Shown: in pieces, positions 1 through 64,000 of the stretch | Position numbering within the stretch: the first letter of the stretch is position 1 | Layout of the letters: each line of letters opens with the position of its first letter | Assembly: GCF_018986435.1 (NCBI RefSeq) | Contig: NZ_JAHMIN010000012.1 | Span: 1 to 64,000, forward strand | Reading direction: 5' to 3' | From: Hahella sp. HN01 | GTDB taxonomy: Bacteria; Pseudomonadota; Gammaproteobacteria; Pseudomonadales; Oleiphilaceae | Length of the DNA stretch: 64,000 nt | Position numbers and translations under genes: made by a program | Notes under the pieces: model-generated | What the model saw: only the letters and a program-made list of their open reading frames with translations | Database searches by the model: none | What the model was told of the DNA's origin: nothing

Positions 1-1384
1 CCTGAGGACCTTGAGCCCCCACCGGCCCCGCTACCCCTTGCGGCCCTGTTTCACCCTGCACACCCTGAGGTCCTGCCTCGCCTTGCACTCCCTGTGGACC
101 AGCTTCACCCTGCTCTCCCTGCAGACCTTGAGGGCCTTGCGCACCGGTTTCACCCTGTGGTCCCGCCGCGCCCTGCGGACCTTGAGCGCCAGCCGGACCT
201 ACTTCACCTTGGGGGCCTACCGGCCCTGCAATACCCTGAGGCCCTTGCGCGCCGGTTTCACCCTGGGGACCTGTCTCCCCCTGTGGGCCTTTAATATTCA
301 GCGCCAATGACCATCCCGCACTTAATTTTTCGTAGACGTCGCCATTGCTCTTATCCAGATACAGATCGCTTTCCACACCCAACGATGCAGAAGGCGCTCC
401 TGACCCTGTATGCCATTTAGAAGCGACGCCGCCCCCGCCAAGTTCATTCAGGTACAGAAAGCTGGCTTGCGCCACTGCATAATTGGCGGCGTCGCCAGAG
501 TTATCCAGAATGCCCGCCTGCAATAAGTGCACGCCTTCAGTCAGCCCGGAATAGGCGCAAGTCGCCATATTCAGGGTTACAGAGCAAGTCGTCAGGTCAA
601 CGCCATCCAATGTCACCACTAATGAACTCAAGTCGACGCCGACGTCATCGGAGTAACGAATAACAAAAGAAGTGGGATCGGAATCTATAAGAATCGGGAA
701 TGTAGGCGCAGCTATCTCTATGGACGGAGGAAGATCAACACTTCCATTAGTCGTTACAATCAGCCTCGGCGCTATTGCGCCCTCTTTCGAGCTGAAGCTA
801 ATACTGCCGTCCTTGTCTTCCCGGCGTTTCTTTAATGCCCAGCCATAATTGGTTCCTGTCGCCAGCATTTGGGCGACGTCCGACGTCACGTCAAACTGAA
901 CGGAACCGCTATTAATGTTCTTAACATCTACGCTATCGGTGGCGGCGGCGCTAAAATCTCCGCCATCCCAACCGCAAACCGGAGCGCTGGCGCAACGCCA
1001 TGTCGCCTGACTCTCGCTCCAGTCCTCCTGCGCACGGTGCAGATCGATCAACGACCCGCCTCCGGCCCAGTCATTGCCGTTAAAGTCGACATTCAAAGCC
1101 AGCTTAACTGAGGTGATGTTACCGGCGTAACCCGCCAAGGAAGAGAGGTCAAACTTTACCAGCGCACGCTGCACACTGGCTTCTGGTGAAATAGACAAAT
1201 AAGGGCTGCCGCCCTGATTGGAGTCAATTAACTGCTCCTGTAAAACCGTGTCCGCAACCGGCTCAAGCACCACCACTCCCGCTTGCGCTACGGCAGGCGC
1301 CGCGCCAAGCGCCATCGCAATCCTAACGCCTGTCGCCAACTTGCGTCTTATCCGCCCAACCTTCTGGTTTGAATCACCCGCCAT
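1..1384 (-). CDS. Secreted DNRLRE-type protein with collagen-like repeats (3' end beyond window)
   Basis: The minus-strand frame starts at an ATG at 1384 and is open to the window edge, giving 461 residues without a stop. A basic, hydrophobic N-terminus (about residues 10-35, ending in an Ala-rich stretch) looks like a signal peptide. Residues about 36-212 resemble the DNRLRE/disaggregatase-related beta domain (VADTVLQ near 43, ALVKFDL near 74, DVAQML near 169). An Ig-like stretch follows (about 220-310). A linker with the pattern [11 protein letters not shown] then [11 protein letters not shown] precedes about 32 uninterrupted Gly-X-Y triplets from residue 366, rich in GPQG, GETG and GAQG. 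This points to a surface or extracellular fibrous protein. The C-terminal domain, which usually decides trimerisation or anchoring, is outside the window. Family assignment is from recognition, not search. Confidence 0.85.
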
Positions 1385-1694
1385 GCGCCACTCCCAAATA
1401 TTGATCAGAGGAAATGACCATTATTTACACAACGGCGTGACAATCAGTTCAGTTACGGCGTTGTTTTGTATCCGATCAAAGACTTCATTAAAAGCTAAGT
1501 GTCCGTGCGATCACCAATCCGAACACTCCATGTATTTTGAGCGACTAGCCACTAGTCCTTATATTGAAGACTATTCAATAATTAGCCCTTCTAAGTATGT
1601 AGAAACAAAGACAAATCACTTTGATTTTATTCCATTTTTTCTCAAAATCGCCTTTAATAGCGCCCTTTTTTAAGAAGAGACGCCCGCTGTAACA
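1385..1694. promoter_or_regulatory. AT-rich divergent control region with two adjacent perfect inverted repeats
   Basis: This 310-bp gap separates the divergent collagen-repeat gene and acetyltransferase gene. It holds two perfect palindromes next to each other: GACTAG-cca-CTAGTC at 1543-1557 and TATTGAA-gacta-TTCAATA at 1562-1580. They are good candidates for regulator-binding sites. The regulator is unknown and no gene is seen in the gap. Confidence 0.4.
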
Positions 1695-2213
1695 ATGATT
1701 GAGACTTCGAGATTAATTCTGCGCCCGGTTGAATCCACGGACTTGCCGTTCTTCAAAAGCTTTCTTTCCTGCCCTGTTTCGACCCGCTTCCTGCCTAACG
1801 AAGGGCCTTACTCTACAAAGCAGATTGCAAGTTATGTCCGCAACCGGGTGGAGCATTGGCAGCGCGGATTTGGTTCTTTCATGATCATTTGTAAGTCCAG
1901 TACGGAGTATGTGGGTTATGTGGGCGTGGAAGAGAGCCCCCATCCCGATTGTTTCGATTTACGTTACGGCGTCGCGCGCGCCCATGTGGGACAGGGTTTC
2001 GCCAAAGAGGCTGCGGTCGCCTGTATCGAGTATGCGCTGGGGCGGGAGGAGTTCGAGCAGGTTTTCGGCGTTGCGAAAGAGGACAACTTGGCCTCAGTCG
2101 CCATACTGCAGAAAATAGGTATGATGCCGAACGACAACGAACGACTTTATGATGCGGACGGGCTGTTGACCTTCGCCATCAGCGCCGCCCGCTTTTATGA
2201 GTTGTATGACTAA
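1695..2213 (+). CDS. GNAT acetyltransferase, RimJ/RimL type
   Basis: A 172-residue protein opening with the typical TSRLILRPV start of Acetyltransf_3 proteins, which use acetyl-CoA to acetylate an amine of a protein N-terminus or small molecule. The acetyl-CoA binding region is seen at about residues 92-112 (YGVARAHVGQGFAKEAA), followed by an alpha-beta segment ending in NLASVAILQKIGM, the usual motif B region. Length fits the family. The AGAAGAGA purine stretch at 1673-1680 is a distant ribosome-binding site candidate. The gene stands alone, back to back with a lipase gene. The substrate cannot be read from sequence. Confidence 0.85.
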   Translation: MIETSRLILRPVESTDLPFFKSFLSCPVSTRFLPNEGPYSTKQIASYVRNRVEHWQRGFGSFMIICKSSTEYVGYVGVEESPHPDCFDLRYGVARAHVGQGFAKEAAVACIEYALGREEFEQVFGVAKEDNLASVAILQKIGMMPNDNERLYDADGLLTFAISAARFYELYD

Positions 2214-2222
2214 TTTCGTTAG

Positions 2223-3032
2223 TTAGTCTGACTGTGGTTTGTCGGGGTGGTTCAGCGCGTAGCTATAGCAGTCTGAGGCGCTGTGATTGCCGGCCATGGA
2301 GCCGTATTGCGCGGTGAAGTCCACGGGAATTCCGACATGCTCGTAGAGATCTCGATCCAATACGCCGGGAGGCACTTCCGGCACTAAGTCCGTGGTGTTA
2401 ACGATGCGATAAGTGGGTACGCCGCATTGATTGTAAGCATTCACAAACTCAGGATCGCCTACACGGGGGCTGGCCAGATTGTAATGCCGCACATTCAAAG
2501 CGCCGGGCTTATAGGCGGAATGATTGATGACGTCAGGCGTCGCCAGTGTCGACAGAGAAGAGCCGAGACTATGCCCCCCGATCAGAAGGCTCCTGGGATT
2601 ACTAACCTGCTGTAAGGCTTCCAGAATTGCCTGATTCATTGTGCCGTAGAGCTTCAGAAAGCCGTCATGCGCCTTGCCGTAGCCAAATACCTGTGGATAG
2701 GGATTCTGCCCGGCTTCAGCGTCGTCAATCCAGTCATCCAGAGACTCCGTGCCGCGAAACATCAGATAAACATCTCCCGCATCCGTCCAGGAGACAAAGG
2801 CGAAAGGCTCCGAGGTTTTAAAAATCCACAGTAAGGTTTCCGCGCCCCAAATAGGTTGGCTATAGTTCATCGCCGGCCCTTTCGGGGTCCACTTGAAATG
2901 ATCTTTATGAGGCTTTTTCTGATCCACCCATTGGTCGTACATGTCGTAGGCGGTATTCACCAGGGTGGCGCAAATTCTCGCGTCTTCCATATGGAAAGGC
3001 GCGGGAGGGAAATACATGGGGATGGCGCTCAT
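2223..3032 (-). CDS. Class 3 (alpha/beta-hydrolase) lipase
   Basis: This 269-residue protein carries the lipase nucleophile elbow GGHSLGSSL with Ser155. The likely acid is Asp215 (NTTDLVPEVPP) and the likely base His250 (GNHSASDCYSY), in the order and spacing of fungal-type class 3 lipases. MFRGTESLDDWI at about residues 91-102 is the conserved strand preceding the lid region. No clear signal peptide is present, so it may be cytoplasmic or exported by another route. It probably hydrolyses acylglycerols or other esters. It converges on the upstream acetyltransferase gene with only 9 bp between stops. Confidence 0.85.
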   Translation of the reverse strand: MSAIPMYFPPAPFHMEDARICATLVNTAYDMYDQWVDQKKPHKDHFKWTPKGPAMNYSQPIWGAETLLWIFKTSEPFAFVSWTDAGDVYLMFRGTESLDDWIDDAEAGQNPYPQVFGYGKAHDGFLKLYGTMNQAILEALQQVSNPRSLLIGGHSLGSSLSTLATPDVINHSAYKPGALNVRHYNLASPRVGDPEFVNAYNQCGVPTYRIVNTTDLVPEVPPGVLDRDLYEHVGIPVDFTAQYGSMAGNHSASDCYSYALNHPDKPQSD

Positions 3033-3132
3033 TCGTATTCTCCTGTGCTCCTTGGAAACAGAAGCCGGCGCATGCAGGAGCCGGCTATTGATTGAGCATA
3101 GTCCAGAATACGACGCACGCCGTGCAGACTGT

Positions 3133-4122
3133 CTATGCGGCCGCTTCCTGCAAACGTCGGTTTAGCGCCGGCAACCGCGCCAGAACGCCAATTACGACCA
3201 GGGCGAATAATAAACGTCCCCATAAAATGGCGGACATATCCGCTCCGAGCAGCATGATCACCAGAGTGTCTTCAATCAGACTATGGCAGAGCCCCAGGAA
3301 ACCAATCGTCAGGAAAATATCTCGACGTGTAAGACGCCCTGAGCGAGCCTCTTCTATCAATAATCCTGCGCCGAAACTTAATCCCAAAGTAACGCCGATG
3401 ACAGTTACGTTCGCTGCTTCGCGCCCGATCCCCAGCAGCCGAAGCACAGGAAACAACAAGGCGTGCATCCACTTTTCGACTCCCAGCCAGCGCAGTATGC
3501 GCAGAAACGTCAGCAGGAAGACGATAATGAAAAAGATGCCGCCCAGCGTTTTAATTTGCGCCACCCACCACATGTCCGCCGGACCTTCAGCCGGACGCCA
3601 CAAGAAATGCGCAGGCTGCTGCAGCAACCCCGTCGCACTATAAAAAAGATGCAACAAAGCGCCCAGCGCCAGGCCGCCGCCCACTCGAATAGCCAAAGTC
3701 GCGCGCCAGCTGACGCCTGCGCTCTTGGCGACAGCGCCTTCAACGGGCAACCCATGCCCCACCAGCATCATCGCTCCCAATACGGATACCTGCGCCACCG
3801 TCAAAGGGTCCTGCGCAGTGATATCCACTAACAACGCCATACCGGTGTAAATATTGGTGAGCAACACCGTGGACCAGACCACGCCCATCGACTCCGGCAG
3901 GCCAACCAGACTCATAACCGGCGACAACATCCAGGCCAATATCTGGGTTCCTCCCGCCATATCCAGCAGCTTCACCGCCACCAGGGCGGGAACCATAACT
4001 TTGATCAGGGTCCAATAGACTTTGAAAATACTTTTCGCCAGCTCGACCAATTCCTGCTTTAAACGCGAAATCCAACTGCTGCCAGATTGTGAGGCGGACA
4101 TGACATTTCCCTTGAAGTGCAT
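3133..4122 (-). CDS. Nucleoside-recognition (Gate) domain membrane protein
   Basis: A 329-residue integral membrane protein with about eight hydrophobic segments. Two halves each look like a Gate/nucleoside-recognition domain (PF07670 type): IKVMVPALVAVKLLDMAGG near residues 41-59, and the second half with GVTLGLSFGAGLLIEEA. Proteins of this kind are found in nucleoside transporters and FeoB and as stand-alone putative transporters; the substrate is not known here. It is divergent from an Lrp/AsnC regulator across a very AT-rich 106-bp gap, which suggests that regulator controls it and that the substrate is an amino acid or related compound (inference). Confidence 0.75.
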   Translation of the reverse strand: MHFKGNVMSASQSGSSWISRLKQELVELAKSIFKVYWTLIKVMVPALVAVKLLDMAGGTQILAWMLSPVMSLVGLPESMGVVWSTVLLTNIYTGMALLVDITAQDPLTVAQVSVLGAMMLVGHGLPVEGAVAKSAGVSWRATLAIRVGGGLALGALLHLFYSATGLLQQPAHFLWRPAEGPADMWWVAQIKTLGGIFFIIVFLLTFLRILRWLGVEKWMHALLFPVLRLLGIGREAANVTVIGVTLGLSFGAGLLIEEARSGRLTRRDIFLTIGFLGLCHSLIEDTLVIMLLGADMSAILWGRLLFALVVIGVLARLPALNRRLQEAAA

Positions 4123-4228
4123 TAATGCCTGCTATTTTAAAAGTTAGACATTTAATTATTTCCTCTCTTTTACATTTTTCTTTTCATATAATTTGTTTGT
4201 TTCCATTATTTTTTAATTTTATTAATCC
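4123..4228. promoter_or_regulatory. AT-rich divergent promoter region, probable Lrp/AsnC control site
   Basis: The 106 bp between the two divergent genes are strikingly AT-rich, with long T runs at about 4150-4220. Lrp/AsnC regulators usually bind degenerate AT-rich DNA next to their own genes and control the divergent neighbour. No single clean palindrome is visible. Confidence 0.4.
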
Positions 4229-4702
4229 ATGTCGCTAGATCGCATTGATAAGAAAATCCTCTCGCTGTTGCAGAACGACTGTAGCCAAACCAATCTCGAT
4301 CTGGCGGAAAGCGTTGGCCTGTCGCCTCCCGCCTGTCTCAAGCGCGTGAAGAAACTACGCGAGGAAGGCTATATTCAGAAACAGGTGGCGATTCTCGACC
4401 CGGACGCCCTCGGCGCCTGCCTGCATATGGTGGTGGAAGTGGTGATGGAGCGAGACCGTCTGGATCTATATCAGCAGTTCCTTAAGCGAGCGACCGCCGC
4501 CAGGGAAGTTAAGCAGTGTTATCAAGTCACCGGAGAGGTGGATTTCGTGTTAGTGGTGACGGTCCCCAATATGACCGCCTACGATAAGTTCTGTAATGAG
4601 GTGCTCTATGCTGAGCCCAACATGCGCAAATTCCGCACATTGATTTCCATGCAGCGGCATAAGTTCGATACCACGTTAAACCTGGACGACATTCCGTCCT
4701 GA
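4229..4702 (+). CDS. Lrp/AsnC family transcriptional regulator
   Basis: 157 residues with the classic layout: an N-terminal helix-turn-helix (LDRIDKKILSLLQNDC, then NLDLAESVGLSPPACLKRVKKL at about 22-43) and a C-terminal RAM/AsnC ligand-binding domain (CYQVTGEVDFVLVVTVPNM near 98-116). Members assemble into octamers and sense amino acids. The gene probably autoregulates and controls the divergent Gate-domain membrane protein, by analogy with many Lrp-exporter pairs; this is inference from position only. The start is the first ATG after the AT-rich gap. Confidence 0.92.
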   Translation: MSLDRIDKKILSLLQNDCSQTNLDLAESVGLSPPACLKRVKKLREEGYIQKQVAILDPDALGACLHMVVEVVMERDRLDLYQQFLKRATAAREVKQCYQVTGEVDFVLVVTVPNMTAYDKFCNEVLYAEPNMRKFRTLISMQRHKFDTTLNLDDIPS

Positions 4703-4723
4703 CGAAGTTTTACTCACCTGCAA

Positions 4724-4747
4724 AGACCGCAGCGGCGGCTGCGGTCT
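4724..4747. terminator. Hairpin terminator between convergent genes
   Basis: AGACCGCAG-CGGCGG-CTGCGGTCT forms a perfect 9-bp stem just after the Lrp gene stop, followed by TGTTTAG. It sits between convergent genes and may serve both. Confidence 0.65.
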
Positions 4748-4773
4748 GTTTAGCTTAAGAATCAGGCGCCGAT

Positions 4774-5643
4774 TTACTGCGGCGCGCCAAAGACGGAGGT
4801 CCAGTAGTGCGGATAGTCCGCAGTTGAGGTGCTGATTTTTTCAGCCCCAAGTTCTGTATAACTGCTTCTCATGATGTTGGCGCAATGTCCTGGGCTTTTC
4901 AGCCATCCGTCCATGACCTGCTCGACGGAGGAATACCCTGCCGCAATATTCTCACCCACCGTGCGGTATTGATAACCTTGCGCTCTCACTCTGTCGCTAA
5001 CGCTAGAGCCGTCAGATCCGGTGTGACTGAAGAAGTTATTGTCCACCATATCTTTTGTGTGCTTAGTGGCGGCCTTGCCCAGTTTGCAGTTCCAGGTCAA
5101 AGCCGGCGCTGCGTCATAATAAACGCCGCCACAACTGCGTCCCTGACTGCGCGCTTTATTGTGAGCGGTCAATAACTCCTTCTGCACATCGGAAGGGCCT
5201 TCCCCGCCATCGGCGCACTTCGGATCAGGGTCGGGGTCGCCGCCGCTATCCGGCACGTATGTGGCTTTCAGAGAAAGGCCTGAATACTGGTCATAGCCGT
5301 GCAACATGATGTGGTAAGTACCCTGTTCCGGCGGCTTGAAGGTGCAAGTCTCTTTATTGCCCCATTCATAAGGCCGGCAGTCGAAATCGGACTTATCGGG
5401 CTCGCGCTTGAAAGCGACATACAGGTCAGCGTCGCCTTGGCCGCCCCATATTTCCACAACCAGACTAAGTGATTTTTCTCCAACATCAATGGAGTAGCTC
5501 ACTTCGCTATCTCTAGCGCCGGACAGATTTTCAAGCGCTTCGCCATTTTTAAGGACATCAGCAAGAACAACCGGCGTAGAGCCGAGAAGGAGGATGAGAA
5601 TCGTAGCGGTGAATACCAAATACAGTCTGTTTTTCATATGCAA
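4774..5643 (-). CDS. Secreted PPC domain + CAP (SCP/PR-1) domain protein
   Basis: 289 residues. A signal peptide (residues about 4-28, ending VVLA) is followed by a bacterial pre-peptidase C-terminal (PPC) domain at about 35-130 (SLVVEIWGGQGDADLYVAF; GTYHIMLHGYDQYSGLSLKATY), a DPDPDP linker, then a CAP domain at about 152-289. The CAP signatures are LLTAHNKARSQ, FFSHTGSDGSSVSDRV, GENIAAGY and GHCANIMRSSYTELG. CAP proteins are extracellular and of varied function. PPC domains are common on secreted gammaproteobacterial enzymes and help export or folding. The fusion fits a secreted protein; no enzymatic activity can be assigned. Confidence 0.88.
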   Translation of the reverse strand: MHMKNRLYLVFTATILILLLGSTPVVLADVLKNGEALENLSGARDSEVSYSIDVGEKSLSLVVEIWGGQGDADLYVAFKREPDKSDFDCRPYEWGNKETCTFKPPEQGTYHIMLHGYDQYSGLSLKATYVPDSGGDPDPDPKCADGGEGPSDVQKELLTAHNKARSQGRSCGGVYYDAAPALTWNCKLGKAATKHTKDMVDNNFFSHTGSDGSSVSDRVRAQGYQYRTVGENIAAGYSSVEQVMDGWLKSPGHCANIMRSSYTELGAEKISTSTADYPHYWTSVFGAPQ

Positions 5644-5746
5644 ATTCCTTTTTTGCTTATTACGCTCATGCGAGCGGCTGCAATAGCCGCAAACACAAGT
5701 TTAGCTCAAAAAACAAACAGATTTAATGCAAGGTGAATCGCCGAAA

Positions 5747-6460
5747 CTAAGCGGGAAGCTTACCGCGCGCCGCAACCGCCAAGACTTCCATGGCTGACAG
5801 AAGGGTCAGCTGGCCGCTCTTCCAGAGCGTATCGATGTAGAGCTGATTGCCAGCCAGCAGTATGCCTGTATGAGAATTATGGCCGGATACGACCGCGTCA
5901 ATATTTTTGATGGGCTCAGCCAATGAGGGATTCGTCAGCGCCGACGCAAAACGCGTCCGGCTCCACACGCATTCGTCGATATCGCCCTTTTGCGCCGATT
6001 CCATGCGCGTCCAGTCGCTGTTGATTACATCGTTGTGAGTAACTCCGATCAGCCTGTCGCCTTTGCCGGGGACTTCTATCGCCAGCGGACAGGACTGTTG
6101 CAGCAGGTGCGCCCATGCCGTCAGTTGATCGGTATCGTGATTATCCAGCCATTCGCCGCCATTGCCGCGCTGCAGGCTGAGGTCATATCTATCTTCATAC
6201 ACGAAGGCGCCAATCATCATCCATTCATGATTGCCCAGACAGGCGTGAAACCAGGGCTCATGCAACAACTCAATACAGCGTTCGTTCTCTTCGCCGCGGT
6301 CGATCAGATCGCCGACGCTGATCAGTCGATCTTTGTCGAATTTGAAATCTATCGCCTCCAGGGCTTTCATCAGTTCACTGTAGTGACCGTGAATATCTCC
6401 CACAAAAAAATCTATACCAGCAGTATTTGGGGGAAGACGTTTAAAAAGTTCCATGCACAT
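5747..6460 (-). CDS. PPP-family metallophosphatase (PphA/lambda-phosphatase-like)
   Basis: 237 residues with the ordered PPP signatures GDIHGHY (about 22-28), GDLIDRGEEN (about 50-59) and GNHEWM (about 76-81), and a later GVTHNDV and SGHNSHTG that supply further metal-binding histidines. These bind two metal ions and remove phosphate from phosphoproteins or small molecules; PphA and PrpE of enterics and lambda phosphatase have this layout. No signal peptide is present, so it is cytoplasmic. It follows a chemoreceptor gene on the same strand but about 100 bp away, so an operon is not certain. Confidence 0.85.
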   Translation of the reverse strand: MCMELFKRLPPNTAGIDFFVGDIHGHYSELMKALEAIDFKFDKDRLISVGDLIDRGEENERCIELLHEPWFHACLGNHEWMMIGAFVYEDRYDLSLQRGNGGEWLDNHDTDQLTAWAHLLQQSCPLAIEVPGKGDRLIGVTHNDVINSDWTRMESAQKGDIDECVWSRTRFASALTNPSLAEPIKNIDAVVSGHNSHTGILLAGNQLYIDTLWKSGQLTLLSAMEVLAVAARGKLPA

Positions 6461-6563
6461 CCTTAAGCTGACAACCAGTCCTTATTTTAGGCTTCTGCAG
6501 TCAGGGTTTCTAACATTTATGCGATTTTTGGCGTTTTAACGGATGATGACGGCGCTAACGCCG

Positions 6564-8525
6564 TCATACCTTGAAGCTGGCGATGGCGGTTTCCAGCGTA
6601 TCCGCCAAGGCTTTTAGTTCGCTCAGATTGTCGGCAGTCTTCTCGACGCTGCCGTGATTCTGCTCGGCCAGTTGCGCAATTTCATCGACATTTTCGCTGA
6701 GCAGTTCGTTGGCCTGAGCCTGTTGTTCGAGAGCTGTGGATATTTCCGTCACAGAGCGGTTGACGCTTTCCGACAAGTCGCTGATGGCGGCGATGGTGTC
6801 CACCGTCAAGGTCACGCGGCCGGCGCTGCGGGAAGCTTCCTCCACACCGGAATCCATACGCTTGACGACGGCCAGAGTATCATCTTTGATGCGCTGGATC
6901 ATATCGGTAATCTCCACTGTCGAGGAGGCGGTGCGCGCAGCCAGATTACGCACTTCGTCCGCCACCACGGCGAATCCGCGCCCCTGCTCTCCCGCCCGGG
7001 CGGCTTCGATGGCCGCGTTCAACGCCAGCAGATTGGTCTGCTCGGCGATGCCCTTGATGACATTGACGATGGAGTAAATCTGTTCCGACTGCTGCCCCAG
7101 ACTCTGTACGGATTTGGCCGAGTCCCCCACAAAATCACAGAGCCGACGAATGTCCTCGGACACTTGCTCAACGATATCCTTGCCTTCGCTGGAGCGCTGA
7201 TTGGACTCCAGTGACAGCGATCTCGCCTCACCCGCGCTGGCCACCATTTCATGCAGGCTCGCGGCGACTTCCTGCACCGCTGAACTCATGGTGGCGGTGG
7301 CATGGCTCTGGCGGCTGGAGCTGGTGACAATCGCTTCCGTGGTCTGGGTGATTTCCGCGGAGAACGACAAGATCTTACTCGCGCTGTCGCTGACTTTTAC
7401 GATCAGATCGTGCAGCGCTGTCTGCATATTACGGATGCCTGCGAGCAAACTTGTCGTATCGCCATCGCTGATTTTCACTTGCCGGGTCAAATCACCAGCC
7501 GCGATAGCTCGCACGATATCCGCGGCGTATTCAGGTTCGCCGCCTAATTGATTCAATATCCGACGCACCGTCATGACACTGAATGCAATCGCCAGCAGTT
7601 CAAAGACGATCACTCCCGCCAACAACCCGAGCTTATGAGATGAGAAACCATCAATACGCCGTTGCAACATGCTTTTCAGCGCCGGCGAGGCTTGCTGATA
7701 GAGCGCCATATTGCCTTCCACGGCACGCTGAGCGGCGGATTTAAAGCCATTCACGTCAACATTCAGGCTGCGGCCAGTAATGTTTTTTTCCACAAAACCA
7801 AGAAAACCTCCAATGGCCTGGGTGTAGCTATCCACCGCTTTTGCAACGGACTGGGGCATGTCTCCCGCTGCGTTGTTTTCATAGGCCACCTTGCTGTCGT
7901 AATTCACCCCGTCCAGGTCTGATTGCAACAGACCGGATAAAACTACCATACGGGTTTTGTCATCGCCGCTCATTGAGCCGCTGTTCATCAGCCCGGTTCC
8001 GAATTCCCGCATCTGCGCCAATAAATCCAGACTGTTGGGCAGTTTCAGCAGCAACGCATCCATCACGTAATAAGTATCCAGATCCGGGTCGAGAATCAGG
8101 TTGGAAGTATCTCCCGCTTTGGCGATCAACTCCCGCGTGGCGGCGATCAGCGCGTCCGCTTCCGTAACGCCAGGCTTAGCCCGCGCCTGCCCCCAGGCCT
8201 TTTGCAGATTCGCATACTGTTCCGCCGTTTTGAGCGCGACGCCGGAGCGTTGCTGCTCTTTTTCAAGGGCGGACATGGCTTTCTCAAGCCGCGAAACGAT
8301 CTGCGTCACGCTGCTGTTAGCGGCGACGGCGACCTTATATTCGCCTGCTTGATCCAACAGGTTTTGTAAAGGGTTGAGATATTCAACGCCAAGGATTTCC
8401 TGCGCGCCGAAATTGATGCGGATGTCCATTTCATCGGACAGAAGATAGGTTACCCAAATCAGAGGAAGCAGCAGCGCAACGCCAGTTGCGGCCAGCTTCG
8501 TACGGAGCTTCATGTTGGCGAACAT
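6564..8525 (-). CDS. Methyl-accepting chemotaxis protein (4-helix-bundle type sensor)
   Basis: 653 residues from the ATG at 8525, preferred over an upstream in-frame start at 8603 because GGGAGA precedes it at good spacing and the first residues ([11 protein letters not shown]) lead directly into TM1. The periplasmic region of about 270 residues is helical and contains [23 protein letters not shown]-type sequence common in helical-bundle chemoreceptors. TM2 (about 303-320) is followed by a HAMP segment ([20 protein letters not shown]) and the signalling domain with the hairpin-tip motif around [19 protein letters not shown]. It passes signals to CheA/CheW. The ligand is unknown, and no che genes lie nearby. 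Confidence 0.95.
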
Positions 8526-8635
8526 AAGCGTCTCCCGACATAGAGGTCTGGCGCTGTTAGGTTTGGTAAAAGACCATTCACACCTCCATGGCTTGATAGT
8601 CACTTATATTTAAATTTTAGCAGTTAGATGCAAAA

Positions 8636-8663
8636 AGCCCGTTTTTCATGAAGAAAACGGGCT
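8636..8663 (-). terminator. Rho-independent terminator downstream of phoD
   Basis: On the minus strand AGCCCGTTTT pairs with AAAACGGGCT and is followed by TTTTTGC. It is the second of two hairpins after the phoD stop and upstream of the chemoreceptor gene. Confidence 0.75.
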
Positions 8664-8720
8664 AAAAATATGCAAAAGAACGTAAATTTGTCTGCGCCTG
8701 TGCGGCGACTAGCCGTGTAA

Positions 8721-8749
8721 GACAGGGCCAGACATGTATGGGCCCTGTC
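8721..8749 (-). terminator. GC-rich hairpin downstream of phoD
   Basis: GACAGGGCC and GGCCCTGTC form a perfect 9-bp stem with an 11-nt loop, 42 bp after the phoD stop. It lacks a T run, so it may stabilise the mRNA 3' end or act with the second hairpin at 8636-8663. Confidence 0.5.
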
Positions 8750-8790
8750 GTTGCGGACAAATAAAAGGAAGCTATTTTTCCGCCTGATTA

Positions 8791-10566
8791 TTAGTAGCCT
8801 TGCACCGACTTTTGCGTCATCCAGGGCCAGGCTTCATATTTACGATAACGCGCCAGCGCCTTGCGTTCCTGCTCGCTGCTATTGAGGTTTTTGTTGACCT
8901 TGTAAGCAATCCACTCGCAATAGCCATCGGTATATTCAATCGTCGAATAACCATGGTCTTTGCTGTTGAACATACGGATATGCGGGTTGGTCAGACGTAC
9001 AGCGCCCTCGCTGGTCGCATTCAGCAGAAAATCTCTGACCTCGTCGTCCGGGGCCTGCGCCAGCAGCACGTCAAACAGCCCCGCGGAGGTCAGCGAAGGC
9101 GTCATGAATTCAACGCCAACCTGATTGGAGAAGTTAAACGGATTCAGATCCGCGTAGTTCTTCTTTACTTGAGAAGCCATATAGGTGTGCAAATCCCCGG
9201 TCACCACCACAAGATTTTCGATTGAGTTGGATTGCACCTCGTTCATCAGCCATATCCGCTCGGCGTCATACCCATCCCAGGCGTCGACATTGAATGGCAG
9301 CTTGGCCTTTTCACCCAGGTCGATACCCAAACGCCCCATGTAGGTTTGGTTGCCCAGCATATTCCAGCGCGCCGTCGACGCCGCCATGGTGTTGATCAAC
9401 CATTCCCGCTGGGTTTCACCCATCATGCTCTGCTCGGGATTATTGAGATTGCCGCAGCCGAAAGGAACGTAACGGCCCAGAAACGCATCTTCGCCGCATG
9501 GATGAGGCGTTCGGTAGGTGCGCGTGTCCAGCATATTCAGATTCACCAGATCGCCAAACCGGAACTGCCGATAGATGCGCGAATACAAATGGGGATGGGT
9601 GCGCCCCTCGTCAATGTCGATGCGCGCAGGAATATACTCCGCCCAGGCCCGCTGTGAATCGAGTTTGAGCTGGCGTTTCAAATCCGCGTCATTATTGAAT
9701 TGCGGGTCCGTGCTGTATGGGTGGTCCGGACATCCCAGCGTGTCCTGTTCATAGTCCCAATAGCAATCGTTACAGGTCTCGTGATCGTCGGTAGTGATGA
9801 TCCAGGTATGATTTTCCATCGCCTTTTGTAGAAAAGGATCACTGCGATAGGTGCGGTGTAAAAAGCGATAATCCTCCAGGTTCATCGCCACGGGGAAGCC
9901 GCTGGGCAGCTCTATTCTGCGGTCCTCGAAAGGCAGATCCTGATAGCGGGGGTCGCCTACGCTCTCGTAGATGAAATCCCCCAGGTGAGCCACGTAATCG
10001 ATGCTGTTGTCGTCCGCGACATAGTTCAACGCGCCGTAGTAGCCGTTGGTGTAATCCTGGCAGGTCAGCAACGCGAATTTGACGCTGTCCACGGACTGCC
10101 CGACGGCCGCAGCCGTGCGACAGCGCCCCGTACGGCTGAATACGCCCCGGTACTGAAAGCGATAGTAGTAATAGCTGTCCGCATTCAGTTGGCCATCCAG
10201 GTCCAGCCTAACGGTATGATCCCGGTCCGCGCCGAACTGCTCGCCTCGCACTTTGCCTTCCAACGCCAGCAGAGTGAATCCAGGGTCAACCGCCACCTGG
10301 AATGTCAGGCTTTCGTTGGGGTCATATTGCTCGGAGCGGATGTGAGTCCACAGCATGACGCCGCTGGCGGTGGGATCGCCGGAGGCGACGGACAGATCAA
10401 ATACGGCGGAGGGGTCAGTTCGGTTGAGCGGTAGTGGAGCTTTATCCGGATAAGCGGCGCGGCTCAGGCCGGCGAGCGCTTTATCCGCACTGAAAGTAAG
10501 CAAGAACGGCGTGGCGGTCCCTGCCGCCATGAGTGACAGAAATTGTCGTCTATTATAGTCAGGCAC
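8791..10566 (-). CDS. phoD: PhoD-family alkaline phosphatase, Tat-exported
   Basis: 591 residues. The N-terminus has a twin-arginine motif (NRRQFL at 5-10) and a hydrophobic stretch, so export of the folded enzyme by Tat is likely. An N-terminal PhoD Fn3-like domain (about 45-150, GDPTASGVMLWTH) precedes the metallophosphatase core: LTCQDYTNGYYGALNYV, HLGDFIYE, TTDDHETCND, GNQTYMGR and VVVTGDLHTYMAS supply metal ligands in PhoD order. PhoD enzymes use Ca2+ and Fe3+ to release phosphate from mono- and diesters in the periplasm or outside the cell. A Pho box was not identified upstream. Two hairpins lie downstream. Confidence 0.92.
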   Translation of the reverse strand: MPDYNRRQFLSLMAAGTATPFLLTFSADKALAGLSRAAYPDKAPLPLNRTDPSAVFDLSVASGDPTASGVMLWTHIRSEQYDPNESLTFQVAVDPGFTLLALEGKVRGEQFGADRDHTVRLDLDGQLNADSYYYYRFQYRGVFSRTGRCRTAAAVGQSVDSVKFALLTCQDYTNGYYGALNYVADDNSIDYVAHLGDFIYESVGDPRYQDLPFEDRRIELPSGFPVAMNLEDYRFLHRTYRSDPFLQKAMENHTWIITTDDHETCNDCYWDYEQDTLGCPDHPYSTDPQFNNDADLKRQLKLDSQRAWAEYIPARIDIDEGRTHPHLYSRIYRQFRFGDLVNLNMLDTRTYRTPHPCGEDAFLGRYVPFGCGNLNNPEQSMMGETQREWLINTMAASTARWNMLGNQTYMGRLGIDLGEKAKLPFNVDAWDGYDAERIWLMNEVQSNSIENLVVVTGDLHTYMASQVKKNYADLNPFNFSNQVGVEFMTPSLTSAGLFDVLLAQAPDDEVRDFLLNATSEGAVRLTNPHIRMFNSKDHGYSTIEYTDGYCEWIAYKVNKNLNSSEQERKALARYRKYEAWPWMTQKSVQGY

Positions 10567-10713
10567 TCTGGGTTCCTCTTCTTCGGTTTTTGTTTAGTGG
10601 TGAAGCCGCCAAAGCGAGACAATGCTAATGAAACACTGTTAAAGCTTCGTGAAGACTTCGTTACCCGAAGAAGAGGATAGTTGGCTCCTAAGCGGCCGCC
10701 TGACAGTTAGCGA

Positions 10714-11406
10714 TTAATGGCTGGGGGTGATCTGGCGCACGCCGCCCCGTTCGTCAAAGGTTAGCGTGAGTTCACCGTCGGCCCGGGAGCCATAGCAGAA
10801 AGAACCTTCCTCACGCAGTTTGAAGCCCTCCTGACGCAGATACTCCAGGACAGGGGTTTTCTGGCGCGTGGAGAGCCGCCGCAACGCCGTTTGCAGCACC
10901 CGGCAGATAGCATGCAATCCCAATTTGGGGAGGTCGTCGGAGTGCTCCACCAGGACACAGCCATGCAGCGTTTCCGTGAACTCCCATACGTCGAAGACAT
11001 AATCATGATTCAATACCCCCGCCGCAATGGATGACACCACCACAGGCTCCACGGGTTCGCAGACGCCTTTGATAACGCCCCAGCTTTCAATTTTGGCGGC
11101 TTCCGCCCAGGCCACCAACTGCAGGCTGGCCTGTATCACCGTTTCCGGCAGCGGATTAGGGCTCGCCCAGGCCCAGCAAAACGAGCGACTGCCTGTCGCA
11201 TAGGTGCCGATAAGCTGGATGCGCCGCCGCGTATCGCCATAGCGAGCGACGCCTTCGTAGAGGTTGTACTCCACCGGCGATTCACAGGGGTAAGCCGTTT
11301 GCAGCCGCTGATAACGGCTGATTTGAGGCAGCAGGTATAATTCCTTCAGCGAGTCCAAAGTGACCTTCGCTGTCGCGTCCATTCTGAAATAATCCATTTT
11401 TTCCAT
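10714..11406 (-). CDS. Hypothetical protein, resembles DUF6882 proteins
   Basis: 230 residues, no signal peptide or membrane segment. The segment GSRSFCWAWASPNPLPETVIQASLQLV (about 82-108) recalls DUF6882-type proteins, in which a Trp-Ala-Trp-Ala-x-Pro pattern is conserved; this is recollection, not a search. AGGATAAATAAA precedes the ATG at 11406. It lies 24 bp downstream of another small unknown gene on the same strand, so the two are probably cotranscribed. No biochemical function can be given. Confidence 0.7.
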   Translation of the reverse strand: MEKMDYFRMDATAKVTLDSLKELYLLPQISRYQRLQTAYPCESPVEYNLYEGVARYGDTRRRIQLIGTYATGSRSFCWAWASPNPLPETVIQASLQLVAWAEAAKIESWGVIKGVCEPVEPVVVSSIAAGVLNHDYVFDVWEFTETLHGCVLVEHSDDLPKLGLHAICRVLQTALRRLSTRQKTPVLEYLRQEGFKLREEGSFCYGSRADGELTLTFDERGGVRQITPSH

Positions 11407-11430
11407 TTTATTTATCCTGACTTTTATAGC

Positions 11431-11742
11431 TCATACGCTTTTCCCTGGCGTTGAGATCAAACGGTCCACATGTTCCAGCCACTCTTCAATGTCATCGTCT
11501 TGCGCAGGCGCAGACGTGCTGGTTGACTTGAGGTTGGCGAGGATCATGGTTCTAAATAAACGGCTGGGAAGATAATGCTCCTGCTGACGCGCTTGCGCCT
11601 GGGCAGGCTCAAAAGCATCGGCGTCAGAGGACTTGTCCGTCGAGTCAGACGGAGGGATATCGCGTGAATAACACGAAGACAACGGATGAGATATATCGGA
11701 CGCCATAACGCCCGGCGCATAGGCGCGTCGTTTACCATTCAT
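11431..11742 (-). CDS. Small hypothetical protein upstream of the DUF6882-like gene
   Basis: 103 residues starting at the ATG at 11742, which has AAGGAAA about 10 bases upstream; an in-frame ATG at 11775 is less well placed. The N-terminus is basic (MNGKRRAYAPG), the middle is polar and Ser/Asp/Gln-rich (probably disordered), and the C-terminus is an acidic helix-like stretch (DDDIEEWLEHVDRLI). I recognise no family. The 24-bp spacing to the downstream gene suggests a two-gene operon. Confidence 0.6.
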   Translation of the reverse strand: MNGKRRAYAPGVMASDISHPLSSCYSRDIPPSDSTDKSSDADAFEPAQAQARQQEHYLPSRLFRTMILANLKSTSTSAPAQDDDIEEWLEHVDRLISTPGKSV

Positions 11743-11880
11743 TTTTAGCAACTTTCCTTGTAAAAACAATTCCAAATATGGAATTTAGCCCCTTGCGCCA
11801 ACATTTGGCGCCAGTTTGCTAGGGTATGCCAAGTGGATGGATTTAGCCAGTCCTGACACCCTTACAAGCCCTTAACATAG

Positions 11881-12072
11881 TGTGAATCAGAATCCCGTTT
11901 TTTAAAGTTCCGCTTATCGCCAATACAATGCCACGACAGAGCGGAAGTATCCGCATGGTGGTCTGAACGGTGGCGCTGGGATCTGAATGGAAAGAACCTG
12001 ACAGGCGCAGTGGAGGATATGCGTACGACGCAAGGCGTGCTGCAAGGCGAGTATTTTGTGCTTCTACGCTGA
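11881..12072 (+). pseudogene. Possible 3' remnant of a coding sequence
   Basis: In this plus-strand frame about 63 codons are open up to a TGA at 12070, but there is no plausible start. In-frame stops lie just upstream (TAG at 11878, TGA near 11854). The conceptual peptide ends WDLNGKNLTGAVEDMRTTQ and then GVLQGEYFVLLR, which reads like a genuine protein C-terminus rather than random translation. It may be the tail of a decayed gene. No homologue was recognised. Confidence 0.3.
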
Positions 12073-12078
12073 TGCCAA

Positions 12079-12104
12079 GAAAAGCCCGACTCTGAGGCCG
12101 GGCT
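12079..12104 (-). terminator. Rho-independent terminator
   Basis: On the minus strand AGCCCG and CGGGCT form a 6-bp stem followed by TTTTCTT, just after the stop of the secreted small protein that ends at 12116. Confidence 0.7.
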
Positions 12105-12115
12105 GAACTCATCTA

Positions 12116-12514
12116 TTACTGACTAAAGTTGAAGGAAATGCCGGTTATTACGAACTCACTGCACTTGTTGCTATTTTCAGGCCGAATGATTAACACCCTG
12201 CCCCCTTCACGCAAATCGGTAAGAGCGTTATAAGCAGCTTCATACAAGGCATCGCCCTTGTACACATTACATGTAAAGTTTCTACCGTTTTTTGGATCAT
12301 GCCCGGAAAAATTGATGCCAGTCCCTGAGCGATTAGCGGAAATTTGGCCACCGCCACTGTTCCCCCCCGTATATTGATCTCCGATTTGAGCGCTCAACAT
12401 GATGTGGTTATTGAACCAGTCAGCCACCTCCACGTTTCCGTTAGGTTGCGCCATCGCTGTCGTTGCGACTGAGCATACCGCCGCCATCATTAATGCTTTG
12501 CCTAGATTTTTCAT
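12116..12514 (-). CDS. Small secreted protein of unknown function
   Basis: 132 residues with a clear signal peptide (MKNLGKALMMAAVCSVATTAMA, cleavage near residue 22). The mature part is about 110 residues, glycine- and asparagine-rich near 50-65, with two cysteines (FTCNVY and NKCSEF) that could form a disulfide in the periplasm. It ends in a beta-like SEFVITGISFNF segment. It follows a membrane-anchored coiled-coil gene by 22 bp, so both probably belong to one transcript that ends at the hairpin just downstream. No family is recognised. Confidence 0.7.
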   Translation of the reverse strand: MKNLGKALMMAAVCSVATTAMAQPNGNVEVADWFNNHIMLSAQIGDQYTGGNSGGGQISANRSGTGINFSGHDPKNGRNFTCNVYKGDALYEAAYNALTDLREGGRVLIIRPENSNKCSEFVITGISFNFSQ

Positions 12515-12536
12515 ACAGATATTCCTTTATGATTGC

Positions 12537-13043
12537 TTACAAGATTGGGGGCGCCTGCATCGTCAGCGCGCCCTGGTTGATCGCCGTGGATATTTCATCC
12601 ACCAGCGCTTCGTACTGAGCCGGAGTCAGGGTCCGTTTCAGTTCGAACATCCTTCGGTTGTCTTCCTGCCCCCAGGCGCCCGCCGATACGGCGCCTTCCA
12701 CCACAGACAACCCTTGTTGAAAGTTTTCGTCATAAGTGAGCGCGGGACGCTCTTCCTGAGCAGTAGAACCTTTATCGGACTGGCTCTGAGTAACCGTCGC
12801 AGCGGGAGCGCTATGTTCCCTGTGTTGAGACAACAGCCGCTCCAGTTTGGCGATCTGCAGCTCCAACGCCTGTACGTCACTGGCGAACTGTGGAGAAGGT
12901 TCTATCACTGCGGCTGGCGCCGCCTCGTAAGCCATCGCCGGTGCTGGTTGCGTCTTGGCTTCCTGAGTTCGCGTCCAGAGCAACCCGGTTTGCAGACACT
13001 CCAGGACCAAAACGCCTCCAAGCAATATCCAAGTCCGTTTCAT
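12537..13043 (-). CDS. Membrane-anchored coiled-coil protein of unknown function
   Basis: 168 residues. A single N-terminal hydrophobic segment (about 5-23, TWILLGGVLVLECLQTGLLW) acts as signal anchor or signal peptide. A Pro/Ala-rich stretch and a heptad-like helix follow (about 55-80, FASDVQALELQIAKLERLLSQ), then a C-terminal domain with LTPAQYEALVDEISTAINQG. The layout suggests a periplasmic helical adaptor, but no family is recognised. It is the first gene of a probable two-gene unit with the small secreted protein downstream. Confidence 0.65.
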   Translation of the reverse strand: MKRTWILLGGVLVLECLQTGLLWTRTQEAKTQPAPAMAYEAAPAAVIEPSPQFASDVQALELQIAKLERLLSQHREHSAPAATVTQSQSDKGSTAQEERPALTYDENFQQGLSVVEGAVSAGAWGQEDNRRMFELKRTLTPAQYEALVDEISTAINQGALTMQAPPIL

Positions 13044-13355
13044 TGTCGAAATTCCTCCCGTGTTTTCCGCGCCATGCTTGCCCCCCGGGCGTTAAAGCCG
13101 CGCTGGGACCCGTGTCTTCATAGGTTCAGAATATCCATGTGGGAGAAGCAGGGATTGTATAAATCCGGCGCCATTGACCAAGACGTCAGAACAGGTCAAA
13201 ACAACAAAAAGCGATGGATTAGAGAGGAGTTAACAAGAAGGAAAACAGGGTATTCAAAAGGAGAATTGAGACTTCAAAACAGCCAGAAAAGCCGCCGACA
13301 TATCGGGCCGCGCTTAGCTGTTTTATCGTTTAGAGAGGTCCGCAGAATCTGGAAC
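13044..13355. other. Intergenic stretch without a supported gene
   Basis: 312 bp between the start of the coiled-coil gene and the stop of the sensor kinase gene. The plus-strand frame crossing it is a shadow. Apart from probable promoter sequence for the minus-strand gene, nothing is recognised. Confidence 0.5.
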
Positions 13356-14588
13356 TCAGGCGGCTAAGAACCAGACTTTGACACGAGAGCCGGATTCATC
13401 CGTGGTCAATTCATACCGCCACCCCATGTGCTCGCATACCAGGGTGACGATAAACAGTCCCAAACCGCTGGAGCTGGGCGCCTCCTGTGAGAAGCCATTT
13501 ATGTTGCCGGCGCCTTCATCACGAATTTCCAGATGCTTCACATACTCCGTCACATAGACTTGGCCCTGAGTATGGTTCAGCGCATTAATGATGAGATTAT
13601 TGATGAGAATTTTCGCCAGGACGGGATCGCCCAGCGCAACCGGTTGCTGCGCCGATAGGGAAAGCTCCAGTCTGCCCTCGTTTTCGGTCGCGGACAGACC
13701 ATGCTCCTGCGCCAGCTCTTTCAGAATATCGCCCACCGGAAAGCTGACCGGCACGTAGGGTTCTTTTGTACGTCGCACCAGCTTAAGAAGCGCCTGCACA
13801 TTGGCGGACATTTCCTGAGCGGAGGCGCTGATGCGCCCCAGGGTTTTCTTGTCTTCCGCAGACAGTTTATTCCGATGTTCAATGACTTCCACCGCGCCCA
13901 GAATCACTGCGATAGGCGTGCGTAATTCATGGCTGGCGAGACTGACCAGCGAGCGTTCACGCTTGACCAGTTCATCTATCTGATCCAGGAATTTATTGAT
14001 CGCCTGGGAAATTTGGGTCAGTTCCGAGTCGGGATAATCAAGAGGTAAACGGAAGCCCCCCGTCGGCGCGGCGGCGTCAATGTCGCCAGTGAGCCCCTGC
14101 AACGGACGGGAAATTTTACGGCTGGCCAAACGCGCGGTAAAAAAGCTCAGCGCGCAAACCAGTAGCGCCAGCCCCAGAATAACGATGGTGGACTGCGTCT
14201 CGCGCTGCTCAAACAGCGCCAGATCTTTGGCCAGGTAATACACGCCCCCCGGCACTTCGTTGACGAGGATTTCATAATCCTTGCCATCGACATCCACTTC
14301 ACCGTTGTATGGCGCCGTCAGTCCACGGAAAACCGCGGGAAGTTTTTCTTCAGGCGGCGCCTCGCCCGGCCAATAGAACATGGTCAGCGTGGCGGTTTGA
14401 TTGAACTGGGGCTCATCAGGGTCATAGCGGCTTTGGAAGTGCTCCAGCTCCGCCTGCTGGTCCATCTCCAAAACGGTCGCCTCCAGCGCCTCCAGCCCTC
14501 CCCAGGCGACAGCAATCACCAGCAACAGGCTCAGCACGTTGCTCCAGAAAAATATGGTGAAAACGCGTCGGGAAATGGAGGTCGCCAT
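13356..14588 (-). CDS. Two-component sensor histidine kinase of the eptA locus
   Basis: 410 residues from the ATG at 14588, one base after the stop of the response regulator, so the two are translationally coupled. TM1 is about 8-30 and TM2 about 137-157, flanking a periplasmic sensor of about 105 residues. A HAMP-like linker (RKISRPLQGLTGDIDA) is followed by HisKA with the phospho-acceptor His in SLASHELRTPIAVI, and by an ATP-binding domain with N box LINNLIINALNHT, G1 DEGAG and G2 GLGLFIVTLVCEHMGW. The partner is the OmpR-type regulator upstream. Its position beside eptA and dgkA points to sensing of envelope or antimicrobial-peptide stress. Confidence 0.92.
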   Translation of the reverse strand: MATSISRRVFTIFFWSNVLSLLLVIAVAWGGLEALEATVLEMDQQAELEHFQSRYDPDEPQFNQTATLTMFYWPGEAPPEEKLPAVFRGLTAPYNGEVDVDGKDYEILVNEVPGGVYYLAKDLALFEQRETQSTIVILGLALLVCALSFFTARLASRKISRPLQGLTGDIDAAAPTGGFRLPLDYPDSELTQISQAINKFLDQIDELVKRERSLVSLASHELRTPIAVILGAVEVIEHRNKLSAEDKKTLGRISASAQEMSANVQALLKLVRRTKEPYVPVSFPVGDILKELAQEHGLSATENEGRLELSLSAQQPVALGDPVLAKILINNLIINALNHTQGQVYVTEYVKHLEIRDEGAGNINGFSQEAPSSSGLGLFIVTLVCEHMGWRYELTTDESGSRVKVWFLAA

Positions 14589-14589
14589 G

Positions 14590-15294
14590 CTAAGCCAGTT
14601 CCGGCTCCAGGCGATATCCGCGGCCATGAAGAGTGCGAATCATCGAACGGTTTAACGTTGTCTTCAGCGTTTTGCGTAAAACATAAACATGCGTACGAAT
14701 GGTGTGCGGGTCGCCGTCGGCGTTCCCCCACAGTCGCTGACTGAGTGTTTCATAGGCGACAAAGTTGGGATATGCCTGTATCAGCGCCTCAAAGATGGTG
14801 GCGCTGTATCCGCTCAAAGCCAGACGCTCGCCCTGCCCCGTCATGACCGTCAACGATCCTGGGGAATAGCGGATGTCTCCGGCGCTCAGATCGTCGTCGG
14901 CCAATTGGCGACGACGACACAGGGCCTGAATTCTTAGCTCCAGCTCGCGCATGTTGAAGGGTTTCACCAGATAGTCATCAGCGCCGCTGTTGAACCCTTC
15001 GGTTTTATCTTCAATGGAGTCTCTGGCGGTGACCAGAATAATCGGGGTTTTCTTGCCCAGGTCCGTTCTGATGCGCCGGCATAAAGTGAATCCGTTGACC
15101 CCAGGCAGCATCACATCCAGCACAATAACATCGTAGTGTTGCGTCGCCAGCAGATGCAGGGCCGTCAGACCGTCGGCGGCGAAATCCAGACTGTAGCGCT
15201 CTTCTCCCAAAAATTCGAACAGGTTCTCCGCCAGACTGCGATGGTCCTCAACGATGAGCACCCGAAGTTTGTCGGTAATCGTACGATCCGCCAT
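14590..15294 (-). CDS. OmpR-family response regulator of the eptA locus
   Basis: About 234 residues from the ATG at 15294; a GTG six codons upstream at 15312 is possible. The receiver domain begins KLRVLIVEDHRSLAENL, with the phospho-acceptor Asp in VIVLDVMLPG, the switch Thr in ILVTARD and the conserved Lys in DDYLVKPF. The C-terminal winged helix carries LSQRLWGNADGDPHTIRTHVYVLRKTL and ends GRGYRLE. It lies 88-106 bp after eptA and directly before the kinase gene, so it probably belongs to the same transcript and activates eptA, as PmrA- and CarR-type regulators do. Confidence 0.93.
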   Translation of the reverse strand: MADRTITDKLRVLIVEDHRSLAENLFEFLGEERYSLDFAADGLTALHLLATQHYDVIVLDVMLPGVNGFTLCRRIRTDLGKKTPIILVTARDSIEDKTEGFNSGADDYLVKPFNMRELELRIQALCRRRQLADDDLSAGDIRYSPGSLTVMTGQGERLALSGYSATIFEALIQAYPNFVAYETLSQRLWGNADGDPHTIRTHVYVLRKTLKTTLNRSMIRTLHGRGYRLEPELA

Positions 15295-15400
15295 TTTCCA
15301 ATCACTCAACACGTATAATTCGCCTTCGATTTCCTTACAGATCCGCTTAATTACCGCTTATCGCAGCCCACGCCACCCCGCGCAGGCCCTCAGAATACTC

Positions 15401-17152
15401 TCAACCTGGAGACGCCGCCATAGCGCCCACTTCTTCCCGTGGATCTCCCGAGGGAGAGGCCACTTCCAGACCGGTTCCGATACAAGGCCTGAAAAGATCC
15501 TGCTTCGGCTCGTAAACCTGCGTCCGCACGCCCATTAACCCAAGCATAGAATCAAACAAATTATCCTGGGTAAAATTTTGGGAGGCTTCCGCCTGCAGGC
15601 ACTCTGAGCTGATATTAAAGCGCTTCTCAAAACGCTCGGACATCCACACCATGAAAGGCACGTGGGTTTGTTCATCCGGTGCGATCATGTATGGAAGCCC
15701 GTGCAGATAAATATTGTTTTCCCCCAGGGACTCGCCATGGTCGGAAACATAAACCATAGAGGCGTCCGCCGCGCCGTCTACGGATTTGAGCAACCCGATT
15801 ACCTGCGACAGGAAATAATCCGTGTATAGAATCGTATTGTCGTAGGCATTAGTAATCTCTTCTTGCGAGCACTTCTGCAGCTGCACGTAGTGACAGGTTG
15901 GTTGATACTGCTGAAACGACTTGGGCGCGCGCAGATAATAAGCCGGCCCATGGCTGCCCTTCTGATGCAGCACGATCAGCATATCGCCTTTGGCGGATTC
16001 AATTTTCTGCCGTAACCGGTCCAGCAGCACCATGTCGTAGCATTCATCCAGACGACAAACGCCCGCCAGTTGTTCCGAGTTCAGATTTTCAAACTCCACG
16101 CGATCGCAAACCCCTTTGCAGCCGGAGTTATTGTCTCGCCACAGCACTTCCACGCCAGCATGCTTGAACACATCCAGCAGATTTTCCGTGTAACGCTCCA
16201 TGCCGCCGTCAAAGTCCGAGCGCCCTGCGCGAGAAAACATACAGGGCACGGATACGGCCGTCGCCGTACCGCAGGAATGAAAATTATCGAAACTCACCAC
16301 TTTCTCTTTGCTCAAGTTGGGGTTCGTCTCGCGTCCGTAGCCATTCAATGAAAAATTCTGGGAGCGAGCGGTCTCTCCGACCACCAGAACCGTCACTAGC
16401 TTGCGTTGGGGGTCGCTGGACACTTTTCTCAATTCAACACGCGCGGCGTCTTCTCCCAACGTAGTGAAGGCGACCTCCGTTTTCGGAGTCAGCTTGCGAA
16501 TATAAGAAGACGTTGAGTAGATATAGTTAACCGGCACGATCAAGTCGCGGATATAGCGATTGTTGCGGAATAAGGAGGCGTAGCTTTGATAGAAAGCGGC
16601 GGCGATTGCGCCAATCACCACAACGGCGAGCACCGCCGCCAGCAGCTTATTCACCAACTCTCCCGGCAACCGCTTGTAGTCAATGGGAATCCACGCCACC
16701 AGCGCCGCGGGAACCACGCCCAAAGCAATAACGTAGACAAATAACCATGGGTCCATCAGCTCCATAGACTCCCGGTAATCCGTCTCCATCATATTTTGAA
16801 TCATGGTCTTGTCGATCATGACGCCATAGGCGTTCATGAAGTATGCGGCGAGTGACGCCGTCACCAGAATGAACATCAATGTCGGCTTGAACAGATACTT
16901 GAAGGCGAACAGGGACAGGAAAAGATTAAAAATGACCAGCAGGAATAAAACTACGCTGACCATAAACATCAAGCCGCCGGAGCCTTCATCGCCCCGCAGC
17001 TGAAAGACCGTGGCGAAAAACTTTGTATTGAAGGCGCAAAGCAGATACACGGACACCACCAACGACATGAGCCATGTCGAAATGCCCGCTCCCAACAGTT
17101 TGTTAAGTTTGGCCCGAATCAACTCCCCCTCCTGCAAATAACGCACGCTCAT
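15401..17152 (-). CDS. eptA: Lipid A phosphoethanolamine transferase
   Basis: 583 residues. Five N-terminal membrane helices within residues 1-185 are followed by a periplasmic sulfatase-fold domain with the family signatures VVGETARSQNFSLNGYGRETNP (nucleophile Thr in GETAR), SCGTATAVSVPCMFS, and YVSDHGESLGENNIYLHGLPY for zinc binding. The enzyme moves phosphoethanolamine from phosphatidylethanolamine to lipid A phosphates, which lowers surface charge and gives resistance to polymyxin and cationic peptides. The reaction leaves diacylglycerol, the substrate of the DgkA encoded just upstream. It is followed by a two-component system on the same strand. Confidence 0.95.
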   Translation of the reverse strand: MSVRYLQEGELIRAKLNKLLGAGISTWLMSLVVSVYLLCAFNTKFFATVFQLRGDEGSGGLMFMVSVVLFLLVIFNLFLSLFAFKYLFKPTLMFILVTASLAAYFMNAYGVMIDKTMIQNMMETDYRESMELMDPWLFVYVIALGVVPAALVAWIPIDYKRLPGELVNKLLAAVLAVVVIGAIAAAFYQSYASLFRNNRYIRDLIVPVNYIYSTSSYIRKLTPKTEVAFTTLGEDAARVELRKVSSDPQRKLVTVLVVGETARSQNFSLNGYGRETNPNLSKEKVVSFDNFHSCGTATAVSVPCMFSRAGRSDFDGGMERYTENLLDVFKHAGVEVLWRDNNSGCKGVCDRVEFENLNSEQLAGVCRLDECYDMVLLDRLRQKIESAKGDMLIVLHQKGSHGPAYYLRAPKSFQQYQPTCHYVQLQKCSQEEITNAYDNTILYTDYFLSQVIGLLKSVDGAADASMVYVSDHGESLGENNIYLHGLPYMIAPDEQTHVPFMVWMSERFEKRFNISSECLQAEASQNFTQDNLFDSMLGLMGVRTQVYEPKQDLFRPCIGTGLEVASPSGDPREEVGAMAASPG

Positions 17153-17318
17153 CAGAGCTATCTGCAGAGTTTAAAAAACCACGAGCCAAGCAAATCTCAA
17201 GAAAACATCAAGGAAATATCAAAGCGAGTAAAGGACGTCTGACGAGGGGGAGGAGGTGAGACAGAAGAGACAGAGGAAGAAGCGAAGAATGCGGACTGCG
17301 GGAGACTATAACGAGACG

Positions 17319-17345
17319 GCCGCATGAACATAACGCCCATGCGGC
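17319..17345 (-). terminator. Hairpin between dgkA and eptA
   Basis: GCCGCATG and CATGCGGC form a perfect 8-bp stem with an 11-nt loop just after the dgkA stop. It has no T run, so it may attenuate rather than end transcription before eptA. Confidence 0.4.
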
Positions 17346-17352
17346 GAGAGAC

Positions 17353-17748
17353 TTAAATCAGAATGCCAATCCAGGTGAACATAGCCAGACTCAAGGCCAC
17401 CAGCACCGCTGCGGAGCCCATGTCTTTGGCGCGTCCGCTTAACTCATGACGCTCGGCGCCAATGCGGTCGACCACAGCTTCAATGGCGGAGTTGATCAAC
17501 TCCACGATCAGCACCAGCAAAACGCTGCCGATCATCAGTATTTTCTCCACCATGGTGACGGACAAAAACAGCGCCAGAGGAACCAGAATCAAAGCGGCGA
17601 CCATTTCCTGACGGATTGCGGACTCATTTCTCCATGCGGCGCGCAGCCCGTTAATCGAATAGCCCGTCGCCAGAATAATGCGTTTTATGCCCGTGGCGCC
17701 TTTAGGCTGAATTGAAGGAGAGGAAAGGTTTTCGGACGAATCGGTCAT
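17353..17748 (-). CDS. dgkA: Diacylglycerol kinase
   Basis: About 131 residues from the ATG at 17748, with AGGAG 11 bases upstream; a GTG at 17781 lacks a good ribosome-binding site. The fold is the small three-helix DgkA membrane kinase: amphipathic N-terminus with GYSINGLRAAWRNESAIRQE, TM segments around ILVPLALFLS, LMIGSVLLVLIVELINSAIEAVVDR (the hallmark with catalytic Glu) and a C-terminal helix after KDMGSAAVLVAL. It phosphorylates diacylglycerol to phosphatidic acid. Beside eptA it would recycle the diacylglycerol made by phosphoethanolamine transfer. Confidence 0.95.
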   Translation of the reverse strand: MTDSSENLSSPSIQPKGATGIKRIILATGYSINGLRAAWRNESAIRQEMVAALILVPLALFLSVTMVEKILMIGSVLLVLIVELINSAIEAVVDRIGAERHELSGRAKDMGSAAVLVALSLAMFTWIGILI

Positions 17749-17836
17749 GGGACTGACGGCTCCTGACTGCTGAATACTCACTACTGTAATGCGATGACAG
17801 TATAGTCACAAAGCCGTCCGGGGAGTAGCTCAGGCG

Positions 17837-18691
17837 TTACTTTGTCAGAGGTCGGCCGGCGACGGCGTCCCGCAAAGTCTGCATGCCGCCCCGTAAAGGG
17901 ATGTCCCGATAACGGATCATCAAGGTAGGCGTGTGGGCGATATGCTCCGGCAATTCGGATATCGCCAGCTCCTTCGCATAGGGAGATTGCTCCACCACCC
18001 GCCGCGGCATCAGCGTGCAACCAAGCCCCACCGCCACACAGCCCAGTATGCCTTCCAGCGTTCCCAACTCCATAACAGATGCAATCTGATGACCACACTC
18101 CCGCTGCCAGGCCAGCGCGCGAGCGCGATAGACGCAGCCTTCGCGAAACAAAATCAGAGGCTCCTGTAGATCGCCCTCGCCTTTCGCCGTCACCAAAACC
18201 AGTTCCTCCGCCAGCACAGGCTCCGCGATCAGCATGGGGTGATCCAAAGGGCCGCCAATAAAGGCGCAGTCCAACTTATGGCTCAGCACGCGCTCAATGA
18301 GATCCGCGGAGGTGGCCGTCTGCACCTGCAGATCCAGCCCAGGGTGTCGGGAGCGCACTTTTTTCAACGCGGCCGGTAGTCTGACTGCAGCGAAAGTCTC
18401 CATGGTCCCGATGCGCAGCTCGCCGGTGGCTTCACCCGCTGAGCGCACGGCAGCGGCGGTCTGCTGCGCCATTTGCAGTATTTCTTGCGCGTGTTTTTGC
18501 AGCACTCGTCCTGCAGGCGCCAGCTCCAGTCCGCGCCCTTTGCGAAAGAACAGCTGCACCTCCAGTTCCTGCTCCAGACGGCGAATGCGGGTCGTGACAT
18601 TGGATTGCACCGTATTGAGCCGACTCGCTGCCGCGAGGATGCCGCCTTCCTCCACTACGGCGAGAAAGGTGCGCAACGCGACTAACTCCAT
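17837..18691 (-). CDS. LysR-family transcriptional regulator
   Basis: About 284 residues from the ATG at 18691, chosen because GGAG lies 7 bases upstream; an ATG two codons earlier (18697) is also in frame. The N-terminal winged helix (LRTFLAVVEEGGILAAASRLNTVQSNVTTRIRRLEQEL) and the periplasmic-binding-like effector domain (LRIGTMETFAAVRLPAALKK; DCAFIGGP) are typical. It is divergent from an MFS transporter and tautomerase unit and probably controls it together with its own promoter. A good inverted repeat with LysR spacing lies just ahead of its start. Confidence 0.92.
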   Translation of the reverse strand: MELVALRTFLAVVEEGGILAAASRLNTVQSNVTTRIRRLEQELEVQLFFRKGRGLELAPAGRVLQKHAQEILQMAQQTAAAVRSAGEATGELRIGTMETFAAVRLPAALKKVRSRHPGLDLQVQTATSADLIERVLSHKLDCAFIGGPLDHPMLIAEPVLAEELVLVTAKGEGDLQEPLILFREGCVYRARALAWQRECGHQIASVMELGTLEGILGCVAVGLGCTLMPRRVVEQSPYAKELAISELPEHIAHTPTLMIRYRDIPLRGGMQTLRDAVAGRPLTK

Positions 18692-18695
18692 AACC

Positions 18696-18724
18696 ATTCT
18701 CCATTAGAGAATATTTTCTTCTCT
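18696..18724. promoter_or_regulatory. LysR-type operator candidate
   Basis: ATTCTC-CATTA-GAGAAT is a perfect inverted repeat (18696-18712) that fits the T-N11-A rule. It is followed by another TTCTCT half-site at 18719-18724, making the three half-sites often seen as recognition and activation sites of LysR regulators. It lies in the divergent promoter region between the LysR gene and the MFS gene. Confidence 0.5.
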
Positions 18725-18792
18725 ATTATTCGATTGTATTGATAGCTCGCATTATTTATCTTCTCTCCCAGAGATACAACGGGAAGTGAACC

Positions 18793-19983
18793 ATGAGCGC
18801 TCAACTACAACGCTTGCAAGTGCTGACGGCGGGCATACTCAGTCTAATGCTGATGTTGGGCGTGGCGCGCTTCGCCTACACGCCGCTACTGCCCATCATG
18901 CAACAGCAGGCGGAACTATCGGCTTTCGCAGGTGGCTGGCTGGCCAGCGTAAATTATCTGGGATATTTGTGCGGAGCCTTAATCGCCGCCTCTATCAGCA
19001 GCCTGACGCTGAAAGACAAGCTATACCGCTCAGGTTTACTGATCGCCCTCATCAGCACCGCCGGCATGGCGCTGTGCGACAACGTATGGGTATGGGCGTT
19101 CATGCGCTTCATCTCCGGGTTGAGCAGCGCCGCAGGCTTGTTAATTGGCTCTGGACTGATCATGCACTGGCTTATCCGTAACGGTCACCGCAGCGAGTTG
19201 GGCATCCATTTCAGCGGCGTCGGTCTGGGTATACTGTGTTGCTCTCTCGCCGTGGATCTTATGACTCCCCACTTCGATTGGCGCGAGCAATGGGTGGCGC
19301 TGACGCTATGCGGGTTGCTGTTCGCCATCCCCGCCTGGCTATGGTTGCCCTCGCCCACCGCCGCCAGCCGTTCTCAACATGAGGACGCAATGCAGGACCG
19401 ACCGCCCTCGCGTCTCTATATGGGTATTTTCATGGCCGCCTATTTTTGCGCTGGCGTGGGGTATGTGGTCAGCGCCACCTTTTTAGTGGCCATCGTCGAT
19501 CAGCAACCGGCCTTACAGGGACAAGGCGCTTTTGTATTCCTTCTTGTGGGCGCCGCAGCCGCGCCCGCCTGTATCCTTTGGGATTTACTGGCGCGACGCA
19601 TCGGCGACATCAACGCCTTGATCATCGCGGCGGCCTTGCATGCTCTGAGCATACTGGCGCCGACACAGGGCGGCCTCGCCATGGCGTTGCTTGGCGGCGC
19701 GTTTTTCGGGGCCACGTTTATGGGAATCGTCAGTTTAGTGCTGACGATGGCGGGACGTTTCTACCCGTCACGCCCCGCCAAAATGATGGGCAAAATGACC
19801 CTGACCTACGGCGTCGCACAGATTCTTTCCCCCGCTCTTACCGGCAGGCTGGCGGCGACAGGCGGCGACTATGCGGACGGCCTTTATCTGGCCGCCGCTG
19901 TGATGGCGCTGGGGGTATTGCTACTGCTGGCCTTGAAAAGCGTGGAGCAGAGTGAACGCCGCCAGGCCCTGTCATACACCTGA
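18793..19983 (+). CDS. YbfB/YjiJ-family MFS transporter
   Basis: 396 residues, about 12 membrane helices. The opening LMLMLGVARFAYTPLLPIMQQQ with a first-helix GVARFAYTPLLP pattern is characteristic of the YbfB/YjiJ family of the major facilitator superfamily. Helix 2 contains GGWLASVNYLGYLCGAL. The substrate is unknown; family members are often next to LysR regulators and act as exporters or uptake systems for small organic molecules. GGGAAGTGAACC precedes the ATG. The tautomerase gene follows after 41 bp on the same strand. Confidence 0.9.
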   Translation: MSAQLQRLQVLTAGILSLMLMLGVARFAYTPLLPIMQQQAELSAFAGGWLASVNYLGYLCGALIAASISSLTLKDKLYRSGLLIALISTAGMALCDNVWVWAFMRFISGLSSAAGLLIGSGLIMHWLIRNGHRSELGIHFSGVGLGILCCSLAVDLMTPHFDWREQWVALTLCGLLFAIPAWLWLPSPTAASRSQHEDAMQDRPPSRLYMGIFMAAYFCAGVGYVVSATFLVAIVDQQPALQGQGAFVFLLVGAAAAPACILWDLLARRIGDINALIIAAALHALSILAPTQGGLAMALLGGAFFGATFMGIVSLVLTMAGRFYPSRPAKMMGKMTLTYGVAQILSPALTGRLAATGGDYADGLYLAAAVMALGVLLLLALKSVEQSERRQALSYT

Positions 19984-20024
19984 CTATTAATAGTCGCGAA
20001 CCAACTCAACAAGAGAGAGCCAGC

Positions 20025-20231
20025 ATGCCCTACGTTAATATCAAAATCACCCGCGAAGGCGCCACCGCAGAGCAAAAAGCGGCGCTGATCGAAGGCGTTA
20101 CCCGTCTCTTGCAGGAAACGCTGAACAAGAATCCCGCCACCACTTTCGTGATCATTGATGAGGTGGAGACAGACAACTGGGGAATTGGCGGCGAATCTGT
20201 CACCGCGCGTCGCAAACGCGAAGCGGGCTGA
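20025..20231 (+). CDS. 4-oxalocrotonate tautomerase-family protein
   Basis: 68 residues beginning MPYVNIKITREGATAEQKAALIEGVTRLL, which is the tautomerase superfamily start. After removal of Met the N-terminal Pro1 is the catalytic base. Arg11 and downstream residues match the small hexameric enzymes that interconvert enol and keto acids. The second half (NPATTFVIIDEVETDNWGIGG) fits the family too. It lies behind the MFS transporter and probably shares its transcript and LysR control, which hints at uptake and isomerisation of an aromatic-derived or keto-acid compound. Confidence 0.9.
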   Translation: MPYVNIKITREGATAEQKAALIEGVTRLLQETLNKNPATTFVIIDEVETDNWGIGGESVTARRKREAG

Positions 20232-20302
20232 CAGCGGATGAATGCGTTCAAGCAGGCCCACGCCCGCCTGAACGCATTGGCTCCAGGCGTATTCAGCCTA
20301 CG

Positions 20303-20734
20303 CTATTGCAACATCCACAAGACGGGAGCCGCTAAAACGGCGAGGGTTAGCAGCACCGTGACGCCCACGCCGGCGGCCGCCCAATTGGACGCCAGCTCGC
20401 CGCCGCTTTCGCGGTGCCCTCTGATGGCTTTGCCCTGAAACAGATTCGCCAACTGCAGCATCACCATGATCTGCGGGGCGAAGTACACCAGCTTGGGCAC
20501 ATGCCACTCCGCCGGAACCAGCAGAGCGGCGATAATAACGCCTATTGTCGCCGCCAACGAACCAACGATCGCCTTGCGGGCATGAGACTCCTTGCCCAGC
20601 TTGCGAAAGTTCTTCGCCAACAGAATGCCGCCAGCCAATGCCGACCCCAAAAAGGTCGCAATGCCGATACCGGAAACTTTATAAAGCTTGTGTTCAACGA
20701 AAGAAGAGACGGGTGTTTTTTGTGGGTTTTCCAT
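20303..20734 (-). CDS. Small integral membrane protein of unknown function
   Basis: 143 residues with four probable membrane helices (about 18-39, 53-71, 83-98 and 119-142). The cytosolic N-terminus is short. KNFRKLGKESHARKAIVGSLAATIG and the Gln/Asn-rich end of helix 3 are visible landmarks. I recognise no named family. GAAGGAGATCTTTC gives a strong ribosome-binding site, which supports it being a real gene. It converges on the tautomerase gene. Confidence 0.75.
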   Translation of the reverse strand: MENPQKTPVSSFVEHKLYKVSGIGIATFLGSALAGGILLAKNFRKLGKESHARKAIVGSLAATIGVIIAALLVPAEWHVPKLVYFAPQIMVMLQLANLFQGKAIRGHRESGGELASNWAAAGVGVTVLLTLAVLAAPVLWMLQ

Positions 20735-21153
20735 TGAAAGATCTCCTTCACCGCCCGACTTAGACAGCCGACAAGAAGGACACCCAAACTTGTTAACCGC
20801 ACGAGGGCGGGCTGTATCGATTGATAGCGTACCCCGAACGCAACGCGCCCGGACACCTCACAACGGCCGCCAGCGCTACTGTTAAGAACAAGGCGACAAT
20901 CAAACGAAGCCGGTGATGAAGAACAAGAACTCTCCCGTTCGCAGCGGACCTTCCCTGAATATCGATTATCCTTAACGACTTCGGCGCCGCAGGAAGCATT
21001 AAAATTCTAGCCCCATAAGCCCTGTTGCGATACCCGCCGGACATAAAAATTTTATAAAGAAATTAACCCTACAAAAAAGGCCGCCCCGAAGGACGGCCTT
21101 AATCTAGTTCAGTATGCCGATAGCGTCATCGCCATGGCGCACGTCAGGCAGGC
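20735..21153. other. Intergenic region, mostly featureless
   Basis: 419 bp between the membrane protein gene and the M14 peptidase gene. The only clear element is the hairpin terminator at 21073-21100. A minus-strand open frame at 20793-21044 lacks a recognisable domain or good ribosome-binding site and is not called. Confidence 0.5.
21073..21100 (-). terminator. Rho-independent terminator of the M14 peptidase gene
   Basis: Read on the minus strand, AAGGCCG and CGGCCTT form the stem around a 10-nt loop, followed by six T residues. It lies 54 bp past the peptidase stop. Confidence 0.85.
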
Positions 21154-23736
21154 TTACTTGAAAGTAATGCCCCACTTGTCGATGTTGCCGGTGTCGCGGT
21201 TGGCTCTGTCACGTACTTTCAGATTCCAGGTTCCTGCGGAATCCTTCGCCCCCACGTCAACGGTGTAGGTCTGGTCGATGTCGTCTGTAGAACCGCCAGT
21301 GCGGTTGTGCAGGTTATAGACTGTTCCATCCGGATGCACCAGATCCACGATCAAGTCGCCGATATAGGTGTGCTTGATCTTCACCGCTACGCTCACGGAG
21401 CCGGAAGCGCCGCTGCGAGTCACATCAATCGGGCTGCTGACGCCAGTGGCGTTATTGTCCGGGATGCTGACGTCGGTGTCATTCTCATAAGCGTCTGGAT
21501 CTGTCGGCGGCTCGCCGCCATCGCCGAGGGACACGGTGTAGTCTTCCACTTCCCCATAATTGAAGGTTCCACATGGAGTTGGAGCCGCGTTATAACGCAT
21601 CGCCACACGCATGGTGGTCTTCTCAAAGGACGCGCTAGCCGGAATGGTCAACGTGCCGCTGGCGGGCGAAGAAGAGGCTGATCCGGAGTCGAAGACTTCC
21701 TCACCAGCGTCGTCAAAGTCGCCGTCGCCGTTCAGGTCGACCCAAGCCTTGAAGTACTCTTTGTAAGACTGACCGGAGAATGCGGGCGTAAAGGTAACAC
21801 TGTTGCCGCCTTTCACCAGGGATACTACTTCGCCGCCCTGGGCTTCAGTAAAGTCGCTGTATTTGGACGCTCCGGAAGACTTCAGGAAGCCGCCGACCTG
21901 TACCCCGGAAATCCACTCGTCATTCGAGCTGTTGCTGGCTGCATCGCAGTATTCCGCAGGCGGAATGGTCGGATCGCTGTCGATAACCAGGAACACGGCG
22001 CTGACCGCACCCCAGGCGCCGCTGGCGTCTTTGCCGCGCACATAAACGATGTGCTTGCCTTCACTCATGCCGGTAGTGTCGATCACGCCGGTGACGCCTT
22101 CCGTCTTCGAGTTGTATGAACCGTCGGAAGCGGACAACGCGATGGCCTGAGCGCCGTTGGCCCAGGGCGGCGTATCCAGATAGTATTCCGCCGCCGTCAG
22201 GTTCTGAGTGGACTCAGTTCCGTTGCTGTTGTTGAAGCGCGTGTCCGTAACGGATGCTGTCAAGGTCACCTGCGTACCCGGCTCCACACCGCCGCTGGAA
22301 GCGCCGCCGCTCAGCGCCAGACTGGTGACGTCTGGACCCGCTGGCGTGACATAAGGCGCGCGCACGACTTTCGCCGCGTAGATCAATGCGTTCAGGTTGT
22401 CCGGCTTGATCTTGCTCTCGTAGGTGCTGCAGCTCTGGAAGAACGATGTGCCCAGCTCGAATGTGTAAGCCGCTACGCCGAGTTCGCCGTAACTGACGCC
22501 ATCACTGGTGCCGTCGGTGGGATAAAGACCGATGGACTGCTGCGGCGAGTAGCCGTTGAAGAAAGCGAACTTACGACCCAATGTCTGCAACGCTGTGCCG
22601 TTAGGCGCCGCCTGATTGGTGTCGCCCCATGGCCACAACACCAGTTCGCTGTAGCTGTGAATATCCAGGTGGATACCGCTGGTGTCGCTGGGCGCCGGGT
22701 CGTTTTTGCCTGGACCGCGACGATCCGGCCACAGACTGCGCACATATCCTTCCAACGCTTGAATTTCCGGTTCAGAGCCAGCACTGGGGCCGCGATAGGT
22801 TTCATTACACTGACTGCCGCTGGAGCCTTCGCCATTGGTGCTGTTCCAGCCGAAAGTGAAGTTGCGGTTCAAGTCCGCGCCGCGACTGTTGCTGGTGGAA
22901 CCGCAGTAATTGCGGTTGGCGTTCTTTCTCCAGGACAAACCGGTTTCCGCTTTCTTACGTCCGTCCGGGTTAGTGTGCAACATCAGGTGCACTTCATGGT
23001 TGTCCATGATCCAGGTGGCGTCTGCGTTGGTTCCATAACCATTGACCAGCCAGCGCGCAAACTCCAGAGCCAAAGGCGCAGTGGTGTATTCACGGGCGTG
23101 AATGGCGCTGTTGATGAACAGCTTGGGTTTGTCGCCGCCGGTATTTTTGTTGGTCAGTTTCAGGACGCGCATATCGAAGCCGCCAATCCCCTGTTTCTTC
23201 TCCCAGGAGTCGCCAACGTCGATCCATTCCGCCAGCTCTGGATGGCTGCTGGCGAACCCTTCCGCCGCAGCGAAGGTTTCTTCTACCGTTTCATAGCAGG
23301 GGTAACCGGGAATACCCGCCAGCATGGCTTCTGAGCTTGCTACCGAGCCGTTGACCGACTGCGCGGAGAAAACGCCAAGACTGCTCAAACCCTGCATTTG
23401 GGTCAGAATGGAATTGCGCTGTTCAATAAAATCCGTCGCCGTTTCGAAGGTGAAGCCGAATTGCTCCAGCTTTTTCATTTCCTCCGGCTGCAACTGCATG
23501 ACCAGATAGCCGTCGTCGTAGTGGGACTCCAGCATCTGGGCGTGAAAACTGATCGCCGCTTTGCGAGCGATATCCTGATTAGGGAAATAGGCTTTATAAA
23601 TGTTATCCGACGCTTTTTCCTGTTCGAGTAGTTGATAGGCGTCGTGGGCGTGTCCAGGGGCGGCCAGCGCGGAACAACTTACCAAAGCGCCCGCCATGAG
23701 AGTGGCCACAGATAAGCCGCTAGCTTTCTTTTTCAT
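21154..23736 (-). CDS. Secreted M14 zinc carboxypeptidase with GEVED and P-domain
   Basis: 860 residues. After a signal peptide (residues 1-26, ending SALAA) and a pro-region (about 27-135) comes an M14 domain (about 145-460). Its zinc ligands are visible as His213 and Glu216 (AIHAREYTT) and His360 (HLDIHSYSE), with catalytic Glu427 in YTFELGTS. A linking Ig-like region (about 465-590) leads to a GEVED domain (about 595-735, ending NYGEVEDYTV) and a C-terminal proprotein-convertase P-domain (about 760-860, HTYIGDLIVDLVHPDGT; GTWNLKVRDRA). It should trim C-terminal residues from extracellular peptides. A strong terminator follows. Confidence 0.93.
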   Translation of the reverse strand: MKKKASGLSVATLMAGALVSCSALAAPGHAHDAYQLLEQEKASDNIYKAYFPNQDIARKAAISFHAQMLESHYDDGYLVMQLQPEEMKKLEQFGFTFETATDFIEQRNSILTQMQGLSSLGVFSAQSVNGSVASSEAMLAGIPGYPCYETVEETFAAAEGFASSHPELAEWIDVGDSWEKKQGIGGFDMRVLKLTNKNTGGDKPKLFINSAIHAREYTTAPLALEFARWLVNGYGTNADATWIMDNHEVHLMLHTNPDGRKKAETGLSWRKNANRNYCGSTSNSRGADLNRNFTFGWNSTNGEGSSGSQCNETYRGPSAGSEPEIQALEGYVRSLWPDRRGPGKNDPAPSDTSGIHLDIHSYSELVLWPWGDTNQAAPNGTALQTLGRKFAFFNGYSPQQSIGLYPTDGTSDGVSYGELGVAAYTFELGTSFFQSCSTYESKIKPDNLNALIYAAKVVRAPYVTPAGPDVTSLALSGGASSGGVEPGTQVTLTASVTDTRFNNSNGTESTQNLTAAEYYLDTPPWANGAQAIALSASDGSYNSKTEGVTGVIDTTGMSEGKHIVYVRGKDASGAWGAVSAVFLVIDSDPTIPPAEYCDAASNSSNDEWISGVQVGGFLKSSGASKYSDFTEAQGGEVVSLVKGGNSVTFTPAFSGQSYKEYFKAWVDLNGDGDFDDAGEEVFDSGSASSSPASGTLTIPASASFEKTTMRVAMRYNAAPTPCGTFNYGEVEDYTVSLGDGGEPPTDPDAYENDTDVSIPDNNATGVSSPIDVTRSGASGSVSVAVKIKHTYIGDLIVDLVHPDGTVYNLHNRTGGSTDDIDQTYTVDVGAKDSAGTWNLKVRDRANRDTGNIDKWGITFK

Positions 23737-24138
23737 TGTTATTTCTCCTTGGAATCCAGGTTCCCGGTGATTTATTTTTCCCTTGTAGGGAGATCGATTT
23801 GATTATTATCAGCGCCCGGGTATGGGCGGCGCGGTCCGTTACTGCAATCGACGTTCCACTGAGGCTGTTAAAACGCATAATGTGACAAAATCTATTCAGG
23901 CTGAAAGTGGCCTTAGAGATTAAGCCTATTTCCCAATCATCAAATTTGAACAGCGTTAAACAGCCTCGATTAACGTAGAAGCTAAGCTGTTTAGTGTCAA
24001 TCCAGAAAGGTTGCGCTACTGCTTATTCCTGACAAATATAAGTACAATCCGCAATATCAAAGGCGGTATCGAGACGAGAAAACTCTGTCTTGCACTCTCT
24101 AAAACACGCAGGGAAAACTCGCCAAAAAGGGGCGCTTT
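23737..24138. other. Intergenic control region between divergent genes
   Basis: 402 bp between the divergent peptidase and lipoprotein genes. It is AT-rich in its right half. CGTTAA and TTAACG (23954-23975) form an inverted repeat with a 10-nt spacer that could bind a regulator. No gene is seen. Confidence 0.35.
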
Positions 24139-24630
24139 ATGCGACATATCACACCATTTTGCCGTAAATTAGGGCATTTTTTAGCGCCGTTCGCCGCAAC
24201 GGCCATTCTTTCAGGCTGCGCACAGGCCTCTCCCGCCAATACAGGTAAACCCTTACCTGGACTTGAGGCGCAGGCCCCTGACGTTTATCGGGAACTGCGC
24301 GAAGTCAAAGGCCACTTCAACGGCGGTCAATGGAATGAGGATGTGGATAAGTGGCAGGGCAAAAAGCATCAGGTCATGCAGGTGCTTGGCGCTAAAGTCG
24401 CGTCGGAGCGTCTTGACGCCACTCGCACCCGAGAGCTGATGGGAGGGCCCGACCGCACACTCAAGCCGGGAGATCAGCATTTCGACACAGTGGTTCGCAT
24501 GACTGAATGGAAAGGCAAGCCGCAAGGTTCACTATGGGTCTATGATTGGCGCGGCGCCCATGACCAGCTGGTATTCGCCTTCGATGGCGAAACCTTAACG
24601 GCCTCAGGCTGGCTATATAGTTGGGAATAA
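24139..24630 (+). CDS. Small lipoprotein of unknown function
   Basis: 163 residues. The N-terminus is basic, then hydrophobic, and reaches a lipobox ILSGC at about residue 27, so the mature protein is probably lipid-anchored in the envelope. The mature part is polar with RELMGGPDRTLKPGDQHF and ends in a beta-rich segment (GSLWVYDWRGAHDQLVFAFDGETLTASGWLYSW). This recalls small BamE/SmpA-like or DUF lipoproteins that test a gene-product ratio of a G-x-P loop, but I cannot place it. It stands alone, with no operon partner. Confidence 0.75.
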   Translation: MRHITPFCRKLGHFLAPFAATAILSGCAQASPANTGKPLPGLEAQAPDVYRELREVKGHFNGGQWNEDVDKWQGKKHQVMQVLGAKVASERLDATRTRELMGGPDRTLKPGDQHFDTVVRMTEWKGKPQGSLWVYDWRGAHDQLVFAFDGETLTASGWLYSWE

Positions 24631-24993
24631 TCAATCAGCGCCAATTCCCAGAGGCGTCCGCTAACGCTGAAAACGCACTGTCGCAAATCACGGACGCTTA
24701 AGCTTATGATTTATAAGGATTCTTATCTTCACCCACAACCAAGCGTCGCAAAACGGGGACGTTTCAGCACAACGTTCTCGACCGCCCCTTCCCCAGAAAG
24801 CCTCCAATCATTTGATTTATAATGATTTTCATTTTCTGGCGCCGAATTTGGAATCTCTACAGTGAGCGCTAAAGCGCATTAGGAACCGCATCGGCAGGGA
24901 TTACTACAGGAGTACGAAGGCCAACATTGGATAAGGACAATGTTCATTGCGGACAACTTAAAGATTTCAAAGGATCACAGAGAGGTGATTAAC
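24631..24993. promoter_or_regulatory. Control region of the EF-hand gene, with Fur-box candidates
   Basis: This 363-bp gap contains no gene. Its notable elements are the Fur-box match at 24818-24836 and a weaker similar sequence at 24712-24730 (12 of 19 matches). The EF-hand gene has a clear ribosome-binding site GAGGTGATTAAC just before its ATG. Confidence 0.4.
24818..24836. promoter_or_regulatory. Fur-box candidate
   Basis: TATAATGATTTTCATTTTC matches the classical 19-bp Fur consensus GATAATGATAATCATTATC at 15 of 19 positions. It sits 158 bp upstream of the EF-hand gene start, so iron-dependent repression of that gene or of an unseen small RNA is possible. Confidence 0.5.
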
Positions 24994-25305
24994 ATGAACA
25001 AACTGAGCGCACTTGCACTGTCATCATTTTTGGCCGTTTCCGCCGCCTATGCAGAAGGCGATTTGGGAGCCTCCGAAAAAATGCCGTCCGAGCAACAATT
25101 CTCAGCTCTGGATGCTAACCAGGATGGCGTGCTTGATGAATCTGAAGCCAGCAGCAACACTGAGCTGACTAACAACTGGGCGTCTGTCGACATCGACAAA
25201 GACGGCGTTATCAGCCCACAGGAATATTCCATCTACACTGGTGAAGCCACCGCTTCAGGTTCTGCAAACGAAGAGCAAATCCTGGATGAGCCGGTAACTG
25301 AATAA
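24994..25305 (+). CDS. Secreted EF-hand calcium-binding protein
   Basis: 103 residues from the ATG at 24994, chosen because GAGG lies at good spacing and the sequence then opens with a signal peptide (MNKLSALALSSFLAVSAAYA). Two EF-hands follow: DANQDGVLDESE (about 36-47) and DIDKDGVISPQE (about 64-75), both with the full set of calcium-coordinating Asp/Asn/Glu positions. The tail is acidic. It is likely a periplasmic or secreted Ca2+-binding protein. A Fur-box candidate upstream raises possible iron control, which would be unusual for an EF-hand protein. Confidence 0.85.
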   Translation: MNKLSALALSSFLAVSAAYAEGDLGASEKMPSEQQFSALDANQDGVLDESEASSNTELTNNWASVDIDKDGVISPQEYSIYTGEATASGSANEEQILDEPVTE

Positions 25306-25341
25306 GTTACCTTAATCTTAGCTGAGAGATGGCTTTTATTA

Positions 25342-25374
25342 CCTAAATCTGCAGGTCTCGCCTGCAGATTTAGG
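25342..25374. terminator. Perfect 14-bp inverted repeat between convergent genes
   Basis: CCTAAATCTGCAGG and CCTGCAGATTTAGG pair perfectly around TCTCG. It lies between the stops of the EF-hand gene and rnz and probably ends transcription in both directions. Confidence 0.7.
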
Positions 25375-25435
25375 CTTGGGTCCAGCCGCCGATGCGGCGG
25401 GCCGTTTTAGCAGAGCGCGACATCCGTCAGCGCTG

Positions 25436-26425
25436 TCAGATATCAACGACAACGTCTCCGCTTCTGTGTAAGCGCCCTTCTTTGTCCAGTTGGTAGACTT
25501 CAAAATCCCGCGCCAAAAACAGACTCCCCGAATACGCTGACGCGGCTTCCCGCTCAATATCGAGAATTGAGGCGCTTTTGTCATCCGCCTTATCCAGATA
25601 GCGGGGGCTGAAATGCGTAAGAATCAGATTAGGCGCCGCCACAGACTCAGCAAATTGCGCTACCGCCAGCGCGCAACTGTGCTGCGGGCCCAGTCCGACC
25701 TTTTCCGCCACGTCACGGGTATAAGTCGCTTCATGCACCAACGCTTGAGCGCCAACGCACGCTTCCCTCAGCAAATCCGGCTGGTCATTATCGCCGCCAA
25801 TAACCATGCGTCTTGGCGCTCGCGCACTCAGCAGATAGTCCGCGCCATGGATCACGGCGCCATTATCCAGGGTCACGCTCTCGCCTTTTTGCAGGCGTCC
25901 CCAGATGGGACCCGGAGGTACGCCGTCCGCTTGCAGCCTCGCCACATCCAGCTTCGCCTCCACATGCCTTTCAGTAAATGAGTAGGCATAGGAAGGGACC
26001 CGATGAGAAAGCGCATGAGCGCGCAGTTGAAAGTCCGCATCAACGAAATCGCTATGCAACAAGGTTTCGACATCCACAAAACGCAACTCGTAGGTGAAGC
26101 GCAACTGCGTAGTCTCAATCACCGCCTGCAAAAACGTTTGCAGAGGCGCCGGACCAATCACTGTCAGGGGCTCGGTGCGCCCGCTCATACTGGCGCTGGC
26201 CAATAAACCCGGCAGGCCATAACAATGATCGCCATGCACGTGCGTAATGCATACACCACGCAGTTGCTTCAAAGTGTGTCGACAATGCAGCAAACGATGC
26301 TGCGTCCCCTCTCCGCAATCCACCAGCCACCAATCTTTGGTTTCGGCCATTTTGACGCAGGCCGCAGAGACATTGCGGCTTTTTGTCGGCACGCCGGAGG
26401 AGGTGCCGAGAAATGTAAGTTCCAT
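25436..26425 (-). CDS. rnz: Ribonuclease Z
   Basis: 329 residues of the ElaC/RNase Z metallo-beta-lactamase family. The N-terminus MELTFLGTSSGVPTKSRN is diagnostic, and the zinc motif THVHGDH gives His62, His64, Asp66 and His67. Further metal ligands are seen in HALSHRVPSYAY, GDNDQPDLL and the HEATYTRD segment, and in LTHFSPRY. The enzyme cleaves the 3' trailer of tRNA precursors, or acts as an exonuclease BN. It is only 4 bp downstream of a LysR gene on the same strand, an unusual partner that could mean cotranscription. Confidence 0.95.
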   Translation of the reverse strand: MELTFLGTSSGVPTKSRNVSAACVKMAETKDWWLVDCGEGTQHRLLHCRHTLKQLRGVCITHVHGDHCYGLPGLLASASMSGRTEPLTVIGPAPLQTFLQAVIETTQLRFTYELRFVDVETLLHSDFVDADFQLRAHALSHRVPSYAYSFTERHVEAKLDVARLQADGVPPGPIWGRLQKGESVTLDNGAVIHGADYLLSARAPRRMVIGGDNDQPDLLREACVGAQALVHEATYTRDVAEKVGLGPQHSCALAVAQFAESVAAPNLILTHFSPRYLDKADDKSASILDIEREAASAYSGSLFLARDFEVYQLDKEGRLHRSGDVVVDI

Positions 26426-26429
26426 AGGT

Positions 26430-27344
26430 TCAGGCGCTTTTCAAAGTCACTATTTTCTGACAATTACACGAAAAGTATTCACTAATAAAATCAATAAACA
26501 ACCGCACTTTCTGGGGCAGATACTCACGACTTTGGTACACGCAGAAAATATCCAGATTCGGCGGCTGGTAGTCCTTCAATACCGTGACCAGACGTTTCTC
26601 ACGCAGGGCTTCATTCACGATAAAACAAGGCAGTTGCACGATACCCTTGCCGCTCTCCGCCAGTTTGGCGAGGAAGATGCCGTTATTGGACTTAAACCGC
26701 CCGCGAACATCCACGTAGCGCACCTTATCATTCTCCCAGAAACTCCATGAGTTGCGCCGGGCCAGCGAGAACCCCATACATTCATGGGTTCTCAGGTCAT
26801 CTGGCGTTTCCGGCAAGCCGTTTACTTTCAGGTATTCCGGGGAAGCGCAGGTGACCAGCGCGGTGCCGCCGATACGGCGTGCAATCAGGCCCGGTTCCAG
26901 CTCGTGAGCGATGCGGATGGACAGGTCGAACGCCTCTTCCACCAAGTCCACGCGGCGGTCCGCCAGCTCCATATCCACTTCAATGCTGGGATAAGTGGTC
27001 ATGAACTCTGCGATGACCGGCTCCAGATGCAATAAAGAAAACGCCATCGGCGCGCTCAGTCGCAAAACGCCTTTGGGGCATTGGGTTTGTTGGGAAAGAT
27101 CGGATTCCGCTTCATCCAGCAGGGAGAACACATTGCGGCAGGCTTCCAGGAAGCGCTCTCCAGATTCCGTCAGACTCAGCCGACGCGTCGTGCGATGCAA
27201 CAGCTTGGCGCCCAGACTATCTTCCAGCCCTGACACCAGCCGTGTCAGCACGGGTCGAGACAAATCAAGAATGTCCGCCGCTTTCGCGAAGCTGCCATGA
27301 TCGACGGTGGCGACGAACGCACGCATTGCCTGAATTCTATCCAT
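26430..27344 (-). CDS. LysR-family transcriptional regulator (CrgA/AaeR-like)
   Basis: 304 residues. The winged helix at 1-60 (MRAFVATVDHGSFAKAADILDLSRPVLTRLVSGLEDSLGAKLLHRTTRRLSLTESG) and an effector domain starting LRLSAPMAFSLLHLEPVI are typical of the group of LysR proteins that includes CrgA and AaeR. The target is unknown. A small secreted-protein gene is divergent from it (27479) across a 134-bp gap and is the best target candidate. Downstream, rnz follows after 4 bp. Confidence 0.92.
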   Translation of the reverse strand: MDRIQAMRAFVATVDHGSFAKAADILDLSRPVLTRLVSGLEDSLGAKLLHRTTRRLSLTESGERFLEACRNVFSLLDEAESDLSQQTQCPKGVLRLSAPMAFSLLHLEPVIAEFMTTYPSIEVDMELADRRVDLVEEAFDLSIRIAHELEPGLIARRIGGTALVTCASPEYLKVNGLPETPDDLRTHECMGFSLARRNSWSFWENDKVRYVDVRGRFKSNNGIFLAKLAESGKGIVQLPCFIVNEALREKRLVTVLKDYQPPNLDIFCVYQSREYLPQKVRLFIDFISEYFSCNCQKIVTLKSA

Positions 27345-27478
27345 CCGGATTTCCCCCTTAGTATTGTTTCGTTATTAGAAACAATTAATTTCAGAAAGGC
27401 ATGTTTATTCCCAATCATGGTATCTATAAAGTAGCCACCACACAACGATTGAAATCAAAACCTAGAGGAAAATTTCAA

Positions 27479-27745
27479 ATGAAAACTTCAAAACTTTTTT
27501 CAGTAGTAGCTGCTTTATCTCTTTCCGCAATGGCTGGCGTAGCAAGCGCTGAATCCCTGGCGGACCGTCGCGCTGAAAGCGTTCAGGACGTGCCTACCCC
27601 TAACGCTCACTACAGCGGAAACTACCGCTTTGAGCAAGGCAAGCGCATCCCAGTAGCTAAGTCTGCAGATGACAAGAAAGTGGTCGACGGTCAGTACACC
27701 GGTACAGTGAAGTACATCCGCGGTGAAGTAGTCGAAGAGTCTTGA
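27479..27745 (+). CDS. Small secreted protein of unknown function
   Basis: 88 residues from the ATG at 27479, with AGAGGAAA upstream; an earlier in-frame ATG at 27401 would add a non-signal-like extension. The signal peptide is clear (MKTSKLFSVVAALSLSAMAGVASA). The mature 64 residues are charged, with repeated short units around HYSGNYRFEQGKRIPVA and GQYTGTVKYIRGEVVEE. I know no family. It is divergent from the LysR gene, so it may be that regulator's target. An inverted repeat lies downstream at 27884-27916. Confidence 0.75.
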   Translation: MKTSKLFSVVAALSLSAMAGVASAESLADRRAESVQDVPTPNAHYSGNYRFEQGKRIPVAKSADDKKVVDGQYTGTVKYIRGEVVEES

Positions 27746-27883
27746 GAAGCGCAAGGATAAAGACGTCGGCGGCTAACCGCCATCACGGATGACGCGTATG
27801 ACCGCCTCACAGCGGCAAGGCAAGGAGCGAAATCAGGGCGAGGACCGACTCAAAAACGGGCTCCCGTCCCTGAACCGCCGGCA

Positions 27884-27922
27884 GCGATATTCCTTCTCTC
27901 CCAACAGGAATATCGCGTCTTT
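27884..27922 (+). terminator. Hairpin terminator candidate
   Basis: GCGATATTCC and GGAATATCGC form a perfect 10-bp stem with a 13-nt loop, followed by GTCTTTTCC. It lies about 140 bp past the small secreted protein gene and before the stop of the macrodomain gene. Confidence 0.55.
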
Positions 27923-27992
27923 TCCCCTCTCGACGCTTTTACGCGCTTGAAGTCCCGCCCCTATTACATCCACTAAACCAGTAAATTGAAGC

Positions 27993-28529
27993 TCAGGACG
28001 ACTCGTCCGAGCCAACGATCTCCGCATAGGCTTTTCGCGTCGCGTCTTCAACCTGGCCGTCAAAACAAGCGAAAATCACCTGCTCAATCTGGGAGTTGTG
28101 CTGTAGCCCTGCCATCACCTCCCTCATTGCAATTTGGCAAGCCCTGTCGATGGGAAAGCGATATACGCCGCAACTGATGGCGGGAAACGCCATAGAGGTG
28201 ACGGCATATTGCTGCGCCAGGCGGAAGCACTCCCGATAACAGGACGCCAGCTGTGCGTCTTCATTGGCGTCGCCGCCGCGCCAGACCGGTCCGACAGCAT
28301 GAAACACCCATTGCGCAGGCAGGTTGTATGCTTTAGTGGCTTTGGCGTATCCCGTTTCGCAGCGCCCCAAAGTGCGACACGCCTGCAAAAGCTGCGGCCC
28401 CGCCGCGCGATGAATGGCGCCATCCACCCCACCGCCGCCGCATAGAGCGCTATTCGCCGCATTGACTATAGCGTCAACCTGCAAACGGGTGATGTCTCCA
28501 CGAATAATATCGATTCTGTCCTGCAACAT
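27993..28529 (-). CDS. Macrodomain O-acetyl-ADP-ribose deacetylase (YmdB-like)
   Basis: 178 residues forming one macrodomain: RGDITRLQVDAIVNAANSALCGGGGVDGAIHRAAG (residues about 9-43) holds the ADP-ribose binding loop, and AISCGVYRFPI is the second substrate loop. The layout matches YmdB/MacroD enzymes, which hydrolyse O-acetyl-ADP-ribose and remove ADP-ribose from acidic side chains. It is the last gene of a probable minus-strand operon behind a VOC protein and a Gfo/Idh/MocA oxidoreductase, which suggests a role in housekeeping or repair of a sugar nucleotide or cofactor (inference). Confidence 0.93.
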   Translation of the reverse strand: MLQDRIDIIRGDITRLQVDAIVNAANSALCGGGGVDGAIHRAAGPQLLQACRTLGRCETGYAKATKAYNLPAQWVFHAVGPVWRGGDANEDAQLASCYRECFRLAQQYAVTSMAFPAISCGVYRFPIDRACQIAMREVMAGLQHNSQIEQVIFACFDGQVEDATRKAYAEIVGSDESS

Positions 28530-28577
28530 GGTTTTCGTCTCCCTTTGCTGACAGTCTATTGGTTTCGCTAGACGAGG

Positions 28578-28988
28578 TCAGACTGATCGATCCGCATCCT
28601 GCGGAAATTCATCGACAAAATTCAACTCTACGCCCAAGCCGGAAGGGTCGCGCAGAAAGATCTGCGTTTGTCCCAGCCCGGGAACAACCTCAACCGAATG
28701 GCTCAGGCCATGTTCCGCGAGCCGCCGCAAGGTCTCCGGCAAACCGCGACAACGCAGCGCCACATGATCCAGATGGCCTGTCGCCACACTGTCGCAGCTA
28801 GCCGCTTCCGAGACTGTCAGATGCAGAATCGGCGCTTCGCCCGCATACAACCAGAAACCTTGACGCCGAAACCCGGAGGGGCGCGGCCCTTGTCGCAGCG
28901 CCAGCACATGCAGATAAAAATCGCGCACGTTCTCCAAAAGGGCCAGCGGCGCCGTAATGTTGATATGATCCAGTCCTGTTACTTCCAT
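28578..28988 (-). CDS. VOC (glyoxalase/bleomycin-resistance) family protein
   Basis: 136 residues built from two beta-alpha-beta-beta-beta modules. MEVTGLDHINITAPLALLENVRDFYLHVLALRQG is the family start with the metal-site His, and DHVALRCRGLPETLRRLAEHG and IFLRDPSGLGVELNFVDEFP complete it. His8, His71-type and Glu near 124 are the likely metal ligands. The substrate is unknown. It is 15 bp after the oxidoreductase gene and 48 bp before the macrodomain gene, in one apparent operon. Confidence 0.88.
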   Translation of the reverse strand: MEVTGLDHINITAPLALLENVRDFYLHVLALRQGPRPSGFRRQGFWLYAGEAPILHLTVSEAASCDSVATGHLDHVALRCRGLPETLRRLAEHGLSHSVEVVPGLGQTQIFLRDPSGLGVELNFVDEFPQDADRSV

Positions 28989-29003
28989 CAGATATCCTTA
29001 ATT

Positions 29004-30035
29004 TTATTTAGTGAATGCGAGGCGTCGTCCTTCGTCGCTGCTTTGCTGCGCCAGTTCGATGATGCGGATAACCTGCATCGCCTGTTCCGGTGGTACGGGG
29101 TTATCGGCTTCGCCGCGAATCGCCATCGCCAGTTGCCGGTAAAAAAGCTTGTAATCCCCGGCTTGAGTAGCCTGCGCCTGAGCGCCTTCCGCATCCGTCA
29201 CCATGCCATGACAGTGCTCCGGCTCTAGCCCCCAATTGGCGCTGTCTGGAACCTGCCCGTCGCGCAGTGCGTCTTCCTGCGGGTCCAGCCCGTGCTTGAT
29301 ATAGCTGGCGCGGTCGCCATGCAGCTGAAAGCGAGGTCCAGGCTGGGCGGTCAAGGCGCTGCCGTGCAGAATCACCTGCAGCGGCGCGTAATCCAGCACG
29401 ACATGAAAATAGTCCACCGCTTCCGAACCCGGACGCTGTTTCAGAGCTTGCGCTGTAACCGCTTTGGGGGGACCGAACAGGCACAGCGCCTGATCGATCA
29501 AGTGGGAGCCCAGATCATACAGCGAGCCGCTGCCCGCTCCTGGCTTCTCGCGCCAGCGGTCACGCACCTGGGGACGAAAACGGTCAAAATGGCTTTCAAA
29601 ATGGTAGAGGTCGCCCAGCCTGCCGCTGTCCAATAACGACTTGACCGTCAAAAAGTCTCCATCCCAGCGGCGATTGTGATAAACACTGAGCACAAGATTA
29701 CGCTGCGCCGCCAGCTCACATAAAGCCCTGGCCTGCTCGGACTCGGGCGTAAAAGGCTTCTCCACCAGGACATGCACGCCCGCCTCCAGCGCTTGTCGCG
29801 CCAGCGGATAATGCTCAACATTAGGCGCGGTGATGACGACCAACTCAATATCCTGTTGCAGCAGTTCCGTCATAGTGCGGCAATGCGCGACTTCAGGCGC
29901 CAAGGATTGCGCCAGCTCTTCACGCTGGGTCAATACAGCGCTGACTTCAAATTCAGGGAGGGTTTTAAGAAACGGAAGGTGAAAGGTCTGGCCGGAAAAT
30001 CCCAGGCCAATCAAGGCGGTTCGTACCGGACGCAT
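29004..30035 (-). CDS. Gfo/Idh/MocA-family oxidoreductase
   Basis: About 343 residues from the ATG at 30035, preferred because GGAGAGG precedes it; an in-frame ATG four codons earlier is possible. The N-terminal Rossmann fold (VRTALIGLGFSGQTFHLPFL) binds NAD(P), VLVEKPFTPE carries the conserved EKP motif, and the C-terminal domain contains GSGSLYDLGSHLIDQALCLFG with the catalytic-region His. It resembles YhhX-type dehydrogenases of unknown sugar or polyol substrate. It heads the oxidoreductase-VOC-macrodomain operon. Confidence 0.92.
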   Translation of the reverse strand: MRPVRTALIGLGFSGQTFHLPFLKTLPEFEVSAVLTQREELAQSLAPEVAHCRTMTELLQQDIELVVITAPNVEHYPLARQALEAGVHVLVEKPFTPESEQARALCELAAQRNLVLSVYHNRRWDGDFLTVKSLLDSGRLGDLYHFESHFDRFRPQVRDRWREKPGAGSGSLYDLGSHLIDQALCLFGPPKAVTAQALKQRPGSEAVDYFHVVLDYAPLQVILHGSALTAQPGPRFQLHGDRASYIKHGLDPQEDALRDGQVPDSANWGLEPEHCHGMVTDAEGAQAQATQAGDYKLFYRQLAMAIRGEADNPVPPEQAMQVIRIIELAQQSSDEGRRLAFTK

Positions 30036-30132
30036 TGTCCTCTCCATCTACATCGGCTAAAACCGCTTTATACTGCAGGCGACAGTCCTTTGTCACCTTA
30101 ACGCAGAGTAACGGGCCGCTCGCAGCGGCGCA

Positions 30133-32151
30133 TCAAGTGCGGAAACGTCCCACCAGCGTCTTCAGGCCGCCGGCCATATTTTCCAGCTCGCGGGCCGCAG
30201 TCGCCACATCCTGCACCGCACGATTATTGGTTTCCGTCATGGTGGCGATCTGCTCCACGTTGCGCGCGACATCAGTACTGGCCTGGGCCTGTTCACGCAG
30301 CATGAGAGATATATCACTGAACACGTCCATGACCTGCTTGGCGCTATTGCGAATGCCATGAATGGAGCTTCCGGCCTGTCCGGCCAATGTGGCGCCCTGC
30401 TCCACTTGCTCTACGCCGCGACTCATGGTTTCCACCGCATCCAGCGAGCCTTCCTGAATCTTGGCGATAGTGGAGGTAATCTCCCGCGCCGACTCAGTCG
30501 TGCGCGCCGCCAGACTGCGCACCTCGTCCGCCACGACGGCGAAGCCGCGCCCTTGCTCTCCCGCCCGAGCCGCCTCAATGGCCGCATTCAACGCCAGCAG
30601 ATTGGTCTGCCCGGCGATAGTCTCAATCACCATGATGATGGAAGAGATCTGCTCGGATAGTTCTCCCAGCGCCCCAATCGTTTCCGAAGACTCCTTCACA
30701 GTCGTAGAGATGCGCTGCATTTCTTCTCCCGCCCGCTCGATCACCACCGCGCCGTCTTCCGCCGTATGGAATGATTCCGATGAAAGGCGTTGCGCTTCGT
30801 CGGCGTTTTCCGACAGCCTGTCGATACTGACGGTCAGCTCTTCGATGGTTGAAGCCATAGAGGAAGCCGCCTGACTTTGCTGTGTGGAGCCTGCCGCCAC
30901 TTGTTTGCTGGCGTCAGAGAGTTGGTACGAGGCTGAAGCCAAGTCGGTCGCAGTGGAGGCGATATCTTTAACAATGTCGCGCATATGCCGGTGCATGGTG
31001 TTAAGCGCCTCTTGCAGCCTGCCCGCCTCATCCTCGCGATTGACCTCGATATCGCGGGAGTAGTCGCCATGCGCCATTTCCTCCATCCAGAACACGGCCT
31101 CTTCAAGCGGTTTGCCGACCATACGCTTGGTGGCGAACCAGATGACGATGGACAGAATCACCACAATCAAGACAGCGGTTACGATCATCACGTTCAACAA
31201 CCAGTCGCTGGTGGCGGAGATCTCGTCCATGGGCATGGCGGCGGCGACTACCCAGCGTAGCTCTGGCGCCTCCTGGAAAAACGCCAGATAGCTGCGCTGT
31301 ACGCCATTGGCGTCCTGGGCTGTGAAAGTGACTTCCCCATTATGCTTTTGCAACATGGCGGTAACCGCCTGCCCAAGTCCGTCCTGTCCCACTACGTTTT
31401 TGCCTTCCAGCGAAGGATGCAGCAGGAAGGTCCCACGGGCTTCACCCTTATCGGCGTTGACCACGAAGAGCAGCCCTTCCTCTCCAATTTGCTGAGAACC
31501 GAGTTGACGTTTCAGGTTGGCCAGGGAGCTGGAGAACTCAATGCCGATATAACGAATGCCGACCACATCGCCGCGACTGTTCTTGATCGGCGTATAGTTG
31601 GTAATAAAATCGCGCCCGAACAGCGTGACTTTGCCGGTGTAGGCCTCGCCACTCAGATTCTTTTCATAGGCAGGAGAAGAATGACTCAGTAGTGTGCCGA
31701 CAGCGCGAGAACCGTCTTCCTTTTTCACTGAAGTCACCAGGCGCACAAAATCATCGTCACGCCGCACAAAGATCGTCGCATTGCCGCCGGTGGCGCTGGC
31801 GAAATTATCTACCGCCGTATAATTTCCCGCTAACGGGGTGTCGCCGGAGTACATCTGAAAGACGCTTTGTCCCGCGACATCCACTTTTTCCCCTGCGCTG
31901 GTGCTGAACTCACCGGGGAATGTGAGGCCAAATACTTCCGACAGGCGCACCGCCTCGTTATCCAGCTCTTCACTGTACGCCTTGGCCGCCATGTGAGCGG
32001 CGCCGACCAAGTGCTGTAAGTCCGACCGGGTGAGTTGGGTGACGGATTTGTCAACCGAACGAATCAGGAAAAAGGAAGCCACACCTAGCACCACCGCAAT
32101 GCATAAAGCCACCACGCTGGAAAGGCGTACTGCTATAGACCGTCTGAACAT
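30133..32151 (-). CDS. Methyl-accepting chemotaxis protein with Cache sensor
   Basis: About 672 residues from the ATG at 32151 (GAGG 8 bases upstream; a GTG three codons earlier is possible). TM1 is about 10-30. The periplasmic region (about 35-320) looks like a Cache_3/Cache_2-type sensor ([49 protein letters not shown]). TM2 is near 325-345, then comes a HAMP segment and a signalling domain with [20 protein letters not shown] at the tip. It likely binds a small organic ligand directly. No chemotaxis operon is near. Confidence 0.95.
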
Positions 32152-32443
32152 GGCGTCCACCTCGAATTTTCTCAGGCGTATTCATCAGGCTGTCCGCAGG
32201 TCCTTCTGCTTTGGCAGATCAGAATCCAGCGGGACACGCTTGGGTTCGGAAGGGATACTATTTACTTACTACTATTTATGCGGTGTGAATTCCTTTTATG
32301 GGGAATTGACCGTCTTGTCCTTATAACGTCATTCATTCTGCAGAGACGCCTCGTTTTGTGACGCCTATCACAATTTATAGAGGCAAAGCGGAAAATTTTC
32401 GAGTTATTTTCTGTTACCTAATACGCCGCTTCGGTTTCCTTTC

Positions 32444-32905
32444 TCAGGCATTTGGTAGCAGCCGCTTAAAGAAGCAGACTGACAAATCCGACTCCCGATA
32501 TTTCCCATAAGGCTCGGCAATGACGTACCCATGTTTACGATAGAAGGAGACCGCCCGATCATTGATTTTACGCGTGGAAAGACAAATTTCACGGTAGCCC
32601 AGCTCCCTCGCGCGCCGCTCCAAAGCCAGCAGCACAGCGAGTCCGCCTCCAGGGCGCCGGGAGTACATGCGCTTAATTTCCGCACAGTCATCCTGTAGTG
32701 GTCGCAGCGCGCCACAGGCGACTGGCGCGCCATTTTGCAACAGCACCACAAACGCGGAGTTCGGCGTTTCCGCATCGGCTTCCGAGAAGGACGAACGTCC
32801 GTCATCGCCAGTCAGATTACACAACACCTGCGACAGCTCCTCCACCAATGTCGCCGCCATAGGATCTCGCGGCGAACAAAAAAGAATTTCTTCAACAGCC
32901 GTCAT
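32444..32905 (-). CDS. GNAT acetyltransferase
   Basis: 153 residues from the ATG at 32905, which has AGGGAG at proper spacing; an upstream ATG at 32956 lacks this. The GNAT fold is seen from residue about 45 (AFVVLLQNGAPVACGALRPLQDDCAEIKRMYSRRPGGGLAVLLALERRARELG): the RRPGGG loop is the acetyl-CoA pyrophosphate-binding motif, and VSFYRKHGYVIAEPYG near the end is typical. The substrate is unknown. It stands alone. Confidence 0.87.
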   Translation of the reverse strand: MTAVEEILFCSPRDPMAATLVEELSQVLCNLTGDDGRSSFSEADAETPNSAFVVLLQNGAPVACGALRPLQDDCAEIKRMYSRRPGGGLAVLLALERRARELGYREICLSTRKINDRAVSFYRKHGYVIAEPYGKYRESDLSVCFFKRLLPNA

Positions 32906-33033
32906 CAACGCTCCCTGATTTTCCCAATGACATAAAAGAAAACGAGCGTAGCACACCTTCGTCTACGCTCGTTGTTCCTTTTGTTCCACTATGACTGGTG
33001 ATTCCTAAAGGTTAGGTTTTAGCAGGAAACGTT

Positions 33034-33579
33034 CTAACGCTGATAGGTCGCTTCGATCGCCGCACTATCCAGCATATTGGCGTGAATATAGTAGCCCACC
33101 AGGGCGTTGGAGCTATCGGCAGGCAAATCAATCTTTTCCACGCCTAACGCATATACCTTGAACTGATAGCGATGGGGCTTATCGCCAGCAGGAGGACAGG
33201 CGCCGCCGAATGCAGCGGAGCCATAATCCGTCTCAATCTGCTGCGCCCCTTTGGGAAGAGCGGTTGAGTTCTCCACGCCAGCATTGCGCTCCAGCTTATT
33301 ACTATCGGCGGGTACGTTGATCACTTGCCAATGCCACCAGCCGCTGCCAGTGGGCGCATCTGGATCATAGGCGGTGATGGCGAAGCTCTTGGTTCCCTCT
33401 GGCGCTCCCCGCCACTCCAACTCCGGCGACTGATTTCCTCCATCGCAACCAAATCCTTTATATTCCTGCTGCTTCGATAGCTTGCCGCCGTCCTTCACTT
33501 CCGGGCTGGTCAGGGTCATCTCCGCATGTGACATGCTGGCCGCCAAAAGCCCCAATAATGCCGCCGTCGTCGTTTTCAT
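33034..33579 (-). CDS. Exported YbhB/YbcL-type PEBP (Raf-kinase-inhibitor-like) protein
   Basis: 181 residues with a signal peptide (MKTTTAALLGLLAASMSHA). The PEBP core follows: CDGGNQSPELEWRGAPEGTKSFAITAYDPDAPTGSGWWHWQVINVPA contains the DPDAP and GxWxHW signatures of the anion-binding pocket, and GGACPPAGDKPHRYQFKVYAL is the second family motif. Bacterial members are periplasmic or cytosolic, and their role is poorly defined. TAAGGAGACGGCC precedes the ATG. It is a single gene. Confidence 0.92.
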   Translation of the reverse strand: MKTTTAALLGLLAASMSHAEMTLTSPEVKDGGKLSKQQEYKGFGCDGGNQSPELEWRGAPEGTKSFAITAYDPDAPTGSGWWHWQVINVPADSNKLERNAGVENSTALPKGAQQIETDYGSAAFGGACPPAGDKPHRYQFKVYALGVEKIDLPADSSNALVGYYIHANMLDSAAIEATYQR

Positions 33580-34075
33580 GGCCGTCTCCTTATTAGTCAG
33601 ACTGAGTTAAATAACAGGCTTTCAATCTACCCAAAAGAGCCCGCCGGCGTTCGCCTGAAAACGTCAAAAGTTCGCCTGATGCGTTCAGTTTTGTTTTTGC
33701 ATGCTTGTGTGACCAGCAGTTACGTTTTATTGAAATTCGCCCCTCCGCCGCTTCAAGCGATCAACTCTTTATCGCTCAGAATATGCGCCCATCGCCTTTA
33801 GCGTCAGGAGGTTTCAGATCCTCACAGCAACATCGCACTCTTAGGCCTCTCACACAATTCGTTGCATTTGGCGCCGCAAACACATTGTTTTCTCACAGCA
33901 ATAACGCATCACTACAGGGGCGTCGCAATTCGTTACGGTTTTCAAATTGTCGGCGCGCCGGATATTACGGACAGTAGCCTTACCTCCACGGAGGTTCTAA
34001 CGCTTCATTGACGCGCCCGAGGACCCAGTTTCGGTGCGACGCAATGTTCTCAATACAGTCAAAAGGAGATGGATC
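33580..34075. promoter_or_regulatory. Control region with a 71-bp tandem imperfect repeat
   Basis: 496 bp between two divergent genes with no supported coding frame. Two boxes recur at exactly 71-bp spacing: CTCACAGCAA at 33821 and again at 33892, and CAATTCGTT at 33855 and again at 33926. The sequence between boxes is not conserved, which favours paired binding sites over a recent duplication. They lie upstream of the diiron-oxygenase-like gene. Confidence 0.45.
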
Positions 34076-34861
34076 ATGACTGAACAGACCGTATATGAAG
34101 TGGTTGATCATGGAAAAATGGATGCGCTGAGAAAAAGACATGCCTGGCTGGTGGAGCCCATCTACCGCGCCAGCGACCATATCACCCGGCTGCCTTTCTT
34201 TACTTGGGTAAGAAACCTCAATGACGCCAGGCAGTTCAAACCTGTGGCGGAGCAACTGTACTACCATTCCGCGACTTTTCCCAAAGTGCTCGGACTAATG
34301 CTCGGTATGACGTCGCTACGCAACAATCCTATGATGCCGTTTTACGCCAAACATGCTTTCGGCGAGGCGGATCATCACATGCTGTTGCGCGATTGGATGT
34401 TGCAGCATGGGCTTATTCGCAACGCGTCGGAGCTGGATAACGTCATCACCAGTCTATACACCAACGCCTGCGTCAATATGGCCTATCAGTTGGCGATTGA
34501 GCAGGATCAGGAGAAGTGGCTTGTCGCCATCAATAGCGGCATCGAGCGCTGCTCCAATGACTTCTTCAAGGTCGTGGCGCCTAAGATGTACGAGCTGAAC
34601 GCCGGCCATTGTTACTTCGATATCCATGTGGAAGCGGACGAGCACCACTCCATTATGGGCCTGGAGTATCTGACGTCATTTCCAGAAGACTGCGATCCCG
34701 CCGACTCTCATCGCGCGAAAGTGCTGCTGCGTAAGGCGCTGGAAGGCGTCTCACTGTGGGGAGCGATGCTGCATTCGTGGATAGGCGTGGACTACCTGCC
34801 CCGTTTCGATGACGAGGGAGAGTTGATCAATCCGCCAGGATCGCAATTCAGACTGCAATAG
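34076..34861 (+). CDS. Heme-oxygenase-like diiron oxygenase/oxidase candidate
   Basis: 261 residues from the ATG at 34076, with AAAGGAG upstream. The protein is nearly all alpha-helical. Two metal-binding helices can be read: FGEADHHM gives Glu97 and His100 (E-x2-H), and FDIHVEADEHHS gives His184, Asp188 and His191 (H-x3-D-x2-H). That pattern matches the heme-oxygenase-like diiron (HDO) enzymes such as UndA, SznF and CADD. A further acidic ligand on the helix around SGIERCSNDFF (Glu157) is plausible. HDO enzymes use O2 to oxidise small molecules. The substrate and partner are unknown, and the gene stands alone. Confidence 0.7.
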   Translation: MTEQTVYEVVDHGKMDALRKRHAWLVEPIYRASDHITRLPFFTWVRNLNDARQFKPVAEQLYYHSATFPKVLGLMLGMTSLRNNPMMPFYAKHAFGEADHHMLLRDWMLQHGLIRNASELDNVITSLYTNACVNMAYQLAIEQDQEKWLVAINSGIERCSNDFFKVVAPKMYELNAGHCYFDIHVEADEHHSIMGLEYLTSFPEDCDPADSHRAKVLLRKALEGVSLWGAMLHSWIGVDYLPRFDDEGELINPPGSQFRLQ

Positions 34862-35002
34862 CAGGCAGCACGGAGCTTTAATTTTAAATCGGAACAGAGG
34901 CATTCAGGTCAGGAGGAATTATCTGAACCGCCAGGAAGGCCGGGGGCACAAGGAGCCGCCCCCAAAGCTCGCAAAAGACTTACCGCTGTTGTCTTGTTAG
35001 TC

Positions 35003-35326
35003 CTAACCGACGACCGCACTTAATCTCTTCGCCAGAGCATGGATATTCTCTATTCCCAACTCCATCTTCTTGCGTGCGGAGGAATTTGCGGAATGCACCC
35101 GAATCAACGGCGGATTGAAACCCCGCGTAGCCACCGCTTCCTCAATCCAGAGCACAACGTCATAGCCGGTTCCCCGCTCATCGTCGCCAAGATCGTGATC
35201 CAGACTGATCTCCACCACCGCGCCCGTCTCCAGTAGCGCAATGGCTTCATCCGGCCAATAGACCCGAGTCCAGCCCGACGGTGTTGGACGCTCATCGTCC
35301 AGATAAACTTTATAAACTTCGCTCAC
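35003..35326 (-). CDS. Cyclic-phosphate-processing receiver-like (cREC) protein
   Basis: 107 residues from a GTG at 35326 that overlaps the stop of the AraC-type gene as GTGA, with GAGGG upstream. The fold is a stripped-down receiver: VYLDDERPTP (acidic pair), VEISLDHDLGDDERGTGYDV (phospho-acceptor-like Asp and a DHD cluster) and PLIRVHSANSSARKKMELGI. This is the cREC family, which computational studies predict to process cyclic phosphates rather than to act as a signal receiver; that is a prediction for the family, not shown here. It is translationally coupled to the AraC regulator. Confidence 0.75.
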   Translation of the reverse strand: MSEVYKVYLDDERPTPSGWTRVYWPDEAIALLETGAVVEISLDHDLGDDERGTGYDVVLWIEEAVATRGFNPPLIRVHSANSSARKKMELGIENIHALAKRLSAVVG

Positions 35327-36168
35327 GTCAAAATGCCCTCTCCTAATTCCTCCAGCCGGGTTTGCCTCAGCTCACTCGGCGTCATGCCAAATCGCTGCTT
35401 AAAACGCTCAGTGAAACGAGATTGCGACTGATATCCGCATTGATCCGCAATATGGGCGATCGGCAGCAGCGTGGTTTGCGCCAGATGCAATCCCATCCCC
35501 AAACGTACGGACTCCAGCAAATCACGGAAACCGGCGTTCTCCGATTGCAGGCGACGACGTAAAGTGGATTCGCTCACCGCCAGCGAGCGGCTGATCTCCA
35601 ATAAACTCCAGTCTTTCGCCGGCTCCTGTATTAGAATCTCACTCACCTTACGACGCCAGGACGCCCCGCTACGACTTTTCAACAAAGACCCGTAGCCCTT
35701 GGCGTACAGCAAATGCGCCAGCTCCTTGCGCCGCAACGCCCACAACTCCGGCGGACTGATGTCAATCCAGTTAATCCACTGATTGAGAAATTCCGCCAGC
35801 GTCCGGTCCACTTTGGCGATGGCCGCGCCGTCTCTGTCCGGGGACGCGGAAACGGGGATCGCTTCCAGATCGGATGCGCAGAAGCCAATCACTACAGCGA
35901 TATACTCCCCTTCCGGCAGGTTCATGAATTGCAGCTCAATACCCGCCGGAGCCAAAATGAATTCGCCCGACCGACACGCCAACTCCGGCTGCAAGCTCAA
36001 CACCTTGGCGCCGCGCAGTACGATGATGAGACAAGGATCAATGAACGGCACGCCGTGCAGGTTCTGCGGCTGCAGACACCGATAGACGCTGAAAGGCAGC
36101 GCGACGGATTCTTTTTCCTCACGCTGCATCAGGCGAATCAACTTTGGCCGCATGGTTTCCAGCAACAC
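35323..36168 (-). CDS. AraC-family transcriptional regulator
   Basis: 281 residues from a GTG at 36168, which has GGGAG at good spacing; an ATG at 36153 is possible. The N-terminal half is an AraC_N-type cupin (CLIIVLRGAKVLSLQPELACRSGEFILAPAGIELQF). The C-terminal HTH_18 domain begins around residue 175 with DWSLLEISRSLAVSESTLRRRLQSENAGFRDLLE and ends IAHIADQCGYQSQSRFTERFKQRFGMTPSELRQ. It is coupled to the cREC gene by a 4-base overlap, so the two proteins probably work in one response. Confidence 0.93.
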   Translation of the reverse strand: MLLETMRPKLIRLMQREEKESVALPFSVYRCLQPQNLHGVPFIDPCLIIVLRGAKVLSLQPELACRSGEFILAPAGIELQFMNLPEGEYIAVVIGFCASDLEAIPVSASPDRDGAAIAKVDRTLAEFLNQWINWIDISPPELWALRRKELAHLLYAKGYGSLLKSRSGASWRRKVSEILIQEPAKDWSLLEISRSLAVSESTLRRRLQSENAGFRDLLESVRLGMGLHLAQTTLLPIAHIADQCGYQSQSRFTERFKQRFGMTPSELRQTRLEELGEGILT

Positions 36169-36878
36169 CTTCGTCTCCCGTTGTGGTCAGTTGTGATCAG
36201 TTGTGATAAACAGTTTTTTCCGCCAGTCAGTTAAATGCGAAATTCAGTCCTGTCAGGCGACGCGCGCTCGCCCGTTTCTATCATTACATTTAATCCCGTT
36301 TGTCGCCTATCAAAAGCACGTCAATCCATTGCGTATTCCTATCGGTATATCTACGAGGCAAAACTGTCGGATAGGATAATGAAGAATAAAACTTAACTTA
36401 ATGCAGCCTGCGAGCCAGTTAGCCCACCGCCATCCACTCTCCTGCCGTGGAATCGCCCGTCAGACAAGAATCCGCGCCCGATGTGGCGCTTAACAAATCA
36501 TGAACTATCATTACAATAAGCTCACAAACATTACATCAAAGTGTTATAAAATTGCGCCTTTCATATAACAAATCGGGCGCGCGGACCAAACCGGCAATCA
36601 GCCGTATGCCGACGCAGAGCCCAAAGACTTGCCACAGACAAGTCGTCCAAAAAAATGTAGTAATCCATCTGACAGAATCTTCCGTCTATAAAGGGTTTTT
36701 TTACGGACGAATTCCCGGAATTGATTTCCGGAGTTTGCGTGTGGGTTATTGTCGGTAGCAGCAGGCTTGGAGTCGCTCGCAGCCGGAACAATCACAAACC
36801 TGGTTAATAAGGCCGGCGCACGGGATGCATCCGGGCGCCAACGAAGCGTTTTTAAGTAAATAGAGGTGATATTTGAAT
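36169..36878. other. Long intergenic region, AT-rich, no supported gene
   Basis: 710 bp between the AraC gene and the solute-binding protein gene. The segment 36495-36570 is AT-rich with a sigma70-like TTACAT then TATAAA pair. Short open frames on both strands lack ribosome-binding sites and domains. An untranslated small RNA could be hidden here, but nothing is clear. Confidence 0.4.
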
Positions 36879-37631
36879 ATGAGATCCAAACTGGCTTTTT
36901 GGACTTATATGCTACTGGCGGCCCTTGTCAGCGGTAAAAGCTTGGCTGCGGAAAAGCTGCATATTTTTACCGAGAACTACCCTCCCTATAACATGTCTCT
37001 GAGCGGGCAGCCTTTCGCCCATAAAGAAGAAGAGATTGCAGGGTTGTGTACGGAGATGGTTAGAGCGCTGCTGAAGCGTACGCCTCTTGAGTATTCTCTG
37101 AAACTGCGGGATCTGGCTACGTCCATGAACCGTTCCAAAAACAAACCCAACCACGCCATTTACTGCGTCTCCAAAACCGATGACCGCCTCCCCTATTTCG
37201 AGTGGATCGGACCATTGGCGGAGATCAGATGGACGTTGTTCGCCAAACCGGGCTCCAACCTGAAGCTGACCAGCCTTGATCAGGCTAAAAAGTACCGTAT
37301 CGGCGGCTACAAAGGCGACGTCATGAGCAACTATCTCATCGAGCGCGGCTTTAATGTATCCACCATCGCCAACGACAGCCTGAACCCACGCCGTCTGGCG
37401 CTGGATCAGATCGACCTGTGGGTGACTGACGGCCTGTCCGGTCCTTACGTGGCGTCGGAAGTGGAAGACATGACCAATCTGGTTCCCGCCCTGGTGTTCA
37501 AAACCACCCCGATGTACATGGCGATCAACAAAGAAACCAGCCCCGAAGTGCTGAAAGCGCTGCAGGCCGGCTTCAAGGCCATCACCGACTCCGGTGAAGC
37601 CAAATCCATTACTGACGTTTACATGCAGTAA
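36879..37631 (+). CDS. Periplasmic family-3 solute-binding protein
   Basis: 250 residues from the ATG at 36879 with AGGTGA 9 bases upstream; a TTG two codons earlier is possible. Signal peptide to about residue 23 (SGKSLA). The mature domain begins LHIFTENYPPYNM, the usual start of SBP_bac_3 proteins that bind amino acids or related ligands, and has the two-lobe pattern (IGGYKGDVMSNYLIERGF; DLWVTDGLSGPYVASEVE). No permease or ATPase gene is adjacent, so it could act with a distant transporter or as a sensor-type binding protein. Confidence 0.87.
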   Translation: MRSKLAFWTYMLLAALVSGKSLAAEKLHIFTENYPPYNMSLSGQPFAHKEEEIAGLCTEMVRALLKRTPLEYSLKLRDLATSMNRSKNKPNHAIYCVSKTDDRLPYFEWIGPLAEIRWTLFAKPGSNLKLTSLDQAKKYRIGGYKGDVMSNYLIERGFNVSTIANDSLNPRRLALDQIDLWVTDGLSGPYVASEVEDMTNLVPALVFKTTPMYMAINKETSPEVLKALQAGFKAITDSGEAKSITDVYMQ

Positions 37632-37640
37632 GCTGTCGAT

Positions 37641-37666
37641 ATCCGGGACGCTCCCCCGTCCCGGAT
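37641..37666 (+). terminator. Hairpin after the solute-binding protein gene
   Basis: ATCCGGGACG and CGTCCCGGAT form a perfect 10-bp stem with a 6-nt loop 9 bp after the stop. It lacks a T run. Confidence 0.55.
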
Positions 37667-37802
37667 AGGCAGCCGGAACTCGGACGAGCATGGCGGCGCC
37701 CGACGGTAGGTATATTTATTACCTCGATTATTAAGCGGCCCGCCGCTATGATTGCGCCGAATTTTTACCTCCCCTTACTTACGAGTAAAAGGCGCGCCGT
37801 CT

Positions 37803-38438
37803 ATGCTTGAGTTCCATGAATACACCAAGATTCTCATCGGCCTGATGGCCATCGTGAACCCGGTTAACGCGGTTCCCATATTCGTCGCCTTCACCTCCAA
37901 CGTCAGCGGAGCGGAACGTAAGAAAATCGGCAAATCCGTGGTCATCGCCGTGGGCCTGATCCTGCTGATATCCATGCTGTTGGGCGAATACCTGCTGAGC
38001 TTCTTCGGCATCACTATCAACTCATTCCGGGTAGCTGGCGGCATCCTGATTCTGTTGATGGCCATATCCATGTTGCACGCTAAAGTCAGCGCCACCGTGC
38101 ATACAGAAGAAGAAACCGTGGAAGAGGAAGGACATCATCACTCTGTCGCAATTGTCCCCCTGGCGATGCCGCTGCTAGCGGGCCCAGGAGCAATCAGCAC
38201 CGTGATTCTTTACGCCCACCGGGGCACTGACGCGGCCCACTACGCCTTGGTGGGCGTGGCGATTTTGATACTCTGTCTGACCTTGTGGCTTGTGTTCTCG
38301 ATGATCCCCTGGTTTTCCAGCCATCTGACCAAGACCCGCATCAATATCTTCACCCGTATCATGGGTTTAATTCTGGCGGCGATCGCCATTGAGTTTATCG
38401 CCAACGGCCTGAAAGGACTTTTCCCTGTTCTTGCCTAA
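37803..38438 (+). CDS. MarC-family (UPF0056) inner membrane protein
   Basis: 211 residues from the ATG at 37803, chosen because the family start follows at once (MLEFHEYTKILIGLMAIVNPVNAVPIFV); a TTG 17 codons upstream is open but adds a non-membrane tail. Six membrane helices are visible. NPVNAVPIF and PLAMPLLAGPGAIS are the two conserved MarC half-repeat motifs. The family is an integral membrane protein group of unknown transport role; the E. coli MarC name does not imply proven drug export. A terminator follows. Confidence 0.92.
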   Translation: MLEFHEYTKILIGLMAIVNPVNAVPIFVAFTSNVSGAERKKIGKSVVIAVGLILLISMLLGEYLLSFFGITINSFRVAGGILILLMAISMLHAKVSATVHTEEETVEEEGHHHSVAIVPLAMPLLAGPGAISTVILYAHRGTDAAHYALVGVAILILCLTLWLVFSMIPWFSSHLTKTRINIFTRIMGLILAAIAIEFIANGLKGLFPVLA

Positions 38439-38456
38439 TACCTGGGTTCGGTTTTG

Positions 38457-38480
38457 AAGGGCGTGGTCATGCGCCCTTTT
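38457..38480 (+). terminator. Rho-independent terminator of the MarC gene
   Basis: AAGGGCG and CGCCCTT form the stem around an 8-nt loop, followed by TTCT, 18 bp after the stop. Confidence 0.7.
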
Positions 38481-38505
38481 CTGCTCTACAGCAAAAGAAT
38501 CGTTA

Positions 38506-38973
38506 TCATATGATGCCGGCGTCCAGCGACGCCGCCACATACATACCAAACTCCTCACACTGCGCCACAAATATTTCCTGAAACTCTCCCCGACAGATCA
38601 AAGGCTCTCTCGCCGCGCGCCAACGCAAACCGGTGACAATGCTCTCCACCGCGCGCCGGGTTCCCGTCCCATCATGGCCAGCGCGGATGTATAACGCATA
38701 AGGCAGTCCCTGGGTTTTCTCAAGACAGGGGTAGTAGCAGCGATCGAAGAAGTCTTTCAAGGCTCCGCTCATATATCCCAGGTTTTCTGTCGTCCCGAGG
38801 ATAATCGCATCGCAGGCCAATACATCCTCCGGCGTCGCCTGAAGCGGAGGAGTCCACGTCGTTGTCACCGTCTCGATATCCTCATGCCCAGCGCCGCGCA
38901 TCACCGCCTCAACCAGTCTCTGCGTATTGGGGGAAGGCGCATGCGCGACGATGAGCAGGTGTTTTTCAGCCAT
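38506..38973 (-). CDS. Flavodoxin-like FMN protein
   Basis: 155 residues from the ATG at 38973 with AAGGA at good spacing; an ATG at 38991 is also in frame. The flavodoxin fold is seen from LLIVAHAPSPNTQRLVEAVMRG (FMN phosphate-binding loop) through ACDAIILGTTENLGYMSGALKDFFDR (the loop that contacts the isoalloxazine). It probably acts as an FMN-dependent reductase or electron carrier. No partner is adjacent. Confidence 0.87.
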   Translation of the reverse strand: MAEKHLLIVAHAPSPNTQRLVEAVMRGAGHEDIETVTTTWTPPLQATPEDVLACDAIILGTTENLGYMSGALKDFFDRCYYPCLEKTQGLPYALYIRAGHDGTGTRRAVESIVTGLRWRAAREPLICRGEFQEIFVAQCEEFGMYVAASLDAGII

Positions 38974-39304
38974 ATCCCATTCCTTAAACATCTTCGTCCA
39001 CCAACCATGATTGGCTTAATCGACATCGTCTGCAACGCCAGCGACGGGCAATTGCGACATTTCAGCGCTTAGAGGTTAATATAACCAAGCCGAACCGCCC
39101 TCAGGTTAATGTTTGCGCAGATGGATTATTGCAATAATCAGAGGTTGGCCCGCACCTGAGGCTATAATTTCCACAGGACTGGAGGATATCGATGCGCCGC
39201 GCCATCGGGTCACTCGCTATCCCCAATAAACCGACCCACGCCGTCCTGGACATCCGGCGCCGGTCCGAACAGCAGCAACTAAGACAAATAAGCTACTGCG
39301 CATT
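38974..39304. other. Intergenic promoter region of the kinase gene
   Basis: 331 bp between the divergent flavodoxin and kinase genes. No clear ribosome-binding site precedes the kinase ATG. No palindrome of note is seen. Confidence 0.4.
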
Positions 39305-40597
39305 ATGGATGTATCTCGCTGGAATCAAATACAAGAACTGTTCGAAGCAATCGCGGACCTATCCACAGAAGAACAACGGGCTTACCTGGATATTCATTGC
39401 CAGGACAACGAGCTGAAGAAAGAAGTCCTGCAACTGGTGCAGGCTGATGAGCACGTCGACGACATCCTCCCCAAGCAATATGACATCGCCTCCGCCGAGG
39501 CCACACTGGTGCTGCCGAAGATGCATCCCGGCGTCATGGTCGGCCCTTACAAGATCATTCGTAAGATCGGAGAAGGCGGCATGGGCTGGGTGTATAAGGC
39601 GGAAGACACGCGGCTGGAGCGCTTTGTGGCCCTGAAGTGTCTGGCGCCGGAAGTCGCGACTGACGAACGCGTCCGTTTTCGCCTGATGCAGGAAGCCAAA
39701 GCCATATCCCGCCTGGATCATCCAAACGTTTGTGTTATCCATGATGTCGGCGCCATGAGTGACGGCGGCATGTATATCGCCATGCAGTACTATAGCGGCG
39801 AGACGCTGGAAAATGCGCTGACCAAAGGCGCGCTGGCGCCAGATCAAGTGGTTCGCATCGCCAAGCAGATTGCTTATGGTCTGCAGGCGGCCCACCAACG
39901 CGACATCATTCACCGGGATATCAAACCCGCCAACATCCTGCTTTCCGAGGACGGCATCGTCAAAATACTGGATTTCGGCATCGCCAAGCTGTCTGGCGTC
40001 GATATCACCTTGGGCGGCGCTCGTATGGGCACCTTGCGCTATATGTCGCCAGAACAGTTGCAAGGTCGCGACATGGGACTGCAGACAGACGTCTGGTCCG
40101 TGGCGACGTTGATTTATGAAATGCTGACCGGCAGGGAAATGTTCGACGGCGAAAAATCCTCCACCGTATTACACGCCGTCATGCACGAAGAACCGGACTA
40201 CAGTCTGGCGGTTTTTCAGGAGTACCCGCTGTTCAAGCGATTATTGACGGCGATGCTGCATAAAAAGCCGGAAAAACGCCTCGACTCCATGGGCAAAGTG
40301 CTGCAATGGCTCACTACTATCCAGCCTATCGCTCAGGCCGGGGCCAAAAACAGGGCTCGTCAGGATCAGCGCATTGAGAATCAGGAAGCGGTAGTGAAGG
40401 AGGAGTTGACGGATTTGTATCTGTTGCGTCTGGCGGCGGCTCTCACCGCCCATGTCGGCCCGGCCGCTCCCAAACTGATTCAGCGTTACGCATCCACGTC
40501 AGATAATCGTGAAATTCTGATCAATTCGCTGGTGGGGCATATCAAGCCCCAATACCGGCAAATCGTGAGTCAGCAATTGAAAGAGATAGCGCTCTGA
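39305..40597 (+). CDS. Cytosolic Ser/Thr protein kinase paired with ECF sigma factor
   Basis: 430 residues without a membrane segment. The kinase domain runs about 80-335 with all catalytic motifs intact: Gly loop GEGGMG (89-94), Lys111 (VALKCL), helix C Glu130, HRD 203-205, DFG 223-225 and SPE 248-250. The N-terminal 70 residues (QELFEAIADLSTEEQRAYLD) resemble those of Ser/Thr kinases encoded next to ECF sigma genes. The C-terminal 75 residues, with LAAALTAHVGPAAPKLIQRYAS, resemble the DUF8082-type domain of kinases and cyclases. The sigma gene converges on it with only 14 bp between stops, so the kinase probably phosphorylates that sigma factor. Confidence 0.93.
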   Translation: MDVSRWNQIQELFEAIADLSTEEQRAYLDIHCQDNELKKEVLQLVQADEHVDDILPKQYDIASAEATLVLPKMHPGVMVGPYKIIRKIGEGGMGWVYKAEDTRLERFVALKCLAPEVATDERVRFRLMQEAKAISRLDHPNVCVIHDVGAMSDGGMYIAMQYYSGETLENALTKGALAPDQVVRIAKQIAYGLQAAHQRDIIHRDIKPANILLSEDGIVKILDFGIAKLSGVDITLGGARMGTLRYMSPEQLQGRDMGLQTDVWSVATLIYEMLTGREMFDGEKSSTVLHAVMHEEPDYSLAVFQEYPLFKRLLTAMLHKKPEKRLDSMGKVLQWLTTIQPIAQAGAKNRARQDQRIENQEAVVKEELTDLYLLRLAAALTAHVGPAAPKLIQRYASTSDNREILINSLVGHIKPQYRQIVSQQLKEIAL

Positions 40598-40611
40598 ACA
40601 GAGCGCCGTGA

Positions 40612-41169
40612 CTAGATTTTAAGCTCTTTCACCAGCCAGGCTTTGGCGAAACGCAGATCCCTTTCCACCGTGGAAAGGGAGACTTGCAGATATTCTGCGA
40701 TTTCTTCCTGAGTCATGCCCCCGAAGAAGCTCATCTCCACGATGCGCGCCTTACGCTCATCCACATTGGAGAGTTTTTGCAGGATGTCTTCCAGGTCAAG
40801 CAGGTCCGGCTGACTGCCGTCATCGCAAATCTGCGCTTCATGCAGCGTTACCTGAATGTCGTCGCCGCCGCGCTTCTTACGCTTCTGCGCACGGGCATGG
40901 TCTACAAGGATGCGACGCATGGTCTGCGCCGCCACGGCGAGAAAGTGAATACGATCGTTCCAGGCGACCTCTGCATCCACCAGGTGCAAATAGGCCTCAT
41001 TCACCAGCGCGGTGGCCTGCAACATGTGCCCCTGACGCTCGCCCGCCATGTAGCGACCCGCAATGGTGCGCAGTTCGCCGTGCAGAGATTCGATAATATG
41101 ATTAAGGGCTTGCGAATCACCGGCCTGCCAGTCGGCCAGTAGCTGAGTTACGTTGCGAGAGCCAGCCAT
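40612..41169 (-). CDS. ECF sigma factor lacking the acidic region 2.2 motif
   Basis: 185 residues from the ATG at 41169 (AGGAC 9 bases upstream). Region 2 is seen at about 20-95 (ALNHIIESLHGELRTIAGRYM; RILVDHARAQKRKKRG) and region 4 at about 130-180 (GGMTQEEIAEYLQVSLSTVERDLRFAKAWL). Where typical ECF factors have an acidic DAED-like stretch, this one has QATALVNEAYL (51-61), so Thr53 replaces a negative residue. In Vibrio EcfP the analogous Thr must be phosphorylated by kinase PknT before the sigma binds core polymerase. The convergent kinase makes the same logic likely here. Confidence 0.9.
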   Translation of the reverse strand: MAGSRNVTQLLADWQAGDSQALNHIIESLHGELRTIAGRYMAGERQGHMLQATALVNEAYLHLVDAEVAWNDRIHFLAVAAQTMRRILVDHARAQKRKKRGGDDIQVTLHEAQICDDGSQPDLLDLEDILQKLSNVDERKARIVEMSFFGGMTQEEIAEYLQVSLSTVERDLRFAKAWLVKELKI

Positions 41170-41298
41170 AGTCTTTAGTCCTGCTGAATTCGGGGGAACA
41201 TGCATTCCCTATGCTGAAGAATCTTGTTTATTCTTCGTATTTTAGGGAGCTGAGGGGCGGCTAGCAAACTAGATTTTCAGACAGCGCGATCCTTCGCG

Positions 41299-41502
41299 CT
41301 AGTTCCACTGCTCGTCAACGGCTTTCAGCAGTTGCGGTTCTTGCCAAGTGAAATTGAATGCGACTTCTTGAATGGCGGCATGCGCGTTTTCTTGCTCGCC
41401 GGTTTTCTGGGTAACGGTTTTTTCGCTGCTGTTCTGCATTAGAAATACTTGGAACATCACCATCATTAACGCAAGCAGTGCTGCAAAGATGTGTGCTTTC
41501 AT
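41299..41502 (-). CDS. Small membrane-anchored or secreted peptide
   Basis: 67 residues with a strong ribosome-binding site (AAGGGAAAGAAA before the ATG). A hydrophobic N-terminal segment (FAALLALMMVMFQVFLM) acts as signal peptide or anchor, and the rest is polar and acidic. It lies 129 bp upstream of the ECF sigma gene on the same strand and could be part of the same regulon. No family is recognised. Confidence 0.55.
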   Translation of the reverse strand: MKAHIFAALLALMMVMFQVFLMQNSSEKTVTQKTGEQENAHAAIQEVAFNFTWQEPQLLKAVDEQWN

Positions 41503-41675
41503 TTTCTTTCCCTTAGGCCTGAGGGGCCTTCGTCATATATCAGGGTCGTTACTGCCTGTTTTCCCCCTAATAAGCGCCCTCAAAAAGAAAAAGCCGTCAT
41601 CTTTTCGTCATTTTTTATAACAAAACGCCTATGCCCCTTCTTGTTTGGACTCAAGGGCATTGGCGTTCGCAGCTT

Positions 41676-43220
41676 TTAAAGTGATTTGAGCTCCCTCTTT
41701 AAAATTTTGCCGGTGGCCGTCATCGGCAGGCTATCGCACACCTCCACCAGTCGCGGGTATTTGTAGGCCGCCATTTTGCTCTTGCACCACTCCCGGATTG
41801 CATCCGCGTCGGCGCTGGCGCCTTCCTTTAATATAACGAAGGCTTTGATCTCCTCGCCGTATTGCGAGTCTGGCACGCCCACCACCGCAGCCAGAGACAC
41901 CGCAGGGTGCGTCAAGATAGTCTCTTCCAGTTCACGGGGATAAACGTTATAACCGCCCCGGATAATCATGTCTTTCAGGCGATCCACGATGAACAGATAG
42001 CCGTCTTCATCCATATACCCAATATCGCCAGAGTGAAACCAGCCTTTGCGAATGGCGTCCGCCGTCGCTTCAGGTCGATTCAGATACCCCTTCATTATGT
42101 TATGCCCACGGATAACAATTTCTCCCCGCTGCCCTCGGGCGACCTCAGCGCCTTTCTCATCGACGACCCTGATATCCACGCCCCAGATTGGTACGCCCAC
42201 CGAGCCGGGCTTACGAGGACGATCCAGCACATTAAAAGAGGCGACCGGCGACGTTTCGGAGAGGCCGTAACCTTCCAGAATCGGCACCTGAAATTTGGCT
42301 TCAAAGCCGCGCAGAATCTCGATGGCCAAAGAAGACCCGCCCGATCCGCATAGCCGCAGGCGGTCGCGAATCCGCACAACCGTGGCTTCGTCCAGCTCAA
42401 TGCCGTGCAACAACGCCCAATACATGGTGGGAACGCCGCAGAATACGGTAATGTCCTCTTTCACCATGGCGTCCACCACAGCTTTAGGATCAAAACGGGG
42501 AATCAGCACCAGTTTATTACTGTTATAAAAGCCGCCGCACATCTGCACCGTCTGTCCAAATGTGTGAAACAACGGCAACGCCACCAGCTGGTTATCATCA
42601 AGGCGCGCTTCGCTGAGCCGGGCGAATTGCGCCACATTCAGGAAAATATTAGCGTGAGTCAGCTCAGCGCCTTTGGGTTTACCAGTAGTGCCGGAGGTAT
42701 ATAGAACCACGACGGTGTCATCCGCCTGAGTCACAATATCCGGCGCCGGTTCATCACCCGACAGAAGCTCATCAAACAGCGCGGGGATGCCGCTTTTTAC
42801 CAATCCCGCTCCGCTGGGAATCAACCAAAAGCGCTCACACTCGGCGACAGCATGATAGGCCGCCACGCCTCGTGGCCCCAACGGCAGGTCAGCGACGCCT
42901 TCGAAACAGATATAGGCCTTGGCTTGCGAATCGCGCAGGTGATAGGCGATTTCATCTTCGCTGAGCAACACATTTAACGGAACCGCTACCGCACCGGCTT
43001 TGACGATGCCGAAGTAAGCGACAGGAAAGAAATGGAGATTAGGACAGCTTAGCGCCACCCGGTCGCCGGGCTGAATGCCCGCCGCCAGCAAATTATTGGC
43101 GACCTGATTCGTCATATGTTCAACCTGGTCGTAGGTCAGGCGAACGGCTCCGCACACCAGCGCCTCCTTTTGAGGATGACGTTTGGCGCTCTCAGTAAGA
43201 ATAGTGGCTAAATTCAACAT
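41676..43220 (-). CDS. AMP-forming acyl-CoA synthetase
   Basis: 514 residues from the ATG at 43220, with GGAGGG upstream; an ATG five codons earlier is possible. The ANL-superfamily P-loop VVLYTSGTTGKPKGAEL (about 163-179) and EGYGLSETSP, then GWFHSGDIGYMDEDGYLFIVDRLKDMIIRGGYNVYPRELEE and TGKILKRELKSL are the ordered signatures. It activates a carboxylic acid to the acyl-AMP and then the CoA thioester. The length and motifs fit long-chain or related fatty acid ligases; chain length cannot be told from sequence. Confidence 0.93.
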   Translation of the reverse strand: MLNLATILTESAKRHPQKEALVCGAVRLTYDQVEHMTNQVANNLLAAGIQPGDRVALSCPNLHFFPVAYFGIVKAGAVAVPLNVLLSEDEIAYHLRDSQAKAYICFEGVADLPLGPRGVAAYHAVAECERFWLIPSGAGLVKSGIPALFDELLSGDEPAPDIVTQADDTVVVLYTSGTTGKPKGAELTHANIFLNVAQFARLSEARLDDNQLVALPLFHTFGQTVQMCGGFYNSNKLVLIPRFDPKAVVDAMVKEDITVFCGVPTMYWALLHGIELDEATVVRIRDRLRLCGSGGSSLAIEILRGFEAKFQVPILEGYGLSETSPVASFNVLDRPRKPGSVGVPIWGVDIRVVDEKGAEVARGQRGEIVIRGHNIMKGYLNRPEATADAIRKGWFHSGDIGYMDEDGYLFIVDRLKDMIIRGGYNVYPRELEETILTHPAVSLAAVVGVPDSQYGEEIKAFVILKEGASADADAIREWCKSKMAAYKYPRLVEVCDSLPMTATGKILKRELKSL

Positions 43221-43398
43221 GGATTCCCTCCGCAAGTATTATTCTTGTATAGGCAGATGTTTATTCATCATAGTCCGGGCCGCCGCTTACGAAAACAGCC
43301 GGTCAGGACAAAAACTGGGTCAGTCCGCCTTATTCGAGACACGCATCCCGCCCTGTATGAACAAGCCGCGAAACCCATCCATGCGTAACGAGGACGAT

Positions 43399-44868
43399 AT
43401 GATTACCGCCATCAAGCGTCTAACGTTAACGGTCTTATTAATGACCCTGTCCGCCTGCGCCTCCGTTGGCTACCACCCGGCAGAATCGCCAGCGACGCCT
43501 TTGCCCCTACCCTGCGCCGACGATTGGAGCCAATTTCAGCAGGCAGTCTCTCGTCAGCATACATTTGACGGACAAGACTGGCCGGTTCCCGATTACGAAT
43601 ACCTGCGCATGGACCGCACATTGTCGCTCCTGAGCAAGAGTACGTTGGATACAGAACAAAGACGTGACTGGCTGGCTCGCGCCTACGCCAAAGGCCGCCT
43701 TACCAGACACATGGAAAACCAGCGCCTTTTTCAACCGCTTTCTCTCGATGCGCTGGAAAGCTGCCTGCATCAGCAAGCTGATCAATTAGTCGGCCAACCC
43801 GCATTCTGGCGTCATCTGCATACCCTGAGTTATCCAGAGGATTACATCAGTCTACGCCGATGGCTGGGATTATCCGCCGTATTGCAACCACTAATCAGCT
43901 GGCGTGTTGACGTCTTGAATGACGAGGGGACTGCGGCGTATCAACATTATCAGCCAACAGGTGAATGGCGACGTTACATACCGGCCACCCAGATCAGCGC
44001 GCCGCCAGTCAATTTCCCATTACCCAAGGACAGCCTGGGATTACCCTCACTTTCCGAGCAGGAATGGCGGCGCCTATTCGCTTACTACAGCCCGGATCTG
44101 GCAGTCGAAACGCGAGGCGACTTCGATATCCCCGGACGCCCAGTGCGCGAAGGGCAAAGCTGGACCACTGATGCGACGCCCACCGCCTATACGCTGGTCT
44201 CGCAGACTTACTGGCAAGGACAGTGGCTGCCGCAGCTTGTCTACGTTTTCTGGTTTAACAGCCGCCCCAAAACCAGTCCCTTCGACATTCTGGGAGGAAC
44301 CCTGGATGGCCTGATGTGGCGAGTGACGCTGGACCCACAAGGCGTCCCTCTGTTCTTTGATAGCGTGCATCCCTGTGGTTGTTATCATAAATGGTATCCC
44401 GTTCAGCCCAACATTCGCTTTGCGGGCGCGCCGCCAGACGATGAACGCCTGATCATCTTACCGCCGCCGCCCGAACTGGCCTCCGAGACGCCAGTCCTGT
44501 ACTTAAGCTCAGGCGCGCATTATGTCGTGGGACTGGAGCACCGTCCCCGCGAGAATATTCCAGAGAAAGCCCCGACTTATCGATTACAGGATTACAACGC
44601 TCTGCGCCTGATGCGCGACGGCGATACATGGCTAAGTCTGTTCCAACCTGATGGTTTAGTAGAAGGGACGGAGCGACTGGAGCGATTTCTGATTTGGAAT
44701 ATGGGCGTCCCTTCCGCAGGGGCCATGCGACAATGGGGACATCACGCCGTCGCCTTCGCCAGTCGGCGCCATCTGGATGACCCGCTGCTGTTTCAGCGCT
44801 ACTTCACCACGGAAAACAGGTTTAACCCGGATAAAACGTATGCACCACCACTTCCGGCGGACAATTAA
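43399..44868 (+). CDS. Large lipoprotein of unknown function
   Basis: 489 residues from the ATG at 43399, chosen because AGGA lies just upstream and a lipobox (LMTLSAC, Cys20) follows a short hydrophobic stretch. In-frame ATGs upstream (43357, 43381) would move the lipobox away from the end. The mature protein is rich in Trp, Pro and Tyr and resembles no domain I can name. DILGGTLDGLMWRVTLDPQGVPLFFDSVHPCGCYHKWYP in the middle is a distinctive block with three close Cys/His residues. The 3' end overlaps the convergent phosphoesterase gene by 47 bp. Confidence 0.7.
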   Translation: MITAIKRLTLTVLLMTLSACASVGYHPAESPATPLPLPCADDWSQFQQAVSRQHTFDGQDWPVPDYEYLRMDRTLSLLSKSTLDTEQRRDWLARAYAKGRLTRHMENQRLFQPLSLDALESCLHQQADQLVGQPAFWRHLHTLSYPEDYISLRRWLGLSAVLQPLISWRVDVLNDEGTAAYQHYQPTGEWRRYIPATQISAPPVNFPLPKDSLGLPSLSEQEWRRLFAYYSPDLAVETRGDFDIPGRPVREGQSWTTDATPTAYTLVSQTYWQGQWLPQLVYVFWFNSRPKTSPFDILGGTLDGLMWRVTLDPQGVPLFFDSVHPCGCYHKWYPVQPNIRFAGAPPDDERLIILPPPPELASETPVLYLSSGAHYVVGLEHRPRENIPEKAPTYRLQDYNALRLMRDGDTWLSLFQPDGLVEGTERLERFLIWNMGVPSAGAMRQWGHHAVAFASRRHLDDPLLFQRYFTTENRFNPDKTYAPPLPADN

Positions 44869-45817
44869 AGCGCACCGGCAATAACGAACTGCCGGCGCCG
44901 GTGCTGGTGTAGCCATCCATATCGCGCCAGCGCCAGTTTCCTCTGCCGACAAAGCGAGGACAATCCGAGTCGAGCGTAATCGCAGTTCCGCCAGGCAGAC
45001 ACACCTGACCTCCGTGGGTATGACCGCACAACATGAGATCAATGCCCGCGTGCGCCGCCTGCTTGAAAATTTCCGGCGTATGCGACAACAACAGAGTATA
45101 GCGCGACATATCCAGGCCCTGCGCCGCCATCTGCAGATTGTCCACGCGATAGTAGTGAGGATCGTCCACGCCCACGATCTGGATTTTCTCTCCTTCTCTC
45201 TCAATCAGCGCAGACTCGTTCATCAGCATGCGATAGCCCATGTCCTCCAGAGGCGGCAGCATGCGGATACTGTCGTGGTTGCCGAAAATGGCGTAAGCCT
45301 CGCCCCGCAGTCGTTCACGCAGGCGGCGCATTCCCTCCAGAGCGCCCTCTTCGGGACCATAGGTCTGCGCCCGATAATCGCCGGTGATCACACAGAGGTC
45401 ATATTCCAGGCTACCGGTGATCTCCAATAATCTGGCGGTGATCGCTTCATCCATATCCACATGGAGGTCCGTGAGATGTAGCAGGCGAAAGCCCTTGAAC
45501 GCAGCAGGAATCTTCCTGTGCCGCACAGGGTTGTGAGTCACTTGAATGTTTCTGGCGTTGCGTCGCCCCCATTCATACATTCCCGCCAGCTTGAAGGTCC
45601 AGCGCATCAGAGTTTGCATGGAGTACCAGTTTTCCGGGTGAAAAAAGTTAATGCCTCCTCCGCCGAATACCCGTTGGGCATGATCCTGTTCTATTCCCAG
45701 ACGCTGACGTGCGTGCACAAATCCCAGACGCTGCTCCAGCCTCGTCAGTAAATCCGCGTCATCGTGTATTTCAGTTTCTGGAATGGAGCGGGCAAGCGTC
45801 CGGTTCACATCGCTCAT
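44822..45817 (-). CDS. YaeI-like metallophosphoesterase
   Basis: 331 residues from the ATG at 45817; an in-frame ATG at 45850 would add 11 residues, and neither has a strong ribosome-binding site. The calcineurin-like motifs are LLHLTDLHVDMDE, CVITGDYRA, AIFGNHDSI, LLLSHTPEIF and LCGHTHGGQVCLP, the usual ligand order of the YaeI/YkuE branch that acts on membrane lipids. The N-terminal 80 residues are not hydrophobic. It overlaps the convergent lipoprotein gene by 47 bp, which is uncommon but tolerated. Confidence 0.88.
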   Translation of the reverse strand: MSDVNRTLARSIPETEIHDDADLLTRLEQRLGFVHARQRLGIEQDHAQRVFGGGGINFFHPENWYSMQTLMRWTFKLAGMYEWGRRNARNIQVTHNPVRHRKIPAAFKGFRLLHLTDLHVDMDEAITARLLEITGSLEYDLCVITGDYRAQTYGPEEGALEGMRRLRERLRGEAYAIFGNHDSIRMLPPLEDMGYRMLMNESALIEREGEKIQIVGVDDPHYYRVDNLQMAAQGLDMSRYTLLLSHTPEIFKQAAHAGIDLMLCGHTHGGQVCLPGGTAITLDSDCPRFVGRGNWRWRDMDGYTSTGAGSSLLPVRFNCPPEVVVHTFYPG

Positions 45818-46042
45818 GAAAAATAGTGATCCTTTGGGTTGATCCGCCATCGGCCGGATAACTTATGACCAATGTGAACTAAGCATAGTCGAGAAAGGGC
45901 AAAAAATTCGCCTGCAAGGGGCATTTCGTCTGGGCTCGCGTCTCCGATGGAGGTAAGCTACCCGCATTCCAATGCTAATAGTACTTATGACCGATTAGAT
46001 TATTACAATAGACAAAGACAAGACCATCACGCTGGAGACATC

Positions 46043-47083
46043 ATGAAAGTATTGGTAACCGGAGCAAACGGACATATCGGCTCCCACGTGGTAAGGCAAC
46101 TACTCGACCAAAACCATGAAGTACGCGCCTTTGTGCGCAAAAGCTCAGATTTGCGCGGGCTCAACGGACTCAAGCCGGAGTTCGCCTACGGCGACGTCAA
46201 AGACCCCGCCGCCGTGGAAGCCGCCGCCGAAGGTTGCGACGCCATCATTCATATGGCCGCGGTGTACAAAACCATCGCCAAGTCCGTCGAGGAAATCGTC
46301 GAACCGGCGCTGCAAGGCGCGGAAAATGTATTCAAGGCCGCCCACAAACACGGCGTCAAGCGTGTGGTATACACCAGCTCCGTGGCCTCCATCGGTTTTT
46401 CCTATGATCCGCATGCATTACGCAGCGGCGAGGACTGGAACGACGACGCGCAAAACGCCTACTACGTCGCCAAGACCCGCAGCGAAAAAGCCGCGCAGAA
46501 ACTGGCCCGCGAATATGACATCCACCTGGTGGTCATCTGCCCCGCTATCGTGTTGGGCCCGAACGACTATCGCATCACTCCTTCCAACCAGTTAGTGATG
46601 GATTGGTTGAACGGTTTCGGGCAAACCTACCCTGGCGGATTAAACCTGGTTGACGTACGCGACGTCGCCGCCGCTCATGTCGCCGCGTTAAGCAAAGGGG
46701 AAAACTGCAAACGTTACGTCGTGGGCGGAGAGAATATCGAAGTTAAAGAAATTGGCGCGGCCTTGAAACGCCTCACCGGCGTCAAACCGATCCATCTGCC
46801 GACTGGCCGCGGCCTCACTCTGACATTCGCCCGCGTGGTGGAGACGCTGTGCAAGCTGCTACATATCAAACCGCCGTTTACCTACGATCTGGTCTACGAA
46901 GTTGTGGGTCGCTATGCGTACTATGATTGCAGCGAGGCGGCCAAAGATTTGGGAGTCAAACCTCGTGATGCGGAAGAGACACTGAAGGACTGCATCGCCT
47001 GGCTGCTTTCCCAGAACAAACTGAAACCTCGCGTCGCCGCCAAAGTGGCGCCCAAAATCCCCACCCATCCGGCTTCCGCTTAA
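46043..47083 (+). CDS. NAD(P)-dependent epimerase/dehydratase-type SDR
   Basis: 346 residues from the ATG at 46043 (GGAG upstream). The N-terminal Rossmann fold is VLVTGANGHIGSHVVRQLL (3-21), and the active-site Tyr and Lys are in AYYVAKTRSEK. VYTSSVASIGF supplies the third Ser/Thr. The pattern resembles dihydroflavonol reductase and hopanoid-associated sugar epimerase relatives. The substrate is unknown. A terminator hairpin and a short tandem repeat lie just past the stop. Confidence 0.9.
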   Translation: MKVLVTGANGHIGSHVVRQLLDQNHEVRAFVRKSSDLRGLNGLKPEFAYGDVKDPAAVEAAAEGCDAIIHMAAVYKTIAKSVEEIVEPALQGAENVFKAAHKHGVKRVVYTSSVASIGFSYDPHALRSGEDWNDDAQNAYYVAKTRSEKAAQKLAREYDIHLVVICPAIVLGPNDYRITPSNQLVMDWLNGFGQTYPGGLNLVDVRDVAAAHVAALSKGENCKRYVVGGENIEVKEIGAALKRLTGVKPIHLPTGRGLTLTFARVVETLCKLLHIKPPFTYDLVYEVVGRYAYYDCSEAAKDLGVKPRDAEETLKDCIAWLLSQNKLKPRVAAKVAPKIPTHPASA

Positions 47084-47096
47084 GGCGAACCTGTGA

Positions 47097-47125
47097 CAAG
47101 CCCGTATAGCCTCAAGCCCGTATAG
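47097..47125. repeat. Tandem direct repeat, 13 bp twice
   Basis: CAAGCCCGTATAG occurs at 47097-47109 and again at 47113-47125 with a 16-bp period, between the SDR stop and its terminator. Confidence 0.8.
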
Positions 47126-47126
47126 A

Positions 47127-47151
47127 AAGTAAGGCTGCCACGGCCTTACTT
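47127..47151 (+). terminator. Terminator hairpin of the SDR gene
   Basis: AAGTAAGGC and GCCTTACTT form a perfect 9-bp stem with a 7-nt loop, followed by CCTTTC. It lies 44 bp after the stop. Confidence 0.6.
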
Positions 47152-47211
47152 CCTTTCAGCTCATTAGCCTCTACCGCGCATCATTTTGGTTAAATTTTAA
47201 GCTTTATAGCA

Positions 47212-47227
47212 ACACTATATATAGTAG
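47212..47227. promoter_or_regulatory. NrdR box 1
   Basis: ACACTATATATAGTAG matches the NrdR consensus ACACTATATATAGTGT at 14 of 16 positions. It lies upstream of nrdJa and 157 bp before the second box, close to a whole number (15) of helical turns. Confidence 0.8.
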
Positions 47228-47363
47228 ACGCCTGATAGACGTATTTTTACTATGCAACCTTGCTGTCATATTCCCCGTCAGCCCAGAAATGCGGCGGCCA
47301 AAGGTCTGATAAACGCCTTCCACAGACCTTTACCTACGCTAAAATGATTTTTTTCACAAGCCT

Positions 47364-47390
47364 TCACATCACATTATATAGTGCTATACT
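47364..47390 (+). promoter_or_regulatory. Probable sigma70 promoter of nrdJa
   Basis: TTCACA (-35) and TATACT (-10) are separated by 15 bp. NrdR box 2 covers the spacer. The transcript would start near 47397 and have a leader of about 330 bases. Confidence 0.5.
47369..47384. promoter_or_regulatory. NrdR box 2, inside the nrdJa promoter spacer
   Basis: TCACATTATATAGTGC matches the NrdR consensus at 13 of 16 positions with a w-tolerant position. It falls between a sigma70-like TTCACA (47364) and TATACT (47385), so NrdR binding would block polymerase there. Confidence 0.75.
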
Positions 47391-47729
47391 TTGCGGAAAT
47401 CGCCATATATAGGGTCAGAGCCGCTAACAGCCCGCATTCTGACAGTCAAGTCTCCGATGGGAGTCTCTACCCGTAAAATGGCGCGTTCTCTCCAGGGCCG
47501 CAAAGGCCCGGACATACACAGAACTTCATCGGACACCAGGTTTTTCACAACCTGCCGCACAAGTAAGGTGCACAACATATTGTGGTCGCCAGTTTTTGTA
47601 ACGCAACACAGGAAGTTTACCTTGCGAATCAGTCGTATCTCGCAGCGCTATCTGAAATTGGCGGTCTGACCAACAACACTGCAGTTTTAAAATAAACCTT
47701 GTTCGGGGTTAGAAGATTTGAGGGATATT

Positions 47730-49868
47730 ATGAACGCCAAAGTCCAGCAGCTTATCGCGCCTATTGATATGCAGCCCGCTTCCGTCGATATCTGGGAAAC
47801 CAAATACCAACTGAAAACCAAGTCTGGAAGCCCTGTGGACAAAGACATCCTGGGTACTTACGAACGCGTCGCCAAGGCGCTGTCCTCCGTGGAAGCCGAC
47901 AGCATACGCGAGAAGGTGCTGGCGGACTTCGTATGGGCGCTGGAAAACGGAGCCATTCCAGCCGGTCGCATCATGTCCAACGCTGGAGCGGAAGAACACA
48001 AGCCCGCCACGTCCACGATCAACTGCACCGTATCCGGCAGCATCATGGATTCAATGGACGATATCCTGCTGAAAAACCACGAAGCCGGCCTCACCCTCAA
48101 GGCTGGCTGCGGCATTGGTTATGAATTCTCCACACTGCGTCCGAAAGGCGCGTATGTGGCCGGCGCCGGCGCCACCACTTCCGGCCCATTGTCGTTCATG
48201 GATATCTTCGACAAGATGTGCTTCACCGTCTCCTCCGCCGGCGGACGCCGCGGCGCGCAGATGGCCACTTTCGACGTGCATCACCCGGACGTCTTTGATT
48301 TCGTTCGCGCCAAGCGCGAAGACGGCCGCCTGCGTCAGTTCAACCTGTCCCTGCTGATCACTGAAGACTTCATCAAGGCGGTTCAAAACGACGAAGATTG
48401 GCGTTTCTCCTTCCCTATCACTCGCAAAGAAGCGGAAGAAGACAACATTGACGTCAACGACGAAACTCAATACCTGTATCGCGACTTCCCGGTAAAAGAC
48501 GGCTATATGACGGATGAAAGCGGTCGCGTCGCCTGCCGTATTTACCGCACAGTTAAAGCGCGTTCTATTTGGGACGCCATCATGACGTCCACTTATGACT
48601 TCGCCGAGCCAGGCTTCATCCTGATCGACAAAGTCAATGAAATGAACAACAACTGGTTCTGCGAGAACATTCGCGCCACCAACCCCTGCGGCGAACAGCC
48701 TCTGCCGCCTTACGGCAGCTGTCTGCTTGGCTCAGTGAACCTGACCAAGTTCGTGGAATACCCGTTCACCGAAAACGCCAAGTTCAACTTCGACAAGTAT
48801 CGCAAGGTTGTGGCCATTTTCACCCGTATGCTGGACAACGTGGTGGAGATCAACGGTCTGCCGCTGGAAGGTCAGCGTCACGAAATTCAGTATAAGCGCC
48901 GCCACGGCATGGGCATTCTGGGCCTGGGCTCCACGCTAGCCATGCTGCGCATGCCTTACGGTTCAGACGAATCCGTCAGCTTCACTGAAGAAGTATGCCG
49001 CGAGATGGCGCTGGAAGGCTGGCGCCAAGGTTTGGAGCTGGCGAAAGAAAAAGGCCCGGCTCCTATCATGGAAGACACTTTTGTCGTCACCGAAGAAATG
49101 CTGCGCCTGCGTCCGGAAATGGCGAAAGACGGCCTGAAAGCCGGCGACAAACTGAAAGGTAAAGTGCTGCACGCCAAGTACAGCCGCTACATGCAGCGCG
49201 TTGCGGAAGCTGATCCCAAGCTGGTCGACGCACTGGCTAAAAAAGGCGCGCGCTTCACGCACCATACGTCCATTGCTCCTACTGGCACCATTTCCCTGTC
49301 ACTGGCCAACAACGCCAGCAACGGCATTGAGCCCAGCTTCGCCCATCACTATTCCCGTAACGTGATTCGCCAGGGCAAGAAGACCAAAGAGAAAATGGAC
49401 GTATTCTCCTATGAGCTGCTGGCGTATCGCCACCTGGTCAATCCCAAAGCCATGCCATTCTCAGAGGACGCCGAAGCGCAATTGCCTGCGTACTTCACCA
49501 CCAGTGACGACGTGACGCCCAAGCAGCACGTGGATATTCAGGCGGCGGCGCAACTGTGGGTGGACTCCTCCATCTCCAAAACCGCCAATGTCCCGACCGA
49601 TTTCCCATATGGGGAGTTCAAGGACATTTATATGTACGCTTACGAAAAAGGCCTGAAAGGCTGCACCACCTTCCGCTTCAACCCGGAAGCTTTCCAGGGC
49701 GTACTGGTCAAAGAGAAAGACCTGGAGAACACCTTCTACGAGTTCACCACCGAAGATGGCCAAACCATTAAGCTGAAAGGCAACGAAGAAGTTGAGTATG
49801 ACGGTGAAACCCACACCGCCGCCAACCTGTTCGACGCCTTGAAAGAAGGCACTTACGGAAAATACTGA
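47730..49868 (+). CDS. nrdJa: B12-dependent (class II) ribonucleotide reductase, catalytic part
   Basis: 712 residues from the ATG at 47730 with GAGGG upstream; an in-frame TTG at 47718 is less likely. The ten-stranded barrel motif NPCGEQPLPPYGS carries Cys320 (thiyl-radical site) and Glu322, and Cys99 (INCTVSG) and Cys331 are likely redox partners. The 5'-deoxyadenosylcobalamin enzyme makes deoxyribonucleotides without O2. Pseudomonads likewise encode it as two genes, nrdJa and nrdJb; nrdJb follows after 137 bp. Control by NrdR is likely from the two boxes upstream. Confidence 0.95.
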   Translation: MNAKVQQLIAPIDMQPASVDIWETKYQLKTKSGSPVDKDILGTYERVAKALSSVEADSIREKVLADFVWALENGAIPAGRIMSNAGAEEHKPATSTINCTVSGSIMDSMDDILLKNHEAGLTLKAGCGIGYEFSTLRPKGAYVAGAGATTSGPLSFMDIFDKMCFTVSSAGGRRGAQMATFDVHHPDVFDFVRAKREDGRLRQFNLSLLITEDFIKAVQNDEDWRFSFPITRKEAEEDNIDVNDETQYLYRDFPVKDGYMTDESGRVACRIYRTVKARSIWDAIMTSTYDFAEPGFILIDKVNEMNNNWFCENIRATNPCGEQPLPPYGSCLLGSVNLTKFVEYPFTENAKFNFDKYRKVVAIFTRMLDNVVEINGLPLEGQRHEIQYKRRHGMGILGLGSTLAMLRMPYGSDESVSFTEEVCREMALEGWRQGLELAKEKGPAPIMEDTFVVTEEMLRLRPEMAKDGLKAGDKLKGKVLHAKYSRYMQRVAEADPKLVDALAKKGARFTHHTSIAPTGTISLSLANNASNGIEPSFAHHYSRNVIRQGKKTKEKMDVFSYELLAYRHLVNPKAMPFSEDAEAQLPAYFTTSDDVTPKQHVDIQAAAQLWVDSSISKTANVPTDFPYGEFKDIYMYAYEKGLKGCTTFRFNPEAFQGVLVKEKDLENTFYEFTTEDGQTIKLKGNEEVEYDGETHTAANLFDALKEGTYGKY

Positions 49869-50005
49869 GGCGAAGTCCTGGCGATTTCGTAAAATCGCCA
49901 GGTTTCTCCATAGAAAATGTTAAAAATGGGCGCATAATATGCGCCTGCAGCTAGGTTTTCCCGGGAAAACCTGAGCAAAGCCACCGTACACAAGGGTATA
50001 CAGTC
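49869..50005. promoter_or_regulatory. nrdJa-nrdJb intergenic segment with hairpin and two palindromes
   Basis: Within 137 bp there are three inverted repeats: a hairpin at 49877-49902 (CCTGGCGATTT paired with AAATCGCCAGG, followed by TTTCT), a 17-bp palindrome GGCGCATAATATGCGCC at 49929-49945, and a perfect 20-bp palindrome at 49953-49972. A ribosome-binding site AAGGG precedes nrdJb. The set may separate or balance expression of the two subunits. Confidence 0.6.
49877..49905 (+). terminator. Terminator-like hairpin after nrdJa
   Basis: A perfect 11-bp stem with a 4-nt loop followed by TTTCT lies 9 bp past the nrdJa stop. It could terminate part of the transcripts before nrdJb. Confidence 0.55.
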
Positions 50006-50695
50006 ATGGCTGTTAAAATTGAAAAGAAAATTGTCGGCTACAAAGTTCACAAGCCCAGTGACGTTACGCCGGCGAGCGAACCGGTTCAGGAGCAACCACA
50101 GCCGGTTGAAATGAATGAAAAAATCGAGCGCCCGGATTTCCTTCTCGGCACGACGTACAAGATCAAACCCCCGGTGTCGGAGCATGCGTTTTATATCACC
50201 ATCAACGACATCCTGTTGAATGAAGGCACCGACCACGAAGCTCGTCGTCCGTATGAAATCTTCATCAACTCCAAATCCATGGAACACTTTCAGTGGGTTA
50301 TCGCACTGACGCGGGTTATCTCCGCCGTGTTCCGCAAAGGCGGCGACATCACCTTCCTGCTGGAAGAGCTGCTGTCCGTGCATGATCCCAGCGGCGGCTA
50401 CTACAAGAAAGGTGGCATTTTTGTCCCCTCCCTGGTGGCGGAAATCGGCGCAGTCATTGAAAAGCACATGAAAGCGCTAGGCATTATCGAGTCCGAGGAA
50501 ATGAGCGACGCTCATAAACGCATGATCGCGGAGAAACGCGCAGAGTACGAGGCGCGACAGAAAAATGAAGCGAATGCGGATGGCTCCGCCTTCCCTGCAA
50601 ACGCGACAATGTGTAAGAAATGCAGCCAAAAATCCGTGATCTTGATGGATGGATGCCAAACCTGTCTCAATTGTGGCGACAGTAAGTGCGGCTGA
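50006..50695 (+). CDS. nrdJb: B12-dependent ribonucleotide reductase, C-terminal partner
   Basis: 229 residues. It matches the C-terminal part of class II NrdJ that is a separate protein in pseudomonads. It starts VKIEKKIVGYKVHKP and has the conserved RPYEIFINSKSMEHFQWV and GGDITFLLEELLSVHDP blocks. The end, MCKKCSQKSVILMDGCQTCLNCGDSKCG, is a Cys-rich zinc-finger-like tail whose last cysteines probably pass electrons to the active site of NrdJa. A clear terminator follows. Confidence 0.93.
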   Translation: MAVKIEKKIVGYKVHKPSDVTPASEPVQEQPQPVEMNEKIERPDFLLGTTYKIKPPVSEHAFYITINDILLNEGTDHEARRPYEIFINSKSMEHFQWVIALTRVISAVFRKGGDITFLLEELLSVHDPSGGYYKKGGIFVPSLVAEIGAVIEKHMKALGIIESEEMSDAHKRMIAEKRAEYEARQKNEANADGSAFPANATMCKKCSQKSVILMDGCQTCLNCGDSKCG

Positions 50696-50735
50696 ACAAC
50701 TGTTAATAAAGTTGTTATGAAATCAATGTCAAAAT

Positions 50736-50759
50736 AGGAGGGTGAGTCCCTCCTTTTTT
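50736..50759 (+). terminator. Rho-independent terminator of nrdJb
   Basis: AGGAGGG-TGAGT-CCCTCCT followed by five further T residues, 41 bp after the stop. Confidence 0.9.
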
Positions 50760-50842
50760 CGTTTTTGGAAACGGTGGACCGAGATTTGCAAGATAACTAA
50801 ATCCAAGTAGACTAACGCCCTACACAACTTCAAGGAGAATAT

Positions 50843-51682
50843 ATGATTAAAAAGTGCCTGTTTCCGGTAGCGGGTTATGGAACCCGATTCCTGCCCGCCA
50901 CCAAAGCCATGCCTAAAGAAATGCTGCCTGTCGTAAGCAAACCACTGGTTCAGTACGGCGTAGAAGAAGCAGTCGCCGCTGGCATGAACTCTTTCGGTTT
51001 TGTTACCGGCCGGGGTAAGCGGGCCATTGCGGACCACTTTGATATTTCTTATGAGCTGGAACAACAGATCAAGGGAACCGGTAAGGAAGAGCTTCTCTCC
51101 AGCATTCGCAGCCTGATAAATAACAATAAATTCTCATTCACCCGCCAAAATGAAATGAAAGGTTTAGGACACGCTATTCTTTCCGGACAGACTCTGATCG
51201 GCGACGAGCCGTTCGCGGTCGTACTTGCAGACGACCTCTGCATGGTGGAAGAAGGCGAAGACAGCGTGCTGGCCCAGATGACCAAGCTGTACAATCAATT
51301 CCGTTGCAGCATTGTGGCCATCCAGGAAGTTCCACACGACGAAGTTCACAAGTATGGCGTCATCGCTGGCGACCCAATGAAAGAAGGCCTGTTCCGCGTC
51401 ACAGACATGGTGGAGAAGCCGCCCGTCGACCAGGCTCCGTCCAACTACGCCATTATCGGCCGCTATATTCTGACGCCGGATATTTTCGACATCATCCGCG
51501 ACACAGAGCCCGGTAAGAACGGCGAAGTTCAAGTGACCGACGCACTGCTGAAACAAGCCAAAGACGGCTGCGTACTGGCGTATAAGTTCAAGGGACGTCG
51601 TTTCGACTGCGGCAGCATCGATGGCTTTGTTGAAGCCACCAACTATGTCTACGAAAACGTGTACAAAAAAGGCCTGATGTAA
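50843..51682 (+). CDS. galU: UTP-glucose-1-phosphate uridylyltransferase
   Basis: 279 residues of the GalU type. MIKKCLFPVAGYGTRFLPATKAMPKEMLPVVSKPLVQY is the nucleotide-binding start with the GxGTR-x6-K signature, and VVLADDLCM holds the Asp that positions Mg2+ and UTP. It makes UDP-glucose for surface polysaccharides. CAAGGAGAATAT precedes the ATG. A strong terminator follows, so it is probably its own unit. Its product could feed the nearby UDP-glucuronate epimerase pathway. Confidence 0.96.
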   Translation: MIKKCLFPVAGYGTRFLPATKAMPKEMLPVVSKPLVQYGVEEAVAAGMNSFGFVTGRGKRAIADHFDISYELEQQIKGTGKEELLSSIRSLINNNKFSFTRQNEMKGLGHAILSGQTLIGDEPFAVVLADDLCMVEEGEDSVLAQMTKLYNQFRCSIVAIQEVPHDEVHKYGVIAGDPMKEGLFRVTDMVEKPPVDQAPSNYAIIGRYILTPDIFDIIRDTEPGKNGEVQVTDALLKQAKDGCVLAYKFKGRRFDCGSIDGFVEATNYVYENVYKKGLM

Positions 51683-51705
51683 TTCATCACCTTTTTCCAT
51701 GCACC

Positions 51706-51734
51706 AAAAAAGCGCCTAAATGGGCGCTTTTTTA
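51706..51734 (+). terminator. Rho-independent terminator of galU
   Basis: AAAAAAGCGCC-TAAATG-GGCGCTTTTTT is a textbook stem with T run, 23 bp past the stop. Confidence 0.92.
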
Positions 51735-51808
51735 TTTGGAGCGCCCCGCCATCTAGTACAGAGCATTCAGACAAAGACAAAGACAACAGACGCGAACTGA
51801 GGGAAGCA

Positions 51809-52234
51809 TCATTCTCCGCTATTCATTAACTGCAGGATAAAGCGCTTTTTATCTTCGTCACTGGCGCGAAAGCGTTTCAGCAACAACCGCTCCGTCGAAT
51901 CGGGCAATGCCTCTTCCATCACTTTGGTCAGGCGCTCAATGACCGTATCCAAGTCCCCATCCTCGCCCACCTCAAAACCAGGCAGATCCAACTGAGGATT
52001 GTTTTTTTCGTTCTGATTAAAGTCCAGCAGCGCATCCAGGGAAACGCCCGTCTTTACGCAAAGGTCAAACAGATTATCGATAGAAGGGAAACAACGCTGG
52101 GATTCAATAGGATTTTCCCAACCAGCCACAACCGTGACATCCACCTGACAAAAGGTAGCGATGTCCTCAAGGGTAAGCTTTTTCTTGTGCCGAAAATCCC
52201 GAAGGCGCTGATAGAAGGTTCGAAGATACTTCAT
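51809..52234 (-). CDS. XRE-type transcriptional regulator
   Basis: 141 residues with an N-terminal helix-turn-helix (about 6-65: LRDFRHKKKLTLEDIATFCQVDVTVVAGWENP) followed by an acidic, helical C-terminal part of about 70 residues. RCFPSIDNLFDLCVKTGVSLDALLDF extends the DNA-binding domain in the way of XRE proteins with added helices. The target is unknown. It converges on galU and lies about 145 bp from the tRNA-Val gene upstream. Confidence 0.87.
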   Translation of the reverse strand: MKYLRTFYQRLRDFRHKKKLTLEDIATFCQVDVTVVAGWENPIESQRCFPSIDNLFDLCVKTGVSLDALLDFNQNEKNNPQLDLPGFEVGEDGDLDTVIERLTKVMEEALPDSTERLLLKRFRASDEDKKRFILQLMNSGE

Positions 52235-52379
52235 GCCCCGCTCCGTGACTGGTTTTCGGCAATCGTATCACTAAAAAGTCAATACAAACCAGCCATTCGG
52301 ACGCCACAAGGGCCGAAGACAACAAACTATTTTTGAATAATTTCAGAAACTAAAAAAGATCACTGACAAAGAAGGGAAT

Positions 52380-52456
52380 TGGTAGGACCGACCAGATTCG
52401 AACTGGTGACCTCCACGATGTCAACGTGGCGCTCTAACCAACTGAGCTACGGTCCT
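52380..52456 (-). tRNA. tRNA-Val(GAC)
   Basis: The minus strand reads AGGACCGTAGCTCAGTTGG at the 5' end and folds into a full cloverleaf: acceptor AGGACCG/CGGTCCT, anticodon stem CCACG/CGTGG with loop TTGACAT and anticodon GAC, T-arm with GTTCGAATC and an encoded CCA. It is 77 nt with CCA. No integrase gene lies next to it. Confidence 0.97.
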
Positions 52457-52574
52457 GCTGTCAGCGGGTGCGTAAGATAACAAAGAAGCCTGACCTGAGC
52501 AAGCACTTTTATTCATATTACGCACATCCGATAAATATTTGATTCTTTCCACGAAATGCGGCTAAAAAACGTAC

Positions 52575-53846
52575 TCACAAGCCCATGGAGATAAAGGAAA
52601 TATACTCTACCAGATCTCCACGTTGAATCGTCGTATTTGCTGGCGCTACAGCAAAGCCATCCGCCCAGCTTGCGGAAGACAGCACGCCTGAGCTTTGATT
52701 GGGGTGCATTTCCAGCCCCGCCCTTCCCTCATCGTCCACTGAGACTCTCACGCGCAGGTATTCCTCACGCCCGCCAGGCTTGGGAATATCAAACAACGCA
52801 GGCAGGCGCGCCACCGCAGACGCCCCACTCTCAGCAGCGCCCTGCATCTTCAAAATATAGGGGCGCGCCAGTATGCAAAAAGTCACGAACACTGCGGCAG
52901 GGTTACCAGGAAGGCCGAGAAACGGGGTTGCGCCAACCTGACCAAAAGCAAGGGGCTTACCGGGCTTTATGGCTAACCGCCACATATTCAGCTCCCCGTT
53001 CGCTTCCACCGCAGCCTTGACATGATCCTCCTCTCCCACCGAAACGCCGCCGCTGGAGATAATCAAATCCGCATCCGCGGCCGCCTGCAATAACGCCTGC
53101 TCCGTCGCCTCGTAGGTGTCGGCTATCACGCCAAGATCGAAAATCTCGCACTGAAAGCGAGATAACAGGCCACACAGAGTGTAGCGGTTCGAGTTATAAA
53201 TCTTACCCGCCGGCAGAGGCGCGCCAGGCTCGACCAGCTCATCGCCCGTGGACAACACCGCCACCCGAAGTTTGCGACGCACTTTAACCTGCGCCACGCC
53301 TACGGAGGCGATCAGACCCAGGTCCTGCGGAAGCAGCTTCTTACCTGCGCCAACAACAGTCTGTCCTACCTGGATATCCTGACCGGCCTGACGCAGATTA
53401 TTGCCTTGTCGCACCCCAGCGGGAACAACCACGGTCTCGCCTTCCAGCCGACAGTGCTCCTGCATGACGACAGCGGCGGCGCTCTCAGGAATAGCCGCCC
53501 CCGTAAAAATGCGCGCCGCAGAACCCGCTTTTAAGGGCGCAGGACTTTCTCCCGCAGGAATACGCTGAGAAATTGGCAGCGCTATTTCCAACTCCGCCTC
53601 GCAGGCGTCTCTGGGAATAGCGTAACCATCCACAGCACTGTTATCCGTCGGAGGGACCATAATGGTCGATACCACATCCTCCGCCAGCACTCTGCCAGCC
53701 GCTTCAAGCAGAGGGATAATCTCATCCCCTACGATAGGCTGCGCAGCCGCCTGCAGAATACGCTTGGCGTCCGCGACAGGACGCAGTCCAGAAAACGGCG
53801 CGTCACAACTGTGGCGACTATGCGCCTGAGTATTGGAGGCGCTCAT
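52575..53846 (-). CDS. moeA: Molybdopterin molybdotransferase
   Basis: 423 residues with the MoeA domain order: MoeA_N ([24 protein letters not shown] and the beta-rich APAPLKAG region), the MoCF_biosynth core ([48 protein letters not shown]) and the C-terminal domain ([32 protein letters not shown]). It inserts molybdate into adenylated molybdopterin. It overlaps moaB by 4 bp (ATGA), so the two are translated together. Confidence 0.96.
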
Positions 53847-54409
53847 CCGCGAGGTCCGCAGCCGGGCTTCTCAGAGCCCTCAGCAGACTTTCCCGGCTGC
53901 TTCAACAAGCCAACAAAGTTACAAGGTTTATGTCGCGCATCCAGTTGTTCGGCGATGATTTTATTCCAAGCGGTTTTACAGGCGTTGGTAGAGCCCGGCA
54001 TACAGAAAACCACCGTGCCATTAGCCAGCCCGGCGATGGCTCTGGACTGCACAGTAGAGGTGCCAATCTCTTGATAGGAAATGGCGCGAAACAGCTCGCC
54101 AAATCCTTCCACTTCTTTATCAAACAGCGGCTTGATCGCTTCCGGGGTACTGTCTCTACCGGTAAAACCAGTGCCGCCGGTGATCAACACCACCTGCACT
54201 TGCGGGTCCGCAATCCAGGCGGAAACCACCGCCCTCATCAGATAGACGTCATCTGGAATCAACGTCCGATCGATAATTTCATGCCCCGCTCCCCGCGCGC
54301 CGTCCACAAGAGCCTGTCCGGAGGTATCCGTCTCCTGCGTGCGAGTATCGGAAACGGTCAACACCGCCACATTGAGCGGCATGAACTCGGCTACGATATG
54401 CTGTCCCAT
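53843..54409 (-). CDS. moaB: Molybdenum cofactor biosynthesis protein MoaB
   Basis: 188 residues. [25 protein letters not shown] and [36 protein letters not shown] are the MoaB/MogA signatures with the molybdopterin-binding GGTG loop. It adenylates molybdopterin before MoeA acts. The C-terminus is somewhat long ([20 protein letters not shown]). It overlaps moeA by 4 bp and lies 54 bp after the carbonic anhydrase gene. Confidence 0.95.
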
Positions 54410-54463
54410 GATTTTACACCTTGACCATTTGTGTCGGATTCTGCCGGGAGCAGGCAGAAATTA

Positions 54464-55099
54464 CTATTTCCCAATATAGGTATACACGGAACCCAGTTGC
54501 TCAGGGCCGGATTGAGTCACCTGCAGATCTTTGAGCAACCCGTCGCTAAGCCCATAGCACCATCCATGCACTGACAACGGCTGCCCTCTGCTCCAGGCAT
54601 TCTGAACGATGCCTGTATGGCAAACGTGGCGCACCTGATGCATGACATTGAGCTCGCACATACGGTTGACGCGCTCGCCCATGTCTTCAATGGCGTCCAC
54701 TTCATCCTGATGCTGGGCGTAGATATCCTTGATATGCCGCAGCCAGTTATCGATCAAGCCGAACTGATCCGCGCCCAACGCCGCACGCACGCCGCCACAG
54801 CCGTAATGTCCGGTGACGATAATGTGCCGCACCTTCAGGACTTCCACCGCAAACTGGATGGAGGAAAGGCAATTGAGATCAGAGTTGACCACCACGTTAG
54901 CGACGTTGCGGTGCACAAAGACCTCTCCGGGCAGCATGCCGACGATTTCATTCGCCGGCACGCGGCTGTCGGAGCAGCCGATCCACATGAAAGTGGGCGC
55001 CTGTTGGCGCTCCAAAGTTGGAAAAAAGTCGGGATCGGCCTTACGGATTTTCTCCGACCATTTTTTGTTGTTTATAAGAAGCTGATTAATTTCGTCCAT
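54464..55099 (-). CDS. can: Beta-carbonic anhydrase
   Basis: 211 residues. Zinc ligands are Cys42, His98 and Cys101 (WIGCSDSRVP and VTGHYGCGGV), with the Asp44-Arg46 dyad in CSDSR, as in E. coli Can. It interconverts CO2 and bicarbonate. GPEQLGSVYTYIG is the C-terminus. The gene starts 3 bp after the stop of a nucleotide-sugar epimerase gene, an unusual pairing that implies cotranscription with it and with moaB-moeA. Confidence 0.95.
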   Translation of the reverse strand: MDEINQLLINNKKWSEKIRKADPDFFPTLERQQAPTFMWIGCSDSRVPANEIVGMLPGEVFVHRNVANVVVNSDLNCLSSIQFAVEVLKVRHIIVTGHYGCGGVRAALGADQFGLIDNWLRHIKDIYAQHQDEVDAIEDMGERVNRMCELNVMHQVRHVCHTGIVQNAWSRGQPLSVHGWCYGLSDGLLKDLQVTQSGPEQLGSVYTYIGK

Positions 55100-55102
55100 C
55101 TA

Positions 55103-56110
55103 TCACACACGATAATAGTCACGATACCATTCAACAAATTTCTTAACGCCCTCTTCCACTGTCGTGGAGGGACGATAACCCACGTCGTCGATCAGCGCCT
55201 GCACATCCGCATAGGTGGCGGGCACATCGCCAGGCTGCATGGGCAGCAGATTTCTTTCCGCTTTTTTGCCCAGGCACTCTTCCAGAATTTCTATATAGCG
55301 GGACAGCTCCACCGGGTTGTTGCTGCCGATATTGTAAATGCGATACGGCGCTTTGCTGGTGCCGGGGTCAGGCTGCATGCCGTCCCACTCCAGGTTGCCG
55401 GGCGCCACATGATCCAGCGTACGGATGATGCCTTCCACAATATCGTCGATATAAGTGAAGTCGCGCTTGTGCTTGCCATAGTTGAATACGTCGATTGGTT
55501 CGCCAGCGATGATTTTGCGCGTAAAAATAAATAGCGCCATATCCGGACGCCCCCAAGGACCGTACACGGTAAAGAAGCGTAAACCCGTCGTCGGAATCCC
55601 ATACAGCGAACTATAGGTATGGGACATCAGCTCATTGGACTTCTTGGTCGCCGCATACAGGCTCAAAGGGTGATCCACATTGTCATGCACGGAGAAAGGC
55701 ATGGATTCGTTAGCGCCGTATACAGAGCTGCTGGAAGCGTAAACCAGATGATCAACCTTGTTATGACGGCAGCCTTCCAGAATATTCATGTGTCCCACCA
55801 GGTTCGCGGACACATAGGCATGCGGGTTTTCGATGGAGTAACGAACACCAGCCTGAGCGGCTAGGTGAACCACGCGATCAGGCTTGTGTTTCGCGAATAG
55901 CGCTTCAATGCCTTCGCGATCCGCGACATCCAGGCGCACATCAGTAAAGCCTTTGTATGGCGTCAAACGTGCGAGACGGGCTTCTTTCAGGGAAACTTCA
56001 TAATAATCATTGAGGTTATCAACACCGATAACCTCATCCCCACGATCCAGCAGCCTCAATGCGACATGAGAGCCGATAAAGCCGGCCGTTCCTGTTACTA
56101 ATACTTTCAT
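55103..56110 (-). CDS. UDP-glucuronate 4-epimerase-type SDR
   Basis: 335 residues with [44 protein letters not shown], the start typical of UDP-glucuronate 4-epimerases, and Tyr-x3-Lys in [50 protein letters not shown] is the usual C-terminus. It should turn UDP-glucuronate into UDP-galacturonate for surface polysaccharide. No other capsule gene is near. It heads a minus-strand run with carbonic anhydrase, moaB and moeA. Confidence 0.93.
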
Positions 56111-56189
56111 TTTACATCCCCCTATACGAATTCAGTCTCGAAGCGCGCCTGGCGAAAAACAGTGCGCCAGACGCTCAAAAACAACTCAA

Positions 56190-56213
56190 GCGCCCTGCAA
56201 ACAATCAGGGCGC
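56190..56213 (-). terminator. Hairpin terminator of the outer-membrane barrel gene
   Basis: GCGCCCTG and CAGGGCGC form a perfect 8-bp stem with an 8-nt loop a few bases after the barrel gene stop; TTGAGTTGTTTTTG follows on the minus strand. Confidence 0.6.
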
Positions 56214-56220
56214 AATCTCA

Positions 56221-56952
56221 TCAGAAATGAACGCTTACTCCGAGATATGGTCCGCCGATATTCACATCAGCGTCCACATCGCTGACATCGTCCAGCTCCA
56301 GTTGCATTTCACGCCAACCCAGCTCAACGCCCACCACCTCAATTTCATAGTTGATGCGGGCGGTAACGTCGAGCATACGGTTGTCGCTGTATTTCAGGCC
56401 TGCAAGAGATGCGCCGGCGCTTAAGCCGGTAAGAGGAAGGTCCACACCCACTGCGCCGTACAGCATCGGCACGACTTCGTCGATGGCCGTGGTGCTTTCA
56501 TTCGTGGATGCGCCTTTTTGCTTAATAGTGATCTCACCGTCAAAAATACGGGCCTGCAGACCAAGGTCAAGTGATACGACATTATCTAAAAGACGCCAAT
56601 AGGCTATAAGGTCGGTATGGGTCAGATCCACGTCAGTGTCGACATCGCCAGTAAAGGTCACGCCATCGAATGTTTTGGTCAACGTGCCTTGGCCGTTCTG
56701 GCTCAGCTCGGTGTACTGCAGACGCAAATTGGGCAGCCCGGGAACAAAGTGCTCAAACGCCACATAGCCCTGAATGAATGTGTCGTCGCCCAACCCCAGA
56801 TCATTTTCCAGATCCACGGACTCTGAACCCGACTGGACGTCGCCGGTAAAGTCCGCGTTCCAGCCGCTCACGCCGGCGAACAGCCCAATCGTATCAGCAT
56901 AAGCGCCGTTACAGGCAATCGCCGCCAATAACGTCATCGTTGCTCTTTTCAT
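56221..56952 (-). CDS. Outer-membrane beta-barrel protein (TIGR04219-like)
   Basis: 243 residues with a signal peptide ending NGAYA near residue 19. The mature protein alternates short hydrophobic and polar beta strands and ends ADVNIGGPYLGVSVHF, with a terminal aromatic residue as in outer-membrane proteins. DTIGLFAGVSGWNADFTGDVQSG and DLGLGDDTFIQGYVAFEHFVPGLPNLRLQY resemble the TIGR04219 family of small barrels. No cargo or channel role is known. Confidence 0.85.
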   Translation of the reverse strand: MKRATMTLLAAIACNGAYADTIGLFAGVSGWNADFTGDVQSGSESVDLENDLGLGDDTFIQGYVAFEHFVPGLPNLRLQYTELSQNGQGTLTKTFDGVTFTGDVDTDVDLTHTDLIAYWRLLDNVVSLDLGLQARIFDGEITIKQKGASTNESTTAIDEVVPMLYGAVGVDLPLTGLSAGASLAGLKYSDNRMLDVTARINYEIEVVGVELGWREMQLELDDVSDVDADVNIGGPYLGVSVHF

Positions 56953-57110
56953 TAATTATTCCTCTATTTCATTGGCGAATAGCCCGCCCTGCTTTACCAG
57001 ATGGGCTTAAAGTAATGAGAGGAGCCTGCGTCAGGCCGGGCGTCGTGCGAAGGCTCCCGGGCACAGCTTAATTATTGATTATGAACGCTTGCTGAACCAA
57101 CTTTATTTAC

Positions 57111-57135
57111 AAAAAGGGCCGGCGATGGCCGGCCC
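57111..57135 (-). terminator. Rho-independent terminator of purC
   Basis: GGGCCGGC and GCCGGCCC form a perfect 8-bp stem around a 4-nt loop; on the minus strand five T residues follow. It lies about 15 bp past the purC stop. Confidence 0.9.
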
Positions 57136-57149
57136 GATTAGGAGAGTGA

Positions 57150-57860
57150 TTAGAACTGGACGCCTAACCTGCGGCCGACTTCTTCGTAATATTCGATGAC
57201 GTCGCCCAGATCCTGACGGAAACGGTCCTTGTCCATTTTCTCACCAGTGGCCTTGTCCCAGATACGGCAGCCGTCAGGGCTGAATTCATCGCCCAGCGTG
57301 ACCTTGCCGTCAACCAGGCCGAACTCCAGCTTGTAATCCACCAGGGTCATGCCAGCGGCGTCGAACAAAGACTTCAGAATCTCGTTCACTTTGAAAGTCT
57401 GCGCCTTCATTTCCTCCAGCTGCTCGTCCGTCGCCCAACCGAAAGCCCGCGCATGATGCTCATTAATCATCGGATCATGCAGCTCATCGTTCTTCAGGAA
57501 CAGTTCGTAAGTAGGAGGAGTCAGCTCCATGCCTTCACGAATTCCCAAACGGCGACACAGGCTGCCGGCGGCCACGTTACGCACAACGCACTCCACAGGA
57601 ATCATCTGCAAACGCTTCACCAGGGACTCACGCTCGGAAAGCAGGCGAACAAAATGGACGGGCACGCCAGCTTCCGCCAGCTTGCTCATAATGAACGCAT
57701 TGAATTTATTGTTTACTTCACCCTTGCGGCTCAGCTTCGCTTTCTTTACACCGTCGAAAGCGGAAGTATCGTCACGGAACTCCATTACAAACAGGTCCGC
57801 GTCATCCGTTTTAAAGATCGACTTGGCTTTTCCAGAATACAGCTCTTCGAGCTTTTGCAT
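57150..57860 (-). CDS. purC: SAICAR synthetase
   Basis: 236 residues. [54 protein letters not shown] and [30 protein letters not shown] are diagnostic. It joins CAIR and aspartate with ATP in purine synthesis. It is 26 bp downstream of bamC on the same strand, the same neighbourhood as in Pseudomonas, and ends at a strong terminator. Confidence 0.97.
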
Positions 57861-57886
57861 TGAGGGCGTCTCCGCAGTTAGTTGAA

Positions 57887-58918
57887 TTAAGACATGTTAT
57901 CCAGAATCTTGTTCAGCAGGATCAACTGCTCTTGCCGGCCAACGTCCGAGGACGTTGGTTCGGAGGATATGTGTACGCCATCGTCTGCGGGAGACAGCAA
58001 AACACGGAAGTTGAATCTGTCGGACAGTTTCTCTTCCTCTTTACCGCCAAACCAGCCAGACCACCAGCTTGTGTTTTTCTCATGCTCTTTCTCGACGAAG
58101 CGCACGAAGTACACACCCTCGCTCCGGTTGATATCAATTACGGGAATGCGGCTGTCATTCAACGCCTGCCCCAGCGCAAACCAGGCGCGGTCATAATTGA
58201 GATCCACCCGCAGATAGGGCTGATCAGCATTCTCCACCAGCGATACGCGAGACTCGCCGCCGATATTCTGAGCCACCAGTGAGTAACTACCCAGGCTCTC
58301 GCCTTGATCGCTCATATACTGACGCATATCCGTCAACAGGCTTTCCTGCTGAGGCGTTGGACCCATCAATGGCATACCCTGGACCGTCACTCGAACTTCC
58401 GAGCTCAGTCTTTTCAAACCTTGCTGCACTCTCACTTGCAGTTGCAACTGCTCATTGCTGACATAAGGCTGCAACTGCATTTTGCTGACGAACTCAGACG
58501 CTTTCAGCGAGTTCATCGGCAGACTCACCTGCATGCGCCCTTCCGCGGTATCCACTTCCGCCACGCTGCCGCCGATGGACTCCCAATAGCGTTTCAGCGC
58601 AGGCCAGACTTTCCCTGGCGGCTCACTGGCCAGCAACCAGATATCGTCAGCCGTTTTCTTGATGGCGAAATGCTCTTGCAACAGATCAGAGCCAGGCGCT
58701 GGCGGAGGCGGAACCACGAAGTCCTTGCTGGCGACAAACGCCTTTTCCGCGTGCGGCACAGGGAAACGGTCCTGTAAGCGACGGGTGGAATACCACTCCG
58801 GCACGACCAAAGGATCGCCGCGCTCAGCCTGCATATATTGATTGGAACGGTCAGTCATGAGACTACATCCCGACAGCCCCGCCGCAATAAGAACACTACT
58901 TAATAAACGTTTCATCAA
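57887..58918 (-). CDS. bamC: Outer membrane assembly lipoprotein BamC
   Basis: 343 residues with a lipobox LSGC at Cys18, so it is anchored in the outer membrane as part of the Bam complex. [21 protein letters not shown] is the conserved N-terminal unstructured segment that binds BamD. Two helix-grip domains follow ([60 protein letters not shown]). It lies between dapA and purC, as in many gammaproteobacteria. Confidence 0.93.
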
Positions 58919-58933
58919 AACAGAGGCCGTCCG

Positions 58934-59815
58934 TTATTCGCTAATCAGATCCAACGCCATTAGAGCGTCGCGCACTTGAGGTCTGCGTTCAGAGCTCAAC
59001 TCCGTCAGTGGGAGACGAATCCCGGAACTGATCAGCCCCATTTCAGCCATCGCCCACTTCACCGGGATAGGGTTGGATTCTACGAACATGGCGCTATGCA
59101 GCGGTTGCAGTTTCTCCTGCAGGGCGCGAGCGGCGTCCGCATCGCCTTTCAAAGCAAACTCACACAGACTGGACAATAATTTAGGCGCTACGTTGGCGGT
59201 GACGGAAATATTGCCTTTGCCACCGGCGAGCATTAACTCAACCGCAGTGCCGTCATCCCCAGAGTAAACCGAAAACCCCTCAGGGGAAGCGTTAATAAGC
59301 TGCCGCCCTCTTTCCAGGTTACCCGTCGCGTCTTTAATCCCCACTATATTAGGGATCTGCGCCAATCGCAGCGCGGTCTCATTGGACATATCGCAGGCGG
59401 TGCGCCCTGGCACGTTGTAAAGAATCTGTGGAATATCGACGGCTTCCGCCAGCTTCTTGAAATGCTGGAAAAGACCTTCCTGAGTGGGCTTGTTGTAGTA
59501 AGGAGTCACCAGAAGACAGGCGTCAGCGCCGGCTTTTTTCGCCTGCGCCGTGAGATGCAGGGCTTCGGTCGTGGAGTTGGCGCCCGTGCCTGCAATAACG
59601 GGGATGCGTCCGTTGACGTAATCCACCACCCGCTTGATAACTGTTTCGTGCTCTTCAAAATCCAGGGTCGCGGACTCCCCTGTGGTGCCTACGGCGACAA
59701 TGCCGTGAGTGCCGTTATCAATATGAAAATCGAGCAATCGGTCAAGGTTTGGCCAGTCAATGGCGCCATCCTCAAGCATGGGAGTCACCAATGCAACCAA
59801 GCTACCTTTTATCAT
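58934..59815 (-). CDS. dapA: 4-hydroxy-tetrahydrodipicolinate synthase
   Basis: 293 residues from the ATG at 59815, chosen because GGAG lies 7 bases upstream; a GTG four codons earlier overlaps that site. LVALVTPMLEDGAIDWPNLDRLLDFHIDNGTHGIVAVGTTGESATL, the Tyr-containing YYNKPTQEG and the Schiff-base Lys in GIKDATGNL are diagnostic. It joins pyruvate and aspartate semialdehyde in lysine and peptidoglycan synthesis. It is 15 bp ahead of bamC. Confidence 0.96.
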   Translation of the reverse strand: MIKGSLVALVTPMLEDGAIDWPNLDRLLDFHIDNGTHGIVAVGTTGESATLDFEEHETVIKRVVDYVNGRIPVIAGTGANSTTEALHLTAQAKKAGADACLLVTPYYNKPTQEGLFQHFKKLAEAVDIPQILYNVPGRTACDMSNETALRLAQIPNIVGIKDATGNLERGRQLINASPEGFSVYSGDDGTAVELMLAGGKGNISVTANVAPKLLSSLCEFALKGDADAARALQEKLQPLHSAMFVESNPIPVKWAMAEMGLISSGIRLPLTELSSERRPQVRDALMALDLISE

Positions 59816-60128
59816 CTTGTTCTCCACGTATTAACAACTAGTTCTTTACGCACTAAACCGGCGTCGCAGGACGCTTGTGGAATAAAACGCGCCGCCTATG
59901 GACAACGCTCGCCATCCATGCGGAATAGGAATGCCATGAATAATTCCGGAATGTGCTGTAAAGCGATTTCACAACAGCGCTTGGACGGCGCCGAGAGCCC
60001 TTCCTCTACTAACCCGGGTATGGTACTTCCCACCCTTAATATTAACAAGACTGGCGCGGATAAAAGGACCCGCAACGCCACGCCCCGGGGACACTTGACA
60101 GTGGCGGGGGCCCGGAGGAGTATGTGCG
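59816..60128. promoter_or_regulatory. Divergent control region of dapA and gcvR
   Basis: 313 bp between divergent dapA and gcvR. A TTGACA-like sequence and a strong GGAGGAG ribosome-binding site lie in its last 35 bp before gcvR. No operator was recognised. Confidence 0.4.
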
Positions 60129-60707
60129 TTGCAATCCATCTACACATATACATTAAGAATGGGAAATACATTGCCTAGAGAAAATTATCTGGTCATTTCC
60201 GCTATTGGCGAAGACCGCCCGGGAATCGTTAACGAACTGGCCAAAGCCTGCTCAGACTACCAGTGCAACATTGTCGACAGTCGCATGACGGTGCTGGGAA
60301 CCGAATTCGCCCTGGTCATGATGGTGTCCGGCAGCTGGGACGCCATCGCCAAACTGGAAAATATAATCCCCCCCTTGGCCCGCAAGCTTGATCTAAACCT
60401 GATCATTAAACAGACTCAGGCCCGACGCCCAGCGCGCGCGCTCACTTATAACGTCAATGTAGTGGCGCTGGATCACCCAGGCATCGTCTACCGGATTGCG
60501 CAGTTCTTTTATTCCCGCAAAATCAATATTGATGAGCTACAGACCAACACCTACAGCGCCCCGCATTCCGGCACGCAGATGTTTAATATCAACATGACCG
60601 TAAACATTCCTGCGGATATGCACTTGGCGAGTTTGCGCGAAGAGTTCATGCTGTTCTGCGACGACCTTAATCTGGACGCAGTACTGGAGCCAATGCGCTC
60701 AATTTAA
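60129..60707 (+). CDS. gcvR: Glycine cleavage system transcriptional repressor-like ACT protein
   Basis: 192 residues from a TTG at 60129, which has GGAG at 8-base spacing; an ATG at 60159 is an alternative. Two ACT domains are seen: YLVISAIGEDRPGIVNELAKACSDYQCNIVDSRMTVLG (about 20-57) and TYNVNVVALDHPGIVYRIAQFFYSRKINIDELQTNTY (about 109-145). GcvR acts with GcvA to repress the gcv operon when glycine is low. It lies between divergent dapA and bcp, as in Pseudomonas. Confidence 0.9.
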   Translation: MQSIYTYTLRMGNTLPRENYLVISAIGEDRPGIVNELAKACSDYQCNIVDSRMTVLGTEFALVMMVSGSWDAIAKLENIIPPLARKLDLNLIIKQTQARRPARALTYNVNVVALDHPGIVYRIAQFFYSRKINIDELQTNTYSAPHSGTQMFNINMTVNIPADMHLASLREEFMLFCDDLNLDAVLEPMRSI

Positions 60708-60819
60708 CTTAGCGCGACACACATCCGTCATTAGAGCGCCAACGTAAAACGCACAGTTAGGCGCTCCGCGCATCTATTAATCCCAATCAATTCGACCAAA
60801 ACAGAAATAAGGAGCCACC

Positions 60820-61281
60820 ATGGCGCAACCAGGACAAACCGTTCCCGATTTCGAGGCCCAGGCCACTCCAGATCAAACCGTTCGACTGAGCGACCTGAAA
60901 GGCAAAAATGTCGTCATTTATTTCTACCCTAAGGACCATACTCCAGGGTGCACCACAGAAGGCCAGGACTTCAGAGATAACTACGCCGAATTCGAAAAGC
61001 TGAACACAGTAGTGTTCGGAGTCTCTAAAGACAGCCTGAAAACCCACCAAAACTTCAAAGCGAAACACGATTTCCCATTCGAACTCATCACAGACCCGGA
61101 CGAGGTCGTATGCAAGGTATTCGACGTCATCAAACTGAAGAAGCTTTATGGCAAGGAATATATGGGAATTGATCGCTCAACCTTTCTCATTGACGCCGAA
61201 GGCGTGCTGCGCAACGAGTGGCGCAAAGTAAAGGTGAAAGGACACGTAGCGGAAGTACTGGAAGCCGCCAAAGCGTTGTAA
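60820..61281 (+). CDS. bcp: Thioredoxin-dependent peroxiredoxin (Bcp/PrxQ)
   Basis: 153 residues. KNVVIYFYPKDHTPGCTTEGQDF carries the peroxidatic Cys44. The resolving Cys found five residues later in E. coli Bcp is Gln49 here, so the enzyme must use another Cys (Cys98 in DEVVCKVF) or work as a 1-Cys type. It removes hydrogen peroxide and organic peroxides. AAGGAGCCACC precedes the ATG. A bidirectional hairpin lies between it and perM. Confidence 0.95.
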   Translation: MAQPGQTVPDFEAQATPDQTVRLSDLKGKNVVIYFYPKDHTPGCTTEGQDFRDNYAEFEKLNTVVFGVSKDSLKTHQNFKAKHDFPFELITDPDEVVCKVFDVIKLKKLYGKEYMGIDRSTFLIDAEGVLRNEWRKVKVKGHVAEVLEAAKAL

Positions 61282-61310
61282 AGGCAGCCAAAGAACTTTC
61301 TTGATTTTAT

Positions 61311-61338
61311 GGACGAGCCCGGATCGCCGGGCTCGTCC
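61311..61338. terminator. Perfect 12-bp hairpin between convergent bcp and perM
   Basis: GGACGAGCCCGG and CCGGGCTCGTCC pair around ATCG. It lies between two stops and probably ends both transcripts. Confidence 0.75.
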
Positions 61339-61343
61339 TGACA

Positions 61344-62405
61344 TTACACTCCCGCCGCTTTGACGGTTGGCCAGGCTGAAAAGATCGCCTTCAATAAGGT
61401 CGCCAGAGGAATCGCGAAAAACACTCCCCAAATACCCCACAACCCGCCAAATACCAATACGCTGACAATAATCACCACTGGATGCAGGTTCACCACTTCG
61501 GAGAACAACAATGGCACCAATACATTACCATCCAGCGCCTGAATAACGCCGTAGGCCACCATCAACCAGATGAAATCAGGACCCCAGCCCCACTGAAACA
61601 GCGCTATCAACGCCACAGGAATGGTCACAATCGCCGCGCCAATGTAGGGAATCACCACCGACAGCCCAACCAAAACCGCCAACAGCAGAGAATAGTTGAG
61701 CCCCATCAGTACGAATGCGACATAGGTCGCCACTCCCACGATCAGAATCTCCAACACCTTGCCACGGATGTAGTTGGCGAACTGCATGTTGGCCTCCGCC
61801 CAGATATTGGTCATTAAGCGACGCTCTGTCGGCAGCAGCGTCGATAGCGAATTCAAAATGACGCCGCGATCTTTCAGGAAGAAGAACACCATGATCGGCA
61901 CCAGCACCGCATAGATCATGATCGCAAGCAAAGTGGGAATGCTGGATAAAGAGAAAGAGAAAACCCACTGCGTGATTTTGCTCACTTCTGTCGTCAATTG
62001 ACGAGACAGCCCCACCACACTCTCTTCCGTAAAGAATTGAGGGTATTGCTCAGGGAGGAGTTTTATCAAGGTTTGCAGATTAGTCATCATGGTGGGCAGC
62101 TCCTGAAATAAGGAGGTGACCTGACGCACCATCAACGGGAGGATCAGCAGCACGCTCGCCAGCGTCACGCCTACGAACAGCGCAAATACGGAAAGCACTG
62201 CATAAATATGCCCCATTCCCAGACGCTGCAGCTTGATCACCAGCCCCTGCAGAATATAAGCAATAACAATACTACCGATCACCGGCGCCAGCATGGCGCC
62301 GAAAAACGCCATCACAAGAACGCCCGCCACCAGCAGGATAAACAGAATGACGGCCTCCTCATCAGAGAAGTACTTGTCAAACCAGCTCTTAAATACTTTT
62401 AACAT
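61344..62405 (-). CDS. perM: AI-2E family transporter (PerM-like)
   Basis: 353 residues with about 8 membrane helices in the AI-2 exporter family layout, including [25 protein letters not shown] and [28 protein letters not shown], and [50 protein letters not shown]. Despite the name, substrates range from autoinducer 2 to ions. It lies 35 bp upstream of the TusA-like gene stop region in a run matching Pseudomonas PA1007-PA1005. Confidence 0.92.
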   Translation of the reverse strand: [353 protein letters not shown]

Positions 62406-62440
62406 CGAAATGCGCTCACATCTAATGTCACCGGAGAGAA

Positions 62441-62680
62441 TCAGCCGCGCAAGATCAGGAAATGAAACTCGCCCTCTTCCACCCTGCTCTCCACCAGAGT
62501 GTGCGCACTAAGTTGCAAATAGGAAGAAAAATCCCTTTGCGAACCTGGATCCGTCGTTAACACCAACAATTGTTCGCCAGCGGCCATCGCATTCAGTTTC
62601 TGCTTGGTCTTCAACAACGGCATCGGGCATTTCAAGCCCCTCAAATCAAGCGTGCTGACCGCCGCTTCCTGATTAGACAT
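62441..62680 (-). CDS. TusA-like sulfur-carrier protein
   Basis: 79 residues from the ATG at 62680 with GGAGG 5 bases upstream. LDLRGLKCPMPLLKTKQKLN carries the CPxP motif, with Cys18 as the persulfide carrier. The Pseudomonas homologue at the same place (PA1006) is linked to molybdenum cofactor and nitrate respiration. This makes it of interest that moaB and moeA lie 9 kb away. It probably shares a transcript with perM, which follows it on the same strand. Confidence 0.9.
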   Translation of the reverse strand: MSNQEAAVSTLDLRGLKCPMPLLKTKQKLNAMAAGEQLLVLTTDPGSQRDFSSYLQLSAHTLVESRVEEGEFHFLILRG

Positions 62681-62890
62681 CGCCCCTCCAAATACCGGTT
62701 GATTCGCCCCGCATGATAGGGATATCAACTACATATTGCTATATTGTAATTGATAAGACGTCACTTCTTTCCGCCGATTGACGTACAATCTCAGGCGTTA
62801 AAGTATTAGAAGATTTCTCCAAAACAGCTTAAAGTCGTGTAAATCACGCATTCCGCCATTTGACGGATTCTGCTGCCGAAACTTGGTCCC

Positions 62891-64000
62891 ATGCGCAAAA
62901 AATACCTTATCCCATTACTGTTCAGCCTGACTCTTTCCCCCGTCACTCACGCCGACGAATCCACGTTACCGGAGCTGGGCGACAGCAGCGGCGCAATCAT
63001 TACGCCCGCCCAAGAGCAAGCGTTGGGACAGGCTTGGCTGCGCTCGCTGCGCTCTCAGCTTCCTACATACGCTGATCCGTTACTGACAGTTTACGTGCGA
63101 GACCTGATCTACAAGCTGGCGCCTAACAGCGAGCTGCAGGACCACAACCTGACCACGGTAGTTGTCGACTCTAATATCCTGAACGCATTCGCCGTTCCCG
63201 GCGGCGTTATAGGCGTCAACGCCGGCTTGTTTTTGTATGCCCAAAGCGAACAGGAAATGGCCGGCGTGCTCGCTCACGAAATCGCCCACTTAAGCCAACG
63301 CCATTTCGCCCGACGCCTGGAAGAAAGCAAGATGCACACGGCTCTCAACATGGCGGGAATTCTAGCGAGCGTGATTATCGCCGCCACCGCCGGTTCAGAT
63401 GCTGGCGTCGCAGCCTTAGCCTCAACACAGGCCTATTCGATACAGGAACAATTGAGCTATAGCAGACAGAACGAGCAAGAGGCGGACCGGCTCGGTCTGG
63501 AAACCCTCGCAGCCAGCGGCATGGAGCCTCGCGCCATGTCCACCATGTTTGAAAAGATGCTGCGCAACAACCGCTACGCACAGCAATTTCCTGAATACCT
63601 GCGCACTCACCCTCTGACAGAGAGCCGCGTATCGGACACCGCCGCCAGAGCCGCCAACTATCCAGCCGGCGTATACAAAGAAGACCCTGACTACTATATC
63701 ATGCAAAGCCGCGTGCTTTTGCATTACGCCAAGAACGCCGAGGACGCCTTTAATCTTTTCAAGGCGCAAGCCACCGGCGGCACAGAAAATTCGCGCTTGG
63801 CTGCGTTGTACGGACAGGTGATCAGCGCCAACAAAGTGGAGCGCCCGCAGGACGCCAAAGAGGCAATGGAGCAACTGCTTAAAGTAGACAGCAATCGAAT
63901 CTCCATCGTCATCGCCTACGCGGACTGGCTGGCGGCAAGCAAGAGAAACGATGAAGCCATTCAGGTGCTTAACAAGCATCTGCAGCGCAATCCAGGCAAC
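62891..64000 (+). CDS. bepA: BepA/YfgC-like M48 metalloprotease, 5' part
   Basis: The frame runs from the ATG at 62891 to the window end, 370 residues. A signal peptide (to about residue 22, THADE) is followed by the M48 domain: GVLAHEIAHLSQRHFAR gives HEIAH zinc ligands, and QNEQEADRLGLETLA supplies the third ligand and Asp. The segment after about residue 260 looks like TPR repeats (LLHYAKNAEDAFNLF; IAYADWLAASKRNDEAIQVLNKHLQ). It is a periplasmic chaperone-protease that helps assemble outer-membrane proteins such as LptD. The C-terminal TPR end is outside the window. Confidence 0.94.
   Translation, partial: MRKKYLIPLLFSLTLSPVTHADESTLPELGDSSGAIITPAQEQALGQAWLRSLRSQLPTYADPLLTVYVRDLIYKLAPNSELQDHNLTTVVVDSNILNAFAVPGGVIGVNAGLFLYAQSEQEMAGVLAHEIAHLSQRHFARRLEESKMHTALNMAGILASVIIAATAGSDAGVAALASTQAYSIQEQLSYSRQNEQEADRLGLETLAASGMEPRAMSTMFEKMLRNNRYAQQFPEYLRTHPLTESRVSDTAARAANYPAGVYKEDPDYYIMQSRVLLHYAKNAEDAFNLFKAQATGGTENSRLAALYGQVISANKVERPQDAKEAMEQLLKVDSNRISIVIAYADWLAASKRNDEAIQVLNKHLQRNPGN

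Follow-up and report, generated by a model that had tools for sequence, protein, structure and literature searches.

A soluble kinase facing an ECF43-type sigma factor gene in Hahella: a probable phosphorylation switch with a possible separate heme receptor

The kinase and sigma factor genes and their setting

The window analysed here, a stretch of 64,000 nucleotides from Hahella sp. HN01, contains a complete gene for a Ser/Thr kinase of 430 residues on the plus strand (39305-40597) and, convergent with it on the opposite strand, a gene for an ECF43-type (TIGR02999) sigma factor of 185 residues (40612-41169), recognised as an open reading frame (ORF) with a match to the family profile. The stop codons of the two genes are 14 bases apart, and both ORFs read as in the earlier note on this DNA, which had described a complete soluble kinase facing an ECF sigma gene across a gap of 14 bp. 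No transmembrane segment is predicted in the kinase, its best 19-residue hydropathy being 1.33 against a threshold of 1.6. The longest ORF of the sigma gene spans 40612-41205 (minus strand), with a start at 41205 or, better, at 41169, because the latter has AGGA upstream and the ORFs of two other Hahella genomes (G004 and G006) begin approximately there. In these same two genomes, a small lipoprotein-like ORF lies between the kinase and the sigma gene (L150, 10104-10349; L152, 9730-9999) and overlaps the kinase stop codon by four bases.

The convergent pair is present in all seven Hahella genomes, the window included. Against three close genomes, the sigma gene displays 0 amino-acid versus 22-40 silent changes, indicative of strong purifying selection, and the kinase gene 2-10 versus 69-87. 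The convergent layout is no private oddity of the window. Among 118 surveyed sigma ORFs, counted after removal of four duplicate loci and with near-identical Hahella copies kept, a kinase is paired with the sigma in 96 cases: 77 sigma ORFs stand in tandem before the kinase, 11 are convergent (six of these from Hahella), 6 divergent and 2 follow the kinase. The other 22 have no kinase within 3 kb or within the available stretch; they include short stretches, and two of them (G158 and G391) proved to be convergent once longer stretches were read. Additional convergent loci were found beyond these counts. Among complete kinases of more than 300 residues, a simple hydropathy threshold predicts a membrane segment in 43 of 50 from tandem loci versus 2 of 10 from convergent ones (six of the 10 from Hahella), so that the usual form is a receptor kinase. 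The window pair is thus a member of the soluble, convergent minority among ECF43 loci.

The earlier note knew of no anti-sigma gene here and, consistently, no anti-sigma domain was recognised in the proteins of the scanned neighbours. A hidden anti-sigma factor could be sought, for example, in an ORF of 67 residues with one membrane segment (41299-41502, minus strand; found as an ORF and by hydropathy), which lies upstream of the sigma gene in the same orientation. However, anti-sigma genes usually follow the sigma gene, whereas this ORF precedes it, and its product amounts to one membrane segment plus approximately 45 residues; control of the sigma by such a factor appears extremely improbable. 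A small ORF with one membrane segment occupies the same place in 7/7 Hahella genomes, with BLAST similarity in six of the seven (window counted); the similarity in G004 and G006 is mostly that of the membrane segment, and the ORF of G003 was assigned by position only. In the window, 93 bp separate its end from the longest sigma ORF and 129 bp from the start at 41169, the distance being greater in G003, G004 and G006, and its 68 codons display 2, 3 and 1 amino-acid versus 5, 7 and 1 silent changes, which signifies weak constraint. No known domain was found in it by the scan. When the nucleotide sequences upstream of the sigma gene were aligned and judged by eye, nothing common was seen beyond four close Hahella strains, and this alignment identified neither a promoter nor a target gene of the sigma.

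The sigma factor and its candidate phosphorylation sites

The sigma matches TIGR02999 (Sigma70_ECF-type), which we take to correspond to ECF43, with 237.9 bits against a cut-off of 126.15, in agreement with the likeness to ECF43 that the earlier note had suggested, and Pfam Sigma70_ECF with 176 bits. Two proteins of its own genome match TIGR02999, and only the window sigma passes the family cut-off. Numbered from the start at 41169, the region 2.2 motif is Q51-A52-T53-A54-L-V-N-E. There is no acidic residue at positions 51-54, E58 remains, and T53 (codon 41011-41013, minus strand) occupies the place of the missing acidic residues, exactly as the earlier note had read it.

In ECF43 sigma factors, as described in PMC13147305 and PMC8999054, the acidic DxxD of region 2.2 is replaced, a Thr is conserved (QTTA-like), and activation is by a kinase. 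Likened by description only, PknT/EcfP of Vibrio parahaemolyticus, an ECF43 pair (PMC8999054, PMC13147305), resembles the window pair in lacking DAED, in having one Thr instead and in its kinase partner. The ECF43 pair PknS/EcfK of Xanthomonas citri is similar to the window in having Thr at two sites (51/106 versus 53/108), although the EcfK motif, QATE, still contains an acidic residue, unlike QATA of the window sigma (PMC13147305). The activating positions of EcfK, T51 and T106, are 55 residues apart, and so are T53 and T108 of the window sigma, the latter lying in the linker (codon 40846-40848, minus strand, counted from 41169); EcfK is known by these positions and stands outside our alignment. 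According to PMC13147305, the linker position of EcfK T106 is occupied by Ser, Thr, Asp or Glu in 76.9% of ECF43 members.

In a comparison with ECF43-type relatives, which the earlier note had proposed for region 2, column 53 is Thr in 33 and column 108 is Ser, Thr, Asp or Glu in 32 of 34 sigma rows gathered without a motif filter (four from Hahella). We rely on these rows because the larger count, T53 in 112 of 113, is biased, 79 of the 113 rows having come from a motif-seeded scan. Near-identical Hahella copies (L147, L148, L151 and L067), the shorter copies L017-L019 and ORFs matching over less than approximately 130 residues were left out of the motif counts and of the sigma tree. The spacing and the alignment support T108 as a second candidate phosphorylation site, the putative counterpart of EcfK T106, which extends the earlier one-site idea. 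However, the T51A variant of EcfK is functional in X. citri (PMC13147305), so that T53 need not be decisive.

By analogy with these systems, the unphosphorylated sigma would be devoid of a negative charge that is required in region 2.2 for interaction with core RNA polymerase. Phosphorylation of T53 and/or T108 by the soluble kinase encoded opposite would then allow the sigma to bind core. We consider this enabling phosphorylation very probable. Phosphorylation gating as such is likely here and already known for ECF43; in this respect the earlier note, which had proposed a phosphorylation-gated sigma, agrees with the motif, with T53 and with the kinase partner.

The kinase, its terminal modules and HAMP-ending receptors

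The Hanks-type kinase domain covers residues 82-327 (39548-40285, plus strand), with GEGGMG, HRDIKPAN and DFG motifs and a Pkinase match of 178 bits; all Pfam matches are to kinase-like families over this domain. It is preceded by a helical module of approximately 57 residues (39305-39475, plus strand), with helices at 3-16, 21-31 and 35-49 in the AlphaFold model. No convincing Pfam family was obtained for this N-terminal module, which is common to kinases beside ECF43 sigma genes: residues 1 to approximately 60 align with such kinases in an alignment of 29 rows. A fold search with the AlphaFold model listed 50 matches, all of them kinases, and is therefore silent on the modules at both ends. 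PDB chain 9eed_A ('Kinase domain protein', 364 residues), which we infer from its length to be PknS, aligns with residues 4-277. PknS resembles the window kinase in an N-terminal extension of approximately 80 residues before the kinase domain, predicted to be helical in both; that of PknS has 81-83 residues, is invisible in the crystal and is predicted to form three to four helices (PMC13147305). Whereas PknS is described as a transmembrane receptor with periplasmic TPRs (PMC13147305), the window kinase is a soluble protein with a C-terminal repeat, considered below, and its gene faces the sigma gene. Thus, of the PknS-type features, the helical extension is present, and the membrane segment and the periplasmic sensor are absent.

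The N-terminal module tracks the sigma family. Within its own genome, which yields 15 kinase matches, the module profile scores 1.8e-21 on the window kinase; the sole other match has 0.12, leaving the window kinase alone below E 0.1. In a class-wide search of 369 genomes, at least 18 carry a TIGR02999 sigma over the cut-off, at least 19 the module and at least 16 both, the last spanning 14 families (Fisher 4e-23, not corrected for ancestry). These counts and those given below for receptor and repeat are lower bounds, since only the best first-look candidates of each genome were scored (at most 8 for sigma, 17 for the module, 6 for the receptor and 17 for the repeat). Exceptions are G082, with a weak module on a convergent kinase, G230, whose locus is fragmentary, and G092, G183 and G242, with a module and no sigma over the cut-off. 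Furthermore, modules outnumber sigma genes in G331 (4 versus 1) and G423 (15 versus 8), so that the module needs no neighbouring sigma. We give an even chance to the proposal that it marks or docks the ECF43 substrate.

These data bear on the view that kinase and sigma are mere neighbours, with the sigma active unphosphorylated and set by its own expression. The functional EcfK T51A variant would fit this view, as would two relatives of the window sigma considered below: in G341 the kinase gene is approximately 260 kb from the sigma gene, and in G458 neither kinase nor receptor lies within approximately 8.7 kb of the intact sigma gene. Against it stand the pairing in all seven Hahella genomes and in 96 of the 118 surveyed sigma ORFs, the co-occurrence of module and sigma, and the missing acidic residues at 51-54, and we regard it as quite improbable. 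The kinase is the likely partner of the sigma, as the earlier note had assumed, judging from the Hahella pairing and the co-occurrence.

A tree of 53 kinase rows places the window kinase in a lineage with both the N-terminal module and the repeat, comprising 11 rows plus the kinase of G183 (support 99/96). The G183 kinase, which has no repeat, is the nearest to those of Hahella (91/89), and its genome has no TIGR02999-family sigma at the threshold used; at L203 of this genome (6100-10176), a kinase with the module is fused to a class III cyclase, AAA_16 and TPR repeats. The convergent ECF43 kinases at L154 (G015) and L155 (G008), of 335-342 residues, have nothing after the kinase domain.

The earlier note had labelled the C-terminal domain of the window kinase DUF8082-like, a name that Pfam does not confirm, giving nothing convincing for this region. 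Profile and alignment instead define a 'GP' repeat of approximately 55 residues, of which the window kinase carries a single diverged copy at its C-terminus (40418-40570, plus strand). The profile was seeded on Hahella and grew to include repeats of other families; in the class-wide search the window repeat scores 61 bits, the window row itself being part of the query. Two copies are found on a second Hahella kinase and two on an orphan protein of 203 residues without Pfam domains (L301, G000:C64, 6138-6749). Genes with the repeat usually neighbour one for a membrane protein that combines a Tll0287-like domain containing CxxCH, two membrane segments and HAMP near its end. Across the 369 genomes, at least 24 encode this receptor (E<=1e-60), at least 30 the repeat and at least 23 both, in 15 families (Fisher 2e-29, not corrected for ancestry). 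Of 36 receptor loci (seven from Hahella), 31 have a repeat ORF on the same stretch; two others adjoin a kinase truncated where the stretch ends, a sigma takes the place of the repeat ORF in one, and the last two have nothing within reach. Conversely, seven genomes have the repeat and no receptor at the threshold: dCache-HAMP proteins adjoin it in three, receptor-like pieces were found in two, and neither was found in the available stretch of the last two. At L282, L283 and L284, repeat proteins stand beside HAMP-ending proteins with dCache-type sensors, the match in L283 being weak and below Pfam's cut-off.

The repeat is also fused to class III cyclase domains (L235, L237, L238, L239, L270 and L261; in L239 and L261 the cyclase match is below Pfam's cut-off), and a heme-Cache-HAMP receptor ORF, whole or partial, adjoins all six of these genes except L261. 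Among kinases, it occurs on two lineages, the one with the N-terminal module and another without it, of 10 rows (95/90), which includes the second Hahella kinase; the repeat kinase of L243 forms a very long branch outside both groups. Since the repeat moves between effectors and the same kind of receptor is kept, it is best read as the receptor's putative contact point on the effector. The earlier suggestion that the C-terminal domain may sense the signal fits this pattern in that the repeat, as a possible input module, tracks HAMP-ending membrane receptors. That a HAMP-ending receptor acts on the kinase at the repeat seems to us rather probable.

Sister loci, candidate inputs and the signal

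In the sigma tree, the window sigma groups with those of G341, G391, G158 and the Chromatiales locus L068 (87/88, below the starred level). Further loci with similar scores, 304-333 bits (G391 itself 331), come from the taxonomic order to which G391 belongs and stand outside the tree. Altogether, eight intact sister loci were considered: G158, G391, G341, G443 (identical with L068), G444, G455, G456 and G458. L068 and G443 (L285 and L295) are one contig of 4159 bases, and L067 and G003 are likewise one contig, each counted once; the sigma match of G442 contains internal stop codons and was excluded. A receptor gene faces the sigma gene in seven of the eight, directly in six and with approximately 2 kb between them in L068, and in five a repeat kinase gene precedes the receptor gene in the same orientation. 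The commonest order is thus kinase, receptor and then the sigma facing both. Six genomes searched from the taxonomic order of G341 yielded no further case. In L296 (7799-8299), L297 (1024-1521) and L298 (2572-3063), a secreted-looking gene for approximately 165 residues lies between kinase and receptor; scanned in L296 only, it has a weak IalB-like match below Pfam's cut-off. The sister receptors have a periplasmic c-heme Cache domain, with CxxCH kept in the five aligned and in the Hahella copy. Apart from the missing receptor gene, the Hahella locus looks like the sister arrangement, its kinase and sigma genes lying next to each other; the receptor gene may have been lost. Of the features of a HAMP receptor with its repeat effector, the window retains the repeat, and no receptor gene adjoins the pair.

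A kinase without a membrane part must receive any outside signal via another protein. The only full-length receptor of the window's own genome (G000:C2:106492-107361) lies beside another kinase with two repeats; the same locus (L300, 7330-11157) also includes a lipoprotein-like gene of 352 residues. Each of the seven Hahella genomes has one full-length receptor, adjoined by a kinase in all seven, and receptor and sigma genes are widely separated in the three genomes that consist of a single contig (for example 5,613,327 versus 686,151 in G001). Wherever loci of repeat-bearing kinases with the N-terminal module were examined (Hahella, G092, G158, G341, G391, G444 and G456), the genome encodes a receptor. 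As candidate inputs in Hahella we name this distant receptor, whose action in trans on the window kinase is possible though rather unlikely, and the 67-residue membrane ORF, for which such a role seems improbable. The small ORF was also considered as a relic of the receptor and rejected, there being no similarity (best BLAST E 1.8).

Alternatively, the sigma would be phosphorylation-gated with an input in Hahella that is cytosolic or comes through the 67-residue protein, the repeat being a dimerisation remnant left after loss of the receptor. The presence of the small ORF in all seven Hahella genomes would suit such an input, as would the kinases of G008 and G015, which stand beside ECF43 sigma genes with neither membrane part nor repeat. 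The window repeat, moreover, is single and diverged and does not end in the ER..F that is frequent among receptor-linked repeats, and identity within Hahella is 38-44% for the C-terminal region versus approximately 58% for the whole kinase; this region may thus have changed partner. However, five aligned Hahella sequences agree at the core positions of the repeat, and the small ORF, besides its distance from the sigma gene and the missing known domain, is under weak constraint. We regard this alternative as unlikely, if less so than the others weighed here.

As to the signal, the sister receptors and the G000:C2 copy resemble the sCache_heme-HAMP receptor of Pseudomonas azotoformans, described in a preprint (PMC12889525), in their periplasmic Tll0287-like c-heme Cache domain, two membrane segments and cytoplasmic HAMP. 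The word 'serine' is absent from the main text of that preprint, and the link to repeat kinases and ECF43 comes from the present analysis. The P. azotoformans protein, which ends in HAMP, binds NO, which dissociates slowly, and does not form a stable complex with oxygen; stand-alone heme-Cache members look redox-related (PMC12889525). In the sister loci, where the receptor is encoded facing the sigma gene, the periplasmic c-type heme makes NO or redox state a likely signal, and NO is our best guess by analogy. For Hahella, NO as the signal is conditional on the receptor acting in trans.

The earlier note had instead followed Vibrio, in which polymyxin is the signal of PknT/EcfP (PMC8999054), and had named eptA as a natural target. 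An eptA-like gene with EptA_B_N and Sulfatase domains is indeed present in the window (15401-17152, minus strand, by domain scan), and the distance of 24 kb given for it holds from the sigma start, being 22 kb from the kinase. Genes for a response regulator and a histidine kinase adjoin it (13356-17152). Activation of the kinase by polymyxin, with eptA as a target of the sigma, would accord with ECF43 membership, with the Vibrio precedent (PMC8999054) and with this gene, but eptA has regulatory genes of its own alongside and no link to the sigma was found, a separation of 22-24 kb is no argument, and the kinase has no periplasmic part. Nor is polymyxin a family trait, as the X. citri pair responds to predation by amoebae and activates a T6SS (PMC13147305). 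Nothing found at the window points to polymyxin as the trigger, the sister loci suggest a heme receptor instead, and a Vibrio-like response is very improbable.

Collectively, we favour, with reserve, a split receptor feeding a kinase-gated ECF43 switch. Several observations weigh against it: the Hahella locus has no receptor gene, the window repeat is diverged, the convergent kinases of G008 and G015 and the G183 kinase have no repeat, the intact sigma gene of G458 stands alone, and the sigma grouping falls below the starred level. The most specific form of this reading is more tentative: a bare-HAMP c-heme Cache receptor would act through the repeat on a soluble kinase, whose phosphorylation of the ECF43 sigma would be aimed by the N-terminal module, and one Hahella receptor may serve both repeat kinases. 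The link between receptor, kinase and ECF43 was not found in print in the open-access literature, outside which most subscription papers lie. A survey of ECF43 kinases was reportedly made by Iyer et al. in 2020 and may include such receptor loci. What is new here is a separate heme receptor and two putative coupling modules without Pfam families around the ECF43 switch. Whereas the ECF43 kinases described in PMC13147305 and PMC8999054 have a periplasmic part of their own, at the loci considered here sensing is probably the task of a separate protein. This sensor has a chemically defined cofactor, so that the signal can be guessed and tested. If our reading of it is true, the repeat would be a general plug connecting HAMP receptors to separate effectors, both kinases and class III cyclases. 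Together, the repeat and the N-terminal module suggest a sequence rule by which receptors are matched to kinases and these, in turn, to sigma factors, and such a rule would allow the connections of many bacterial Ser/Thr kinases to be predicted.
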